A stretch of 64,000 bases of DNA from Paracoccus beibuensis (lineage in GTDB: Bacteria; Pseudomonadota; Alphaproteobacteria; Rhodobacterales; Rhodobacteraceae), in NCBI RefSeq assembly GCF_026162625.1, contig NZ_JAOTBD010000004.1, positions 62,001 through 126,000 of the forward strand. Reading direction: 5' to 3'. Numbering within the stretch: position 1 is the stretch's first letter; every line of letters begins with the position of its first letter. A program made the position numbers and the translations under genes. Positions 1 through 64,000 of the stretch are shown here, piece after piece. Under the pieces are notes generated by a model. It saw only the letters and a list, made by a program, of their open reading frames with translations, was not told the DNA's origin and did not search any database.

Positions 1-255
1 GTCACCAGTGCCACGAGCCCGCTGGCCCAGATGGTCTTGATGAAGATCGCGCGATGCGTGGGCTCGCCCGCCAGGTAGAGGATGTTCGACAGCGAATAGG
101 TATCGTCCGGCCCGCCAAGCGCGGCAGGCGGCAGGTTCGGACGCAGCGCGTAGTCGATCATCATCAGGTTCGGGGCCAGCACCATGCCGGCCAGCCAGAA
201 CAGGACCAGCACCAGGAAGACGGTCGACAGCCCTGTTCCGAACCGGGTTCTCAGT

Positions 256-263
<8 letters not shown>
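1..263 (-). CDS. ABC transporter permease, PotB-like (3' end outside window)
   Basis: Only the first 87 or so residues are present; the gene continues past base 1. The start is an ATG at 263, overlapping the end of the ATPase gene by 8 bases. The protein begins MGELRTRFG and enters a hydrophobic segment (about residues 13-34). A periplasmic stretch with the short sequence DDTYSLSNI follows, which is typical of the spermidine/putrescine permease class before its core transmembrane domain. It should be the inner-membrane channel subunit of the same importer as the two genes upstream on this strand. The partner permease (PotC type) is presumably just outside the window. Confidence 0.75.
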
Positions 264-1320
<1,057 letters not shown>

Positions 1321-1366
1321 CGTCTCTCCTAGGGGAACGGGGCGGCGCGAGGCCACCCCTGCATGG

Positions 1367-2485
1367 TCATGCCGACAGGAAGCGGTCCTGGTATTCGTTC
1401 CGCTTGGTCACGTACCAGCTTTCCTGGATCGGCCACCACCACAGCTTCTCCAGCGCGTCACCCGGATAGGCGGCGGCAAAGAACGCCTTCGCCTCATCCG
1501 AGATCAGCTGGTCCGACCCGACCGCGGTCGAGTTGATCGAGGTCGCGTTGGTGTACATCGCGCCCGCTTCCGGGGTCAGGAACCAGTTGATGAAGGCATA
1601 GGCGTTGTCCAGGTTTTCGGCGCCGACGGGGATCGACAGGCCCTCCATCCAGGCCAGCGCGCCTTCCTTGGGTGCGATGAAGCCGATGGGCATGCCTTCG
1701 CGCGACAGCGCCGCAGCTGTCGAATCCCAGGTCTGGCCGACATTCGCGCCGTTGACGCGAAAGGCCCCCTGGGCCTCGTTCTCGTTGTTCCAGAACTGGA
1801 TGATGTTGCCCTTGCGCGCGATCGCCTCGGCCAGGATCACGTCGAAGATCTCGGTCTGCGCCTCGGGCGTCTTGAAGGCGTCCAGCAGCGGACGCGGCAG
1901 CTTGCCTTCGGCTTCCAGCCAGAGGCCGAGGCCCACCAGCGCCGAATGCGCGCGCACGGTCGCCTGCGCGCCTTCGTTCCAGATGTCGCCATAGGAGGCG
2001 GTGCCGTATTCGAGGGGCATCTGGTCGCGGTCGAAGGCCACGGCCTCGGTGCCCCAGTCGGTCGGCACCTGGTAACGCTTGCCCCCGACGACGGCGCCCA
2101 GGTTCACGGAATTCTCCCACGCGCTCGGCAGGACGCGGTCGACCTCGATGCGGGCCTCGTCGATGGGCTGGACCAGGCCGAATTCGACATAGTTCGGGAC
2201 GCGGTCGACGGTCGGCCAGATCAGGTCGAAGCCGGCGCCGTTGTTCGCGCGCAGCTGGTTGAGAAGCTCGTCGTTGGTGCCATAGGGCGTGAAGTTCGGG
2301 GTGATGCCGGTGGCTTCCTGGAACGCGCCCAGGATCTCGTCGTTCAGATAGCCGGCCCAGGCAAAGATGTTCACCGTGCCGGCGTCCTGTGCCATCGCGC
2401 GGCGCGCCAGGAACGGCGAGGCCAGCGTCACGCCGGCCGTGGCGGCGGCGCCGCGCAGGATGCCGCGTCGGTCGATCCGATTCAT
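1367..2485 (-). CDS. potD: Extracellular solute-binding protein, spermidine/putrescine (PotD) type
   Basis: A 372-residue periplasmic binding protein, first gene of the operon. The N-terminus has a twin-arginine signal (RRGILRG, a hydrophobic stretch, then ARRAMAQ), so it is exported folded by Tat. The mature part starts with VNIFAWAGYLNDEILGAFQE, the typical opening of PotD-like proteins, and has the family pattern FDLIWPTVD and YVPTDW-like motifs. The start codon at 2485 has a good GGAGGA site 7-8 bases upstream. The exact ligand cannot be read from sequence; polyamine is the family default. Confidence 0.85.
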   Translation of the reverse strand: MNRIDRRGILRGAAATAGVTLASPFLARRAMAQDAGTVNIFAWAGYLNDEILGAFQEATGITPNFTPYGTNDELLNQLRANNGAGFDLIWPTVDRVPNYVEFGLVQPIDEARIEVDRVLPSAWENSVNLGAVVGGKRYQVPTDWGTEAVAFDRDQMPLEYGTASYGDIWNEGAQATVRAHSALVGLGLWLEAEGKLPRPLLDAFKTPEAQTEIFDVILAEAIARKGNIIQFWNNENEAQGAFRVNGANVGQTWDSTAAALSREGMPIGFIAPKEGALAWMEGLSIPVGAENLDNAYAFINWFLTPEAGAMYTNATSINSTAVGSDQLISDEAKAFFAAAYPGDALEKLWWWPIQESWYVTKRNEYQDRFLSA

Positions 2486-2649
2486 CTTGATGATCCTCCG
2501 TGTTGATCTTGTCAGCCTCGACCCGTTAAGCGCCCGTCATGTCGGGATAATGACAAGCCGGCGCAGCAGGTTTCGGCGCAGCCTAGACCGGGACCATCCA
2601 CTTCGGAAGCGTCTTCTTTCCACCCGCCGCGAGGACGTTTCGGTCATGC

Positions 2650-2676
2650 AAAAGGGCCGTCCCGACGGAACGGCCC
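2650..2676 (-). terminator. Rho-independent terminator of the PepSY-like gene
   Basis: Read on the minus strand this is GGGCCGT, a 9-base loop, ACGGCCC, then TTTT. The 7-bp GC-rich stem and short T tail stand 20 bases after the stop of the leftward gene ending at 2696. Confidence 0.7.
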
Positions 2677-2695
2677 CGATGCGTGAAGGCGCGGA

Positions 2696-3451
2696 TCAGC
2701 GCGCGGTTTCGCGAACGACCTCGCCCTGCGGGTCAAGCTGCAGCGTCACCTGTTCGCCGTTCGGGTTCGACGCGTCCAGAAGAAGGCGCGGCCCCTCCTG
2801 GCGCAGCAGGCCGAACTGGCGGTAGCCGGCCTCGGTCAGACGCTGGTTCACCGCGACCGTGTCGATCGTCGGCGCGGCATTGCGCATGTCACCATGCGGA
2901 TTTGCATCGCGGTCACCCGCGCGCGGGCCGCCGTGCCGCTGACCCGCGTGATGCGGCCGGTCCCCCTCGTGACGCTCGGCCCGCGGGCCGCGGTCGCCGC
3001 GGCGGTCGTCGTCATCGCGGCCAAAGCGCAGCACGTTGCCCGCCTCGTCGAAGCGCGCGCGCATGTCGACGCCGTCGGCGCCCTCGCCCGACACGCCGAA
3101 GCGGCCACCCCGCGTGTGGATCTCGTCGATCACGGCGAATTGCGACATGATCTCGGCATTGCGAACCGCCTGCGGCAGGACGGCCTCGATGACCGACTGC
3201 GGCAATGCGCGATCGTCAGCCTCGATCTCGATCAGGTCGCCCTCGGCGTCGAACCGTGCGTCGATCTCGGTGCCGTCGGGCAGCCGCCCCTCGTATTCGC
3301 GCTCCCCGTCGCGGCCGGTTTCGGTTTCGACCTGTTCCAGCCCCAGGCCCTGCAACAGCGACGGCAGCTCGGGCGCGGTCTGCGCCGCGACGGGGCCCCC
3401 GGCGATCAGCGCGATCAGCAGGGCCGAGGATGCGTATGTCTTCAGGGTCAT
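2696..3451 (-). CDS. Secreted PepSY-like protein with His/Asp/Arg-rich linker
   Basis: A 251-residue exported protein. It has a Sec signal peptide (hydrophobic residues 7-22, cleavage near VAAQTA). The body looks like three PepSY-type repeats of about 70 residues: residues 27-75, 80-150 and 195-251. The motifs DGTEIDARFDAEGDLIEIE, GVDMRARFDEAGNVLRFGR and GEQVTLQLDPQGEVVRE are clearly repeats of one pattern. A low-complexity linker at about residues 150-190 is rich in Asp, Arg, His and Gly and could bind metal; this is an inference. The gene is divergent from a second small PepSY-like gene and a two-component system, so it may be part of a periplasmic sensing circuit. Confidence 0.65.
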   Translation of the reverse strand: MTLKTYASSALLIALIAGGPVAAQTAPELPSLLQGLGLEQVETETGRDGEREYEGRLPDGTEIDARFDAEGDLIEIEADDRALPQSVIEAVLPQAVRNAEIMSQFAVIDEIHTRGGRFGVSGEGADGVDMRARFDEAGNVLRFGRDDDDRRGDRGPRAERHEGDRPHHAGQRHGGPRAGDRDANPHGDMRNAAPTIDTVAVNQRLTEAGYRQFGLLRQEGPRLLLDASNPNGEQVTLQLDPQGEVVRETAR

Positions 3452-3578
3452 GGTAGTCTCCGTTTGCTTTTTGCCGGAAGGTCCGGCGTGGACGATCCGG
3501 GTCTAGCTGCCCCAGCCCGAACGAATCGCCAATGTCCCGTTGGGGTTTCGTTTGGCCTGCGGAATGTATGCTGGGTCC

Positions 3579-3926
3579 ATGATCCGCATGCCCCGACTCG
3601 TGATTTTGCTGACGCTGATGCTGTCGCCGCTGGCGCTGGCCCAGCCAGCGCCGCCACCGGACCCGTGGGCGCGCAGCTTCCGCCCGCTGCCGTTCCACCA
3701 GCTGGCCGAGGGGGTGACGGACCGCTATCTGGGCCGACTTCTTGCCGCCGAGACCAGGCCCGCCCGTCTGCACGAGCGGACCTTGGGCGCCGAGCTTGTC
3801 TATCAGTTCCGGCTGCTGACGCCTGCGCGGCATGTGCTGGACATCAGCGTCGATGCGCGCGACGGAAGGTTCCTGGACGTTGTCGGCCGTGGCCAGATCC
3901 AGGCCCGCCGGCCACCGAGGAAGTGA
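3579..3926 (+). CDS. Small exported PepSY-domain protein
   Basis: About 115 residues from the ATG at 3579; an ATG at 3588 is also possible. The signal peptide runs through MPRLVILLTLMLSPLALAQ. The mature part contains RYLGRLLAAETRPARL and VYQFRLLTPARHVLDISVD, followed by ARDGRFLDVVG, which is the usual PepSY C-terminal pattern (substrate-like beta hairpin ending DGR.L...G). It lies 13 bases upstream of the response regulator and is probably co-transcribed with it. PepSY proteins next to PhoPQ-like pairs are common in Rhodobacteraceae and may tune the sensor. The open frame extends upstream only through a TTG start that looks unlikely. Confidence 0.65.
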   Translation: MIRMPRLVILLTLMLSPLALAQPAPPPDPWARSFRPLPFHQLAEGVTDRYLGRLLAAETRPARLHERTLGAELVYQFRLLTPARHVLDISVDARDGRFLDVVGRGQIQARRPPRK

Positions 3927-3939
3927 CGGAAAGGACCCC

Positions 3940-4599
3940 ATGCGTGCGTTGATCGTCGAGGATGACCCGCAACTGGCCAGCCAATTGGCCGAAGCCCTGG
4001 CCGGGGCGGGCTTCGTTACCGATCATGCGGCCGACGGCACGCAGGGCGAGTTCCTAGGCGCGACCGAGACGTACGACGTCGCGATCCTGGACCTCGGCCT
4101 GCCCGGGCTGCCCGGCATCGATGTGCTGACCCGCTGGCGCGACCAGGGTATCGCCATGCCCGTGCTGATCCTGACCGCCCGGGGCGACTGGACCGACAAG
4201 GTCGCGGGCTTTCGGGCGGGTGCCGACGACTATGCCGTCAAGCCCTTCCGGCTGGACGAGGTCGTTCTGCGCGCCCAGACCCTGATCCGCCGGGCCGCCG
4301 GCCATGCCCGGCCCGTCATCAGCGCCGGCACCCTGCGGCTGGACGGGCAGCTGGGCGTCATCACGCGCGACGGCGTCGCCCTGAAGCTGACCGCGTTCGA
4401 GGCGCGGATCCTGACCTACCTGATCCACCACCAGAATCGCATCGTCAGCCGCACCGAGTTATCCGAACATCTCTACGAGGCCGAGAGCGACCGCGACTTC
4501 AAGTCGATCGAGGTCGTCATCGGCCGCCTGCGCCGCAAGGTCGGCGATGGCGTGATCGAAACCCGCCGCGGCGAGGGCTATGTCCTGAGGGCGGCGTGA
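3940..4599 (+). CDS. Response regulator, OmpR/PhoP family
   Basis: A 219-residue DNA-binding regulator. The receiver domain (1-115) begins MRALIVEDD with the acidic pair, has the phosphoacceptor Asp in VAILDLGLPGLPG and the conserved Lys in YAVKPF. The winged-helix domain (125-219) has LTAFEARILTYLIHH and the recognition helix region KSIEVVIGRLRRKVG, ending GEGYVLR. The start ATG at 3940 has a GGAAAGGA site. Its stop overlaps the GTG start of the kinase, so the two are translationally coupled. It is closest to the PhoP/QseB group, which often answers to divalent cations or cationic peptides; the signal here is unknown. Confidence 0.9.
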   Translation: MRALIVEDDPQLASQLAEALAGAGFVTDHAADGTQGEFLGATETYDVAILDLGLPGLPGIDVLTRWRDQGIAMPVLILTARGDWTDKVAGFRAGADDYAVKPFRLDEVVLRAQTLIRRAAGHARPVISAGTLRLDGQLGVITRDGVALKLTAFEARILTYLIHHQNRIVSRTELSEHLYEAESDRDFKSIEVVIGRLRRKVGDGVIETRRGEGYVLRAA

Positions 4600-5900
4600 T
4601 CCGCTCGATCCGGGGGCGGCTGCTGCTTCTGGCGGCGGTCTGGCTGTCGGTCGCGCTGCTGGCGGCCTTCCTGCTGATCTCTCGCCTGCTCGAGGATTTC
4701 GTCACCGACCGCTTCGACACCGAGACGCTTGCCATCGCCGACAGCCTGATCGGCCAACTGGAGGTCGACGAGGACAGCGGCGATGTCGACCTGGACGACC
4801 GACCGCTGGACGCGCGCTATACGCTGCCCCTGTCGGGCTGGTACTGGCAGGTCGCGGGCGGCGACCGGATGATCGCACGCTCGCCTTCGCTGCTGGACGG
4901 GCGGCTGAGCGGGCCTAGCGGCGACCTGACCGGCGCTGCGGGCCGCGATACGGACGGGGCCGGGCTGCGCATCCTGCGTCGGGAACTGACGCTGCCCGGC
5001 AGCGAGGACACGGTGGCGGTCACCGTCACCGCGCCACAGGCGCAGATCGACACGGCCCTGGCGCAGATCGTCCGCCCCCTGGGCGTGGCGCTGGCCGTCC
5101 TGGGGCTGGGGCTGGCGACGGCCAGCGTGATTCAGGTGACGGCCGGCCTGGGCAGTTTGGACCGCCTGCGCGCTGACCTGGCGCGGGTGCGGGACGGACG
5201 CGCCGACCGGCTGGCGCTGCCCGACGTGTCGGAACTGCGCCCCCTGACGGCCGAGATCAACGCCGCGCTGGACCAGAATGCCGACCTTCTGGCGCGGTCG
5301 CGGCAGCACCTTGGCAACCTGGCGCATTCGCTGAAGACACCGCTTGCGGCGCTGTCGAACGAGCTGCCGCCCGACCACGCGGGCCAGGCGCTGATCACCC
5401 GCATGGATCGCCTGATCGGCTGGCACCTGCGCCGTGCCCGCCAGGCCGGTCCCCGCAGCCTGGGCCAGCGCACGCCGGTCCGCCCGGTGATCGACGACAT
5501 CCTTCTGGTCCTGCGCTGGCCCCTGGCCGACAAGGGGATCGCGGTCGACATCCGCTGCCCCCCCGACGTCGCCTTCCCAGGAGAGCGTCAGGACCTCGAG
5601 GAGATGATCGGCAACCTGACCGACAACGCCGCCAAATGGGGCCGCAGCGCCCTGCACATCGCCGTCACCACGGGGCCCCATGGCCTTCGGCTGAGGGTCG
5701 AGGATGACGGCCCCGGCCTGGCCGCGGATCAGGCCAGCCGCGCCCTGATCCGCGGTGCGCGGCTGGACGAACTGGGGCCGCCGGGTGCGGGCTTGGGCTT
5801 GGCCATCGTTGCCGATCTTGCAGCGCTTCACGGCGGTGAGCTGCGGCTGGAACGCTCGGACCTCGGCGGCCTTATGGCGATCCTGGACCTGCCTGCCTGA
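4596..5900 (+). CDS. Sensor histidine kinase, PhoQ-like
   Basis: A 434-residue membrane kinase starting with GTG at 4596, overlapping the regulator stop by 4 bases. TM1 is at about residues 8-28 and TM2 at about 155-178. Between them is a periplasmic sensor of about 125 residues rich in acidic residues (LEVDEDSGDVDLDDRPLD), as in Mg2+-sensing PhoQ. The dimerisation box is LGNLAHSLKTPLAAL with the phosphoacceptor His. The ATPase has the N box NLTDNAAKWG, the G1 box VEDDGPGL and the G2 box PGAGLGLAIV. Together with the adjacent PepSY proteins it probably senses an envelope signal. Confidence 0.88.
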   Translation: MIRSIRGRLLLLAAVWLSVALLAAFLLISRLLEDFVTDRFDTETLAIADSLIGQLEVDEDSGDVDLDDRPLDARYTLPLSGWYWQVAGGDRMIARSPSLLDGRLSGPSGDLTGAAGRDTDGAGLRILRRELTLPGSEDTVAVTVTAPQAQIDTALAQIVRPLGVALAVLGLGLATASVIQVTAGLGSLDRLRADLARVRDGRADRLALPDVSELRPLTAEINAALDQNADLLARSRQHLGNLAHSLKTPLAALSNELPPDHAGQALITRMDRLIGWHLRRARQAGPRSLGQRTPVRPVIDDILLVLRWPLADKGIAVDIRCPPDVAFPGERQDLEEMIGNLTDNAAKWGRSALHIAVTTGPHGLRLRVEDDGPGLAADQASRALIRGARLDELGPPGAGLGLAIVADLAALHGGELRLERSDLGGLMAILDLPA

Positions 5901-5997
5901 AATATTCGCAGCTTCTATCCCGCGATATTTTACCGTTTGATAAAAAAATTGACCTGTGCCAGCCTTGTTTCACCAACAGGTGAGCCAGGAGACGAAA
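5901..5997 (+). promoter_or_regulatory. AT-rich promoter region of preTA
   Basis: This gap is the most AT-rich stretch of the neighbourhood, with a run of seven A and a TTGACC hexamer at 5949-5954 that could serve as a -35 box; no convincing -10 is seen. A good ribosome site (AGGAGA, 5986-5991) precedes the preT start. Confidence 0.35.
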
Positions 5998-7353
5998 ATG
6001 TCCCAAGCAAGACTGTCGCCCGGCGTCGTGCCGGGACGGCTGACACCCCAACAGCTGGCCGCGAACTTCGTCGATGTCGCCCCGCCGCTGGACCGGCACG
6101 AGGCGCATGTCGCCGCCGACCGATGCTATTTCTGCCACGATGCGCCCTGCATCACGGCCTGCCCGACCTCGATCGACATCCCGCTGTTCATCCGCCAGAT
6201 CGCGACCGACACCCCGGATGCCGCGGCGATGACGATCTTTCACGCCAATATCCTGGGCGGGATGTGCGCCCGCGTCTGCCCGACCGAGCAGCTGTGCGAA
6301 GGCGCCTGCGTCCGCATGGAGGCCGAGGGCAAGCCGGTCGAGATCGGCGCGCTCCAGCGCTACGCGACCGACGGGCTGATGGCAAAGCGCGTCCACCCGT
6401 TCCGGCGCGCGCCCCAGACCGGCAGGAGCGTCGCGGTCGTCGGCGCGGGCCCGGCGGGCCTTGCGGCCGCCCACCGGTTGGCCGCCAAAGGTCATGACGT
6501 CACCATCTTCGAAGCCCGGCCAAAGCCCGGTGGGCTGAACGAATACGGCATCGCCAGCTACAAGGCCGTGGACGGGTTCGCGCAGGCCGAGGTCGACTGG
6601 ATCATCGGCATCGGCGGGATGGAGCTTCGCCACGACCAGGTGCTGGGCCGCGACATCACGCTGGACGGGCTGCGCGCGGAATATGACGCCGTCTTCCTCG
6701 GCATGGGCCTTGGCGGGGTGAATGCACTTCGGGCCGAGGGCGAGGACCGCCGGCACGTGCTGGACGCCGTCAGCTTTATCCGCGACCTGCGCCAGGCCAG
6801 CGACCTGACCACCCTGCCCGTCGGGCGCGACGTGGTCGTGATCGGCGGCGGCATGACCGCCATCGACGCCGCCGTTCAGGCCCGCCTGCTGGGGGCGGAA
6901 AACGTCACAATCGTCTATCGACGCGGCCAGGACCGCATGGGCGCCAGCCGCCATGAACAGGACCATGCCACCGCAAGCGGCGTCAGGATCATCTGCGACG
7001 CGGCGCCCGTGACCCTGCACGGCAACGGCGCGGTGGCCGAGATCGAGTTCGCCTATACCGAGGACGGACCGGACGGGCTGAAGCTGACCGAAAACCGCTT
7101 CCGGCTGCGTGCCGACCAGGTATTCCGCGCCATCGGCCAGCGCCTAGACGGCGCTCCGCCCGAATTGCAGCTGATCGACGGGAAGATCGCCGTCAGCGCC
7201 CACGGCCGGACCTCGTTGGACGGTGTCTGGGCGGGCGGCGACTGCGCCGCCGGCGGAAACGACCTGACCGTGACAGCCGTGGCGCAGGGCCGCGACGCGG
7301 CAGAAGACATCGACGCCCGGCTGACCGGACGTCCCGTCGAAATCCCCGGCTGA
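5998..7353 (+). CDS. preT: NAD-dependent dihydropyrimidine dehydrogenase, PreT subunit
   Basis: A 451-residue flavoprotein and electron-input subunit of the bacterial pyrimidine reductase (uracil/thymine to the dihydro form, NADH dependent). The N-terminal Fe-S region has CYFCHDAPCITACP and GGMCARVCPTEQLCEGAC. The FAD fold starts at VAVVGAGPAGLAAA (about residue 145) and the NAD fold at VVVIGGGMTAIDAA (about residue 280). The start at 5998 is chosen because AGGAGA stands 7-8 bases before it and the alignment opening MSQARLSPG follows. The partner preA begins 10 bases after the stop. The pair forms the heterotetramer described for E. coli PreTA. Confidence 0.92.
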   Translation: MSQARLSPGVVPGRLTPQQLAANFVDVAPPLDRHEAHVAADRCYFCHDAPCITACPTSIDIPLFIRQIATDTPDAAAMTIFHANILGGMCARVCPTEQLCEGACVRMEAEGKPVEIGALQRYATDGLMAKRVHPFRRAPQTGRSVAVVGAGPAGLAAAHRLAAKGHDVTIFEARPKPGGLNEYGIASYKAVDGFAQAEVDWIIGIGGMELRHDQVLGRDITLDGLRAEYDAVFLGMGLGGVNALRAEGEDRRHVLDAVSFIRDLRQASDLTTLPVGRDVVVIGGGMTAIDAAVQARLLGAENVTIVYRRGQDRMGASRHEQDHATASGVRIICDAAPVTLHGNGAVAEIEFAYTEDGPDGLKLTENRFRLRADQVFRAIGQRLDGAPPELQLIDGKIAVSAHGRTSLDGVWAGGDCAAGGNDLTVTAVAQGRDAAEDIDARLTGRPVEIPG

Positions 7354-7363
7354 GGACGCGATC

Positions 7364-8662
7364 ATGGCAGACTTGCGCAGCAATTTCATCGGGATCAAGT
7401 CCCCGAACCCGTTCTGGCTGGCCTCGGCCCCGCCCACGGACAAGGAATACAACGTCCGCCGCGCCTTTCAGGCCGGCTGGGGTGGCGTCGTCTGGAAGAC
7501 TCTGGGGGCCGAAGGACCTCCGGTCGTCAACGTGAACGGCCCCCGCTATGGCGTCGTCCACGGCGCCGACCGCCGCGTGCTGGGCATCAACAACATCGAG
7601 CTGATAACCGACCGCCCGCTGGAGGTGAACCTGCGAGAGATCAAGTCGGTCAAGCGCGACTATCCCGACCGCGCCCTGATCATCAGCCTGATGGTGCCCT
7701 GCGACGAGGATTCCTGGCGCGACATCCTGCACCGCATCGAGGATACCGGCGCCGACGGAGTCGAGCTGAACTTCGGCTGTCCGCACGGCATGGCCGAGCG
7801 CGGCATGGGATCGGCCGTGGGCCAGGTGCCGGATTACATCGAGATGGTCACGCGGTGGGTCAAGACCCACAGCCGCATGCCCTGCATCGTCAAGCTGACG
7901 CCGAACATCACCGACGTGACCAAGCCCGCCGCAGCGGCCAAGCGCGGCGGCGCCGATGCGGTCAGTTTGATCAACACCATCAATTCGATCACCTCGGTCG
8001 ATCTGGACCTGTTCGCGCCGCAGCCGACCATCGACGGCAAGGGCAGCCACGGCGGCTATTGCGGCCCTGCGGTCAAGCCCATTGCGCTGAACATGGTGGC
8101 CGAAATCGCACGCGACCCGGTCACGGCAGGCATCCCCATCAGCGGGATCGGTGGCGTGACCACCTGGCGCGACGCGGCCGAGTTCATGGCGCTGGGGGCC
8201 GGGAACGTACAGGTCTGCACCGCGGCCATGACCTATGGCTTCAAGGTCGTGCAGGAGATGATCACCGGCCTGCACGATTACCTGGACGGCAATGACATGG
8301 CGCTCTCGGACCTGATCGGGCGGGCCGTGCCGAACGTCAGGAACTGGCAAGAACTGAACCTGAACTATGTCACCAAGGCCGTCATCGACCAAGACGCCTG
8401 CATCAGCTGCGGCCGCTGCTATGCCGCGTGCGAGGACACGAGCCACCAGGCCATCGCCATGAAGCCCGGCCGCGTCTTCGAGGTGATCGAGGAGGAATGT
8501 GTCGCCTGCAATCTCTGCGTCGACGTCTGCCCGGTCGAGAACTGCATCTCGATGCGGGAATTGGCGGTGGGTGAGATCGACAAGCGCACGGGCATCCCGC
8601 GCGGCACCTATGCGAACTGGACGAGCCACCCAAACAACCCGATGGCCCGCGCCGCCGAGTGA
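7364..8662 (+). CDS. preA: NAD-dependent dihydropyrimidine dehydrogenase, PreA subunit
   Basis: A 432-residue catalytic subunit. The FMN-binding TIM barrel (about 1-310) has the conserved GVELNFGCPHGM and KLTPNITD motifs, and the phosphate-binding GIGGVTTWRDA. The C-terminal double 4Fe-4S domain has CISCGRCYAACEDTSH and CVACNLCVDVCPVENC. It works with PreT in the first step of reductive pyrimidine catabolism or its reversal. No hydantoinase or beta-ureidopropionase gene follows; a hairpin and a convergent gene end the operon here. Confidence 0.93.
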   Translation: MADLRSNFIGIKSPNPFWLASAPPTDKEYNVRRAFQAGWGGVVWKTLGAEGPPVVNVNGPRYGVVHGADRRVLGINNIELITDRPLEVNLREIKSVKRDYPDRALIISLMVPCDEDSWRDILHRIEDTGADGVELNFGCPHGMAERGMGSAVGQVPDYIEMVTRWVKTHSRMPCIVKLTPNITDVTKPAAAAKRGGADAVSLINTINSITSVDLDLFAPQPTIDGKGSHGGYCGPAVKPIALNMVAEIARDPVTAGIPISGIGGVTTWRDAAEFMALGAGNVQVCTAAMTYGFKVVQEMITGLHDYLDGNDMALSDLIGRAVPNVRNWQELNLNYVTKAVIDQDACISCGRCYAACEDTSHQAIAMKPGRVFEVIEEECVACNLCVDVCPVENCISMRELAVGEIDKRTGIPRGTYANWTSHPNNPMARAAE

Positions 8663-8668
8663 TCCCTG

Positions 8669-8701
8669 CCCCGCTGGAGGTTTCAAAGGCCGCCAGCGGG
8701 G
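8669..8701. terminator. Hairpin between convergent preA and carboxypeptidase genes
   Basis: A perfect 9-bp stem (CCCCGCTGG with CCAGCGGGG) around a 15-base loop, 7 bases after the preA stop and 13 bases before the stop of the leftward carboxypeptidase gene. There is no T tract, so it may work only weakly or in both directions. Confidence 0.5.
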
Positions 8702-8713
8702 GCGTTGCTGCGT

Positions 8714-10186
8714 TCAGAGCCCGTAGATGCGGCCGAACTTGTCCTCGAGGTAGTCCAGAAGCGGCTCCGGCGTGACGGGTCTTGCCGAGGCTCTTTCGAT
8801 CACCTCGGCCGGGGGCATCAGGCCGCCATGGCGCTGCACGTTCTCTCGCAGCCATTCGGTCCCCGGGGTCGCGTCCCCCTGTGCCAGCGCGCCGTCCAGA
8901 TCGGGAACCGCCTCGCGCAGCGCCTTGTTCAGGCAGCCGGCATAGACGTTGCCAAGGGCGTAGGTCGGGAAATAGCCGAACAGCCCGACCGCCCAGTGGA
9001 CATCCTGCAGCACCCCGTTCGCCGGACGGTCGACCGCCACGCCGAAGTCGTGCAGGAAGCGCGCGTTCCAGGCCTCGACCAGGTCCGAGGTGTCGAGGCG
9101 GCCCGAGATCAGGTCGCGTTCCAGGTCGAAGCGCAGCATGATGTGCAGGTTGTACTGGATCTCGTCTGCCTCGGTGCGGATGAAGCCGGGCGTCACCCGG
9201 TTCACGGTCGCATAGAAGGCGTCCGGGTCGGTGATGTTCAGCCCGTCGAAGGCCTCGTACATGCGGGTGAAAAGCCAGCCCGCGAAGGCGCGGCCGCGCC
9301 CCATCTGGTTTTCATAGATGCGGCTCTGGCTTTCGTGGACGCCCATCGACACGCCCCGCCCCAGCGGCGTGAAGGCGTAGTCTGGGTCGATCCCCTGCTC
9401 ATAGCTGGAATGCCCGACCTCGTGGATGGTCGAATAGATGCAGTTGAACGGATCGGTCTCGACCACCCGGGTGGTGATGCGGCTGTCCTGCCAGCGCCCA
9501 GAGCTGAAGGGATGCACCGCGATGTCCATCCGCCCGCGCGTCCAGTCATAGCCGAAGGCGGTGGCGCAGCTGCGTGCCAGGCGAAGCTGAGTTTCCTGCG
9601 GGAAATGTCCGGCCAACGCCGCCGGCTGGCGTTCGGAGCCCAGCACATCCTCGCGCAGCGCGACCAGCCTGGGGCGCATCGTGTGAAAGAGCGTGGCGAT
9701 CCGTGCGCCCGTCATGCCGGGTTCGTAATCGTCCAGCAGCGCATCGTATAGGTCGCCGCCGTCGGCCAGCGCCGCGGCCTCCTCGCGCTTCAGCATCAGG
9801 ACCTGGTCCAGCGTGGGCAGGAAATCCTCGGGCGCATCCTTGGCCCGCGCTTCCGCCCAGATGCCTTGCGCCAGAGAGGTCAGCCGCGCCAGTTCGGACG
9901 CCAGCCGTGCGGGAATTCGGCTGCTGCGGGCGAAGTCGCGGGCGATCAGTTCGACCGCACGCCTGTCGGCGGGCGTCTGCGGGTCGGCCGCGTCCAGCCA
10001 TTCGCCGATGCGGGGATCGGTGCGGCGGTCGTGCAGCACCTCCTCCATTGCGCCCATCTCCTCGGCCCGCTGCTCGGTGGCACCGCGCGGCATCACCGTT
10101 TCCTGGTCCCAACCAAGGCGCTCGGCGACCGAGGACAGGGCTTCGGTCTGGCGCTGGAAGGCCAGCAGGTCGGTCAGGGCGCTCAT
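8714..10186 (-). CDS. Carboxypeptidase, M32 (thermostable carboxypeptidase Taq) family
   Basis: A 490-residue zinc metallopeptidase trimming C-terminal residues from peptides in the cytoplasm. The zinc motif HEVGH lies near residue 253 in TIHEVGHSSYEQG. The downstream family motifs SRIYENQMGRG, GVHESQ and GFIRTEADEIQYNLHIMLRF supply the other ligands and the substrate pocket. Length and the opening WDQETVMPRGA match the family. The stop is at 8714, and the ATG at 10186 overlaps the end of ctaA by 4 bases, so it is translated with ctaA; no functional link is known. Confidence 0.9.
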   Translation of the reverse strand: MSALTDLLAFQRQTEALSSVAERLGWDQETVMPRGATEQRAEEMGAMEEVLHDRRTDPRIGEWLDAADPQTPADRRAVELIARDFARSSRIPARLASELARLTSLAQGIWAEARAKDAPEDFLPTLDQVLMLKREEAAALADGGDLYDALLDDYEPGMTGARIATLFHTMRPRLVALREDVLGSERQPAALAGHFPQETQLRLARSCATAFGYDWTRGRMDIAVHPFSSGRWQDSRITTRVVETDPFNCIYSTIHEVGHSSYEQGIDPDYAFTPLGRGVSMGVHESQSRIYENQMGRGRAFAGWLFTRMYEAFDGLNITDPDAFYATVNRVTPGFIRTEADEIQYNLHIMLRFDLERDLISGRLDTSDLVEAWNARFLHDFGVAVDRPANGVLQDVHWAVGLFGYFPTYALGNVYAGCLNKALREAVPDLDGALAQGDATPGTEWLRENVQRHGGLMPPAEVIERASARPVTPEPLLDYLEDKFGRIYGL

Positions 10187-11328
10187 CGCGTCACTCCTCG
10201 GATCGAGGTCTCATGGGGGTAGCGGGCGTGGTGGCGCGCCCGCAGGATCATCGCGAACAGCACGACCGCGCCGAACTGGTGCGTCAACGCAAGGTGCAGG
10301 GGCGATGCGTGGATCACGTTCATGATCCCCAAGCCGATCTGCGCAGCCACCGCGACGATCATCACCGTGAACGCCCCGCGCGTCACCGGATGCGGCGACC
10401 GTCGCGCCCGCAGCCAGACGACCACGGCGAAGATCGCAAGAAGGTAACCGGTCATGCGGTGGATGAACTGGACCAGCGCCGGGTTCTCGAAGAAGTTCCG
10501 CCAGCCGAGGGTGCCGTCCCAGATCGCCGAGGGGATCCATTCGCCGCCCATTCTGGGCCAGCCGGTATAGGTGCGGCCCGCATCGATGCCGGCGACCAGT
10601 GCGCCCAGCAGGATCTGCAGGAACGTCAGGTGCAGAAGGCCGGTCGACATCGAGAACAGTTTCGCCTCGCCTGCACGGCGCGCGCGCAGCAGCTCCGCCT
10701 CGGACCGTGACAGCTGCAGCACATACCAGGTGATCAGACCCAGGATCACGAAGGCTATGCCCAGATGCGTCGCCAGCCGATAGGACGCCACGCGCACCAG
10801 ATCGCCCGTCAGTCCGGAACTGACCATCCACCAGCCGATCGCACCCTGCAGCCCGCCAAGCGCACCAAGCACCAGAAGGCGCGGTGTCCATCCCGTCGGG
10901 ATGCGGGAGGTCGCCCAGAAGAAGACGAAGCCAAGCGCCCAGACCAGGCCCACCAGGCGGCCCAGCAGCCGGTGGCTCCATTCCCACCAGTAGATGTATT
11001 GAAAATCGGACAGGGACATGCCCTGGTTGACCTCCTGGTATTGCGGGATCTGGCGATAGGCGTCGAATTCGCGCTGCCAGTCGGCGGCGGTCATCGGCGG
11101 GATGGTTCCGGTGACCGGCGCCCATTCGGTGATCGACAGGCCCGACCCGGTCAGCCGCGTCGCACCGCCCACCACGATCATCGCCAGCACCATGGCGAAC
11201 AGCACCATCAGCCAAAGCCTGATGGCGCGGCGCGCGCCACGGGGGCGGGCGTCGATCATGCCGGTGGTCTGCACGGGGCGGGCTGCGGTCGGGTCCGAGA
11301 CTTCCTGGAATACAGGTCGCTTGGCCAT
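10183..11328 (-). CDS. ctaA: Heme A synthase (COX15/CtaA)
   Basis: A 381-residue membrane protein with about eight TM helices that oxidises heme O to heme A for aa3-type cytochrome oxidase. The conserved histidines are seen in WWEWSHRLLGRLVG, RLATHLGIAF, QFIHRMTGYLL and LALTHQFGAVV. The family signature VGGATRLTGSGLSITEWAP follows TM1. The long N-terminus (about 35 residues, start MAKRPVFQE) is usual for the alphaproteobacterial type 2 group. The cytochrome oxidase genes themselves are not in this window. Confidence 0.93.
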   Translation of the reverse strand: MAKRPVFQEVSDPTAARPVQTTGMIDARPRGARRAIRLWLMVLFAMVLAMIVVGGATRLTGSGLSITEWAPVTGTIPPMTAADWQREFDAYRQIPQYQEVNQGMSLSDFQYIYWWEWSHRLLGRLVGLVWALGFVFFWATSRIPTGWTPRLLVLGALGGLQGAIGWWMVSSGLTGDLVRVASYRLATHLGIAFVILGLITWYVLQLSRSEAELLRARRAGEAKLFSMSTGLLHLTFLQILLGALVAGIDAGRTYTGWPRMGGEWIPSAIWDGTLGWRNFFENPALVQFIHRMTGYLLAIFAVVVWLRARRSPHPVTRGAFTVMIVAVAAQIGLGIMNVIHASPLHLALTHQFGAVVLFAMILRARHHARYPHETSIRGVTR

Positions 11329-11363
11329 CGCGGGGCTCCTTTCGGGCGGAGGTTAGGGGGCGG

Positions 11364-12092
11364 TCAGCGGCGGGTCAACTGCCGCAGGACGCCGTGCAGA
11401 ATGCGCACGTCGCCGCGCGTCAGCGACAGCCGCGCCCACATGCTGCGCATGTTCAAGCGCATCGAGGCCGCCTTGGTTTCGGGAAAGAAGAACCCGGCCT
11501 CGGTCAGCCTGTCGTCGAAGTGATCGCCAAGGCGTTCGATCTCCAGCCGGTCGGCAAGGTCCTGCGCCTCGCTGCGGCGGGCATGGGGGGCGGGTTCGGG
11601 CGGCAGGATCTCTCGGCCGTATTCATAGCCCATCAGCAGCACCGCCTGCGCCAGGTTCAGTGATGGAAACTCCGGGTTCACGGGCACCGTCACGATGGCA
11701 TTGGCGCGCGCGATGTCGTCGTTTTCCAGCCCAGTGCGTTCGGGGCCGAAGATGATCGCGCTGCGGCCCGGATGCCGGCGGGCCTGTTCCATCGCCGTGG
11801 CCGGGGTATAGACAGGCTTGGTCAGCTCCCGTCCCCGCGCGGTGGTGGCATAGGCGAAGTCCACGCCGTCCATCGCCGCGGCCAGCGTCGGATACACCTT
11901 GGCCGCGTCCAGCACCTGCCCCGCCGCCCCCGAGGCCATGGCAACGGCCTTGGGGTTCGGCCAGCCGTCGCGCGGATCGACCAGCCGCATCTCGGTCAGG
12001 CCGAAATTCAACATGGCGCGGGCGGCGGCACCGATATTCTCGCCCATCTGCGGGCGGACCAGGATGATGACGGGCAGGCGATCGTTTTGCAT
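11364..12092 (-). CDS. trmJ: tRNA (cytidine/uridine-2'-O-)-methyltransferase TrmJ-like
   Basis: A 242-residue SPOUT-class methyltransferase expected to act on the ribose of tRNA position 32. It opens MQNDRLPVIILVRPQMGEN, has the family core NIGAAARAMLNFGL, IFGPERTGLENDD and the knot motif SLNLAQAVLLMGYEYGRE. I chose the ATG at 12092, since homologues begin close to IILVRP. The frame is open to 12128, but the extra 12 residues look untranslated. Divergent from the thiE-like gene. Confidence 0.82.
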   Translation of the reverse strand: MQNDRLPVIILVRPQMGENIGAAARAMLNFGLTEMRLVDPRDGWPNPKAVAMASGAAGQVLDAAKVYPTLAAAMDGVDFAYATTARGRELTKPVYTPATAMEQARRHPGRSAIIFGPERTGLENDDIARANAIVTVPVNPEFPSLNLAQAVLLMGYEYGREILPPEPAPHARRSEAQDLADRLEIERLGDHFDDRLTEAGFFFPETKAASMRLNMRSMWARLSLTRGDVRILHGVLRQLTRR

Positions 12093-12161
12093 GGTCACGG
12101 CATTAGTGCGTCTGGCGGCGGCGGGCAAGCTGCGCTATCTGCGACATAAAGGAGATGCCCC

Positions 12162-12764
12162 ATGACCGACGCGCCGCAACTGTATCTGATGACGCCTGCC
12201 GGTGCGCAGGCTTCCGCCCTCGGCCCGCTTCTGACCGAGGTCATGGACCGCTTTCCGACGGCCTGCCTGCGCATCCGCAGCGGTGCCGAGGAGGACGAGT
12301 TGGGGCGCCTAGCCGACCTGGCGCGAGAGATCGCCCATGCCCGCGACGTGGCGGTGGTGATCGACGATCACGTCAAGCTGGCGCAGCGCCACGGGTTGGA
12401 CGGCGTTCACCTTTCGGACGGGGCGCGCAGTGTGCGGTATGCCCGCAAGGAGTTGGGCGACGACGCCATCGTTGGCGCGTTCTGCGGCCCCTCGCGGCAC
12501 GAAGGCATGACGGCGGCAGAACATGGCGCGGATTACGTGGCCTTCGGTCCGGTCAGCGACTCGGCCCTCTACAAGCGTGAGCCGGTCGAGCTGGAACTGT
12601 TCCAATGGTGGTCCGAGATGATCGAGGTGCCGGTCGTGGCCGAAGGCGCAATCACGCGCGACCTGATCGCGCAGCTGTCCCCGGTGACGGATTTCATCGC
12701 GCTCGGCGCCGAGATCTGGGCGCAGGACGACCCGGTCACCGCGCTGGCGCAGCTCTGGGGCTGA
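12162..12764 (+). CDS. thiE: Thiamine phosphate synthase family protein
   Basis: A 200-residue TIM-barrel protein of the ThiE/TenI superfamily, joining HMP-PP and thiazole phosphate to thiamine phosphate. Visible motifs are VAVVIDDHVKLAQRHG, DGVHLSDGA and DYVAFGPVSDS; the last is the pyrophosphate-binding stretch. True ThiE has a Lys in FGPxxxT-type and DGVHLGQ.D motifs. Here HLSDGA replaces HLGQ, so a ThiE-like protein of uncertain activity is also possible. No other thiamine genes are nearby. AAGGAGA precedes the start. Confidence 0.72.
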   Translation: MTDAPQLYLMTPAGAQASALGPLLTEVMDRFPTACLRIRSGAEEDELGRLADLAREIAHARDVAVVIDDHVKLAQRHGLDGVHLSDGARSVRYARKELGDDAIVGAFCGPSRHEGMTAAEHGADYVAFGPVSDSALYKREPVELELFQWWSEMIEVPVVAEGAITRDLIAQLSPVTDFIALGAEIWAQDDPVTALAQLWG

Positions 12765-12765
12765 G

Positions 12766-13353
12766 CTAGAGCAGGACGGGCGTCCGGTCGCCCACCGCAA
12801 ACCGCCGTAGCACCGCCGGATAAAGGCGGTGTTCCTGCGCCAGCACCCGCGCAGCCAGCATCGCCGCCGTGTCACCCGGCAGCACCGGGACTCGCGCCTG
12901 TCCCAGCATCGGCCCCGAATCCAGCTCGGGCGTGACCTCGTGGACGGTGCAGCCGGCCTCTGGATCGCCTGCGGCAAGGGCCCGGGCATGGGTGTCGAGG
13001 CCCGCGTATCTCGGCAGAAGCGACGGGTGGATGTTCAGCATACGGCCGGCGAATCGCTGCACGAAGCCGGGCGTCAGGATCCTCATGAAGCCGGCGAGGC
13101 AGATGATGTCGGGCCGCGCCTCCAGCAGCGGCCCAAGAAGCGCGGCCTCGAAGGCGGCGCGGTCGCGCGGAAAGTCGCGATGATCGACCGCGGCGACGGG
13201 AACGCCCAGGGCCGCCGCCCGTGCCAGCCCCGCCGCCTGCGGGTCGTTCGAGGCGACCAGCACCGGGCGCGCCGGGTGATCGCCCGTCATGTCCTCGACC
13301 AGCCGCAGCATGTTCGAGCCGCCGCCGGAAATCAGGATCGCGACGCGTGTCAC
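12766..13353 (-). CDS. purN: Phosphoribosylglycinamide formyltransferase
   Basis: A 195-residue enzyme of the third step of purine synthesis (formyl transfer to GAR). It starts with GTG at 13353 ([15 protein letters not shown]), overlapping the purM stop by 4 bases. The catalytic triad region is visible: [19 protein letters not shown] with the formyl-folate site in [11 protein letters not shown] and NIHPSLLP, and the loop [16 protein letters not shown]. It is coupled to purM and stands tail to tail with the thiE-like gene with one base between the stops. Confidence 0.93.
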
Positions 13354-14390
13354 GCAAGCCTGCCCGAATAGCGGATGCCCGCGCCCTGCGTCACCTTGCC
13401 GATCCGGTGGACCGACTCGCCCTGCCCGGCCAGAAGCTCGGCCAGCGCGTCGGCGCGGTCGGCCGAGACCACAAGGATCATGCCCAACCCGCTGTTGAAG
13501 GTCTTCAGCATTTCGGACTGCTCGATCCCGCCGGCCTCTGCCAGCCACCGGAACACCGGCGAAAGCGCCCACGAGGACAGGTCGATGTCCGCCCCCAGAT
13601 CCTTAGGCAGAACGCGCGGCAGGTTCTCGGTCACGCCGCCCCCGGTGATATGCGCCAGGGCATGGACGCCCCCCGCGCGGATGGCAGCCAGCGCCGGCTT
13701 CACGTAGAGCCGCGTCGGCACCAGAAGCGCCTCGCCCAGGCTGGTATCGGCGAAGGGGGCCGCGTCGGACCACTGAAGACCCGCGCGCTCCGCCACCTTG
13801 CGGACCAGCGAATAACCGTTCGAATGCACCCCGTCCGATGCCAGTCCCATAAGGACATCGCCGGCCTGCACGCCGGCCGGCAGAGCCGTCCCGCGCTGCA
13901 TCGCTCCCACGGCGAAACCCGCAAGGTCGAAGTCGCCATCGTGGTACATGCCGGGCATCTCGGCAGTCTCGCCACCGATCAGCGCGCAACCGGCCGCCTT
14001 GCAGCCGCGCGCGATGCTTTCGACCACCCGCGCACCTTCGTCCACCGACAGCTTGCCGGTGGCGAAGTAATCCAGGAAAAACAGCGGTTCGGCACCCTGG
14101 CACACCAGGTCGTTCACGCACATCGCGACAAGGTCCTGCCCCAGGCCGTCAAGATGCCCCGTGTCGATGCCGATGCGCAACTTGGTCCCCACGCCATCGG
14201 TCGCCGCGACCAGCACCGGGTCGTCATAACCCGCGGCCTTCAGATCGAACAGCGCGCCAAACCCGCCGAGCGCGTCCATGACCCCCGGCCGCGCCGTCGC
14301 CGCGGCGGCAGGCTTGATGCGTTCCACCAGCGCGTTCCCGGCGTCGATGTCGACGCCTGCGTCGCGATAGCTGATCCCGTTACTCGTCAT
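13350..14390 (-). CDS. purM: Phosphoribosylformylglycinamidine cyclo-ligase
   Basis: A 346-residue enzyme making AIR from FGAM with ATP, in the cytoplasm. It starts [19 protein letters not shown], has [12 protein letters not shown], the [18 protein letters not shown] motif, the [10 protein letters not shown] signature and [15 protein letters not shown]. The ATG at 14390 is preferred over the open extension to 14477. It forms a purM-purN operon. purL, another purine gene, begins at the far end of the window. Confidence 0.95.
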
Positions 14391-14496
14391 GGCGGCCCCC
14401 GGCTGATGTCGGCACTCCGATAGCGGAACCCCGTCCAAGGAGCAACGCCCAAGCTTGACCCGCCCGCGCCGCCGCATTAGTCAGGGTCCGCTGCGG

Positions 14497-14573
14497 GGGC
14501 CTGTAGCTCAATTGGTCAGAGCAGGGCGCTCATAACGCCTTGGTTGCGGGTTCAAGTCCTGCCGGGCCTACCA
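14497..14573 (+). tRNA. tRNA with CAT anticodon (tRNA-Ile2 or elongator tRNA-Met)
   Basis: A 77-base cloverleaf with encoded CCA. The acceptor 5' strand is GGGCCTG, the D arm GCTC...GAGC, the anticodon loop CTCATAA on the stem GGGCG/CGCCT, the T arm GCGGG TTCAAGT CCTGC, and the end is GCCTACCA. Initiator tRNA is excluded since the three G:C anticodon-stem pairs are absent. The overall sequence looks closest to alphaproteobacterial tRNA-Ile read after lysidine modification. Elongator Met cannot be excluded without a model. A prophage integrase remnant directly follows and points at its 3' end, so the tRNA is the likely attachment site. Confidence 0.93.
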
Positions 14574-14605
14574 ACTGCCTCGCAACACTTTGTTTTCGTG
14601 TACTT

Positions 14606-15118
14606 TTACTGAAAGTTTACAGGGGTATCGGGCGCGTTCCCTTCGCTCTGGTCCTGTTCTGTTCCTAAAACCAGCCGCTTCAAATCGGTCGCGCGGGTAT
14701 ACCGCTGCGCCTCGGCAAGCGTCTCGTGACCGCCCCACTCCACGATTGCGTGCACCGAACCGCCGCCTTCGGCGATCATTGTCAGCCGCGCTTTCCGCAG
14801 GCCGTGTGCAGTCCTGTCCACCAACCCGGCGTCGCGGGCGCCGTCATTGATCACGTTGCCCAGGCCCTTGATGCTGCGAGACCTGCCTTGCGAAGTCTGC
14901 AGGAACGTCATGCCGCCCGACAGGCATAAGAGCGCGTCCTGCATCTGTTCGCGCTCTTTCTTCCAGGAGCCCTTGAACGCTTCGCGGCAGTTCTCCTCGC
15001 GTAGCTGTAGCGCCATGTCCTGACACGGGGTCGAGAAGGCGGCGCGGTTGGCTTTTGGGACCTCAGCAGCGTCCCCCGCCTCCACAGCTTCGATCAGCTT
15101 GTCCAGTGCGCCGGTCAT
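14606..15118 (-). pseudogene. Integrase C-terminal remnant fused to a small phage protein N-terminus
   Basis: 170 residues. The C-terminal part, from about residue 88 (MTFLQTSQGRSRSIKGLG), is the end of a tyrosine recombinase: AHGLRKARLTMIAE carries the His-x-x-Arg of the active site, VEWGGHETLAEAQRYTRA has the next His and the catalytic Tyr. The N-terminal part (MTGALDKLIEAVEAGDAAE) resembles a common Rhodobacteraceae phage protein, not an integrase. The DNA-binding domains and first catalytic Arg of an integrase (usually 330-400 residues) are absent. It therefore looks like a deletion fusion that should not recombine DNA. It reads toward the tRNA. Confidence 0.7.
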
Positions 15119-15216
15119 TTGCCGCCCTCGCCTTCGGTGCCCGCCTTGCGGTCGCGCAGGATGCGGTCCAGCACCTCGTCCTGGTCGGGTCGGGGAAGTC
15201 TGAGGATGCCCATCAT
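15115..15216 (-). CDS. 33-residue phage-type protein
   Basis: A short frame starting MMGILRLPRPDQDEVLDRI and ending with a charged Lys/Glu/Gly tail. It has a good GGAGACGGA ribosome site directly upstream, and its stop overlaps the ATG of the next gene by 4 bases, as do its neighbours. The amphipathic middle (DEVLDRILRDRK) predicts a helix. Function unknown; coding is supported by spacing and start signal only. Confidence 0.5.
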   Translation of the reverse strand: MMGILRLPRPDQDEVLDRILRDRKAGTEGEGGK

Positions 15217-15280
15217 TCCGTCTCCGCTTCGACCGCGGCGCGGAATGTCGGGTAACGGCGCGTGCCCATCATGGAGACGG

Positions 15281-15586
15281 TCAGGCAGTAGTGGCCGCCA
15301 TCTCGCTGGATGAGCGAGGTCTTCTTCGACCACTCCCTGCGGGGCTTGTTCTCCTTCCATCGGAGGCGAGCATCCGGAACCGGGCTTCACCTTCTTTCTC
15401 AGCGCGCATCGCGGAAACGATGTCCTGGAAGTAACTAGCCGGAATGCCGGGGATATCCAAACGATACAGCCCGTCGACCTTCTGGAGCGAGGCATCACCG
15501 CGATTGAAAATGTTGGTGTGGGTGTCATGCTCCCACCGGAACATCAGGCACATGTCGGTCAGTGTGCTGAGGGCTTTACGGATCAT
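15281..15586 (-). CDS. Phage-type hypothetical protein, probably frameshifted near its end
   Basis: 101 residues in this frame. The first 78 look natural (MFRWEHDTHTNIFNRGDASL, VDGLYRLDIPGIPASYFQD, VSAMRAEKEGEARFRMLA). The last 25 turn into a Ser/Arg/Pro-rich string typical of a wrong frame. A second frame on the same strand, reading on to 15213, gives the plausible sequence WKENKPRREWSKKTSLIQRD followed by GGHYCLTVSMMGTRRYPTF, with no start codon of its own. One frameshift at about 15,345-15,365 would join them into a protein of about 125 residues whose stop overlaps the next gene. The start overlaps the upstream stop by 4 bases. Function unknown. Confidence 0.5.
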   Translation of the reverse strand: MIRKALSTLTDMCLMFRWEHDTHTNIFNRGDASLQKVDGLYRLDIPGIPASYFQDIVSAMRAEKEGEARFRMLASDGRRTSPAGSGRRRPRSSSEMAATTA

Positions 15587-15741
15587 TCGCCGCCCGCCCG
15601 CTCATCTTCGCGCAGATGTGCGTAGACTGGTGGGTCTTGATCCAGCAGTTCACTGGTCGTGAGGACGATCCAACGCCAGAGAAGCAAGAAGCCGATGGCG
15701 ATCATGATCGCTGAGACGAAAATCCAAGTGAGAGCGGTCAT
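15583..15741 (-). CDS. 52-residue single-pass membrane protein of the prophage
   Basis: A small gene with one strong TM helix at residues 3-26 (WIFVSAIMIAIGFLLLWRWI) and an acidic C-terminal tail ending in DERAGGE. It has a GGAGGGGC ribosome site, and ATGA overlaps on both sides place it in the early-gene row. It could be a superinfection-exclusion or inhibitor peptide, but nothing proves this. Confidence 0.6.
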   Translation of the reverse strand: MTALTWIFVSAIMIAIGFLLLWRWIVLTTSELLDQDPPVYAHLREDERAGGE

Positions 15742-15878
15742 CTGCCCCTCCATTCAAGCAGGTCGATTTCCTTGATGATCTGCGCCGTGTAGTCGGGCTG
15801 CGCGAAGATGCGGGCCAACCAGAGCTGCCCGCGAAGGAAGGCGATGTTCAGGTCGCGCGTCATGAAGAGGCCCGTCAT
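15738..15878 (-). CDS. 46-residue phage-type protein
   Basis: Starts MTGLFMTRDLNIAFLRGQLW and continues with LARIFAQPDYTAQIIKEIDL, ending LEWRGR. Both ends overlap neighbouring genes by the ATGA pattern. Its composition (Phe, Trp, Ile, Tyr) is unlike random GC-rich reading frames, which supports coding. No family recognised. Confidence 0.55.
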   Translation of the reverse strand: MTGLFMTRDLNIAFLRGQLWLARIFAQPDYTAQIIKEIDLLEWRGR

Positions 15879-16120
15879 TGAAGCCGCCTCCTTGCGCGTG
15901 TCTCGAACGCGGTCACGACCGCGTCGGACATGATGGCGGCGGCGCCGTTGCGACACATCAGCGCCGGCGGCAATGCCTCGCGCGTGCGCTGGACTGCGAC
16001 GACCGTGATCGAACCGCCGCGGAAGTGCGCCGTCGCAGAAGTTCCGACTTCGCCGGTCAAGGCGCACCAGGTCGCCGTGATGTCGACGGTCTCGCTGGTG
16101 ATATCGACGGGGTAGATCAT
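15875..16120 (-). CDS. 81-residue phage-type protein
   Basis: Starts MIYPVDITSETVDITATWCA, continues with a beta-rich stretch (TATAHFRGGSITVVAVQRT is the general character) and ends in an Arg-rich tail RARRRLQ. It contains two cysteines. ATGA overlaps on both sides. It has no recognised domain; the acidic, Thr-rich start and basic tail suggest a small binding protein, but this is a guess. Confidence 0.55.
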   Translation of the reverse strand: MIYPVDITSETVDITATWCALTGEVGTSATAHFRGGSITVVAVQRTREALPPALMCRNGAAAIMSDAVVTAFETRARRRLQ

Positions 16121-16293
16121 GTCTCGTCCCCTTGCAGCTGGTCCAGGTGACGGTCGATCTGCGCCCGTGCCTCCTTCAGCGTCTCGGCCATGTCGTGGCC
16201 GTTCGTTTCGTCATGCGTCCAGACGTAGGGCGTGCAGGGCACGTCGAACTGCCGGATCTGGATGCCGCGATAAGTCTGGCTGCTGTCCGGCAT
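16117..16293 (-). CDS. 58-residue phage-type protein
   Basis: Starts MPDSSQTYRGIQIRQFDVPC at the ATG 16293, chosen because GGGAGG lies about 8 bases upstream; a GTG at 16302 is the alternative. The second half (MAETLKEARAQIDRHLDQLQ) predicts a helix. The first part is like small phage proteins that begin with a YRGIxI strand (often 'hypothetical' in Rhodobacteraceae prophages). Overlaps the next gene by 4 bases. Confidence 0.6.
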   Translation of the reverse strand: MPDSSQTYRGIQIRQFDVPCTPYVWTHDETNGHDMAETLKEARAQIDRHLDQLQGDET

Positions 16294-16295
16294 CG

Positions 16296-16571
16296 TCAGC
16301 ACCTCCCCGTCGGGCCGTCGACGATGACGTCCTTGGGCAGAGGCATGTCGCTTTCGACTTGTGCCGCAGCGTCCAGCAGCTCTTGCGCCATCTCGCGGGC
16401 CTGCTGCGGCGTCAGCGTGACGCAGGCCAAATACTCCTGCTCCTGGTCATTCCCGTCGATGTTGCCCATGCCGAGGGTCACGACGCGATCGCCGTTCAGC
16501 TCCTCGTCCCAGTCCGCGCAGATCTCGGAGGCGCTGACGGCGGTGGCGTTGCAGAAGGTCGGGCTGCTCAT
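16296..16571 (-). CDS. 91-residue phage-type protein
   Basis: Starts MSSPTFCNATAVSASEICAD at the ATG 16571, overlapping the upstream stop. The middle has GDRVVTLGMGNIDGNDQEQE and YLACVTLTPQQAREMAQELL, ending VIVDGPTGRC. The pattern of a short beta sheet followed by a PQQAREMAQ helix is common in small phage early proteins. Function unknown. Confidence 0.6.
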   Translation of the reverse strand: MSSPTFCNATAVSASEICADWDEELNGDRVVTLGMGNIDGNDQEQEYLACVTLTPQQAREMAQELLDAAAQVESDMPLPKDVIVDGPTGRC

Positions 16572-16822
16572 GTCAACCACCAGGCGAGAGTTGCGCCGGC
16601 GATGACTCCGGCGACGGCCGCCGCGCCCAGCATCAGGTATCCGGCTGCCATGCTGCCGCTGGTGGGTTCGTCCCGCTCCAGCCCGATCCGCATGTTGCGC
16701 TGACGGATGTCCCGAGCTTCCTCGAAGGTGCCGCCGGGCCAGCCATAGTGCGAGCTGCGGCAGACAGCCTCGGCCTCTGCCTCGCTCAGCCCTCGGTCAA
16801 AAGGTCTGTGTTGAGCGGCCAT
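16568..16822 (-). CDS. 84-residue phage-type membrane protein, possibly truncated
   Basis: Soluble N-terminal part (LSEAEAEAVCRSSHYGWPGG, FEEARDIRQRNMRIG) followed by one TM segment at the C-terminus (GYLMLGAAAVAGVIAGATLA). It is the outermost gene of the leftward row. Its start lies within 10 bases of the beginning of a rightward late-gene fragment with no intergenic promoter, so the true 5' end of this gene may have been removed by the same deletion that fused the two prophage arms. Confidence 0.5.
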   Translation of the reverse strand: MAAQHRPFDRGLSEAEAEAVCRSSHYGWPGGTFEEARDIRQRNMRIGLERDEPTSGSMAAGYLMLGAAAVAGVIAGATLAWWLT

Positions 16823-16847
16823 CACGCGCTACGTCGTCGAGGGTGTC

Positions 16848-17237
16848 ATGATGGGCCTGCTCTACTCGGCAATGGCTTTCGGCGATGATGAAGGGAACGA
16901 ACTCTGTGGCGAGAAGATCGCGACGTGGATGCTGGGCGAGACCTTCGGGACAGTCATCGGCGGGCTTCCCTTCGTGCGCGACGCTTGGCATGGCTTCACC
17001 GACTTCGGCGACACAGGTGGTGTGCTGGGCTCGGTGCTGAACATCCCGGCCGAGGTCTACAAGCAGGCGGTTCAGGGGGAGAACGACCGGGGACTGCGGC
17101 GCGCTGTCGGCGACGCGGTCGGCATGGCCACTGGCCTGCCCACGGTTGCAGTGCTTCGGCCTGTCGAAGAACTGGTGGATGAGGGCGGCGGCTCGATCCT
17201 CGGGGCGCTCTTGGGGTTCAACCCGCTGACGAACTGA
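16848..17237 (+). pseudogene. C-terminal end of a large phage virion-type protein
   Basis: 129 residues from the first ATG, but the frame is open from 16815 and reads RYVVEGVMMGLLYSAMAFG without a break, as expected for the inside of a longer protein. The rest (TVIGGLPFVRDAWHGFTDFG, GDAVGMATGLPTVAVLRPVE) resembles the hydrophobic C-terminal tail of the very large polyvalent or internal-virion proteins of podovirus-like phages, where FVRDxxG and GLPT motifs recur. The N-terminal hundreds of residues are missing. Assignment is by general resemblance. Confidence 0.5.
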
Positions 17238-17304
17238 CCTGCCAACATATATCGGGCAACCGCGGCTTCCTACCCTGCTCACGACCACAGCAGGGCAGGG
17301 CCAG

Positions 17305-17690
17305 ATGACCGTTGAGAGCGCAACCAACAAGGCCGGGCCATTCGAAGTCGCGGCTTCCTTCGGCACGTTCCCCCGGAACTTCCTCGCTCAGGACGAAACG
17401 CACGTCCGGGTGATCCGCGTGAGGGGCGGCGAAGAAACCGACCTGACGTCCGGCGTCGGGCATACCGGCATCGGCGTGTTCCGTTGTGATCTCCAACGGC
17501 ATTCAGCCCGGCGACCAGATATACCTGCTGCGCTCGGTGCCGCTGATCCAGCAGAGCGACTACAACAACCAGGGCCGGGCTCGACCGGATCAGGTCGAGA
17601 ATGATTTCGACCTGCAGATGATGGCGATGCAGGATCTGGCCGAGCGGCAGTCCCGCGCACTGACGCTGGATGTCTCTTCGGACGTGTCGG
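17305..17690 (+). pseudogene. Phage tail-fibre N-terminal domain, frameshifted and cut by an IS relic
   Basis: The first frame (17305 on) reads MTVESATNKAGPFEVAASFG and DETHVRVIRVRGGEETDLT, the typical start of T7-type tail fibres. At about 17,480 the frame must shift to continue as NGIQPGDQIYLLRSVPLIQQ, SDYNNQGRARPDQVENDFDL and MMAMQDLAERQSRALTLDV, also conserved in these N-terminal domains. The coding ends at about 17,690 where IS5-family sequence begins. The gene is thus broken twice. The N-terminal domain attaches a fibre to the virion, so this was a podovirus-like phage. Confidence 0.65.
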
Positions 17691-17692
17691 GG

Positions 17693-18099
17693 CGCGAATG
17701 CCATTCGCCCTCGCCGCGGACCTTGATGCCGGTGCTGTCGATCAGCAGGTGAAGCGGGCCGCCGCTACCCCGGTAGGGAAGTTGAACGGCAAGGGTCCTC
17801 TGCCGTCGGCAGAGCGTCGAGAAGTTCGGAACTGGCCAGTCGAGCCCCGCGAGCTTGAGAAGGCTCGCGACGAAGCCCGTCGTCTGCCGGAGCGGTAGGC
17901 CGAACAGGACCTTGATCGTCAGACAGGCCTGGATTGCAGCGTCGCTGTAGACCGGCTGGCCGCCCCGCTTCCCAGACGGTGCCGCGTGCCAGGGTGTCGA
18001 CGGATCGAACCAGACGGTCAGCGATCCACGCTCACGCAGCGACGCGTTGTAGGCGGACCAGTTCAGGGTTCGGTAGCGGGTGGGCAAAGGCTTGGACAT
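17693..18099 (-). pseudogene. IS5-family transposase, N-terminal half
   Basis: Begins MSKPLPTRYRTLNWSAYNAS, then LTVWFDPSTPWHAAPSGKRG, SDAAIQACLTIKVLFGLPLR and VPNFSTLCRRQRTLAVQLPY, ending in LLIDSTGIKVRGEGEW with the first catalytic Asp of the DDE triad. After GEWHSR the frame runs into foreign sequence to a stop at 17590. Full-length members go on for about 150 more residues with the second Asp and the Glu, so this copy is inactive. Confidence 0.8.
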
Positions 18100-18163
18100 G
18101 CTGTCCAGCTACGCCGTTGGACCCGCAAATGTGAATCCCGGAAAGGCTTCGTGCAACAAGGCC
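17693..18163 (-). mobile_element. Truncated IS5-family insertion sequence
   Basis: About 470 bases of an IS5-family element (IS903-like group). The outer end is at about 18,163, where the minus strand reads GGCCTTGTTGCACGAAGCC, the usual terminal repeat of this group. A 5' portion of the transposase follows. The other end and the rest of the transposase are missing, since at about 17,693 the sequence turns into a tail-fibre gene. The element cannot move by itself. Confidence 0.75.
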
Positions 18164-18198
18164 CCCAGCCGGCAGTAACTATGCCCCGAACTACAAGG

Positions 18199-18510
18199 TC
18201 AATGCGTCCACGGCGCACGTCGATCCGTGGCAAAGTTTTCGCCGTAGCCTCGGGGACGGATGTTGGTGCCTCGGCGGTGCGGCTCTTGCACGACGAATTC
18301 GAGGCCATGCTCTCGGGCATAGTCTTCGGCCTGCTTGCGGGTGTCGAAGCGCAGACGTACCTGGCTCTGGGTGTCGCGGCTGCTTGTCCAGCCCATCAGC
18401 GGATCGATCTCGCGCGCGTCGGCGGGCGGGAATTCCAGGATCCAGCCCTTGGTCCGGGCGGTCCCCGACTGCATGGCGTTCCGGGCGGGCTGATAGATGC
18501 GCACGAGCAT
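18199..18510 (-). CDS. Complex I accessory subunit, NDUFS4-like (ETC complex I subunit)
   Basis: A 103-residue protein of the family called ETC complex I subunit, the bacterial version of mitochondrial NDUFS4 known in Paracoccus and its relatives. It binds the peripheral arm of NADH dehydrogenase I. Motifs are [40 protein letters not shown], and [20 protein letters not shown], followed by [14 protein letters not shown] and the RPRGYGENF end. Start at 18510 with an AAGGA site. It is the first core gene after the prophage. Confidence 0.9.
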
Positions 18511-18630
18511 GAGGTTGTCCTTCGGCTTCGGTCATCGGTATATCGCGAAATAGCACGTCCGGATCAAGCCCCGGGAACATCGCAGGCCCGCAGACGTTCA
18601 GATCGCGGAATGCGACAAAAGGAGTTCCCG

Positions 18631-19155
18631 ATGTCTGATCGAATTCTTTCCGCCGGCCTTGCCGTCCTGATGCTTTCGGCCGGCGCCGTCGGCGCCCAGG
18701 AGGCCGCCACCGACAGCTTGACCGCACAGGTCACTGCAGCGGACGGCACCGACCACGGCACGGTCACCGTGCAGCCGACCGCCTCGGGCTATAGCACCGT
18801 TACGCTGGACCTGCAGGGCCTGCCGCCTGGCCAGGTCGCGGTTCACCTGCACGAAACAGGGGCCTGCGAAGGGCCCACGTTCGAAAGCGCGGGCGGGCAT
18901 CTTGCACTGGAAGGACAGGAACACGGCGTAATGGTCGAGAGCGGCCCCCATGTCGGCGACCTGCCGAACCTGCATGTCCCCGAGAGTGGCGAGGCCATGG
19001 TCGAACACTTCGCGCCCGAACTGACCGCCGAGGTCATGAACGATGACGACGGCACAGCCTTCGTCATCCACGGCGGCACCGACGACTATGAAAGCCAGCC
19101 CTCGGGTGACGCCGGTGACCGGATCGCCTGCGGCGTCCTGGCCGCGGCCCAATAA
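18631..19155 (+). CDS. sodC: Superoxide dismutase [Cu-Zn]
   Basis: A 174-residue exported enzyme with a Sec signal peptide (LSAGLAVLMLSAGAVGAQEA). The copper and zinc ligands are visible in VAVHLHETGAC, the GGHLALEGQEHG region and HVGDLPNLHV, with FVIHGGTDDYESQPSGDAG and DRIACGV at the end, including the disulfide Cys and active-site Arg. A Pro of the usual GGHxNP motif is missing (GGHLAL). It removes superoxide in the periplasm. The AAAGGAG site stands just upstream. Divergent from the NDUFS4-like gene. Confidence 0.92.
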   Translation: MSDRILSAGLAVLMLSAGAVGAQEAATDSLTAQVTAADGTDHGTVTVQPTASGYSTVTLDLQGLPPGQVAVHLHETGACEGPTFESAGGHLALEGQEHGVMVESGPHVGDLPNLHVPESGEAMVEHFAPELTAEVMNDDDGTAFVIHGGTDDYESQPSGDAGDRIACGVLAAAQ

Positions 19156-19162
19156 CATCGAC

Positions 19163-19183
19163 CCCCGCCCGATCAGGGCGGGG
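19163..19183 (+). terminator. GC-rich hairpin after sodC
   Basis: Stem CCCCGCCC with GGGCGGGG around the 5-base loop GATCA, 7 bases after the sodC stop. No T tract follows, so it may attenuate or just protect the 3' end. Confidence 0.5.
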
Positions 19184-19210
19184 CGCCTCGTCTTGGATCA
19201 GAGGGACATC

Positions 19211-19497
19211 ATGACGGCCCTGCCCCGCTACACGCCCCGCCCCACGCTTCTGGCACTGCCGGCAATCCTGCTGGCGGTGTCGGCCTGCGGCGGAAACCCC
19301 TACGACGTGGCCTCCCGCACATGCGACCCGGCGCAGCACCAGGCGCTGGTCGGCCGGAATGTCGGAGAGATCCTGCTTCCGCCATCGCTTCCCAAGCGAG
19401 AGGTCATGACGCCAGGCGTGATGACCCGTGACTTCAACCCGGCGCGGCTGACGATGTATGTCGATCCGAAGGGTTGGGTCACGGGGATTTCCTGCGG

Positions 19498-19501
<4 letters not shown>
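19211..19501 (+). CDS. Peptidase inhibitor I78 family lipoprotein
   Basis: A 96-residue predicted lipoprotein with the lipobox LAVSAC, then the I78 fold: [40 protein letters not shown] and [19 protein letters not shown]. The conserved cysteine pair, the PGxxxTxD motif and the RLxxxxDxxG strand are all present. Family members inhibit serine proteases. The stop overlaps the uvrB stop on the other strand by 2 bases (CTAG). Confidence 0.85.
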
Positions 19502-21684
<2,183 letters not shown>

Positions 21685-21739
21685 GAGGTTCCTGATCCGT
21701 TCGGAGTTGCCCCCAAGATGTGACCGGCACCGTCCGAGT

Positions 21740-22957
21740 TCAACCGCGTTTCAGTCTTGCCGGTTGAAGTTCCGCCCACCCCTGGCCGCCGTCCAGTTCG
21801 TCGGCAAGGATCTCGGCCGTCACGGGTCCAAGGGTGAAGCCCTGGTGTCCGTGCCCGAAATGCGCCCAAAGGTTCGGCTGGTCCGGCACCCGCCCCACCA
21901 GCGGCAGCATGTCGGGCATGCAGGGCCGGCGGCCGGTCCACGGCTCGGCCTCGACGGGGGCGCCGATGTCGAACAGCTCCCTTGCGGCCTTCTCGCCATG
22001 ACGCAGCTGCGGCGGCGACAGGCGCGGATGCGGCGTCAGTTCCGCCGCGGTGGCAATTCGCAGGCCGCGGCGCATGGGCGACAGCACGACAGAGTTCCCG
22101 AAATCGGCAATCGGGTGATGGGGCGGCATCTCCATGTGGTAATGTCGGTGATAGCCGCGCTTGTAGACCATCGGCACCGTCAGTCCAAAGCGCTGCGTCA
22201 CCATCGGCGACCACGGCCCAAGCGCGATGACGGCGTGCTCGGCCTCTGCCTCGTCGGCGATCCAGGCCGCGCCCTTGCGGTGCAGATCGCCCGCGTCGCC
22301 GTTCACGATCCGCCCTCCGCGCTTCTGGAACAACGCGGCATAGGCCGCAACCAGACCACCAGGATCGGCACAGTTCCAGCTGTCGGACCAATGAGTTGCT
22401 CCGCAAACCTCGACCTTGATCGAAGGTTCCAGAAGCCGCAGCTGCTGCCCGTCCATCACCCTGGCCTCAACACCGAACTCGGTCAGGAACCGCTTCGCCG
22501 TATCGTGCGCCTTGGCCAGTTTCGCGGGCGTTCGGTGCAGCTCGATATAGCCATTGCGGCGGATGATGTTGTCGGCCCCGGCTGCGGCGATCAGGGGGCC
22601 GTGACGGTCGGTGGACTGCCGGATCAGCTTGCCCCAGGTGACCGAAGCCCGCTTGTGCGCCGCAGGCAGAGAATTGCGGGCGTAGGTCAGCACCGCGCCC
22701 AACTGAGACAGCAAGCCCGAGGCCGTCCACTTGACGTCATATCCACGCCCCATGGCGATCTGCAAAAGCGCGCCCGGCGCCAGCGGCATCGCATATGGCT
22801 CGACCGCCTCGGTCTGGATCAGGCCCGCATTGCCATAGCTGGTTTCCCGGCCCGGAACGCCCCGCTCGACAACCGTGACCTCATGCCCCCGCGCCTGCAA
22901 CGCCAGCGCAGTGCTGACGCCAACCATACCCGCACCCAGAACCAGAACTTCCGCCAT
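21740..22957 (-). CDS. dadA: FAD-dependent D-amino acid dehydrogenase family oxidoreductase
   Basis: 405 residues. The FAD fold opens with [20 protein letters not shown], followed by the DadA-type [20 protein letters not shown] and [20 protein letters not shown]. The C-terminus has [20 protein letters not shown] and [20 protein letters not shown]. It would deaminate D-amino acids to keto acids, passing electrons to quinone. Members of this family also act on proline or hydroxyproline, so the substrate is not certain. The upstream gap has a perfect 17-base palindrome. Confidence 0.83.
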
Positions 22958-22993
22958 GCCTGCCCCCTTGCTGATAGGTCAGGGATGCAGACA

Positions 22994-23010
22994 TTGCCCG
23001 TGCCGGGCAA
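22994..23010. promoter_or_regulatory. 17-base palindrome upstream of dadA
   Basis: TTGCCCG, the 3-base centre TGC, then CGGGCAA, located 37 bases before the dadA start and 46 bases after the sufS stop. It could be an operator for dadA or the terminator of the suf operon. There is no T tract in the needed direction, which makes the operator reading slightly better. Confidence 0.4.
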
Positions 23011-23055
23011 CAAATTTCAGGCATTCTTCGGTGATCGACGTAATATTTGCACGAT

Positions 23056-24267
23056 TCAGGCGAAAAGCTCGCGACAGAAGGTCAAACCTTCGATAAGCGC
23101 ATCCACTTCTTCGAGGGTGTTGTACATGGCGAAGCTGGCACGGGCGCTGGCGCTGATTCCGAAATGCTCCATCAGCGGCATCGCGCAATGCGTTCCCGCG
23201 CGCACCGCAATGCCCTTCTTATCCAGGATGGTCGAGATGTCATGCGCATGCGCCCCCTCCATCGTCATCGAGAAGATCGCCCCCTTCCCGGGCGCATCCC
23301 CCTGAACCTGCAGCCAGTTCAGGCTGCGCAGCCGGTCCCGGGCGCGGTCGCGCAAGCCGCGTTCATGCGCCGCGATGTTCTCCATCCCCAGGTCCATCAG
23401 GTATTCCAGCGCCGCTCCCAGACCTATCTGGTTGACGATGCCGGGGGTGCCTGCCTCGAACTTCAGGGGCGGGTCGGCATAGCTGACCACGTCACGGCTT
23501 ACGGTGCGGATCATGTCGCCGCCGCCGATGAAGGGTCGCATCTCGGCCTGCCGGTCGGCGCGGATCCAAATCGCTCCTGAACCCGACGGCCCATAGAGCT
23601 TGTGACCTGTGATGCAGTAGAAGTCCGCCCCCAGCGTCGTCAGGTCCACCGGCATGTGCACGGCGGCCTGGCTGCCGTCCACGACCATCGGCAGGTCTGT
23701 CCCGGCCCGGATTCCGGCGATGTCCACCACGGTCCCCGTGACGTTCGACATGTGCGTCATTGCGATCATGCGCGTCTTCGGGCCGATGGCCGCCAGGACT
23801 TTCTGGGGCGGAAGGCTGCCGTCGGGTTCCGGTTCGACCCATTTCAGCACGACGCCCTGGCGTTCGCGCAGGAAATGCCAGGGGACGATGTTTGCATGAT
23901 GCTCCAGCAGGGACAACACGATCTCGTCCCCTGGCTGCAGGCGCGGGGCGGCCCAGCCATAGCTGACCATGTTCAGCGCCTCGGTCGAGCCAGAGGTGAA
24001 GATCACCTCGTCCTCGTGCGGGGCGTTCAGGAAGCGCGCAATGGTGCCACGTACGCGTTCATAGTTCTCGGTCGCGAGGTTCGACAGAAAGTGCAGCCCG
24101 CGATGAACGTTGGCGTATTCGCCCTCGTAAGCGCGGGTGATCGCCTCGATCACCTGGCGCGGCTTTTGCGCGCTGGCGCCGCTGTCCAGATAGACCAGCG
24201 AGCGCCCGTTCACCTGCCGCGACAGGATTGGGAAATCGGCGCGGACAGCGTTGACGTCAAAGTTCAT
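23056..24267 (-). CDS. sufS: Cysteine desulfurase SufS
   Basis: 403 residues, PLP enzyme giving sulfur from cysteine to the SUF Fe-S assembly. It opens MNFDVNAVRADFPILSRQVN, has LDSGASAQKPRQVIEAI, the PLP Lys in DFYCITGHKLYGPSGSGAIW, and the type II active Cys in GIAVRAGTHCAMPLMEHFG. The start at 24267 is chosen since its ATG overlaps the upstream stop (ATGA) and matches the family opening. It is the last gene of the suf block. No sufE, sufT or iscA gene lies beside it in the window. Confidence 0.93.
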   Translation of the reverse strand: MNFDVNAVRADFPILSRQVNGRSLVYLDSGASAQKPRQVIEAITRAYEGEYANVHRGLHFLSNLATENYERVRGTIARFLNAPHEDEVIFTSGSTEALNMVSYGWAAPRLQPGDEIVLSLLEHHANIVPWHFLRERQGVVLKWVEPEPDGSLPPQKVLAAIGPKTRMIAMTHMSNVTGTVVDIAGIRAGTDLPMVVDGSQAAVHMPVDLTTLGADFYCITGHKLYGPSGSGAIWIRADRQAEMRPFIGGGDMIRTVSRDVVSYADPPLKFEAGTPGIVNQIGLGAALEYLMDLGMENIAAHERGLRDRARDRLRSLNWLQVQGDAPGKGAIFSMTMEGAHAHDISTILDKKGIAVRAGTHCAMPLMEHFGISASARASFAMYNTLEEVDALIEGLTFCRELFA

Positions 24268-24857
24268 TGCGGCATCTCCGGCATGAGGCCGAAGGCGGCC
24301 AGGATGAAGGACAGCACGAAGCCCATGGCCAGCAGCGTGGCCAGCATCACCAGAAGCACCTTGGGCCCGCTGGAAAACCCGTGCAGCGCCTTGGTGAACT
24401 GGACGGTCAGCCACAGGAACAGCGCGACGGCCATGATGCCCAGGATGCCCGCCAGCGCCGGCAGGGCCAGCGACAGGACGATCTGCGCCACCTGGACGAT
24501 CAGCAGCATGATCTCGATCCAGACGGTCAGCAGCAGGGCGTCCTCGAACCGGCCGTGGCCGCCGAACATGCGGCCCACACCGGACATGAGGCCGGCCCCC
24601 AGCACGATCGCGACCATCTGCATGCCGGCCAGAACCAAGGGTTGTCGGCTCAATCCCAGGACCGCGGTGCCCTCGCCCTCGGGGACGGGGAAGGCCAGCG
24701 TCGACAGATAGGCCAGAACACCCGACACCGACACCGCCAGCACCAGCGCCATCCAGCGCGCCTGGAGGGGCCAGTTCTGCGCGATCAGCCAGCGGGCCGC
24801 GTTCTCGGGCTCGGATAGGGTTCGACGGGCCAGAAGCTTGAAATCGTCAAAGGTCAT
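24264..24857 (-). CDS. YIP1-family membrane protein
   Basis: 197 residues with about five TM helices. The N-terminal amphipathic start (MTFDDFKLLARRTLSEPENA) and GMQMVAIVLGAGLMSGVGRM plus FGGHGRFEDALLLTVWIEIM match bacterial proteins with a Yip1-like domain. Function unknown in bacteria. It overlaps both neighbours by 4 bases and is therefore co-translated with the suf genes. Confidence 0.7.
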   Translation of the reverse strand: MTFDDFKLLARRTLSEPENAARWLIAQNWPLQARWMALVLAVSVSGVLAYLSTLAFPVPEGEGTAVLGLSRQPLVLAGMQMVAIVLGAGLMSGVGRMFGGHGRFEDALLLTVWIEIMLLIVQVAQIVLSLALPALAGILGIMAVALFLWLTVQFTKALHGFSSGPKVLLVMLATLLAMGFVLSFILAAFGLMPEMPQ

Positions 24858-25327
24858 GAGCGTCTCGCCAAGGCCGCGATACCGGCGCACCAGATAAAGA
24901 GGAAACCTGCCCCGGCAATGGAGCGGGTCAGGGTCAGTTCCGGCCCGGGGCCGATCATGCCGGCGACAAGCCCCGCGAGCAGGGTCGCCGGCGACGCTGC
25001 CAGCAGCGCCCAGAACAGCGCCAGACGCGAATCCCGCGGACCGACCCGCCATGACGTCACCCGCGTCAGGACCGACACCAGCGCCGCGACGCCGTAGGCC
25101 AGAAGCGGCATCATGAAGATGGTGCCCAGCACGGCGCCGCCGATCCGCGCGTCGAGCGGGATCGACGGGTCCAACTGCGCCGCACGCGCGTGCCCCGGCG
25201 CCTGAGCGACCAGCGTGATCAGCATGGCCAGCATCAGGACGATCAGCAAGACGCGGTCCGGCATGCCCGACAAACCCCGCACCACCTGGCGCGGGGTCCA
25301 CCAGCTGCGCAGCACACGCTGCGCCAT
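24854..25327 (-). CDS. YIP1-like membrane protein
   Basis: 157 residues with about four TM helices, starting MAQRVLRSWWTPRQVVRGLS. The layout (WTPRQVVRGL at the start, then a hydrophobic helix, and LDPSIPLDARIGGAVLGT) mirrors the following YIP1-family gene, so the two may act as a pair. The start at 25327 lies 15 bases after the sufD stop. A GTG at 25369 would overlap sufD and has no better ribosome site. Bacterial function unknown. Confidence 0.65.
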   Translation of the reverse strand: MAQRVLRSWWTPRQVVRGLSGMPDRVLLIVLMLAMLITLVAQAPGHARAAQLDPSIPLDARIGGAVLGTIFMMPLLAYGVAALVSVLTRVTSWRVGPRDSRLALFWALLAASPATLLAGLVAGMIGPGPELTLTRSIAGAGFLFIWCAGIAALARRS

Positions 25328-25341
25328 GCCGCCGCGGCGCG

Positions 25342-26672
25342 TCAGATCTGCGGACGGGTCGTCAGCCACGCGTCCAGCCGTTCGTTGATCTCGTCGCGCA
25401 GGCTTTCGTCCTCGACCTCTTCCAGGGCGTCGGCCAAAAAGGACAGCACCAGGAAGACGATCGCCCGTTCACGCGGCACGCCGCGCGAACGCAGGTAGAA
25501 CAGCGCATCCTCGTCGATGGCGCCGGTGGTCGAACCGTGAGAGCACTTGACGTCGTCGGCATAGATCTCCAGCTCGGGCTTGGCGAGGAACTGGCTCGCC
25601 TCGTCCAGCAGCAGCGCCTGGCTGATTTGGTAGCCGTCGGTCTTCTGCGCGCCGGGCTTGACGAGGATCTTGCCCTGGAACACGCCCGTCGCGCCGTTCT
25701 TCAGCACCTTCTTGAACACCTGCCGGCTCTCGCCGCGCTCGGCCCCGTGGGTGATGAAGACCGTGTCGTCGTGGTGGAACGGGCCAACATCGCCATCGCC
25801 CAGAACGGCTGCCGCGACATGGGCCACGGCATCGTCGCCATCCATGTCGATGACTGCCTCGTTGCGCATGTGGTGGCCATTGACCGACAGCGTGAAGCTT
25901 TTCAGCGTCGCGCCTTCGGCCACGCGGGCGAAGACATGCGAAAGGCCGACGCGCGGGTCCACCGCCCGCTTGGCGGCAACGTGGTGCAGCTTGGCGCCCG
26001 GCGCCAGGTCGACCTCGATCACGCCGTTGGAGCGCGCCCCGACCATGCCGCTTTCCAGAAGCGTCAGTTCGGCGCCCGTCTCGACGCGGATCACGTGGTG
26101 CCACATCGCGTCGGCATCGGCCGCGCGGCGGCGGTGCAGCACGTGGACCGGCTTCGACGGCTTGCCGGTGACGCGGATCAGCAGCCCATCCTGCGCCGCA
26201 GCGGTGTTCAACGCGGCAAAGGGCCGTTTGACCGGGCTCTGACCAGCGGTTTCCAGCGTGCCGAACAGATCCGCGGCCCAGTGACCGGCGCCAGCACCGG
26301 CCAAGGTCGCGATCTCGACCCCTTCCAGCGAAAGGTCGTCGGATGCCTCCGCATCGAAGACCCCATCGACGAAGACCAGCGTCAGCTTGTCGCGGCCCGT
26401 GAACAGCGGCGATTCAAGCGCAGCCTCGACGGTCAGCGGCTTCGGCTCGGGCGTATTGAAGGGACGCGGGTCGGTATAACGCCAGTATTCGTCGCGCGGG
26501 CCCGGGAGGCCCATGTCGCGCAGACGCGTCAGCGCCGCACCGCGCGCGGAGGCGAACGCGCCCCGCGGAAGGTCAAGCGCAGCCAGACGGGCCTCCAGCG
26601 CATCGGCGGCCTTTGGCGCCCCCGATACCTGAGGCGTCTGCTGCACCTTGGTCTTGACGGCGGTGTCTGACA

Positions 26673-26673
<1 letters not shown>
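25342..26673 (-). CDS. sufD: Fe-S cluster assembly protein SufD
   Basis: 443 residues, scaffold partner in the SufBC2D complex. The C-terminal beta-helix core is recognisable in FQGKILVKPGAQKTDGYQIS, then QALLLDEASQFLAKPELEIY and DDVKCSHGSTTGAIDEDALF, with YLRSRGVPRERA near the end. The N-terminal region is more variable, as usual. Its start shares one base with the sufC stop. Confidence 0.93.
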
Positions 26674-27428
<755 letters not shown>

Positions 27429-27438
27429 TCTTCTTACC

Positions 27439-27753
27439 TCAGTCGATGGTGACGGCGGTGCCGGAGACCGACACCATCAGCATGGATTCCGCGACGACCT
27501 CGTAGTCGAGATCGACGCCGACGACGGCGTTGGCGCCATGACCGCCCGCACGCTCCTCGAGTTCGCGAAAGGCGATCGCCCGCGCATCGGCCAGCTTGGC
27601 CTCATAGGCGCCGGAACGGCCACCGACGATGTCGGTGATCTGCGCGAAAAAGTCCCGCACAACGTTGGCGCCCATGATCGCCTCGCCCACGACGACGCCG
27701 TGATAGGCGGTGATACGGCGACCCTCGATGGTGTTCGTGGTGGTGACGATCAT
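27439..27753 (-). CDS. YbjQ-family (DUF74) heavy-metal-binding domain protein
   Basis: 104 residues, starting [20 protein letters not shown], with [20 protein letters not shown] and [20 protein letters not shown]. This is the YbjQ fold, which forms a pentamer or decamer and has been labelled heavy-metal binding. It sits inside the suf operon between sufB and sufC, overlapping the sufB stop by 4 bases, so a role in Fe-S assembly or metal handling is likely but not shown. Confidence 0.88.
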
Positions 27754-29270
27754 CCGACCGACCCTTCCAACGAGATCGCGACCAGCGACTGCGCTTCCAT
27801 CGCGAATTCCATCGGCAGCGCCTGCAGCACCTCGCGGCAGAAGCCGTTCACGACCAGGGCAACGGCCTCTTCCTCGTCCATGCCGCGGCTGCGGCAATAG
27901 AACAGCTGGTCGTCGTCGACCTTGCTGGTCGTGGCCTCGTGTTCGACCCGGCTCGAGGTGTTCTTGACCTCGATATAGGGCACCGTATGGGCCCCGCACT
28001 TGTCGCCGATCAGCAGGCTGTCGCACTGCGTGTAGTTGCGACTGTTGGTCGCCCGCGGGTGCATCGTGACCAAACCACGATAGGTGTTCTGCGCCTGACC
28101 GGCCGAAATCCCTTTGGAAACAATGCGAGAGCGGGTGTTCTTGCCAAGATGGATCATCTTGGTGCCCGTGTCGGCCTGCTGCCAATTGTTGGCGATGGCG
28201 ATCGAGTAGAACTCGCCCTGGCTCTCGTCGCCGCGCAGGATGCAGGACGGGTATTTCCAAGTGATCGCCGATCCGGTCTCGACCTGCGTCCACATGACCT
28301 TCGCCCGCGCCTCACGGCAATCCGCGCGCTTGGTGACGAAGTTGTAGATGCCACCCTTGCCTTCCTCGTCGCCGGGGAACCAGTTCTGGACGGTCGAGTA
28401 CTTCACCTCGGCATCTTCCAGCACGACGATCTCGACTACCGCCGCATGCAGCTGGTTCGTGTCGCGCTTGGGCGCCGTGCAGCCTTCGAGGTAGCTGACA
28501 TAGCTGCCCTTGTCGGCAATGATCAGCGTGCGTTCGAACTGGCCGGTGTTTTCCGCGTTGATGCGGAAATAGGTCGACAGCTCCATCGGACAGCGGACGC
28601 CCTTGGGGATATAGACGAAGGACCCATCCGAGAAGACCGCGCTGTTCAGCGTCGCGAAATAGTTGTCGGACTGGGGGACCACGCTGCCCAGGTACTTCTT
28701 CACCAGCTCGGGATGCTCGCGGATCGCCTCGCTGATGGAACAGAAGATTACCCCGGCCTTCGCCAGTTCTTCCTTGAAGGTCGTGCCGACGCTGACGCTG
28801 TCGAAGACAGCATCCACGGCCACGCGACGGCCCTCCGCAGGTGCGGCATCGGCGCCCTCGACACCTGCCAGGATCATCTGCTCGCGCAGCGGGATACCCA
28901 GCTTGTCATAGGTCGCCAGCAGCTTGGGATCGACGTCGTCCAGCGATTTCGGCTTTTCCTCCATGCTCTTCGGACGGGCATAGTAGTACTGGTCCTGATA
29001 ATCGATCTCAGGGTAGTTCAGCATCGCCCATTTCGGCTCGGACATGGTGACCCAGCGGCGATAGGCGTCCAGCCGCCATTCCGTCATCCACTCGGGCTCG
29101 TTGTTCTTCGTCGAGATCAGCCGGACAATATCCTCGTTCACCCCTTTCGGGGCGTATTCCATCTCGATCTCGGTGTCCCAGCCATATTTATAGCTGCCCA
29201 TGTTCTGCACGGTCTCGACCGTTTCGCGGTCGACCCCCTCGCGCACGTCAAGATCGGTGGTTGCCGTCAT
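27750..29270 (-). CDS. sufB: Fe-S cluster assembly protein SufB
   Basis: 506 residues, the main scaffold on which SUF builds Fe-S clusters. Clear motifs are [60 protein letters not shown] and [20 protein letters not shown], with the cluster-related Cys in GCTAP and the beta-helix end [20 protein letters not shown]. Follows the NifS-like desulfurase closely (3-base gap). Confidence 0.96.
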
Positions 29271-29273
29271 CCT

Positions 29274-30341
29274 CTATCCTTCCTCGGTGGCGCGCATCGG
29301 CACGCCATTCCTGTCGCGCCAGCGTGAATACGCCTTTTCCCACGCATCCGCAAATCGGTTGATCTGATCGTCGTCCAAAGCCGGACTTATCGAGATCCTG
29401 ACAGCCGATTGCGAAAGCTGATCGTCGAAACCCATCGCCTGCAGCGTTCCGCTGGCCCTGACCTTGCCCGATGAACAGGCCGACCCGGCCGAGATAGCAA
29501 AGCCTGCCAGATCCATCTGCATGACCTGGGTTTCACCCTTCCACCCCGATGTAAGAAGACAGGTGGTGTTCGGCAAGCGCCGCGCCCATTTTCCGGCGAT
29601 GACGGCTTGCGGCGCAACATCCAGCAGCCGCGCTTCCAGCGCATCGCGCCGCGCCTCGACCTCGGCCCACATACCCGAGTCCAGGTCGCGCTGCGCTGCG
29701 GTGGCGGCCGCTGCAATGCCCAGGATGCCGATCAGATTCTCGGTCCCGCCTCGACGCCCCTGTTCCTGCCCGCCGCCCCGGATCAGCGCTGGCAGTTCGG
29801 TTCCCTTCTTCAGGATCAGCGCGCCGATCCCCTTCGGTCCGCCCAGCTTATGCGCGCTGACGAAGCCCGCAGTGATGCCAAGCCAGTTGAACGCGAAGGG
29901 CACCTTGCCGAAGGCCTGTGTCAGGTCGCTCGAATGCAGTCCCTGCGGCAGGTCCTGCATGACGCCCGTCTCGTTGTTGGCCAGCTGCAGGCTGGCCGTC
30001 GTCGGATCGTCCACCGTCACGACCCCGTCCCGGTCCACCGGCAGCGTCGCGTCGCACCACGCCTTGACGGCGCTGTGCTCCACCGGCGCACAGCGGAAGC
30101 CGCCTTGCCCCAGCACCATCGCCGCCGCCTCGGTCGCGCCCGAGGTGAAGACCACGTCCGCCCCCTCCGCCCCCAACGCGGCGGCGACCTGTTCACGCGC
30201 GCGCTCCAACGCCATCTTGGCCGCACGCCCCTCCGAATGGACCGAGGAGGGGTTTCCGGCAATCTCCATCGCCTCTGACATCGCGGCCTTGACCTCGGGG
30301 CGCAGGGGCGTGGTCGCGTTCCAGTCGAGATAGGTTCTCAT
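29274..30341 (-). CDS. Cysteine desulfurase, NifS/IscS-like
   Basis: 355 residues of the class V aminotransferase fold. The PLP Lys is in FVSAHKLGGPKGIGALILKK, and the active Cys loop SAGSACSSGKVRASGTLQAM is of the long type I (NifS/IscS). It opens MRTYLDWNATTPLRPEVKAA. So the operon has two desulfurases of different types. In Rhodobacteraceae this gene usually starts the suf operon after iscR, but here coaBC precedes it with a 4-base overlap and no iscR is seen. Confidence 0.88.
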   Translation of the reverse strand: MRTYLDWNATTPLRPEVKAAMSEAMEIAGNPSSVHSEGRAAKMALERAREQVAAALGAEGADVVFTSGATEAAAMVLGQGGFRCAPVEHSAVKAWCDATLPVDRDGVVTVDDPTTASLQLANNETGVMQDLPQGLHSSDLTQAFGKVPFAFNWLGITAGFVSAHKLGGPKGIGALILKKGTELPALIRGGGQEQGRRGGTENLIGILGIAAAATAAQRDLDSGMWAEVEARRDALEARLLDVAPQAVIAGKWARRLPNTTCLLTSGWKGETQVMQMDLAGFAISAGSACSSGKVRASGTLQAMGFDDQLSQSAVRISISPALDDDQINRFADAWEKAYSRWRDRNGVPMRATEEG

Positions 30342-31522
30342 CCGATCTGCTCCGCAATTCGGGCGGCAAGGCGGGCTGCGACATCGCCCTTCGCCATACG
30401 CGGCCATTCCTCGTCGCCCGCTTCGGTGATCAGCGTCACCGCGTTTTCAGTGCCGCCCATGATGCCCGTGGCCGGGCTGACATCGTTGGCCACGATCCAG
30501 TCGCAGCCCTTGCGCGCGCGCTTCGCGGTGGCGTGGGCGACGACGTCCTGCGTTTCGGCCGCAAAGCCCACGACCAGCCGGGGCCGCTGCGCCGCACGTG
30601 AAATCCACGCCAGGATGTCAGGATTCTCCGCCATCTGCAGCGACGGCAGGCTGTCGCCCTTCTTGATCTTCTGGTCGCTGCCGTTGAGGATCCGCCAATC
30701 CGCCACCGCCGCCGCCATGACGGCCGCATCGGCGGGCAGCGCCGCCTCGACCGCGTCGCGCATTTCCTGCGCCGTTTCGACCGCAATCACCTCGACCCCT
30801 TGCGGCGCGGGAACTGCCGCAGGGCCGGTCACGAAGCTGACCCGTGCGCCCAGATCCCGCAGTGCCGCCGCCACCGCCGCCCCCTGGGCGCCGCTGGAGC
30901 GGTTGGCGATGTATCGCACCGGGTCGATCGGCTCGTGAGTCGGACCCGAGGTCACGATGACATGCCGCCCCTTCAGCGGCCCTTCGGCCAGCGCCGTGCG
31001 AATCGCGGCCAGGATCGCGTCAGGCTCGGCCATGCGGCCCGGACCAAATTCGCCACAGGCCATGTCGCCGCTGCCCGGTCCCACGGTCAGGATGCCGTCG
31101 CCCCGCAGCGTCGCAAGGTTGCGCCGTGTCGCCGGGTGGTCCCACATCCGGACATTCATGGCGGGCGCGATCAGCACCCGCTTGTCCGTGGCCATCAGCA
31201 GGGTCGAGGCGAGGTCGTTCGCCGCCCCCTGCGCCATTTTCGCCATCAGGTCTGCCGTGGCAGGCGCGACGACGACAAGGTCCGCCTGGCGCGACAGCTG
31301 GATATGACCGATCTCTGCCTCGGCGTTGCGGTCCCACAGGGTGTCGTGCACCGGCTCTCCGGCCAGCACCGACAGGGTCATCGGCGTGGTGAACTGCGCG
31401 CCCGACGCAGTCAGCACCGGCGTCACCGCGGCCCCCGCGCCCCGGATCAGCCGGATCAGCTGAGGGATCTTGTAGGCCGAGATGCCCCCGCCCACGATCA
31501 GCAATATGCGCTTGCCCTGCAT
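30338..31522 (-). CDS. coaBC: Coenzyme A biosynthesis bifunctional protein CoaBC
   Basis: 394 residues. The CoaC decarboxylase half (1-180) has GGGISAYKIPQLIRLIRGAG, the PAMNVRMW motif, and the active Cys in GDMACGEFGPGRM. The CoaB synthetase half has the dinucleotide fold ending SSGAQGAAVAAALRDLGARV, MAAAVADWRI and the MAENPDILAWI motif. It makes 4'-phosphopantetheine from phosphopantothenate and cysteine. It heads the suf block (overlap with the desulfurase), a link through cysteine use. It is divergent from yifB across a region with CtrA-type boxes. Confidence 0.95.
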   Translation of the reverse strand: MQGKRILLIVGGGISAYKIPQLIRLIRGAGAAVTPVLTASGAQFTTPMTLSVLAGEPVHDTLWDRNAEAEIGHIQLSRQADLVVVAPATADLMAKMAQGAANDLASTLLMATDKRVLIAPAMNVRMWDHPATRRNLATLRGDGILTVGPGSGDMACGEFGPGRMAEPDAILAAIRTALAEGPLKGRHVIVTSGPTHEPIDPVRYIANRSSGAQGAAVAAALRDLGARVSFVTGPAAVPAPQGVEVIAVETAQEMRDAVEAALPADAAVMAAAVADWRILNGSDQKIKKGDSLPSLQMAENPDILAWISRAAQRPRLVVGFAAETQDVVAHATAKRARKGCDWIVANDVSPATGIMGGTENAVTLITEAGDEEWPRMAKGDVAARLAARIAEQIG

Positions 31523-31590
31523 GCGGCCCTTCCCCGTTCACCCGGCACAGATAGCGCCCGTCCCGCCCTGCCGCAAGGAAGCCTCGCCCG

Positions 31591-31624
31591 TTAACCACTC
31601 CTTAACCTGCCGGGCATTAACCAT
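31591..31624. promoter_or_regulatory. Predicted CtrA binding sites between coaBC and yifB
   Basis: TTAA at 31591-31594 and TTAA at 31602-31605 are exactly 7 bases apart, the full consensus TTAA-N7-TTAA of the master regulator CtrA. A third half site TTAACCAT lies at 31617-31624. TTAA is rare in this GC-rich sequence. The full site stands 43 bases before the yifB ATG and 69 bases before coaBC. Confidence 0.65.
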
Positions 31625-31647
31625 TCGCCGCAAAGCCGGAGATGAAC

Positions 31648-33162
31648 ATGGTCGCAATCGCCTACTCGGTCGCCTTCGTCGGCGTCGAGGCCCGCCTGGT
31701 CGAGGTGCAGTGCGCCGTCGCCGCGGGACTGCCCGGATTTTCGATCGTGGGCCTGCCGGACAAGGCCATCAGCGAAGCGAAAGAGCGTGTGCGCGCGGCC
31801 TTCGGCGCGCTGGCCATTGCGCTGCCGAACAAGCGGCTGACGGTCAACCTGTCACCTGCAGACCTTCCCAAGGAAGGCTCGCACTTCGATCTGCCCATCG
31901 CGCTGGCCGTGCTTGCCGCCCTCCAGATCGTTCCGGCCGAGGAGGTGGCGCGCTGCGTCGCCCTGGGAGAGCTGGCGCTCGACGGCCGCCTGGTCGCGGT
32001 CACGGGCGCCCTGCCCGCCGCCCTTGCCGCCTCCGAGGAAGATCGCGCCCTCATCTGTCCCCGCGCCTGCGGCCCCGAGGCTGCCTGGATCGAACAGGTG
32101 CCGGTCCTTGCATCCGACAGCCTGCGCGCAATCGTCGACCACCTGACCGACCGCGCACCCATTGCGCCGGCCCGCCCGGGCCGGATGATCGACGGTCCGG
32201 GGACGGCGTGCCTCTCGGAAGTTCGCGGCCAGGAACGCGCCAAGCGCGCGCTGGAGATCGCGGCGGCCGGTCGACACCACCTGCTGATGGTCGGCCCGCC
32301 TGGCGCCGGAAAGTCGATGCTGGCGCAGCGCCTTTCCGGCCTGATGCCGCCCCTCACCGCGCGCGAGGCGCTCGAGACCGCGATGATCCATTCGCTGGCC
32401 GGGACGCTGGATCATGGCGGCATCCCGCGCCACGCGCCGTTCCAGGACCCGCATCACACCGCCTCCTCGCCCGCCATCGTGGGCGGGGGGCCAAAGGCAA
32501 AGCCGGGCCAGATCAGCCTTGCACATAACGGCGTCCTGTTCCTGGACGAGTTCCCCGAGTTTCCGCGCGGCGTGCTCGAGAACCTCCGCCAGCCGATCGA
32601 GACGGGCGACGTCGTCGTCTCGCGCGCCAACGCGCATGTGCGTTATCCCTGCCGTTTCCTGCTGGTCGCCGCCGCCAATCCCTGCCGCTGCGGCTATCTG
32701 GCCGATCCCTCGCGCGCCTGCGCCCGCGCGCCCCTTTGCGGCGAAAGCTATCTCGGCAAGATTTCAGGGCCGCTTCTCGACCGCTTCGACCTGCGGCTCG
32801 AGGTGCCAGGTGTCGGGCTTCACGATCTGGACCTGCCCGCCGGCGGAGAGACCTCGGCCCAGGTTGCCGTCCGCGTTGCCGCCGCTCGGCAGATCCAGGC
32901 GCAGCGTTTCGCCGACCATCCGGGGGTGCGGGTGAATGCCGATGCGTCGGGGGCGCTTCTGGACCGGATCGCCGCGCCGGACGAGGCCGGGCGCGCGCTG
33001 ATCCACAAGGCCGCAGACCGGCTTGGACTGACCGCCCGCGGCTATCATCGCATCCTGCGCACCGCCCGCACAATCGCGGATCTTGAAGCGGCCGAGCGAG
33101 TCCTGACCCAGCACCTGGCCGAGGCCATCAGCTATCGACTGCCATTCGTTGCAGGCGGTTGA
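31648..33162 (+). CDS. yifB: YifB/ComM family AAA+ Mg-chelatase-like ATPase
   Basis: 504 residues from the ATG at 31648, chosen because GGAG lies 6 bases before it (the ATG at 31642 has none). The N-terminal LonC-like domain has GLPGFSIVGLPDKAISEAKE and KRLTVNLSPADLPKEGSHFD. The AAA+ core has Walker A MVGPPGAGKSMLAQRLSGLM and Walker B VLFLDEFPEF, plus ANPCRCGY with a zinc-like Cys cluster (CARAPLC). ComM is a hexameric helicase that helps migration of DNA branches during natural transformation, and in Rhodobacter the homologue helps recipients of gene-transfer-agent DNA. The CtrA box upstream agrees with that. Confidence 0.92.
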   Translation: MVAIAYSVAFVGVEARLVEVQCAVAAGLPGFSIVGLPDKAISEAKERVRAAFGALAIALPNKRLTVNLSPADLPKEGSHFDLPIALAVLAALQIVPAEEVARCVALGELALDGRLVAVTGALPAALAASEEDRALICPRACGPEAAWIEQVPVLASDSLRAIVDHLTDRAPIAPARPGRMIDGPGTACLSEVRGQERAKRALEIAAAGRHHLLMVGPPGAGKSMLAQRLSGLMPPLTAREALETAMIHSLAGTLDHGGIPRHAPFQDPHHTASSPAIVGGGPKAKPGQISLAHNGVLFLDEFPEFPRGVLENLRQPIETGDVVVSRANAHVRYPCRFLLVAAANPCRCGYLADPSRACARAPLCGESYLGKISGPLLDRFDLRLEVPGVGLHDLDLPAGGETSAQVAVRVAAARQIQAQRFADHPGVRVNADASGALLDRIAAPDEAGRALIHKAADRLGLTARGYHRILRTARTIADLEAAERVLTQHLAEAISYRLPFVAGG

Positions 33163-33597
33163 GGATTGCGACCGTCGCGGGCGGCTTGATGCCAAGGGCA
33201 TCTCCGGGCCATAGCATTACCCTCTACGGCTGAGGCCAGTGTGCGGTGCGGTAACCCCTTCGCGCTCAAAACGGAGTGTAACAACTGTCCGAAGTATCCT
33301 GCAGAAGTCGGCTGAGCTGCGGAAACTCCGTTGCCGCGCCTCAAGCTGTCCAAACGTCACATGGATCATTGGTTGAAGAGGCATGTGCACCACCGTGGCT
33401 CCGGCAGTCGCGGGTTGCATCGCATCGAGGGCACTTTCTCTGGTGCCGCGGACTCGACCAACCTCTTGCACGATCTTTCGGAGGACGATTGACCCGGCGC
33501 TTCGGCGGTCGGCCGGTTCTCCGCCCCCTGAGACTTGAACCCTTTGAAACCGGAGTTTTCGGCTGACCCCTCCTGGCCCGGAGAGGAGCTGAGATCT
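33163..33597. other. No gene recognised
   Basis: About 435 bases between yifB and the IS3 relic. Short frames exist on both strands, but their Ser/Arg/Pro composition and lack of start signals suggest none is coding. Base use is less GC-biased than in the core genes, so the stretch probably came in with, or decayed from, mobile DNA. Confidence 0.5.
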
Positions 33598-34886
33598 TTG
33601 AAAGCGTCAAGGTTCACACAGGCGCAGAGGGCGACCGGTTCGAAGCAGGCCGAGGAAGGCATACCGGCTGACGCAAGGCCGGGATCGGCCAGACGACCTA
33701 GTTCAGCTGCAGTAAGAAGAGTCAGTGAACAGTCCGGTGGACTGCTCACCCGACGAACGCGCTACGGCGGGCTGTTGTCCGATGAGATGCGCCGGCTGAA
33801 GGCGCTTGAGGACGAGAACAGCCGGCTCAAGAAGATCGTGGCCGACCTGACGCTGGACCGGGACATCTTGCGAGACGCGTCATCCGCCGCAAGCTCGTTC
33901 GCCAGCCGGCTTGAACCAGTGGCGCCTGCTCGCTCACCCTGGTCAGATGCGCGGGCTGGTTTGCGGAATGTGCATCCATTGGGGCGTGTCGATCCGCAGA
34001 GCTTTTGGGGCGCTGAGGTTCGAAACCTCCACATTTCACTACAAGTCCCGTCGCACTGACCAGGCGGCCGTCAAACGACGGATCAGGGAGATCCGCGAGA
34101 TCTGAGCTGTCGAGGAGCCATCGGTTCGAGCCCGACGGCGATTGGTGTGGGTCAAGGATGCCGGCGCATTCATGTGTTGCAGCGACGGGAGGCATGGCAG
34201 GTGAACATCAAGAAGACCCGGATGATTTACAAAGAGTTGGACTTGCAGTTCAGGAACACGCATCCGAAGCGGCGGGTCAGGACGAAGCTGCGCGACGATC
34301 GCGTCACGGCCGTCGGGCCGATCGATGTCTGGGCCATGGAATGAGCCGGGCCGGGAAATAGTCCGGGGAACTGCTTTCCGGCGAACCTTCACGACCAGTT
34401 GGCCCTGGGCAACAAGCTGCGGATCCTGACGATTGTTGATGCACATTCTCGTTTCTGTCCCACCGCCGGTCCCCGCTTCATCTACCGTCAAGGTGTCGCC
34501 CAGTCACTGAAACGGGTCTGTTACCAGGTCGGCTATCCCCGAACCATCCGGGCCAACAACGGCAGCGAGTTCATGGTGCGCGACAGTGGCCCCCGGGCCT
34601 ATTCCAGACAGGTGATCTTGGACCTTTCACGGCCCCAAAAACCAGCAGACAACGGCCTCATTGAGGCGTTCAACAGACAGCTGCGGGCCGAATGCCTGAA
34701 CGTTTGCTGGTTCACAAGTCATGCAGGCGCCCGGGAAAGCTGGAGGATGGGCGTAGGCACTACAACGAAGACCGCCCCCACAGAGAGATCGAACATAACG
34801 TCCCGATCGCCCTGCTTCATCCCGGCGACGCAGCCAGCCCGTCGCCATCACCGCGCCCGAAAAACTCCGGCATCCGGCGGGAGTAG
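33598..34886 (+). mobile_element. Decayed IS3-family element (OrfA and OrfB pseudogenes)
   Basis: OrfA traces: LKASRFTQAQ and KQAEEGIPADARPG (helix-turn-helix start), then YGGLLSDEMRRLKALEDENS and RLKKIVADLTLDRDILRDA. OrfB traces in changing frames: VSIRRAFGALRFETSTFHYK and SRRTDQAAVKRRIREI (stop at 34103-34105), RRIHVLQRREAWQVNIKKTR to VGPIDVWAME (stop at 34342-34344), LALGNKLRILTIVDAHSRF with the first DDE Asp, VILDLSRPQKPADNGLIEAF and NRQLRAECLNV, then after another shift KLEDGRRHYNEDRPHREI with the last Glu region. At least four lesions make it inactive. Terminal repeats could not be fixed by eye. Confidence 0.85.
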
Positions 34887-35132
34887 CGCACCAGACACTC
34901 GATCTCAGGAATCGGCGGACGCCTTCTCTGCGCCACGCGTTGCGCAGTATCCGGCGCTCCCAGAGAGAACCGGACGGTGCAGGTCCCCGCACGACCCGGA
35001 CCGTTATGCGCTGTCTGAGCGGCCGATCACTTAGCGAAGGTGAAGTTTTGGAAACCCGACCGGCCCGGCCGCTGGAGGGCCAGCGACCGGCACGGATAAT
35101 CAACCTGCAAGGCGGAAGACGCCGCTTCGTCT

Positions 35133-36083
35133 TCAGCCTCGGGCCAGGACGCGGCGTTCGATGGCTTGCCAGATGGCCTCGGCGGCGTTGATGCCATCGA
35201 AGCGCTCAAGCTCCTGGATGCCCGTGGGCGAGGTCACGTTGATCTCGGTCAGCCAGCCGTCGATGACGTCGATGCCGGTGAAGATCAGGCCCTTCTCGCG
35301 CAGGACCGGGGCGATGCGGGCGCAGATCTCGCGCTCGCGCTCGGTCAAGCCGATCTTTTCGGCGCGGCCGCCGACATGCATGTTGGATCGCGCCTCGCCC
35401 TCTTGCGGGACGCGGTTGATCGCGCCGACGGGTTCGCCGTCCACCAGGATGATCCGCTTGTCGCCCTTGACGACGACGGGCAGGTATTTCTGCGCGATCA
35501 TGGGTTCACGGTTGATGCCCGCGAAAGTCTCCAGCAGCGCCGACAGGTTCGGGTCGCCCGGGCGCAGGTGGAAGACACCCGCCCCGCCGTTGCCATAGAG
35601 CGGCTTGACGATGATCTCACCGTGGCGCGCGCGGAAGGCGCGGAAGGCGGCAGGATCGCGGGCGATCATGGTGGGCGGCGTCAGGTCGGGGAAGTCCAGC
35701 ACCATCAGCTTCTCGGGGCAGTTCCTGACCCAGAACGGATCGTTCACCACCAGCGCCTGCGCATGCACCCGGTCCAGAAGATGGGTCGAGGTGACATAAG
35801 CCATGTCGAAGGGCGGGTCCTGGCGCAGCCAGATGACGTCGAAATCGGTGGCATCGACCTCGGTCCAGTCGCCGAACGTGACATGGGCGCCGGCCTCGCG
35901 GCGCAGGGTGATCGGGCGGCCGCGCGCGATCACCCTGCCCTCGTCATAGCGCAGTTGGTCGACGGTGTACTGGAACAGCCGGTGGCCGCGGGCCTCGGCT
36001 TCCAGCCCGATGCGGAAGGTGCTGTCGGCGTGGATCGAGACATGCTCGACCGGGTCCATCTGCAAGGCGACGTAAAGGCTCAT
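35133..36083 (-). CDS. gshB: Glutathione synthetase
   Basis: 316 residues, ATP-grasp enzyme joining gamma-glutamylcysteine and glycine. It opens [20 protein letters not shown], has [20 protein letters not shown], the ATP-grasp core [37 protein letters not shown] and [20 protein letters not shown]. The ATG at 36083 has AGGAGG 5 bases upstream; a GTG at 36089 is not needed. The stop codon overlaps a small hairpin (35115-35134). First of a leftward group with yraN and rsmI upstream. Confidence 0.95.
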
Positions 36084-36143
36084 CTGCACCTCCTGAAATG
36101 CGGATCCGTTGTGGCCTGCGGCCGGGGCGGATGCAAGCCTGCG

Positions 36144-36515
36144 TCAGAACTCTCCGAAGGCGTTCTTCAGCAGGTCGACCCGTGCCGTCGCATCGACCAG
36201 CGCCGCGTCGAAGCGCATGGGCACCTGGCCCAAGCCCCGCGCCTCGCAATATTCGCAAGCCGCCTGCATGATGCGGCGCATCTGCGCCGGCTGCAGGCGT
36301 TCGGCGGCCAGGGCATGGGTGGCGGCGGCCTTGACCTCGACGAAGACGATGTCGTCGCCGTCACGCAGGATCAGGTCGATCTCTCCGGCGCGCCCGCGCC
36401 AGCGTTCGGCCAGAAGCTCTGCGCCGTTGCCAAGGTAAAGGCGCAGGACGTTTTCCTCGGCCAGACGCCCCGCCGTTGCGGCGGTGCGGCCGCGGTGGTG
36501 GCGGGCACCGCTCAC
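36144..36515 (-). CDS. yraN: YraN family protein (UPF0102)
   Basis: 123 residues. The nuclease-like core motif is visible: GRAGEIDLILRDGDDIVFVE followed by VKAAATHALAAERL, which has the E-x-D-x9-E-V-K pattern of restriction-endonuclease-like folds. GRLAEENVLRLYL at the start is the family's first helix. Probably a Holliday-junction-like nuclease; no activity is proven for the family. Its ATG overlaps the rsmI stop. Confidence 0.9.
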   Translation of the reverse strand: MSGARHHRGRTAATAGRLAEENVLRLYLGNGAELLAERWRGRAGEIDLILRDGDDIVFVEVKAAATHALAAERLQPAQMRRIMQAACEYCEARGLGQVPMRFDAALVDATARVDLLKNAFGEF

Positions 36516-37417
36516 TGGCCGGACAGCGCCAGCGCGCGCTGATAAACGTCGCGCTTGGGCAGCCCCAGATCCTTTGCGGCCTCGCGCGCGGCGTCCTTCA
36601 CCGACATCGTGGCCATGTAGCCTTCCAGCACCTGCTGCAGGCGGTCGTCGTCGACCTCGACCGGCGACGGGCGGTCGAGGACCATGACGACCTCGCCCTT
36701 CAGCGCTTCCATTCGCGGATCTCCGGCCAGGTCGCTGGCGGTGCCGCGGATGATCTCCTCGAACTTCTTGGTCAGTTCGCGGGCGACGACAACGGTGCGC
36801 GCACCGTCGAGGACGGCCAGGTCCTGCAGCGTCCGCGACACGCGGCGCGGGCTTTCATAGAGGATCAGCGTTGAATCGACGGCCATCCAGTTTCGAAGCC
36901 AGGTCTGGCGGGCCGTCGCGGTGGGCGGCGGGAAACCCAGGAACAGGAACCGGTCGCTTGGAAGGCCCGCGACGCTCAGCGCGGCCAGCGCCGCCGACGG
37001 GCCCGGCAGCGCATGGACGCGCGCGCCAGCCTCGGCCGCGTCCAGCGCCAGGCGATAGCCGGGATCGGCCACCAGCGGCGTGCCCGCGTCCGAGCAATAG
37101 GCGACGCTGCCACCCTCGGCCAGGGCCGCCAGAAGCGCTGGACGTGCACGGTCGCCGTTGTGGTCGTGATAGGACAGGATGCGCCGCCCGCGCAGGGGGA
37201 TGCCGTGGATGTCCATCAGGTGACGCAGCACGCGCGTATCCTCGGCCGCCAGCATGTCGGCGCTGTTCAGCACGTCCAGCGCCCGCAGCGTGATGTCGCG
37301 TGCCGCGCCGATGGGCGTCGCCACGAGGTAGAGGCCCGGATCAAGCCGCACCGCCTCGACATGGGCGGTCAGGCGGCGCGGCAGCTCGGTCGCGGGTCGG
37401 TCACTGCGGTCGCTCAT
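36512..37417 (-). CDS. rsmI: 16S rRNA (cytidine(1402)-2'-O)-methyltransferase
   Basis: 301 residues of the tetrapyrrole-methylase fold. Motifs: LYLVATPIGAARDITLRALD, MLAAEDTRVLRHLM, AYCSDAGTPLVADPGYRL, HALPGPSAALAALSVAGLPS and LILYESPRRVSRTLQDLA. It methylates the ribose of C1402 in the decoding centre. Start ATG 37417 is chosen by alignment to the family and by the gap to the divergent gene; the frame is open further. It forms the usual rsmI-yraN-gshB order beside a divergent LpoA-like gene. Confidence 0.95.
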   Translation of the reverse strand: MSDRSDRPATELPRRLTAHVEAVRLDPGLYLVATPIGAARDITLRALDVLNSADMLAAEDTRVLRHLMDIHGIPLRGRRILSYHDHNGDRARPALLAALAEGGSVAYCSDAGTPLVADPGYRLALDAAEAGARVHALPGPSAALAALSVAGLPSDRFLFLGFPPPTATARQTWLRNWMAVDSTLILYESPRRVSRTLQDLAVLDGARTVVVARELTKKFEEIIRGTASDLAGDPRMEALKGEVVMVLDRPSPVEVDDDRLQQVLEGYMATMSVKDAAREAAKDLGLPKRDVYQRALALSGQ

Positions 37418-37527
37418 CCTGCCTCCGTTCGGCGCCGATACGGGCCGGCGCTGATTGCCAATCGCGGGCGCAGGTCCTAGGCTGCCGGCATCCGCGAGCG
37501 TCTTATCACAAAGCAGGGAAGTTTCAC

Positions 37528-38751
37528 ATGTTCGCCTTCGCCACAACCCGGGCTGCATCGGGCCGGCCTGCATCCGGATTGCACCGCGCGCTTCTGAAGA
37601 CGGCGACCGTCGTCTCGGCCCTGTTTCTTGCGGCCTGCGAACCGATAGGCGGCGCAGGCCAGGCCACCGGACCCGAGACCGGCCCGCTGATCGACCCGTC
37701 CGAGCCGGTGCAGGTCGCGCTTCTGGCCCCCGGCGGCACGGGTTCGCAGGACCTGGAATGGCTGGCCCGCAGCATCAAGAACGCCGCCCGCATGGCCGCG
37801 GCCGACGCGCAGGGGGCGACAATCGACCTGCGGATATATGACGTCGGCGCCTCGACCGAGACGGCGGTCGCGCAAGCCAACGCCGCAGCCGATGCGGGGG
37901 CGCAGATCATCTTGGGCCCGCTGTTCGCCGAGGGCGCGAACGCGGTCGGCAACACGATGCTGCCACGCAACATCAACGTGCTGACCTTTTCCAACAATAC
38001 CCAGGTCGCCGGCGGCAACGTCTTCATCCTGGGCAACAGCTTCGAGAACATCGCCGACCGGCTGGTCGGCTATGGCGTGAACCAGGGCAAGCGCAACGTC
38101 CTGGTCGTGGCTGAGGACGATGTCGCGGGCCAGCTTGGCGGCCGCGCGATCGAGACCGCCATCGCCCGCAACGGCGCCCGCCTGGCAGGCCGCGTGAACC
38201 ATCCGGTCTCGATCAGCGGCATCGACAGCGTCACGCCGCGCATCGCCGAAGCCGCGAAGTCGGGACAGGTGGACGCCGTCTTCATGACCGCGAACAACCA
38301 AGCCGTCCTGCCCTACCTGACCGAGCAACTGGCCGAGGCCGGGGTGCGGTCGCCCGTGACTCAAATGATGGGCCTGACCCGGTGGGATCAGCCTGCGGAC
38401 CGTCTTGGCATGCCGCAGCTGGCCGAGGGCTGGTTTGCGATCCCCGACCAGACGCTGCAGCGGCAGTTCGACGCCCGCTATGCCCAGGCCCATGGCGAGG
38501 CGCCGCACCCGCTGGCCTCGCTGGGATATGACGGGGTTGCCGCCCTCGCCTCGCTGGTGCGCAACGGCCAGCGGAACGCGCTGGCGACCTCGGGGCTGAC
38601 GCAGCCCGCCGGGTTCTCGGGCGTGGGCGGGGTGTTCCGCCTGCAGCGCGACGGAACGGTCCGGCGCGGGCTGGCGGTCGCCACGATCCGCAACAACCAG
38701 CTTGTCGTCCTGGACCCCGCGCCGCGCAGCACCCGCGGCCTCGGCTCGTGA
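37528..38751 (+). CDS. Penicillin-binding protein activator (LpoA-like lipoprotein)
   Basis: 407 residues, predicted lipoprotein with lipobox LFLAACEP. The body is a periplasmic-binding-protein fold: VQVALLAPGGTGSQDLEWLA, DAGAQIILGPLFAEGANAVG and NVLTFSNNTQVAGGNVFILG, then PLASLGYDGVAALASLV near the end. This is the C-terminal domain of LpoA, an outer-membrane activator of PBP1a peptidoglycan synthase. The gene beside rsmI is typical of many proteobacteria and supports LpoA over an amino-acid transporter subunit. Confidence 0.82.
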   Translation: MFAFATTRAASGRPASGLHRALLKTATVVSALFLAACEPIGGAGQATGPETGPLIDPSEPVQVALLAPGGTGSQDLEWLARSIKNAARMAAADAQGATIDLRIYDVGASTETAVAQANAAADAGAQIILGPLFAEGANAVGNTMLPRNINVLTFSNNTQVAGGNVFILGNSFENIADRLVGYGVNQGKRNVLVVAEDDVAGQLGGRAIETAIARNGARLAGRVNHPVSISGIDSVTPRIAEAAKSGQVDAVFMTANNQAVLPYLTEQLAEAGVRSPVTQMMGLTRWDQPADRLGMPQLAEGWFAIPDQTLQRQFDARYAQAHGEAPHPLASLGYDGVAALASLVRNGQRNALATSGLTQPAGFSGVGGVFRLQRDGTVRRGLAVATIRNNQLVVLDPAPRSTRGLGS

Positions 38752-38767
38752 GGGATTGACTGCAGAA

Positions 38768-41551
38768 ATGACCTCCAAAGTCACGACCAGCAGCGCCCCG
38801 GCATCGGCCGGGGCGCTTCCCGTTCCCGCCCTTGAACCGCTGCTGGCGCGGCTGGACGAGAGCCTTGTCGGCCTGACCGAGCCGCGCCAGATCCGCGCGG
38901 CCGCCGTCGCGCTGCTGCTGCAGACGCGAACGGACGCGATGGCGGCGATCGAGGCGGGCTTTGCGACCCACCCCCGCGCGGCCCGAGAGACGGTGCGCGC
39001 CATCGCGTCGCTGACTGACGTGCTGGTCCTCGCCATCCACCGCGTCGCGACGACGCGCCTGCATCCGCAGCAGTCGCCGTCCGAGAACGAGCGGCTGGCT
39101 GTGCTGGCCGTCGGCGGCTATGGCCGGGCCGAGATGGCGCCGCATTCCGACGTCGACCTGCTGTTCCTGACGCCCTGGAAGATCACCCCCTGGGCCGAGA
39201 GCGTCGTCGAATCGATGCTCTACATGATGTGGGACCTCAAGTTGAAGATCGGGCATTCGATCCGCAGCGTCGATGACTGTCTGCGCCTCGGCGCCTCGGA
39301 CATGACGATCCGCACGTCGCTGGTGGAACACCGGGTCGTCACCGGCCACGCACCTCTCGCCGAGGAACTTCGCACGCGCCTGTGGGCCGAGCTGTTCGCG
39401 GGAACCGTGCCACAATTCGTCGAGGCCAAGCTGGAGGAACGCGCCAATCGCCATGCGCGCCAGGGTGGGCAGCGCTATGTTCTGGAACCCAATGTCAAAG
39501 AGGGAAAGGGCGGCCTGCGTGACCTCCAGACGCTCTACTGGATCTCGAAATACATCCACCGCGTCGACCGCGCGGTCGAACTGGTCGACCTGGGCGTCTT
39601 CACCCGCGAAGAGCACCTGGCCTTCTGGCAGGCCGAGGATTTCCTCTGGGCCGTGCGCAGCCACCTGCACCTGATCGCAGGAAGGCCCGTGGACGTGCTG
39701 TCCTTTGACATGCAGGTCGAAGTCGCGCGGCGCATGAAATACGCTGATACGCCCGCCCGGCGAGGCGTTGAATACTTCATGCAGGACTATTTCCGCCACG
39801 CCACCCGCGTCGGTGAACTGACCCGCGTCTTCCTGACCGAGCTGGAGGCGCAGCACGTCCGCACCGCACCCTTCCTCGGCCGCATCTTCCGCCGCCGCCG
39901 CAAGCTGCGGCACGGCTTTGTCGACCAGCAGGGACGGCTGTCGTTCGAGGACAGCAAGCATTTCCTGTCCGACCCGCTGAACATCCTGCGCCTGTTCGAG
40001 GAGGCGCTGCGCACCGGCGCGCTGATCCACCCCGACGCGATGCGCGTGGTGGCCGCCAACCTCGACCTGATCGACGACAAGGTCCAGTCCGACCCCGAGG
40101 CGATCCGCATCTTCATGGACCTGCTGGTGAAGCACGGCAATCCGGAACGCGCGCTGCGCCGGATGAACGAGCTGGGCGTTCTGGCCGCCTTCATCCCCGA
40201 GTTCGAGCCGGTCGTGGCAATGATGCAGTTCAACCTCTATCACCACTACACCGTCGACGAACATTCGATCCAATGCGTGGCCGCCCTGGCCGAGATCGAA
40301 CGCGGAGAACATCCCGAGGACCTGCCCCTGTCGTCGGGGATCATCGACGCGGGCGTCAACCGCCGCGTGCTCTACCTGGCGACGCTGCTCCACGACATCG
40401 GCAAGGGGCGGAGAGAGGACCACTCGATCCTGGGCGCCCGCATCGTGCGGCGCATCGCCACCCGCTTCGGTTTTTCGCAGGACGACATCGACACGGTCGA
40501 GTGGCTGGTCCGCAACCACTTGCTGATGTCCGACGTCGCGCAAAAGCGCGACATCAGCGATCCCCGCACCCTGCGCGACTTCGCAAAGGCCGTGAAGACC
40601 CGCAGGCGTCTGGACATGCTGCTGGTCCTGACCGTCTGCGACATCCGCGGCGTCGGCCCCGGCACCTGGAACAACTGGAAGGCCATGCTGCTGCGCAAGC
40701 TGCACCAGGAAACCGCCGCCGCGCTGGACAACGGGCTGGAGGAGCTGAACCGCGACCGCCGCCAGGCCGAGTCCAAGCGATCCCTGCGCCACATGCTGGT
40801 CGCCAAGGGCTGGGAAGCCCGCGCCATCCGCGCCGAGATGGCCCGCCACTATGACGCCTATTGGCCCGGCCTGCCGACACAGACACAGGCCGTCTTTGCG
40901 GAACTGCTGTCCGGCCTTGGTCCCGACGAGATCCGCATCGATCTGCGCGCAGACACGGACCGGGACGCCACGCGGGCGGCCTTCGTTCTTTCGGACCACC
41001 CCGGCATCTTTTCCCGCCTGGCGGGCGCCCTGACGCTGACCGGCGCCAACGTCGTCGACGCGCGCACCTATACGACGCGGGACGGCTATGCGACCGCGGT
41101 CTTCTGGGTTCAGGACAGCGAGGGCCATCCTTTCGCCGAAGATCGCCTGCCCCGCCTGCGGCAGACCATCCTGCGCACCCTTGCAGGCGAGATCGTCGCG
41201 CGAGAGGCCTTCGCCACCCGCGACAAGCCCAAGAAGCGCACGAAGGAATTCAAGTTCCCGACCCACGTCACCTTCGACAACGAGGGCAGCGACATCTACA
41301 CGATCATCGAGGTTGACACCCGCGACCGTCCGGGGCTGCTTTATGACCTGACGCGCACGCTCGCGGCGAACCACATCCAGATTGTCAGCGCCGTCATCGC
41401 GACCTTCGGGGCGCAGGTGGTGGACAGCTTCTACGTCAAGGACATGTTCGGGCTGAAACTGCACAGCCCGGCCAAACGGGAAGCGCTGGAAAAGAAACTG
41501 CGCGCGGCAATCGCCGACGGCGTGAAACGGGCCGAGGCTGAACAGGCATGA
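38768..41551 (+). CDS. glnD: [Protein-PII] uridylyltransferase / UMP-removing enzyme
   Basis: 927 residues, the nitrogen-status sensor that modifies PII proteins. Nucleotidyltransferase domain: GGYGRAEMAPHSDVDLLFLT. Central helix region with LEPNVKEGKGGLRDLQTLYW. HD phosphohydrolase domain: YLATLLHDIGKGRREDHSIL. Two C-terminal ACT domains that bind glutamine begin near FVLSDHPGIFSRLAGALTL and IIEVDTRDRPGLLYDLTRTL. The ATG at 38768 lies 17 bases after the upstream gene. murJ follows with a 4-base overlap. Confidence 0.96.
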   Translation: MTSKVTTSSAPASAGALPVPALEPLLARLDESLVGLTEPRQIRAAAVALLLQTRTDAMAAIEAGFATHPRAARETVRAIASLTDVLVLAIHRVATTRLHPQQSPSENERLAVLAVGGYGRAEMAPHSDVDLLFLTPWKITPWAESVVESMLYMMWDLKLKIGHSIRSVDDCLRLGASDMTIRTSLVEHRVVTGHAPLAEELRTRLWAELFAGTVPQFVEAKLEERANRHARQGGQRYVLEPNVKEGKGGLRDLQTLYWISKYIHRVDRAVELVDLGVFTREEHLAFWQAEDFLWAVRSHLHLIAGRPVDVLSFDMQVEVARRMKYADTPARRGVEYFMQDYFRHATRVGELTRVFLTELEAQHVRTAPFLGRIFRRRRKLRHGFVDQQGRLSFEDSKHFLSDPLNILRLFEEALRTGALIHPDAMRVVAANLDLIDDKVQSDPEAIRIFMDLLVKHGNPERALRRMNELGVLAAFIPEFEPVVAMMQFNLYHHYTVDEHSIQCVAALAEIERGEHPEDLPLSSGIIDAGVNRRVLYLATLLHDIGKGRREDHSILGARIVRRIATRFGFSQDDIDTVEWLVRNHLLMSDVAQKRDISDPRTLRDFAKAVKTRRRLDMLLVLTVCDIRGVGPGTWNNWKAMLLRKLHQETAAALDNGLEELNRDRRQAESKRSLRHMLVAKGWEARAIRAEMARHYDAYWPGLPTQTQAVFAELLSGLGPDEIRIDLRADTDRDATRAAFVLSDHPGIFSRLAGALTLTGANVVDARTYTTRDGYATAVFWVQDSEGHPFAEDRLPRLRQTILRTLAGEIVAREAFATRDKPKKRTKEFKFPTHVTFDNEGSDIYTIIEVDTRDRPGLLYDLTRTLAANHIQIVSAVIATFGAQVVDSFYVKDMFGLKLHSPAKREALEKKLRAAIADGVKRAEAEQA

Positions 41552-43077
41552 AAAGCGGACTTGTGCGGGGGTTCCTCTCGGTGGGGCTCTGGACGCTGAT
41601 CTCGCGTGCGTCGGGCTTCGTGCGCGACATCCTGATGGCGGCGTGGCTGGGCACCGGCCCGGTGGCCGAGGCGTTCCTGATCGCCCTGTCGCTGCCCAAC
41701 ATGTTCCGCCGCTTCTTCGCCGAAGGCGCGTTCAACACCGCCTTCGTGCCGATGTTTTCCAAGAAGATCGAGAACATCGACGAGGCGCAGGGCTTCGCCA
41801 GGGACGCGTTCTCGGGCCTGTTCATGACGGTCCTGGCGCTGTCGGCGCTGGCGATGATCTTCATGCCGGGGCTGGTCTGGCTGATGGCCTCGGGCTTCGT
41901 GGGCGATCCGCGCTTCGATCTGGCGGTGGAATACGGGCGGATCACCTTTCCCTATATCCTGCTGATCTCGATGGCGTCGATGATCTCGGGCGTGCTGAAT
42001 GCCAACGGGCGCTTCACGGCGGCCGCGGCGGCCCCGGTGCTGCTGAACCTGCTGTTCATCGTCGCGATGTACCTGGGCCGCTGGCAGGGCTGGGACCTGG
42101 GGCTGACGCTGGCCTGGGCCACGCCGGTCACCGGGATCGCGCAGTTGGCGCTGGTCTGGTGGGATGCGCGCGGCTCGGGCTATGTCTTCTGGCCGCGCCG
42201 CCCGCGCCTGACGCCCGATATGCGCCGCCTGATCGCCGTCGCCCTGCCCGCGGCCTTTGCGGGTGGCGTGGTGCAGATCAACCTGCTGATCGGCCGCCAG
42301 GTCGGGTCGCGGTTCGAGGGCGCCATCGCCTGGCTGTCCTATTCCGACCGGCTTTACCAGCTGCCGCTTGGCGTCGTGGGCGCCGCCGTGGCGGTGGTCC
42401 TGCTGCCGGAACTGGCCCGCCGGATTCGCGCCGACGATCACGCGGGCGGCCAGTCCGCCTATTCCCGCGCCACCGAGTTCGGCCTGTTCCTGACCCTGCC
42501 CGCCGCCTTCGCCATTGCCGTCATCGCCGAGCCGATGGTCTCGACCCTGTTCCAGCGCGGCGCGTTTTCGGCTTTCGACACGCAGCAGACGGCGGCGGCG
42601 CTGGTGGTCTATGCCTTCGGTCTTCCGGCCTTCGTGCTGCAGAAAATCCTGCAACCGCTGTATTTCGCGCGCGAGGATACGAAGACACCCTTCCGCTATG
42701 CGCTGTTTTCCATGCTGGTCAACGCGGTGGCGGCGTTCGGCCTGATGCCGGTCTTCGGCTTCCTTGCGGCGGCGCTTGGCACCACCATCGCGGCCTGGGT
42801 CATGGTCGCGCAGCTTTGGTGGGGGACCCGCTCGATGGGACAGGCGGCGCGGGCCGATGACCGGCTGCGGCGCGCCTTCCCGCGCATCCTGCTGGCTTCT
42901 CTCTTGATGGCGGGAGCGCTCTGGGTGACGCGCCACCTGCTGGAGGGCGCCGGCCTCGGGCGCGGGGTTGGGCTGGCGATCCTCGTCTTCGGCGGGGCCG
43001 CGATCTACTTCGCGCTGGCCTACCTGATCGCCGGCTATCGCCCGTCCGAGCTGAAGGCGGCGATCCGGCGCGGTTAA
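41548..43077 (+). CDS. murJ: Lipid II flippase MurJ
   Basis: 509 residues with about 14 TM helices, moving lipid II across the inner membrane for cell-wall synthesis. Family motifs: LISRASGFVRDILMAAWLGT, NMFRRFFAEGAFNTAFVPMF, and GVVGAAVAVVLLPELARRIR. The start overlaps the glnD stop (ATGA), an arrangement common in alphaproteobacteria. The stop region overlaps the end of the convergent rhomboid-like gene by 4 bases. Confidence 0.95.
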   Translation: MKSGLVRGFLSVGLWTLISRASGFVRDILMAAWLGTGPVAEAFLIALSLPNMFRRFFAEGAFNTAFVPMFSKKIENIDEAQGFARDAFSGLFMTVLALSALAMIFMPGLVWLMASGFVGDPRFDLAVEYGRITFPYILLISMASMISGVLNANGRFTAAAAAPVLLNLLFIVAMYLGRWQGWDLGLTLAWATPVTGIAQLALVWWDARGSGYVFWPRRPRLTPDMRRLIAVALPAAFAGGVVQINLLIGRQVGSRFEGAIAWLSYSDRLYQLPLGVVGAAVAVVLLPELARRIRADDHAGGQSAYSRATEFGLFLTLPAAFAIAVIAEPMVSTLFQRGAFSAFDTQQTAAALVVYAFGLPAFVLQKILQPLYFAREDTKTPFRYALFSMLVNAVAAFGLMPVFGFLAAALGTTIAAWVMVAQLWWGTRSMGQAARADDRLRRAFPRILLASLLMAGALWVTRHLLEGAGLGRGVGLAILVFGGAAIYFALAYLIAGYRPSELKAAIRRG

Positions 43078-43775
43078 CGCTGTCGGATCTGCGCCACCGT
43101 CCGGGCGATCCCGCCGTCGACCAGCAGGAAGGACAGCGCGAAGCCGGTGGCAAAGCCGGCGATCTCGGCGATCCAGCCCTGACCCGCACCGCCGAAGACA
43201 AGGCCGAAGGCCAGCTGGAACGCCAGCAGCATGCCGATCAGGGCAAAGGCGCGCAGGCGGTTGGCGTTCTGCGCCGCCAGCCGCGTCCACAGCAGGAAGG
43301 TGAACGCGCCGACGAGCCCATAGACCGCCGGATAGCCACCGATCAGCGGCGACGGCCGCGCCCCGATCACCGGCAGCACCGCCGCATAGACCAGCGCCCC
43401 TCCGATGGCGGACCCGAGATACAGCGCCAGCACTGCGGCGGGGCGGAAGTTCTGCGCGACCATGTTGCCAAGGGCCAGCGTGAAGACGACGACGAACAGC
43501 GCGTGCGTCAGCGAGACGTGCACGAAGCTGTAGCTGATGATCCGATAGAACTGGTCCAGGTCCAGCGCGCCGAACGTCCAGACCCGCTGCGCCAGTTCCG
43601 GCGGAAAGGCGGTCAAGCGGATCGCCGACAGGCGCAGGCCGACACCCTCGGCCCCGCCGATCAGCCCGGCGTTTCCAAGCGCGAAGACGGCTTCGGATGC
43701 GATGACAGGCAGGGCCAGCAGCCAGATCACCGGCGGCAGGGGGTTCAGCGGGGATTCAGTCAGGCCGGGGCGCAT
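43074..43775 (-). CDS. Rhomboid-family membrane protein lacking catalytic residues
   Basis: 233 residues with about six TM helices, laid out like a rhomboid: a loop and TM pair with FVHVSLTHALFVVVFTLALG, a helix where the catalytic Ser should be, and a last helix where the His should be. The expected GxSGxxxG reads GGYPAVYGLVGAF (no Ser), and the AH..G motif reads WIAEIAGFATG (no His). A protease of this class is therefore unlikely; a pseudoprotease that binds membrane proteins is more likely. Start ATG 43775 fits the hydrophobic start. Tail to tail with murJ. Confidence 0.75.
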   Translation of the reverse strand: MRPGLTESPLNPLPPVIWLLALPVIASEAVFALGNAGLIGGAEGVGLRLSAIRLTAFPPELAQRVWTFGALDLDQFYRIISYSFVHVSLTHALFVVVFTLALGNMVAQNFRPAAVLALYLGSAIGGALVYAAVLPVIGARPSPLIGGYPAVYGLVGAFTFLLWTRLAAQNANRLRAFALIGMLLAFQLAFGLVFGGAGQGWIAEIAGFATGFALSFLLVDGGIARTVAQIRQR

Positions 43776-43851
43776 GGGCGTTCCTTGACGGTTGCGAAGG
43801 GTCGGGCCAACCGCTAAGCCAGCGGCCAGGAAATTCCAAGGCAGGCCCGTC

Positions 43852-44886
43852 ATGTCCGACCAGATCAACGCCCAGTTCCGCCCGCGCATCTTCTCGGGCA
43901 TCCAGCCCTCTGGCGGGCTGACGCTTGGCAACTATCTGGGCGCGCTGAAGCGGTTCGCGGCCCTGCAGGGGGACAAGGCCGAGACGATCTATTGCATCGT
44001 GGACCTGCACGCGATCACCGTCTGGCAGGACCCCGAGGTGCTGCGCGCCCGCATCCGCGAGGCCGCGGCCGCCTTCATGGCGGCGGGCGTGGACCCGGCG
44101 CAATCGATCCTGTTCAACCAGTCGCAGGTCAGCGCCCATGCCGAGATGGCTTGGCTGTTCAATACGGTGGCCCGCGTCGGCTGGATGTACCGGATGACGC
44201 AGTTCAAGGACAAGGCGGGCAAGAACACCGAGAACGTCAGCCTGGGTCTTCTGGCCTACCCTGCCCTGATGGCGGCCGACATCCTGACCTACCAGGCAAC
44301 GGCGGTTCCCGTGGGCGAGGATCAGAAGCAGCACCTGGAGCTGACCCGCGACATCGCGGCCAAGTTCAACCACGATTATGGCGTCGAACATTTCCCGATC
44401 ACGGAACCCCTGATCGAGGGAGTGGCGACGCGCGTCATGTCGCTGCGGGATGGGTCGAAGAAGATGTCGAAATCCGATCCCTCGGACGCCAGCCGCATCA
44501 ACCTGACGGACGATGCCGACACCATCGCGCAGAAGATCCGCAAGGCCCGCACCGATGCCGAGCCGCTGCCCGGGCAGATGGACGCGCTGAAGGACCGCCC
44601 CGAGGCGAAGAACCTGGTCAACATCTATGCCGCCCTGACGGACGAGACACCCGACCAGGTGCTGGCGCGGTTCGAGGGCCAGGGCTTCGGCGCCTTCAAG
44701 CCCGCCCTGGCCGAGGTCGCGGTCGAGGCGCTGTCGCCGATCACCCGCCGCATGGCCGAGTTCATGGCCGACCCCGCCCAGATCGACGCGATCCTGGCCG
44801 ACGGATCGGCCCGCGCGGATGCCGTCGCGACGCCGATCCTGGAGCGGACCAAGGACATCATGGGCCTGCTGCGCACCCGCGCCTGA
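43852..44886 (+). CDS. trpS: Tryptophanyl-tRNA synthetase
   Basis: 344 residues, class I. The HIGH-equivalent lies in [20 protein letters not shown], and the KMSKS loop is [13 protein letters not shown]. The tryptophan pocket motifs are [20 protein letters not shown] and [16 protein letters not shown]. The ATG at 43852 matches the family start ([16 protein letters not shown]). Divergent from the rhomboid-like gene. Confidence 0.96.
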
Positions 44887-44965
44887 ACACGACCTGCGCT
44901 TTTTTTGGCGCGGCAGGGTTGCACCGCCGCGCCTGCTGCGGCTATCAGCCGGTACAAGCGCATGG

Positions 44966-45011
44966 ACCCGGTGAGAACCCGGGTGGCTACTCCGGCCGCC
45001 GATCCGCCGGA
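44966..45011 (+). promoter_or_regulatory. Structured leader RNA upstream of the SulP gene
   Basis: Two adjacent hairpins 70-115 bases before the transporter start. The first (44966-44984) has seven pairs with one bulged C, capped by a GAGA (GNRA) tetraloop. The second (44991-45011) pairs TCCGGC with GCCGGA around nine bases. The position and the stable tetraloop recall the alphaproteobacterial sul1 RNA motif, which is described upstream of sulfate transporter genes; I cannot confirm this from memory alone. Confidence 0.45.
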
Positions 45012-45079
45012 CAATTCGAACCTTTGCGGATTTGCTGGACCCCGCGCCCGCCGCGGCCCCGGTCAGGAACGGATTATTC

Positions 45080-46576
45080 ATGTTTTCACTCTCTCGCTAC
45101 AAGGGCGAATGGCTGGGCAACATCCGGCCCGACCTGCTGTCGGGGCTTGTCGTCGCCCTTGCCCTGATCCCCGAGGCGATCGCCTTTTCGATCATCGCCG
45201 GGGTCGACCCGAAGGTCGGCCTCTATGCCAGCTTCTCGATTGCCGTGATCACGGCGATCACCGGCGGCAGGCCCGGCATGATCTCGGCCGCGACGGCCGC
45301 GACGGCGGTGCTGATGGTCACGCTGGTGCGCGACCACGGGCTGGAATACCTGCTGGCCGCGACGGTTCTGGCCGGGCTGATCCAGATCGCCTGCGGCCTG
45401 CTGAAGCTGGGCTTCGTGATGCGCTTCGTGTCGAAGTCGGTCATGACCGGCTTCGTCAACGCGCTCGCGATCCTGATCTTCATGGCGCAGCTGCCAGAGC
45501 TTGACCCTGCAACCCCCGGTGTCGGCTGGTTCACCTACGCCCTTGTCGCGGCGTCGCTTGCGATCATCTATCTCTTTCCGCGCATCACCAGGGCCATTCC
45601 GTCGCCGCTGGTGACGATCGTGGTGCTGACGGCGCTGGCCACGACCTTTGGCTGGGACGTCAGGACCGTCGGCGACATGGGCGCCCTGCCCGACACGCTG
45701 CCCGTGTTCCTGCTGCCCGACGTGCCGCTGAACCTGGAAACGCTGCGGATCATCCTGCCCTATTCCTTCGCGGTTGGCATCGTCGGCCTTCTGGAAAGCC
45801 TGATGACCCAGAACCTGGTGGACGAGCTGACCGACACCCGGTCGAACCGCAACCAGGAATGCATCGGCCAGGGCCTTGCCAACAGCGCCACGGGCTTCAT
45901 CGGCGGCATGGCCGGCTGCGCGATGATCGGCCAGTCCATGATCAACGTGAAGTCCGGCGGTCGGGGGCGCCTGTCGTCCTTCACCGCCGGGGTCGCGCTG
46001 CTGATCCTTGTCGTGGGCCTTGGCGGCCTTGTCAGCCGCATCCCGATGGCGGCGCTTGTCGCGATCATGATCATGGTGTCCATCGGGACCTTCAGCTGGT
46101 CGTCGATCGGCAACCTGCGCTCGCATCCGCGGTCGTCCTCGGCCGTGATGCTGGCCACGGTGGCCACCGTCGTCTGGACGCACAACCTGGCTATCGGTGT
46201 GCTGGTGGGTGTGCTCTTGTCGGGGATATTCTTCGCGGCCAAGATCGCGCAGCTGTTCCGCGTGTCCTCGACCCTGTCGAAGGACGGACGCAGTCGCACC
46301 TATGTCGTCGAGGGGCAGATGTTCTATGGCTCGGTCGAGGATTTCATGGCCGCCTTCGACTTTTCGGAGCCGCTGGACCATGTCACGATCGACGTCAGCC
46401 GCGCACATATCTGGGACATCAGCTCGGTTCAGGCCCTGGACATGGCGATCCTCAAGTTCCGCCGTGACGGAGCCGAGGTCAGGCTGGTCGGCATGAATGA
46501 TGCTTCGGAAACCCTCGTGGATCGGCTCGCCGTGCATGACAAATCCGGCGCACTCGATAAACTGGTCGCACATTAG
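45080..46576 (+). CDS. SulP family anion transporter with STAS domain
   Basis: 498 residues. The membrane part has about 12-14 TM helices with the SulP signature region [20 protein letters not shown] and [21 protein letters not shown] conserved acidic and NQE pattern is seen in [20 protein letters not shown]. The C-terminal STAS domain (about 395-498) includes [20 protein letters not shown]. Substrates in the family are sulfate, bicarbonate or dicarboxylates. The start at 45080 ([11 protein letters not shown]) is chosen over the extension to 45032. The tandem USP gene follows 12 bases later. Confidence 0.9.
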
Positions 46577-46588
46577 CGGGGGACAATC

Positions 46589-47443
46589 ATGACGGACAAG
46601 ATCATCGCCTTGGTGGACGGGTCGGTCTATGCCACCTCGGTCTGCGAACATGCTGGCTGGATGTCGGCGCGCAGCGGGGTTCCGGTTCACTTGCTTCACG
46701 TCCTGGGCCGCAGGGAGGCGGCAAATGCGCAGGACCTGTCGGGCGCGATTCGGCTTGGCGCTCGAAGCGCGCTGCTGGAAGAGCTGTCGACGCTGGACGC
46801 CCAGAGGGCGCGGATCGCCAATGCCCAAGGGCGGGCGCTGCTGGAGGACGCGCGATCCCTGGTCGAAGCGTCGGGTGCCGTCGGGGTGACGTCCCGCCTG
46901 GACCAGGGCGACCTGATCGAGCGGGCCGCCGGACGAGAGACCGACGCCCGGCTGATCGTCATCGGCAAGCGGGGTGCGGCTGCGGATTTTGCGCAGGGTC
47001 ACCTCGGCTCGAACCTGGAACGGATCGTCAGGGCGGCGCGCGTGCCCGTCCTGGTCGCGGCGCGCACGTTCCGCCCGATCTCTCGGGTGCTGATCGCGTT
47101 CGACGGTGGGTCTTCTTCGGTGAAGGCGGTCGATCACATCGCCGCGGATCCCGCCTTCCATGGCCTGTTGGTCGAGGTCGCAATGGTCGGTCCCGGCCCC
47201 CGTAACGCCGAAAGCCACCTGGACGAGGCGATCCTGCGGCTTCGGGCGGCTGGGGTCGATGCTCAGCCTAAGATGCTGGAAGGGCAGCCCGAGGCGGCGC
47301 TGGTGAGCCGGATCGAGGAACAGGATCACGACCTTCTGGTCATGGGCGCCTATGGCCACAGCCGGATCCGGCGGCTGATCATCGGTTCGACCACGACGCA
47401 GATGCTGATCGAATCGCGCCGGCCGGTCCTTCTGTTCCGCTGA
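46589..47443 (+). CDS. Universal stress protein, two tandem UspA domains
   Basis: 284 residues. Domain 1 (1-150) starts MTDKIIALVDGSVYATSVCE and has the loop VIGKRGAAADFAQGHLGSNL. Domain 2 (about 158-284) starts RVLIAFDGGSSSVKAVDHIA and ends in VMGAYGHSRIRRLIIGSTTT. The second follows the ATP-binding pattern G-x2-G-x9-G-S/T exactly, so at least domain 2 should bind ATP. The family stabilises cells in stress. SulP-USP pairs are frequent, and the 12-base gap indicates an operon. Confidence 0.92.
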   Translation: MTDKIIALVDGSVYATSVCEHAGWMSARSGVPVHLLHVLGRREAANAQDLSGAIRLGARSALLEELSTLDAQRARIANAQGRALLEDARSLVEASGAVGVTSRLDQGDLIERAAGRETDARLIVIGKRGAAADFAQGHLGSNLERIVRAARVPVLVAARTFRPISRVLIAFDGGSSSVKAVDHIAADPAFHGLLVEVAMVGPGPRNAESHLDEAILRLRAAGVDAQPKMLEGQPEAALVSRIEEQDHDLLVMGAYGHSRIRRLIIGSTTTQMLIESRRPVLLFR

Positions 47444-47453
47444 CCGGGTCGCG

Positions 47454-48446
47454 TCACCTGATCGTCGCTCGGCTGCGACCGCTGCGCTTCGAGGCGTAAA
47501 GCGCCTCGTCAGCCAGGGCCAGCACCTCGTCGGGATGTTCGGCCCCGTCGGTGGGCCAGATGATGATCCCCAGGCTGGTTGACACGGGCGGGCCGCTTAG
47601 CTGCGAGGGCGTCAGCGCGTTGATCGCCGTGATGATCCGGCCCGACAGCTGTTCGAGCGCGGGCCGCGAGATCATCCCCGGCAGCAGAAGGACGAATTCG
47701 TCGCCACCGATTCGTGTCGCCGTGTCGGCCCGCCGGATCTGGTCACGCAGCACCTTGCCGACGGCACGCAGAAGGTCGTCCCCCGCCTGATGCCCAAGCC
47801 TGTCGTTGACCTGCTTGAAGTTGTCGAGGTCCAGGTGCACCAACGCAAACGGCCTGATGTCACCCGTCTCGGACGGCTTCAGCGCCGACGACAGCGTCAG
47901 GTCCAGCTTGCGCCTGTTGCCGAGACCGGTCAGCGGGTCGGTCTGCGCCTGCTTCAGGGCGCTTGCGCGCGACTCCGCCAGTTGCTCGTTGAAGCGCGAC
48001 AGCTCCATCAGGACGCCGCGATTGGCCTCGTGCAGGAACAGCAGCTCCATCGCCAGGTCGGAGGGCGCGAAATCGGCATCCGTCAGCCCGGCCTGCCGGA
48101 TCGCGTGGTGCAGCCCGATCCCGAATCCGAGGTTCAGCAGAAGCGATCCGTCGAACACCCTGACGCCATGGCCGCGCAAGACCAGCCGGCTTTCAGGCTC
48201 GACACGCAGGAACAGGCGCCGGCGCCCGTCGACGGCCCCTCTGATCGCGGTCATGGGATCCGCCGGCTCTCCGGGCCGTGCGCCTGACAGTCGGCCGACC
48301 AGGCCCGCATCCAGATCCGGGAGCAGCTTCGCAAGCGTCGGCCCCGCCGAGATGACCGTGCCGTCATCCCGCAACCAAAGGTGCATCGGCAGCAGCTGCG
48401 CCAAGGCGGCCCCCCGCACCAGGCAAGATTTACCGGCCATGCTCAT
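47454..48446 (-). CDS. HNOBA-type sensor with GGDEF diguanylate cyclase
   Basis: 330 residues. The N-terminal 150 residues match the heme-NO-binding-associated PAS-like domain: MHLWLRDDGTVISAGPTLAK and LLPDLDAGLVGRL, then SLLLNLGFGIGLHHAIRQAG and APSDLAMELLFLHEANRGVL. A helix (about 140-170) links to a GGDEF domain with TDPLTGLGNRRKLD and TRIGGDEFVLLLPG (active-site motif intact). The RxxD inhibitory site five residues before GGDEF is not present. It is translationally coupled to the upstream H-NOX-like gene (ATGA). It should make c-di-GMP under control of the partner. Confidence 0.88.
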   Translation of the reverse strand: MSMAGKSCLVRGAALAQLLPMHLWLRDDGTVISAGPTLAKLLPDLDAGLVGRLSGARPGEPADPMTAIRGAVDGRRRLFLRVEPESRLVLRGHGVRVFDGSLLLNLGFGIGLHHAIRQAGLTDADFAPSDLAMELLFLHEANRGVLMELSRFNEQLAESRASALKQAQTDPLTGLGNRRKLDLTLSSALKPSETGDIRPFALVHLDLDNFKQVNDRLGHQAGDDLLRAVGKVLRDQIRRADTATRIGGDEFVLLLPGMISRPALEQLSGRIITAINALTPSQLSGPPVSTSLGIIIWPTDGAEHPDEVLALADEALYASKRSGRSRATIR

Positions 48447-49009
48447 GTTGTCCCCTGTAGCGCCGGCGCGCCCTGAAGGCAGAACAATCGACCCTCCGAA
48501 AACTGTTCGTCCCAGATGTCGATGCGGATGGACCCCTCGTCGTTCGTGATGAGGCAGAGCGCGCCGAAGTCGTCGGCCATGCCCCTGATCAGGCCGACGA
48601 AGAGGAACTGCCAGACCAGCTGGGGATCGGGGTCGATGATCATGACCCTGACGCCACGCTCGGACGTCTCGACCTGCAGGCGTGGCACAGGCAGCATCGG
48701 CAGGACAAGATTCGCGCGGCCTGGAAGCTCGTCCATGCGAAGGAGGAAATCCTTGAAGTCGCGGCCCGAGAACCTGAGCAGCCGCCGGATCGGCTCGATC
48801 CGCGTCATCCAGGCGCCCATGTCCTCCAGCATCTCGGAAAAGGGCTTCGACAGGCGCTTGGCAGCCCGCGCCAGGGCAGAGGTGTCCATCCGCCCGTCAT
48901 CGGGCACCCGCACCTCTGCCGTCGCGTCGTCCTCAAGCGCCTGCACCAGCTCTTCACCATAGGTGGAGCGCAGGAATTCCTCGATCGCCCGGTTGACCAA
49001 TCTGTTCAT
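48443..49009 (-). CDS. H-NOX-like (HNOB) protein without histidine
   Basis: 188 residues. It starts MNRLVNRAIEEFLRSTYGEE, the typical HNOB opening, and the middle (RIEPIRRLLRFSGRDFKDFL, LRMDELPGRANLVLPMLPVP) lines up with the domain's helix F. The position of the heme-ligand His (LDxLHxxL) reads MDELPGRANL, and the YxSxR motif reads ETSER. In fact no His occurs anywhere in the protein. It therefore cannot hold heme in the classical way. Its GTG/ATG start at 49009 and the 4-base overlap with the cyclase gene make a sensor/cyclase pair. Confidence 0.85.
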   Translation of the reverse strand: MNRLVNRAIEEFLRSTYGEELVQALEDDATAEVRVPDDGRMDTSALARAAKRLSKPFSEMLEDMGAWMTRIEPIRRLLRFSGRDFKDFLLRMDELPGRANLVLPMLPVPRLQVETSERGVRVMIIDPDPQLVWQFLFVGLIRGMADDFGALCLITNDEGSIRIDIWDEQFSEGRLFCLQGAPALQGTT

Positions 49010-49080
49010 GCTTCACCTCGATTCGAGATGAGCCTAAGGGGCCGGCAGTAAAGAAAGCGGAAACGGCCGGCGGAAATCCG

Positions 49081-49371
49081 CTAGTCCGCCGACCACCCAT
49101 AGCTGCCTGGTCCCGAAAGTGCCGTCCGCGCAGACATGATGTCCTGCGGTCTCATACCCACCACATCGGCAAAATCGCAGAGCCTGTTGTCCTCCTCGAC
49201 AAGAAAATCAAGCAGGAACAAGGCCATGTCCGGTCGGTCCGAGAACGCCCTCAGGTCGGAGGGCTGCAGCCCGGCACCCTCGAGGAAGCGGACAAGGTCG
49301 TCCGGACGCTCGGCCATGGCGATCAGGATGCGGGTTGCGATATCATGCGCCTGCTGCGGGCTTGTGGCCAT
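49081..49371 (-). CDS. DUF3572 family protein
   Basis: 96 residues, starting MATSPQQAHDIATRILIAMA, with the conserved AERPDDLVRFLEGAGLQPSD and FLLDFLVEEDNRLCDFADVV. It is helical and probably cytoplasmic. The ATG at 49371 has GGAG 6 bases before it; 49383 is the alternative. In Rhodobacteraceae it commonly lies divergent from the PleD-like gene, as here, so it may act in the same signalling. Confidence 0.85.
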   Translation of the reverse strand: MATSPQQAHDIATRILIAMAERPDDLVRFLEGAGLQPSDLRAFSDRPDMALFLLDFLVEEDNRLCDFADVVGMRPQDIMSARTALSGPGSYGWSAD

Positions 49372-49480
49372 TCCGGACTCCATCGGGGATTTCGCCCCGG
49401 GGGCAGCCCCTCGGGAAACCCTTTGTTAAGCATTTGCAGCGAAATTGAAACCATGATGTCGAGACCTCCCGGATTAACAG

Positions 49481-50869
49481 ATGACGGCACGTATCCTTGT
49501 TGCAGACGGCGCGGCGACGGCGCGGATCACCCTCAAGGTCCGACTGTCTGCGGTGTGCTATGACGTCGTGGCGGTCGGCTGGTTCGATCAGCTGGCCGCG
49601 CAGCTGGCAACGGCACGTCCGGACCTGATCATCCTGGGCGGCGGCTTTCCCGACTGCCCCGCAAGCGACATCTGCAAGCAGTTGACGTCGGACGTGCGGT
49701 ATGCGGACATTCCGGTCCTGATGCTCGTCAGGCCGTCCGACAGGCTGGGCGCGCTGAAAGCCGGTGCGACGGCCACGCTGGACCCGGATGTCGAGGACCA
49801 GATGCTGATGGCGCGGGTCCGGGGCATTCTGCGCGACGCCGAACATCCGCAGGAGGCGCAGCTTGGACTGGCCGAGGCGCCCGCCGCCTTCAGCCACGTC
49901 GCCCTGCCGCAGGTCGTGCTGATCGCCGACAGCGTGGGCCGGGCGCTGCGCTGGCGGCAGCTCTTGTCGGACCGCATGGCCGGGCGCTTCGACATACAGG
50001 ATCCCGACGAGGCGCTTGGCGCCGCGGCATCTGGCCGGACCGCCGATCTTTACCTGATCGCGGCGGATATCCGCAACCGGGGCGACGGGCTTCGCCTGCT
50101 GTCCGAGCTGCGGTCGCGGCAGGGCTCGCGGGATGCCGGCTTCGTCATCGCCATCGCACCCGAGCGGGAGGAGCTTGCCGCCATCGCGCTGGACCTCGGC
50201 GCGGGCGATGTCCTTTCGGACTCCCTTGGCGGGTCCAGCGGGGCGCAGGCGGCGGCGATGTCGCTGCAGAAGCTTCTGTCCCGCAAGACCAAAAGCGATC
50301 AGCGCCGCGCCGAGGTCCAGCGCCACATGGTCTGGGCCATGACCGATCCGCTGACCGGCCTGTCGAACCGCCGCCACGCCCTTCCGAAACTGGCCGAGAT
50401 GGCGCGTGACGCGCTGATGTCCAAGCAGGGGTTCTGCGTCTTGGCCATTGACCTGGACCACTTCAAAGCGGTCAACGACCGTCACGGACACATGGCCGGC
50501 GACGCCGTTCTGGCCGAGGTTGCGCACCGTCTGCGCGACACCGTCGGCGGCGCGGGTTTGGTCGCGAGGATGGGCGGCGAGGAGTTTCTCTGCGCCTTGG
50601 GCAACTGCACCGTGGAATGTGCGCTGCGCATGGCCGAGGCGCTTCGGCGGGCGGTCCAGGACGAGCCAGTGGCCCTCCCTGGCCTCTCGGGCGGCGGACA
50701 GGTTCGGGTGACCGCATCGGTGGGCGTGGCTGCTGTCCCGCCCGGCAGCGACGGCTGGCCTGACCAAATTGCCCGACTGGCGACCGAGCGTGCGGATCGT
50801 GCCCTCCTTTCAGCCAAGGCGAGGGGTCGCAACCGGGTCGTGTCGGCTCCTTTCGAGCATGCGGCTTGA
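49481..50869 (+). CDS. pleD: PleD-like diguanylate cyclase (REC-REC-GGDEF) with degenerate receivers
   Basis: 462 residues. REC1 (1-125) begins ARILVADGAATARI, REC2 is at about 145-270, and the GGDEF domain (about 295-462) has MTDPLTGLSNRRHALPKLAE and ARMGGEEFLCALG, a functional GGEEF. In REC1 the acidic pair reads ADG, the phosphoacceptor position reads LGGGFP and the conserved Lys motif reads LDP. REC2 also lacks the standard Asp position (LIAADI). So normal phosphorylation is not expected, though dimerisation through REC may be kept. Two TTAA half sites lie in the 109-base gap upstream. Confidence 0.85.
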   Translation: MTARILVADGAATARITLKVRLSAVCYDVVAVGWFDQLAAQLATARPDLIILGGGFPDCPASDICKQLTSDVRYADIPVLMLVRPSDRLGALKAGATATLDPDVEDQMLMARVRGILRDAEHPQEAQLGLAEAPAAFSHVALPQVVLIADSVGRALRWRQLLSDRMAGRFDIQDPDEALGAAASGRTADLYLIAADIRNRGDGLRLLSELRSRQGSRDAGFVIAIAPEREELAAIALDLGAGDVLSDSLGGSSGAQAAAMSLQKLLSRKTKSDQRRAEVQRHMVWAMTDPLTGLSNRRHALPKLAEMARDALMSKQGFCVLAIDLDHFKAVNDRHGHMAGDAVLAEVAHRLRDTVGGAGLVARMGGEEFLCALGNCTVECALRMAEALRRAVQDEPVALPGLSGGGQVRVTASVGVAAVPPGSDGWPDQIARLATERADRALLSAKARGRNRVVSAPFEHAA

Positions 50870-50944
50870 GCGGGTCTTCCCAGCACGCACCTGACCGCCT
50901 AGATTATCGGCAGCGGGCCAACCCCGTATTCGTAGGAGAAACCG

Positions 50945-51370
50945 ATGAGCTATGGCGACAGCATGACCGCGGCGGCAACCCCCGACGACGTGGAGGAGCG
51001 CCAGACCGGCCTTGCGATGCGCCGCGCCGCACTCGGGCGCTGCCCGGCCTGTGGAGAAGGGCGGATCTTCAGCAGCTACCTGAAGGTCGCCGACCACTGC
51101 CCCCGCTGCAACGAGGCGCTGCACCACCAGCGCGCGGACGACGGGCCTGCGTACCTGACCATCCTGATCGTCTCGCACCTGGGGGCGCCGCTGCTGCTGG
51201 CGTCCTTCGTCGCCTGGCGCCCTAGCGCGATGACACTGCTGCTGGCCTTCGGGATCGGCTCGATCGTCCTGTCCCTGGCGATGCTGCCAGTCATCAAGGG
51301 CGGGTTCATCGGCCTGCAATGGGCGCGCCGCATGCACGGGTTCGACGAACGCAGCAAGGTCGCAGCGTGA
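50945..51370 (+). CDS. DUF983 family membrane protein with zinc ribbon
   Basis: 141 residues. Two cysteine pairs form a zinc-ribbon: RCPACGEGRIF and HCPRCNEAL. Two TM segments follow (ILIVSHLGAPLLLASFVAW; LLAFGIGSIVLSLAMLPVIK). Family members of this type are sometimes found near cytochrome oxidase or Nudix genes; function unknown. AGGAG lies 6 bases before the start. The stop overlaps the NUDIX start by 4 bases. Confidence 0.9.
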   Translation: MSYGDSMTAAATPDDVEERQTGLAMRRAALGRCPACGEGRIFSSYLKVADHCPRCNEALHHQRADDGPAYLTILIVSHLGAPLLLASFVAWRPSAMTLLLAFGIGSIVLSLAMLPVIKGGFIGLQWARRMHGFDERSKVAA

Positions 51371-52062
51371 CGGCCGATCCTGCGGTGCCGGTGCGCGACG
51401 CGGCCACGGTGGTGGTCCTGCGGCGCAACGGCGACGGAACGTCGGTCCTGATGGGCATGCGCGGCGCCAAGGCCGTCTTCATGCCGTCGAAGTTCGTCTT
51501 TCCCGGCGGCGCGGTCGATCTCGAGGATGCGTCAGTGGCGCTGGCCGGTCCGCTGCCAGACCTCTGTCGCGAACGACTTCGTGCCGAGCCTGCAGCGACC
51601 CCCATGCCCGCTCCGGACACGTTGGCAGCCGCGGCACTGCGCGAACTGGCCGAAGAAACGGGGTTGCTGATCGGCCAATCCGACGGTGCGCCCTGCCCCT
51701 GGCCGGGCTATCGTGAGGCCGGACTGACACCCGACGCGGGCGCCTTGACCTATGTCTTTCGCGCCATCACCCCGCCGGGCCGGCCGCGCCGCTTCGACGC
51801 CAGGTTCTTCGTGGCGGACGCTGCGGCCCTGTCAGGCGACCCCGACGACTTCAGCCTGGCCTGCGACGAGCTTTCGCATCTGCAATGGGTCCCACTGACC
51901 GAGGCGCGCCAGCTCGACCTTCCATTCATCACCGAGGTGGTCTTGGCCGAACTTTCCCGCCTCGTCGTCGATGTCCCACATGATGCGCCGCTGCCCAAGC
52001 CGGCGACGCTGCCCTTCTTCGACAATCGCGGGCCAGTGCCTCGGTTCTGCCAGATTCCGTGA
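51367..52062 (+). CDS. NUDIX hydrolase, long-insert type
   Basis: 231 residues from a GTG at 51367, overlapping the DUF983 stop. The NUDIX box begins FVFPGGAVDLED, is interrupted by some 35 residues, and resumes AAALRELAEETGLLIG, so the helix E-x7-RE-x2-EE-x-G is intact. This insert type occurs in NUDT19-like hydrolases that can act on CoA derivatives, but the substrate is not known here. The stop is adjacent to the end of the leftward enoyl-CoA hydratase gene. Confidence 0.88.
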   Translation: MTADPAVPVRDAATVVVLRRNGDGTSVLMGMRGAKAVFMPSKFVFPGGAVDLEDASVALAGPLPDLCRERLRAEPAATPMPAPDTLAAAALRELAEETGLLIGQSDGAPCPWPGYREAGLTPDAGALTYVFRAITPPGRPRRFDARFFVADAAALSGDPDDFSLACDELSHLQWVPLTEARQLDLPFITEVVLAELSRLVVDVPHDAPLPKPATLPFFDNRGPVPRFCQIP

Positions 52063-52833
52063 TCAGTGGCCGGTGAAGACCGGCCGCCGCTTTTCCAGGA
52101 ACGCCGCCACCCCTTCGGCGAAATCATGGCTTTGACCCGCCTGCCCCTGCAGCTGCGCCTCGACTGCCAGCTGCGCCTCGAGGCTGTTGCCAAAGGACGT
52201 TGCAAGCGCCTGCCGGATCGCGATGAAGGCGCCTGTCGGCCCCTTCGCCAGCGCCTGCGCCCGATCCGCCGCCGCGGCTGCGAACACGTCGTCGGGCAGT
52301 GCCTGCCAGATCAGCCCCCATTCTTCCGCCTGCCGCGCCGTGACCGGCTCGGCGAACAGCATCATTCCCATGGCCCGCGCCATGCCCACCGCTCGCGGCA
52401 TGATCCAGGTACCGCCCGCGTCGGGGATGAGGCCGATGCGCGTGAAGGCTTGGATGAAGCTGGCGCTTTCGGTTGCGATGACTACGTCAGCCGACAGCGC
52501 AAGGTTCGCGCCGGCACCTGCCGCGACACCATTGACGGCAGCAATAACGGGAGCCGGGCAATCGCAAATGGCCCGCAGCATCGGCTCGTATTCGTCGCGC
52601 AGCAATGCCTCCAGATCCGCCCCTGTCGCGCCGTCCGTCAGATCTTGGCCACAGCAGAAGCCGCGCCCGATGCCGGTCAGCACGGCGCAGCGCACCTCAT
52701 CTGGCAGCGCGATCAGCATCTGCGTGATCTCGTGCCGCATCTGCCGGTTCAGCGCGTTCATGACCGACGGCCGGTTCAGCGCCAAGGTGCCGACGCCATC
52801 CTCGACCGTAAATCGGATTGTGCTAAGCGCCAT
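52063..52833 (-). CDS. Enoyl-CoA hydratase/isomerase family protein
   Basis: 256 residues of the crotonase fold. The oxyanion hole is formed by GIGRGFCCGQDL and NGVAAGAGANLALSADVVIA; the active-site region is FTRIGLIPDAGGTWIMPRAV with an Asp instead of a Glu. That pattern is closest to PaaG-type 2-(1,2-epoxyphenylacetyl)-CoA isomerases, but no other phenylacetate gene is near, so the substrate is left open. Start at 52833 follows the common MALSTIRF opening. Confidence 0.88.
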   Translation of the reverse strand: MALSTIRFTVEDGVGTLALNRPSVMNALNRQMRHEITQMLIALPDEVRCAVLTGIGRGFCCGQDLTDGATGADLEALLRDEYEPMLRAICDCPAPVIAAVNGVAAGAGANLALSADVVIATESASFIQAFTRIGLIPDAGGTWIMPRAVGMARAMGMMLFAEPVTARQAEEWGLIWQALPDDVFAAAAADRAQALAKGPTGAFIAIRQALATSFGNSLEAQLAVEAQLQGQAGQSHDFAEGVAAFLEKRRPVFTGH

Positions 52834-52895
52834 GCGCACCTCCCTGTTCGTGGGACCATGCAGCATTCTGCCGCCCGGGGAAGCGCGACGGCGCG

Positions 52896-53369
52896 TCAGC
52901 TTCGGCGCATGATCTCATCCAGGCGCTTCTGCTCTGCCGCATCGAGCTTCGGCGTCTCGGCCGGGGCCACGTTGCGGCTGCGCAGGAACCGCCATGCCAG
53001 AAGCGCCGCCACCAGCGCCATCAGCGGTCCCGCCAGCCACAGGATCAGGCCGCTGCCGCTGGCCCGGGGCTCGAACAGCACGAACTCTCCGAAACGTTCA
53101 ACGACATTGTCCACGACTTCGGCATCCGTGTCGCCCGCAACCAGCCGCTCGCGGACATAGAGCCGCAGGTCGCGGCTGATGGCGGCGTTGGAATCGTCGA
53201 TGTTCTCGCCCTGGCAGACCGGGCAGCGCAGCTTACGCGAAATCTCTCGCGCCCGAGCCTCGAGGCCGGCATCCTCCAGCACCTCGTCCGGCTGCACGGC
53301 GAAGGCCGGCATCGAGATCGGGAGGGCCAGCGCCAGCAGCAGCGGCAGGCAGTGCAGCAGCCGGGTCAT
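52896..53369 (-). CDS. ccmH: Cytochrome c-type biogenesis protein CcmH
   Basis: 157 residues. Signal peptide (LLHCLPLLLALALPISMPAF), a periplasmic domain with the redox motif LRCPVCQGENIDDSNAAI, and a TM helix near the end (LILWLAGPLMALVAALLAW). It reduces the apocytochrome CXXCH cysteines for heme attachment. The TPR part of fused CcmH is absent, so CcmI is encoded elsewhere. Its start overlaps the ccmF stop. Confidence 0.95.
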   Translation of the reverse strand: MTRLLHCLPLLLALALPISMPAFAVQPDEVLEDAGLEARAREISRKLRCPVCQGENIDDSNAAISRDLRLYVRERLVAGDTDAEVVDNVVERFGEFVLFEPRASGSGLILWLAGPLMALVAALLAWRFLRSRNVAPAETPKLDAAEQKRLDEIMRRS

Positions 53370-55330
53370 TCCGCGGCCACCGTGGCGGCGTGCGCGGTGC
53401 GTCGGGCGCCGGCCGCAACGCGATAGCGGCGGTCCGACAGGCTGATCAGACCGCCAAGCGCCATCAGCATCGCCCCGCCCCAGATCCAGTTGGCAAACGG
53501 CTTGACATAAGTGCGCAGCGCCCAGCCTCCGCCGGCCTGTTCGTCGCCCAGAACCACATAGAGATCGCGCCAGAAGCCATAGTCGATCGCAGCCTCCGTC
53601 GTCGGCATCCCCTGGACGGGATAGACGCGCTTTTCCGGCGTCAGGGTCGCCACGGGACGACCGTCGCGCGTCACATCGACCAGTGCCCGCTGCGCAAGGT
53701 AGTTCGGCCCGTCGTTCCGCTCGACCGAACGGAGGACCATCTGGAAGTCGCCGACCTGGAACGGCCGGTTCAGCTCGGCCACGCGTACATCCTCGACCTG
53801 CCAGGCCTGAATCAGCGAGACGGCGATGAAGGTGACGCCCAGGCCGCCATGTGCGACGGCCTTGCCCCAATCGGCGCGCGGAAGCCGCAGCAGACGCGCC
53901 GCACCCGACGAACCGGTCCTCAGCCAAAGCTCGGACAAGGCGCCGAAGATCAGCCACGACCCAAGGCCCGCGCCGATCACGGCAAGGGCTGAATGGCCGG
54001 TGGACACCGCGAAGACCAGCGCCATGACGGCTGCCGTCAGCACCAGCGCGCCCCGCAGCGGACGCAGGCTGCGGGCCAGTGCTGCCCGCTTCCATGGCAT
54101 CAGCGCGCCGACGGGCAGCGCGATCGCAAGGACGATCATGAAGGGCGTGAAGGCCTGGTTGAAGAAGGGTGGACCCACGGACAGGACGCGTCCCCAGAAC
54201 ATCTCGGCCACCAGGGGCCAGATCGTGCCGATGAAGACCACGAAGGCGGCAACGGCCAGAAGGACGTTGTTCAGCACCAGCGCGCCTTCGCGCGACAGCG
54301 GCGCGAAGACCCCCTTGGCAGTCATCGCCGATGCCCGGAAAGCGTAGAGCGTCAGCGCCCCGCCGATGAAGACCGCCAGTATCGCCAGGATGAAGATCCC
54401 GCGTTCGGGATCGTTGGCGAAGCTGTGGACCGAGGTGATCACGCCAGACCGGACGATGAACGTGCCGATCAGCGAAAAGCCGAAGGCCATGATTGCCAGC
54501 AGGATCGTCCAGCTTTTCAGCGCCTCGCGCATTTCAACGACGATGGCGGAATGAAGCAGTGCTGCGGCCAGAAGCCAAGGCATGAAGCTGGCGTTCTCGA
54601 CCGGGTCCCAGAACCAGAAGCCGCCCCAGCCCAGCTCGTAATAGGCCCACCAGGACCCGAGCGCGATGCCGATGGTCAGAAATATCCACGCCGCCAGCGT
54701 CCAGGGGCGCACCCAGCGCGCCCAGGCCGCATCCACCCGCCCCTCGATCAGAGCCGCGACGGCAAAGCTGAACGCCATCGAGAGGCCGACGTAGCCGAGG
54801 TAGAGAAACGGCGGGTGGAACGCCAAGCCGGGGTCCTGCAGCAGCGGGTTCAGGTCACGCCCGTCGAACGGCGGATTGCCCATCCTCCAGAACGGGTTCG
54901 AGGTGAAGATGATGAACGCATAGAATGCCACGCTGACGGCTGCCTGCACCCCCAGCACCCGCGCCCGCAGGCTGGGCGGAAGGTTGCCGCCGAACAGCGC
55001 CGCCGCCGCGCCGAAGAGCGCCAGGATCAGCACCCACAGCAGCATCGAACCCTCGTGGTTCCCCCAGACGCCACTGATCTTGTAGATCAGCGGCTTCGAT
55101 GTGTGCGAATTTTCATAAACCAACGTGACGGAGAAGTCCGAGGTGACGAAGGCAATCGTCAGCGCCGCGAAGCTGATCGCCATCAGCAGAAGCTGTGCCA
55201 AGGCGGCCGGGCGCGCGCTTTCCATCCAGCCGTGCCATCCCTTGGCGGCACCGACCATCGGGATCGTCATCTGATAGACAGCGACCGCGAAGGCCAGGAT
55301 CAGGGCGAAATGGCCGTATTCAGCGATCAT
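53366..55330 (-). CDS. ccmF: Heme lyase CcmF
   Basis: 654 residues with about 15 TM helices. The WWD domain is WAYYELGWGGFWFWDPVENA and SFMPWLLAAALLHSA, and histidines for heme lie in GHFALILAFAVAVYQ and VWGNHEGSMLLWVLILALFG. It joins heme carried by CcmE to apocytochrome c in the periplasm with CcmH. The ATG at 55330 is preferred over the TTG at 55333. The holin gene is 92 bases upstream, so it may be transcribed from the endolysin promoter. Confidence 0.95.
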   Translation of the reverse strand: MIAEYGHFALILAFAVAVYQMTIPMVGAAKGWHGWMESARPAALAQLLLMAISFAALTIAFVTSDFSVTLVYENSHTSKPLIYKISGVWGNHEGSMLLWVLILALFGAAAALFGGNLPPSLRARVLGVQAAVSVAFYAFIIFTSNPFWRMGNPPFDGRDLNPLLQDPGLAFHPPFLYLGYVGLSMAFSFAVAALIEGRVDAAWARWVRPWTLAAWIFLTIGIALGSWWAYYELGWGGFWFWDPVENASFMPWLLAAALLHSAIVVEMREALKSWTILLAIMAFGFSLIGTFIVRSGVITSVHSFANDPERGIFILAILAVFIGGALTLYAFRASAMTAKGVFAPLSREGALVLNNVLLAVAAFVVFIGTIWPLVAEMFWGRVLSVGPPFFNQAFTPFMIVLAIALPVGALMPWKRAALARSLRPLRGALVLTAAVMALVFAVSTGHSALAVIGAGLGSWLIFGALSELWLRTGSSGAARLLRLPRADWGKAVAHGGLGVTFIAVSLIQAWQVEDVRVAELNRPFQVGDFQMVLRSVERNDGPNYLAQRALVDVTRDGRPVATLTPEKRVYPVQGMPTTEAAIDYGFWRDLYVVLGDEQAGGGWALRTYVKPFANWIWGGAMLMALGGLISLSDRRYRVAAGARRTAHAATVAAE

Positions 55331-55422
55331 CAAGGGGCATCCTCCGTTGACCGCAGCATAAGGCCGCGACGGCAGCGGGAAAAGTCCCTCGTTCGTCGCG
55401 GCCGGTCAGTTTCGCGTGCGTC

Positions 55423-55947
55423 CTAATCGCGCAGGGTCTGCCGCCAGTCGCGCAGCGCCGGGTTGTCGTCGAAGGGGTCGTCGGGCCGCGCCACCGGTTG
55501 CGCGTCGATGACCGTTCCCGTCCCGTCCGAGGGCGCGCTGACAGGGAAGACCCGGTGGCGGAAGTAATGCGCCTCGCGCGCGCCGAAGTAGAAGCCGACA
55601 ATGGCGCCCAGAAGCCACCAGAGCGGTTCGGGAACCATCTGCAGCCCCTGCATCCGGACTCCGAAACCAACGGGTTCCACCATGGCATAGACGAAGAGCC
55701 CCATCGTCCCCAGCGCCAGCAGCGGGCGCGGCAGGCGGTTCAGCCCGTTCACGAAGCCATCGAACCAGCCGCAGCGGAGGCTGGAGAATTCCTGCCCCAG
55801 CTGTCCGATGGCGCGGGCATATGCCTCTTCGTCCAGTTCCATCCGCCGCGTGGCGTTCCGGGTGAAGACCTCCGCCACGCCCGATGCGGCGCTGCCGAGG
55901 GCGGTGACGGTCGGGGCAACCCCGATGAAACGGTCGATCAGGCCCAT
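55423..55947 (-). CDS. GTA-type 3-TM holin
   Basis: 174 residues, starting MGLIDRFIGVAPTVTALGSA, followed by VAEVFTRNATRRMELDEEAY and two TM helices (GTMGLFVYAMVEPVGFGVRM; LWWLLGAIVGFYFGAREAHY). It matches the 'holin of 3TMs, for gene-transfer release' family, which permeabilises the inner membrane so that endolysin can reach the wall when a cell releases gene transfer agent. Its start overlaps the end of the endolysin gene by 10 bases. Confidence 0.85.
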   Translation of the reverse strand: MGLIDRFIGVAPTVTALGSAASGVAEVFTRNATRRMELDEEAYARAIGQLGQEFSSLRCGWFDGFVNGLNRLPRPLLALGTMGLFVYAMVEPVGFGVRMQGLQMVPEPLWWLLGAIVGFYFGAREAHYFRHRVFPVSAPSDGTGTVIDAQPVARPDDPFDDNPALRDWRQTLRD

Positions 55948-56549
55948 TTTGCGATCCTCGCGCGGTGTTCGGCATCGGTCAGGCGATAGCGCGGATGGAT
56001 GAACTCCTCGGCGCGGGTGATCCAGCCGCCCTTCCCGCCAGTCCGCGTGCGGGCATATTTGCGGCTGGCGGGCCGCTGATCGGCCAGCGCATAATAATAG
56101 TTGCGCCGCGCGATCCCATAGGCATCCGCCAGATGCAGCGGCGCGGCCTCGGCCGCGTCACGGGCGGCCGCGACGGTCAGCGGACCCACGACGCCATCCT
56201 CGGCGGCTTTGAAGCCCATGCGCGTGATCAGCCGCTGCAGGATCTTGACCGCATTCCCGCCGGCATTGACATACATGTCGAAGATGCTCGGCTGCAGCGC
56301 CTCGGGCAGTTCGGCCAGGTGCGGCTTGCGGAAATAGTGTTCGACGAAGACCCGTTCGGCTTGGGCGCGGGTCAGCGCGCGGACATCGGCGGCATCTATC
56401 CGGCCATCGCCATTCAGGTCCATCCCCAAGGTGCGCATGGTCCCGATGGTCACTCCGTGGTTCGTGGCGCCACCCGGATCGTCGGGGTCGTTGACGAACC
56501 CTCCTTCGCGCGCCACGATCTCTCGGGCTATCTGTTCGACGCTTGGCAT
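55938..56549 (-). CDS. GTA-type endolysin (GH108 lysozyme with peptidoglycan-binding domain)
   Basis: 203 residues. The catalytic Glu is in VAREGGFVNDPDDPGGATNH with GVTIGTMRTLG, the GH108 motif. A Ca2+-binding loop follows (DLNGDGRIDAADV, EF-hand/dockerin-like pattern). The PG-binding-3 domain begins near SIFDMYVNAGGNAVKILQRL and GPLTVAAARDAAEA. The gene lies at the head of the lysis pair, 91 bases after ccmE, with a CtrA box in that gap. It should open the wall for GTA release. Confidence 0.88.
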   Translation of the reverse strand: MPSVEQIAREIVAREGGFVNDPDDPGGATNHGVTIGTMRTLGMDLNGDGRIDAADVRALTRAQAERVFVEHYFRKPHLAELPEALQPSIFDMYVNAGGNAVKILQRLITRMGFKAAEDGVVGPLTVAAARDAAEAAPLHLADAYGIARRNYYYALADQRPASRKYARTRTGGKGGWITRAEEFIHPRYRLTDAEHRARIAKWA

Positions 56550-56609
56550 GTGTCCCCCAACGATTATTCGACCGGGATCGGTCGCATCGGGGATGCTGCT
56601 GGAGGGGGA

Positions 56610-56624
56610 TTAACCTCTCGTTAA
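56610..56624 (-). promoter_or_regulatory. Predicted CtrA binding site before the endolysin gene
   Basis: TTAA at 56610-56613 and TTAA at 56621-56624 with exactly 7 bases between, the full CtrA consensus. It lies 61 bases before the endolysin ATG and 17 bases before the end of ccmE (read leftward, just after its stop). It should give the lysis genes their own promoter. Confidence 0.65.
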
Positions 56625-56640
56625 CCCTGCGCGCGTTGCT

Positions 56641-57099
56641 TCAGGCGCCTGACTCTTGATAGACGCCCGTTTCTTTCAGCGTTTTGACGACCTCGCGCGG
56701 CATGTAGGTCTCGTCATGCTTGGCCAGCAGTTCGCGCGCCTCGAACCGGCCGTCGCGATACCAGCCCTTGGCGATGGTCCCTTGCCCTTCGCTGAACAGG
56801 TCCGGGCGCGGGTCGCCGCCGACATAGGTCACAGGAATTTCGGCCGCGCCGTCGGTGATGACGAAGTCGAAGGCCACGCCCGTCCCGTGGACCACCGAGC
56901 CCTCCTTGACCAGGCCGCCCAGCTGGAAGAACTCGTCGGGCTCGGGCGCCGCCTCGCTGACCTGGCTAGGCGAGCGATAGAGGTTGATGCCGTCGCTGAA
57001 CCCATAGCCGATCAGGACGACCGAGATCATCAGCGCCACCGCGGCCGAGGCGATAACCTGGATCCGCCGCTGCTTCTTGAGGGACTTCATGCCGGCCAT
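56641..57099 (-). CDS. ccmE: Cytochrome c maturation heme chaperone CcmE
   Basis: 152 residues. One N-terminal TM helix (RIQVIASAAVALMISVVLIG), then the OB-fold heme chaperone domain. The covalent heme-binding His is in LLAKHDETYMPREV, followed by the conserved Tyr. Its start at 57099 has AAGGAG 7 bases upstream. It carries heme to CcmF in the periplasm. The ccm genes usually run ccmE-ccmF-ccmH without a break; here a lysis pair stands between. Confidence 0.95.
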   Translation of the reverse strand: MAGMKSLKKQRRIQVIASAAVALMISVVLIGYGFSDGINLYRSPSQVSEAAPEPDEFFQLGGLVKEGSVVHGTGVAFDFVITDGAAEIPVTYVGGDPRPDLFSEGQGTIAKGWYRDGRFEARELLAKHDETYMPREVVKTLKETGVYQESGA

Positions 57100-57110
57100 T
57101 GCTTGCTCCT

Positions 57111-57923
57111 TCAGGCGGCTTCGAACGGGATGGGCCGGCGCAGGAATTGCGTCGCCTTGCCAGACACCCGCGCGGGATCGCCCGTGGTCAGATACCTGCC
57201 GCCCGCCCCTGAACCCAGGAACTGCGGCCTGCGTGTCAGATAATCCGCCAGGCTCTCGGCCACCAGCCCCGCCTGGCTATAGACCTTGACCTGGGGGCCG
57301 AGGGCGCGCTGGAACGCCCGCTCCATCAGCGGGTAGTGCGTGCAGCCAAGGATTGCGGCCTCGGGATGCGGCATCCGGCGCAGCAGCGCCTCGACGTGAC
57401 TGGTTACCAGCGCTTCGGCCAGCATTTCGTCGCCCATTTCAATGGCATCCACCACGCCACCGCAGGGCTGCGCCTCGACGTCGACACCCACGGCGCGAAA
57501 CGCCAGCTCGCGCTGGAAGGCGCGGCTTGCGACCGTGGCGGGCGTCGCGAACAGGGCCACGTTGTTCACGGCAACCTGTCGGGGCGGCGAATTGTCGCCC
57601 CACCGCCGCTCGGTGAGGGCCTCGATCATCGGCACGAATACGCCCAGGACGCGCTTGTCGTCGGCCAGCCATGTCTCCTGCATCCGCTTCAGGGCGGCGG
57701 CGCTGGCGGTGTTGCAGGCCAGGATGACCAGATCGCAACCCTCGGCCCACAGCCTCTCGACGCCCCGGCAGGTCAGGTCGAAGATGTCATCGGCGGTCCG
57801 AACGCCGTATGGCGCATGAGCGTTGTCACCCAAGTAGACCAGGGGCAGGTCCGGCAACCGGGCGGCGATGGCCTGATGCACCGTCAGACCGCCCAGCCCC
57901 GAATCGAATACTCCTACTGCCAT
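57111..57923 (-). CDS. murI: Glutamate racemase
   Basis: 270 residues, making D-glutamate for peptidoglycan. The opening [20 protein letters not shown], the first catalytic Cys in [16 protein letters not shown] and the second in [15 protein letters not shown] are all intact. It precedes ccmE by 11 bases on the same strand. Confidence 0.95.
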
Positions 57924-57990
57924 GGTCGCATCTCCTGCCTCGCGTGACGCCCTTCATAGGGCGACACGCGCAGGTTGGAAATGACTCAGA

Positions 57991-60900
57991 TCATTCAGCG
58001 GCTTCACGGAGGGGCGCATGGCCCGCGCGGAACTGCGCCAGCAGTTCGCTGCGGCGTTCGGCCGCGCGATCGGCAGCCTCGTGCTTGACGGGACCAAAGC
58101 CGCGCACCGACACGGGCAGCTCTGCCAGCTCGATGGCAATGGGCATGGTATCGTCGGTCACATTGGAGAAGATCTCGGCCATGTCAGCCTCGAACTCGCG
58201 GATCATCGCGCGTTCACGCTTGCGTTCGGCCGAATACCCGAACGGGTCGAGGGGCGTGCCCCGCAGCCCCTTCATCGCCGCCAGCACCCTGAAGGCACCC
58301 AGCATCCATGCGCCGAATTCCCGCTTCTTCGGCCGACCGTTCGAGTCCGTCCCGTTCAACATCGGCGGCGCCAGGTGCAGCGACAACTGCACGTCCCCCT
58401 CCCACTGCTCGGCCACCTGGCGCGCGGTCGTCAGGTGAAGCCGCGCAACCTCATATTCATCCTTATACGCCAGTAATTTGTAATAGCTTCTTGCGACGCT
58501 TTCCTGCAGCGGAGCAGGTGCATTGTCGACCAGTGCGCGAAAGCGACGTGCCAGCCTGCGGCCCTGATAGCCGATCAGCCGTTCAGCCCGGTAATCGACC
58601 GGATCGGGGGGCAGCTGCGTCACCCCGACGGGCTTGCGGACCTGGTCGGGGAAGGCCATGGCCCACCGCCCGATCTGGAAGGCCCGTTGGTTTTCTGCGA
58701 CCTTGGCACCGTTCAGGCGGATAGCCTCCATGATCGCCTTGTGCGTCAGCGGGATCAGGCCCTGCTGCCAGCAGGCGCCCAACACCAGCATGTTCGAATA
58801 GATCGAATCCCCCAGCATCCGCAGCGCCACGTCATTGGCGTCGAAGAACGCCACCCGGTCCTGCAACCGCGCCTCCAGCGACAGGCGCAGCCGGTCCGAG
58901 GGCACCTGGAAGTCACGGAACCGCGTGAAGTCGCCGGTGATGATCTCGTGGTCGTTGACCACGGCCCCCGTCCGGCCCTGCGTCATCAGCCCGACCGTCT
59001 TGGCCCCAGCCGTCACGACCAGGTCGCCGCCGATGACGCAGTCGGCCTCGCCCACCGCGACGCGGATGGCGCTGATGTCCTCGGGGCGGTTCGCCAGGCG
59101 CAGGTGGATATGGACCGCGCCGCCCTTCTGGGCCAGCCCTGCCATCTCCATCATGCCGGCACCCTTGCCGTCCATATGCGCGGCCTGCGCCAGCACGGCG
59201 CCGATGGTGACCACGCCGGTACCGCCGACTCCGGTGATGACGACGTTATGCGTGCCCTCGATCACCGGCAGGGACGGTTCCGGCAGGTCCGGCAGCTCGA
59301 AAGCCTCGGCCTTCGGCTTGCGCAAGGTGCCGCCCCTGACCGACACGAAACTGGGGCAGAACCCCTTCACGCAGCTGTAATCCTTGTTGCAGCTCGACTG
59401 GTCGATCTGGCGCTTGCGGCCCAGTTCCGTGTCCAGCGGCACGATCGAGACGCAGTTCGACTGAACCGAGCAGTCGCCGCAGCCCTCGCAGACTTCCGGG
59501 TTGATCCAGATGCGGCGGTCCGGGTCGGGAAACTGGCCCTTCTTGCGCCGGCGCCGCTTCTCGGCGGCGCAGGTCTGGATATAGAGGATGGCGCTGACGC
59601 CCTTGACCTCTTCCATCTCTCGCTGAACGGACATCAGCTCGGCACGCTCCTCGAACCGCAGGCCGGCGGGAAACTTGCCGCGATCGACGTCTTCCTTTTC
59701 GTCATAGACAACGACGAGCGGCGACACCCCCATCGCCTGCAGTTCCCGTGCGATTTGCGGGGCGGTCAAGCCGCCCTCGTTCGGTTGGCCGCCTGTCATG
59801 GCGACAGCATCGTTATAGAGAATCTTGTAGGTGATGTTCGTGCCGGCTGCCAGCGCGGCCCGGATCGCCAGAATCCCAGAGTGATTATAGGTTCCGTCTC
59901 CAAGATTTTGAAACACATGGTCTCTCTTGCTGAACGGAGCCTCGCCTATCCAGTTGGCGCCCTCTCCGCCCATGTGGGTGAAGCCTTCGGTCTCTCGGCC
60001 CATCCACTGCACCATGTAATGGCAGCCGATGCCGGCATACGCGCGGCTTCCTTCCGGCAGCCGGGTCGAGCTGTTATGCGGACAGCCCGAGCAGAACCAC
60101 GGCGTGCGGGTCGCGATCTCGGGCGCATTGTCGTTCCGGCGCACCTCGTTCAGACGGGCAAGGCCCGCACGGACGTGCTCGGTCCCGCGACCCTCCTCGA
60201 TCAGGATGGTGCCGATCTTCTGGGCGATCATCACCGGGTCCAGCGCATAGCGCGTCGGGAACAGTTCTTCTCCGGTGCGGTCGTGCTTCCAGCCGTGGAC
60301 GCGGCGGCCACGCCGCTTGTCGAAGATCGCTTCCTTCAACTGCACTTCGATCAGCTTGCGCTTTTCCTCGACGCAGACGATCAGCTCCAGGTTTTCGGAC
60401 CATTCCTGGATGGACTTCATGTCCATGGGCCAGGTCTGACCGACCTTGTAGGTGGTCAGGCCCAAGCGCTCGGCTTCGGCCTCGTCGATGCCCAGCAGCG
60501 ACAGCGCGTGGACCAGGTCCAGCCAGTTCTTGCCGGCGGCGACAAAGCCGATGCGCGCGCCAGGCTTGCCCCAGACGCGATGGTCGATACGGTTCGCGCG
60601 GCTGAACGCCTCGGCCGCCCACCGCTTGTGGTCGATCATCCGTGCCTCTTGCGCGACCGGCGTGTCGCCAAGGCGGATGTTCAGCCCGCCTTCGGGCATG
60701 GCGAAATCGGAGGGGCGGACGAAAGTCAGCCGGTGCGGGTCGCCGTCAACGACCGCCGTGGCCTCGACCGTGTCCTTCATCGTCTTCAGACCCGTCCAGA
60801 CGCCCGCATAGCGGGACAGGGCAAAACCATAAAGGCCGAAGTCCAGGATCTCCTGCACCCCGGCAGGCGACAGGACGGGAATATAGGCGTCGATCATCGC

Positions 60901-61383
60901 CCAGTCAGACTGGTGCAACACGGTCGAGCTTTCGCCGGTGTGATCGTCGCCCATGGCCATGACGACGCCACCATGACGCGAAGATCCGGCCATGTTGGCG
61001 TGGCGCATCACATCGCCGGTTCGGTCGACCCCCGGCCCCTTGCCGTACCACAGCGCGAAGACGCCGTCATGGCGTCCCTCGCCACGCAGCTCCGCCTGCT
61101 GGCTGCCCCAGATCGCGGTGGCGGCAAGATCCTCGTTCAGGCCCGGCTGGAAGCGCACGTTCGCCTCGGACAGCCGCTTGCCTTCGCGCATCATCTGCAG
61201 GTCGACACCCCCCAGGGGGCTGCCCCGATAGCCTGTCACCAGGCCGGCCGTGTCGAGGCCGGCGGATTTGTCGCGTGCTGATTGCATCAGCATCAGGCGC
61301 ACCAACGCCTGCGTGCCGTTCAAAAGAACGTGTCGCTTCGACAGATCAAAACGGTCGGCGAGCGTGAATTCCTGCTGGCTCAT
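57991..61383 (-). CDS. Indolepyruvate ferredoxin oxidoreductase, fused subunits
   Basis: 1130 residues, fused alpha and beta chains of the archaeal-type enzyme that oxidises aromatic 2-oxo acids to acyl-CoA. The TPP part has FQNLGDGTYNHSGILAIRAA and NDAVAMTGGQPNEGGLTAPQ. The ferredoxin-type centre is INPEVCEGCGDCSVQSNC, with a second Cys group in SSCNKDYSCVKGFCPS. The pyruvate-type gamma domain is VITGVGGTGVVTIGAVLAQA and GAGMMEMAGLAQKGGAVHIH. It is divergent from a LysR regulator with a palindromic T-N11-A box between. Such single-chain forms are frequent in alpha- and betaproteobacteria. Confidence 0.9.
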   Translation of the reverse strand: MSQQEFTLADRFDLSKRHVLLNGTQALVRLMLMQSARDKSAGLDTAGLVTGYRGSPLGGVDLQMMREGKRLSEANVRFQPGLNEDLAATAIWGSQQAELRGEGRHDGVFALWYGKGPGVDRTGDVMRHANMAGSSRHGGVVMAMGDDHTGESSTVLHQSDWAMIDAYIPVLSPAGVQEILDFGLYGFALSRYAGVWTGLKTMKDTVEATAVVDGDPHRLTFVRPSDFAMPEGGLNIRLGDTPVAQEARMIDHKRWAAEAFSRANRIDHRVWGKPGARIGFVAAGKNWLDLVHALSLLGIDEAEAERLGLTTYKVGQTWPMDMKSIQEWSENLELIVCVEEKRKLIEVQLKEAIFDKRRGRRVHGWKHDRTGEELFPTRYALDPVMIAQKIGTILIEEGRGTEHVRAGLARLNEVRRNDNAPEIATRTPWFCSGCPHNSSTRLPEGSRAYAGIGCHYMVQWMGRETEGFTHMGGEGANWIGEAPFSKRDHVFQNLGDGTYNHSGILAIRAALAAGTNITYKILYNDAVAMTGGQPNEGGLTAPQIARELQAMGVSPLVVVYDEKEDVDRGKFPAGLRFEERAELMSVQREMEEVKGVSAILYIQTCAAEKRRRRKKGQFPDPDRRIWINPEVCEGCGDCSVQSNCVSIVPLDTELGRKRQIDQSSCNKDYSCVKGFCPSFVSVRGGTLRKPKAEAFELPDLPEPSLPVIEGTHNVVITGVGGTGVVTIGAVLAQAAHMDGKGAGMMEMAGLAQKGGAVHIHLRLANRPEDISAIRVAVGEADCVIGGDLVVTAGAKTVGLMTQGRTGAVVNDHEIITGDFTRFRDFQVPSDRLRLSLEARLQDRVAFFDANDVALRMLGDSIYSNMLVLGACWQQGLIPLTHKAIMEAIRLNGAKVAENQRAFQIGRWAMAFPDQVRKPVGVTQLPPDPVDYRAERLIGYQGRRLARRFRALVDNAPAPLQESVARSYYKLLAYKDEYEVARLHLTTARQVAEQWEGDVQLSLHLAPPMLNGTDSNGRPKKREFGAWMLGAFRVLAAMKGLRGTPLDPFGYSAERKRERAMIREFEADMAEIFSNVTDDTMPIAIELAELPVSVRGFGPVKHEAADRAAERRSELLAQFRAGHAPLREAAE

Positions 61384-61430
61384 TGTTGCGTCTCCTCCTA
61401 TGCCTGACGGCCCCTCCGGGGAGAGTATAG

Positions 61431-61445
61431 GTCAGAATGACTGAC
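61431..61445. promoter_or_regulatory. Predicted LysR-type operator (T-N11-A palindrome)
   Basis: GTCAG, five bases, CTGAC: a perfect palindrome containing T-N11-A, the LysR consensus. It lies 48 bases upstream of the oxidoreductase start and 103 bases upstream of the divergent LysR gene. Confidence 0.55.
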
Positions 61446-61547
61446 TTACGAATAGAAAAACGGCGCTTGACGAACACGTTTTCCGTGCGCAGGTGAAAGT
61501 CAGGTCTGCAAAAATCGCATGGCTGTCATGACAGGAATGTAACAAGG

Positions 61548-62453
61548 ATGGACTGGGACAAGCTTCGAATCTTTCACGCGGTGGCCGATGCGGGCAGCCT
61601 GACCCATGCCGGCGATGCGCTGCATCTGTCGCAGTCGGCGGTGAGCCGTCAGATTCGCGCACTCGAGGAGTCCCTCGGCACGACCCTGTTCCACCGCCAC
61701 GCCCGCGGCCTGATTCTCACCGAACAGGGAGAGCTGCTGTTCGAGGCCACGTCGTCCATGGCGCGCAAGCTGGAGGGGGCGTCCGCCCGCATCCGCGACA
61801 GCGAGGAAAACGTCTTTGGCGAGCTGAAGGTGACCGCCACCGTCGGCTTCGGCACGCTGTGGCTGGCCCCGCGCCTGGTCAAGCTCTATGAAAAGTTTCC
61901 CGACCTGCGCATCGACCTGATGCTCGAAGAACGCGTCCTGGACCTGCCCATGCGAGAGGCCGACGTCGCCATCCGCATGAAAGAGCCCAGCCAGTCGGAC
62001 CTGATCCGCCGCAGGCTCTTGAACATCCGCATGCGTCTCTATGCCAGCCCGGACTACCTGTCGTCGCGGGGCGTTCCCACGACTCTGGCGGAACTCGGCA
62101 AGCACCGGCTGATCTGCCAGAAGCCGGACCTGCCGCAGGTCGCCGCAGGCGCGCGCCTCGTGCAGGAGCTGATGTCGCAGAACGTCGGATCGACCCTGAC
62201 CGTCAACAACTATTTCGGCGTCCTTCAGGCGGTGCTGGCCAACCTCGGGATCGGCGTGCTGCCCGACTATCTGACCGCCGACCACCCGAACCTGGTCCGC
62301 GTCTTTCCCGACGTCGAATCGGGCGAGGTGCCGGTCTTCCTCGCCTATCCCGAGGAACTGCGCCAGACCCGCCGCGTGGCGGTCTTCCGCGACTTCGTTC
62401 TCGAGGAAATTCAAGCCTATCGCCGCTTTCAGAGCGAAGCCGGAGCGGCTTGA
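61548..62453 (+). CDS. LysR family transcriptional regulator
   Basis: 301 residues. The winged helix-turn-helix is at the start: FHAVADAGSLTHAGDALHLS and QSAVSRQIRALEESLGTTLF. The co-inducer domain (about 90-301) includes VTATVGFGTLWLAPRLVKLY and VNNYFGVLQAVLANLGIGVL. It most likely controls the divergent oxidoreductase gene and itself through the palindrome between them. Effector unknown. Confidence 0.9.
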   Translation: MDWDKLRIFHAVADAGSLTHAGDALHLSQSAVSRQIRALEESLGTTLFHRHARGLILTEQGELLFEATSSMARKLEGASARIRDSEENVFGELKVTATVGFGTLWLAPRLVKLYEKFPDLRIDLMLEERVLDLPMREADVAIRMKEPSQSDLIRRRLLNIRMRLYASPDYLSSRGVPTTLAELGKHRLICQKPDLPQVAAGARLVQELMSQNVGSTLTVNNYFGVLQAVLANLGIGVLPDYLTADHPNLVRVFPDVESGEVPVFLAYPEELRQTRRVAVFRDFVLEEIQAYRRFQSEAGAA

Positions 62454-62533
62454 AACCGTACGCACTTCAAACCCGCCGCGCAGCCATAACGTGATTGCAT
62501 GGCGGCTATGACATCCAGATGGGTGCAATTGTC

Positions 62534-62562
62534 TTGAAGAGTTCACACTCTGCACATAGATC
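62534..62562 (+). promoter_or_regulatory. Predicted promoter of the small RNA
   Basis: TTGAAG (62534-62539), 17-base spacer, TAGATC (62557-62562). The expected start lies 7-8 bases on, exactly at the base of the first hairpin (62570). The -10 box is weak. Confidence 0.45.
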
Positions 62563-62569
62563 GGGCTTC

Positions 62570-62651
62570 GAAGGCGATGGTCAGCTTAATCGCTCATCAC
62601 CTTCTACCTCCCTGTTGGACTTAGGCCGGGCTTCGTGCCCGGCTTTTTTTT
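62570..62651 (+). ncRNA. Predicted small RNA with CCTCCC anti-Shine-Dalgarno motif
   Basis: About 82 bases between lysR and purL. Stem 1 pairs GAAGGCGATG (62570-62579) with CATCACCTTC (62595-62604), 10 positions with one mismatch. A single-stranded stretch follows containing CCTCCC (62607-62612), complementary to ribosome-binding sites. It ends in a textbook terminator (62625-62651). The layout resembles alphaproteobacterial regulatory RNAs that use CCUCC motifs (CcsR-like in Rhodobacter); homology is not shown. Confidence 0.65.
62625..62651 (+). terminator. Rho-independent terminator
   Basis: Stem GCCGGGC with GCCCGGC, loop TTCGT, then eight T. The strongest terminator in the window. It ends the predicted small RNA and may stop read-through from lysR before purL. 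Confidence 0.9.
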
Positions 62652-62736
62652 GTCTCGCGCCCCGCGTCTGCGGCCTTTCCATGCACGGCGGCAACGCCTA
62701 AAAGGCGCGTGATTTCATGCGCAGGAAGGCTCGATC

Positions 62737-64000
<1,264 letters not shown>

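Follow-up and report, generated by a model that had tools for sequence, protein, structure and literature searches.

A Group-5-type H-NOX protein of Paracoccus beibuensis, encoded beside a diguanylate cyclase, lacks histidine and belongs to a clade with mostly proline at the proximal heme site

The window analyzed here is the whole 64,000-nucleotide stretch of Paracoccus beibuensis DNA (contig NZ_JAOTBD010000004.1, positions 62,001 to 126,000). It contains hnoX (48443..49009, minus strand), recognized by its open reading frame, a Pfam match and the predicted fold of its product, a Group-5-type H-NOX protein of 188 residues. The protein scored 34.8 bits against PF07700 (HNOB), for which the curated cut-off is 25.5, and 89 of 91 aligned relatives matched the profile at E ≤ 0.001. 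The predicted structure has an H-NOX fold, with a first helix predicted at residues 2-17. No second HNOB protein is encoded in the 3.9-Mb genome.

On the same strand lies a gene for a 330-residue diguanylate cyclase (47454..48446, minus strand), identified by Pfam, motif and structural model: an N-terminal alpha/beta domain (HNOBA-like) is followed by a long helix and a GGDEF domain with an I-site. The GGDEF match scored 137.4 bits with its motif intact, and the model places the helix at residues 131-167, between the predicted alpha/beta domain and the GGDEF part. The hnoX stop and the cyclase start overlap by the four nucleotides ATGA (48443..48446, minus strand), an overlap shared by 68 of the 100 relatives whose H-NOX gene is followed by a GGDEF gene. 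The first-pass annotation had coupled the H-NOX protein to a diguanylate cyclase with an HNOBA domain. The coupled cyclase was borne out, but Pfam gave no PF07701 (HNOBA) match in this window's cyclase at E ≤ 1; among 60 aligned orthologues, HNOBA was matched in 46 at E ≤ 0.01 and GGDEF in all 60. Across the relatives surveyed below, a GGDEF gene came next after the H-NOX gene at 100 of 104 loci, the exceptions being L229, which is canonical, and three loci situated at the end of a contig. The GGDEF motif was present in 179 of the 179 cyclases found, a count that is partly circular since cyclases were picked by a GGDEF-like motif, and the I-site in 177.

A DUF3572 gene (49383-49081, minus strand) lies with hnoX between two GGDEF genes. 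The second of these is a divergent REC/GGDEF gene (49481-50869, plus strand) whose nearest NCBIfam model is PleD (236 bits, below the cut-off of 474). By Pfam, these two are the GGDEF proteins of the 3.9-Mb genome, both encoded within 3.4 kb (47454-50869). Two EAL proteins and two FIST proteins are encoded on other contigs.

The proximal His of heme-based gas-sensing H-NOX proteins is absent from this protein. Its position is taken by Pro96 (codon 48722..48724, minus strand), within MDELPGRANL; in alignments with Nostoc H-NOX and with canonical alphaproteobacterial members of the family, Pro96 falls on the proximal His. The first-pass annotation had read the same letters at this position and had found no His in 188 residues; both readings were confirmed, the minus-strand ORF encoding 0 His and 2 Cys. 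The YxSxR propionate motif is likewise absent. ETSER, which had been taken for its altered form, is present in the protein, but the counterpart in the alignment columns is IDPDPQ (residues 125-130; 48620..48637, minus strand). We infer that bound heme has been lost in this H-NOX.

The absence of His from the entire chain is incidental and means little alone, because 3 of 120 aligned clade rows, including this H-NOX, have none and 94 have 3 to 8. Judged by the alignments, it is the clade-wide loss of both the site ligand and YxSxR that goes beyond chance. At position 2 of the clade alignment, His (MHGL) is present in 100 of the 120 rows and Asn in this H-NOX; the 42 canonical rows have Lys in 29 and Tyr in 6.

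When 150 Rhodobacteraceae genomes, each at least 90% complete, were searched with the profile, 103 (about two thirds) gave a match, one of them canonical and three only in pieces. One ORF was taken from each of 104 loci, one gene being split in two pieces on two contigs. With two fragments that do not reach the site and the canonical L229 left out, 101 proteins were scored, two partial genes (L223 and L228) among them. Pro occupied the proximal site in 74 and His in 8; the others had Gln (4), Asn (3), Ala (3), Arg (2), Thr (2), Gly (2), Asp (1), Lys (1) or Glu (1). The homologue alignment that the first-pass annotation had proposed thus places the loss of His as a feature of the clade, and its suggestion of an H-NOX branch without the heme ligand was upheld. 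It had also raised a sequencing error here, with His conserved in close relatives; such an error is very unlikely because close relatives share the Pro. By alignment, the loss of the heme ligand is a clade trait and not an error. Among the database matches listed (99 plus the best 120 of 6144), 207 of 211 proteins reached at least 170 residues; these 207 had Pro in 182, His in 7 and other residues in 18.

A class-wide draw of 387 genomes yielded HNOB matches in 17. Six were of the clade type; of the 11 from other families, 10 scored above 100 bits, compared to 33.5 to 88 for the clade type. Two members of the clade carry H-NOX genes that look broken: the match in G036:C34 (L223) falls in two overlapping pieces and that in G039:C63 (L218) has one internal stop, either by decay or by assembly error. 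The GGDEF gene is still next in both.

YxSxR was scored in 120 clade rows, comprising 99 rows of the draw and 21 named loci (16 added as non-Pro), with one identical pair; because this set holds rows added as non-Pro, site frequencies are quoted from the 101-row draw. The clade rows had the Tyr in 0, the Ser in 25, the Arg in 6 and the full motif in 0, and all 11 His-bearing rows were without it. The 42 canonical rows had the proximal His in 41, Tyr and Ser of the motif in 42, Arg in 40 and the full motif in 40; 30 of these controls were the best-scoring Pfam matches, so they are biased toward canonical motifs, and the other 12 came from the class-wide draw. Canonical row L157 (56.7 bits), misaligned at the site with D in the column and EIHNGF in the sequence, was counted as non-His.

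The history of the site was traced by joining each H-NOX to its cyclase and building a tree of the 120 resulting sequences (119 different), from which the proximal-site column was omitted. The site changed at least 29 times; 88 of 195 columns change less, and the median is 34. The His label needed at least 6 changes, of which starred branches force 4. One-column likelihood gave Pro at the root (1.0) under equal frequencies, and Pro (0.63) or Gln (0.31) under observed frequencies, with 5 and 4 origins of His, respectively; the observed-frequency model also favored His at an inner node of 22 rows. For D. shibae, whose H-NOX locus we take to be L112 2801-3385 (G035), both models gave His a separate origin, with a parent that is Pro at 0.80 or 0.65. 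In an outgroup tree of H-NOX only, with 14 canonical rows, the clade was set apart at 99* with little resolved inside, and starred branches forced just 2 His changes. The position of D. shibae was fixed by no starred branch, and many tree branches were weak. The scattered His of the clade looks secondary on these trees, short of proof because the branches are weak.

What the clade keeps is a set of Arg and Asp residues. RRLLR (residues 75-79; 48773..48787, minus strand) has R75 in 118, R76 in 119 and R79 in 120 of the 120 rows, and MADDFG (residues 144-149; 48563..48580, minus strand) has D146 in 119 and D147 in 115. R75, R76, R79, R98, D146 and Asp or Glu at 147 occurred together in 117 of 120 clade rows and in 0 of 42 canonical rows; all 11 His-bearing clade rows carry this signature. 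E62 (116), D63 (118), R142 (113) and R174 (117) are further conserved in the 120 rows. Pro109, G65 and G139 are invariant in the 120 relatives and were found in 41 of the 42 canonical rows; by alignment they probably correspond to the pocket Pro (Pro109) and the hinge glycines (G65 and G139) of other H-NOX proteins (PMC7108781).

Compared with P. rhizosphaerae, dN/dS was 0.147 for hnoX and 0.091 for the cyclase gene (own Nei-Gojobori script), and by this ratio hnoX is under purifying selection. Missing ligand residues and the few relatives that look broken, G036 and G039, are what a decaying relic without function would leave behind. This reading, already disfavored, is scarcely credible given the dN/dS, the five columns invariant across 120 rows, a cyclase that adjoins wherever the contig allows (one canonical protein excepted), and the phenotypes of P. 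denitrificans mutants (PMC5588039, PMC12582929).

None of the Cys positions of the clade is conserved: the commonest is 125 (61 of 120), the place of the YxSxR Tyr, followed by 11 (43 of 120). Tyr is common in the clade at four positions (17, 37, 67 and 148), of which this H-NOX retains only Y17. Heme ligation by a Cys or Tyr, as the first-pass annotation had suggested, was therefore not supported. The same Cys counts bear on a heme-free redox switch through Cys in the style of V. cholerae H-NOX. Such a mode exists in the family, since V. cholerae H-NOX is reported to be capable of heme-free signaling via its glycine hinge, switching by oxidation at a zinc-Cys site (PMC7108781), and Cys125 is widespread among the relatives. 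However, the clade has no conserved Cys, as the published account of Group 5 also states (PMC8738867), and this H-NOX has two Cys but Ile at 125, which makes a redox switch of this kind very improbable here. The group of V. cholerae H-NOX is also described as retaining the proximal His (PMC8738867), in contrast to the Pro of this protein.

The clade and its Pro were already published in 2022 as Group 5, and a 2017 paper had noted that P. denitrificans H-NOX lacks the His. Group 5 was built from the P. denitrificans protein and is described as having His in fewer than 10% of its members and Pro in most, with Gly hinges kept and without a conserved Cys (Lee-Lopez & Yukl 2022, PMC8738867). The clade here shares the mostly-Pro site, the lack of a conserved Cys, the retained Gly hinges and the adjoining GGDEF gene, and its His share of 8 in 101 agrees with the published value; published Group 5 is a network cluster at an E-value threshold (PMC8738867), and the assignment here is by traits and pairwise identity. 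P. denitrificans H-NOX (strain HAMBI_2443) also has Pro at the site, reading ELPGR, and is 42% identical to this H-NOX. Unlike this founder of the group, the present protein is without every other His as well, as are 2 of the other 119 rows. Added here are the scattered His, which looks secondary on the tree, the Arg/Asp signature, the retained hinge glycines and pocket Pro, and a dN/dS of 0.15. The literature searched, which omits most subscription journals, mentioned neither the absence of YxSxR from His-bearing members nor the Arg/Asp signature in the passages covered, and yielded no heme measurement of any Pro-type member there.

In P. denitrificans, the H-NOX without ligand His is encoded by a gene that overlaps the cyclase gene, and the hnoX mutant is reported to be partially deficient in attached growth (Kumar & Spiro 2017, PMC5588039). 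Its authors proposed that H-NOX inhibits the cyclase and that NO acts partly through this His-less protein. A later report describes metabolic and biofilm defects in an hnox deletion, with c-di-GMP not detectable (Islam 2025, PMC12582929). D. shibae H-NOX is presented in citing papers as a heme-NO sensor with an inhibitory effect on the cyclase Dgc1 (PMC8846402, PMC7232146). It is like the present protein in clade, gene order, 4-nt overlap and lack of YxSxR, and differs in having His at the site and in being cited as an NO sensor.

These two systems are the main points for NO sensing by a protein whose heme is still bound, whether through a different ligand or with no axial ligand from the protein: D. 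shibae H-NOX is a clade member cited as a heme-NO sensor despite having no YxSxR, and the authors of the P. denitrificans study assign hnoX to an NO pathway (PMC5588039). Because D. shibae H-NOX has His but no YxSxR, loss of that motif alone may not forbid heme. We nevertheless regard heme-based NO sensing as unlikely in this protein. D. shibae has the site His, whereas this H-NOX has no His anywhere; no Cys is conserved and three of the four common Tyr positions are replaced; the proximal site varies freely in the clade; and NO still stimulates biofilm in P. denitrificans hnoX mutants (PMC5588039).

The soluble guanylate cyclase (sGC) alpha subunit offers an older precedent for an H-NOX fold with heme-ligand features missing. 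Its pseudo-H-NOX is described as keeping the fold without heme, the human protein lacking the His and the moth protein YxSxR (PMC8196705). In sGC alpha an N-terminal extension fills the pocket (PMC8196705), whereas in the predicted structure of this H-NOX the first helix begins at residue 2 and there is no such extension. Like canonical H-NOX proteins (Nostoc, S. oneidensis, sGC beta), the protein has the family profile, the predicted fold, the pocket Pro and the two glycines; unlike them, it is without the proximal His and YxSxR, and the Arg/Asp signature of its clade is foreign to the canonical rows.

The clade-wide loss of His and YxSxR, the predicted fold, the retention of G65, G139 and Pro109, the near-universal GGDEF coupling and purifying selection together argue that this is probably a Group-5 H-NOX without His-ligated b-type heme, acting as the regulatory subunit of the co-translated HNOBA-like diguanylate cyclase, with a trigger other than heme-NO. 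The H-NOX fold, no longer holding heme, would contact the N-terminal domain of the cyclase, and two H-NOX subdomains moving about the glycine hinge would control cyclase activity. The trigger may be another ligand, a redox signal or a protein input, or there may be none, in which case H-NOX would be a constitutive regulator. Set against a regulatory subunit without heme are the D. shibae case and the proposal that part of the NO effect in P. denitrificans runs through an H-NOX without the ligand His (PMC5588039).

Databases label the relatives 'heme NO-binding', and in papers the type is handled as an NO sensor. Should the type be unable to hold heme, the assumed input to c-di-GMP in these bacteria would have to be reconsidered, and annotations and NO-biofilm models need revision. 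More tentatively, and with some doubt on our part, the whole Rhodobacteraceae branch may have given up heme gas sensing close to its base and become a sensor or switch that works without heme on the strength of the conserved Arg/Asp set, the D. shibae His being a secondary gain. In that case D. shibae H-NOX, the sole member found cited as a biochemically tested NO sensor, would not speak for the branch. The tree result sets the His-type (D. shibae) and Pro-type (Paracoccus) proteins as a direct comparison for heme and NO.

MttB motifs were seen at 58 of 175 loci and not at the hnoX locus of this window. At L112, L231, L232 and L233 an MttB-like gene (trimethylamine methyltransferase, identified by eye) lies upstream of hnoX.
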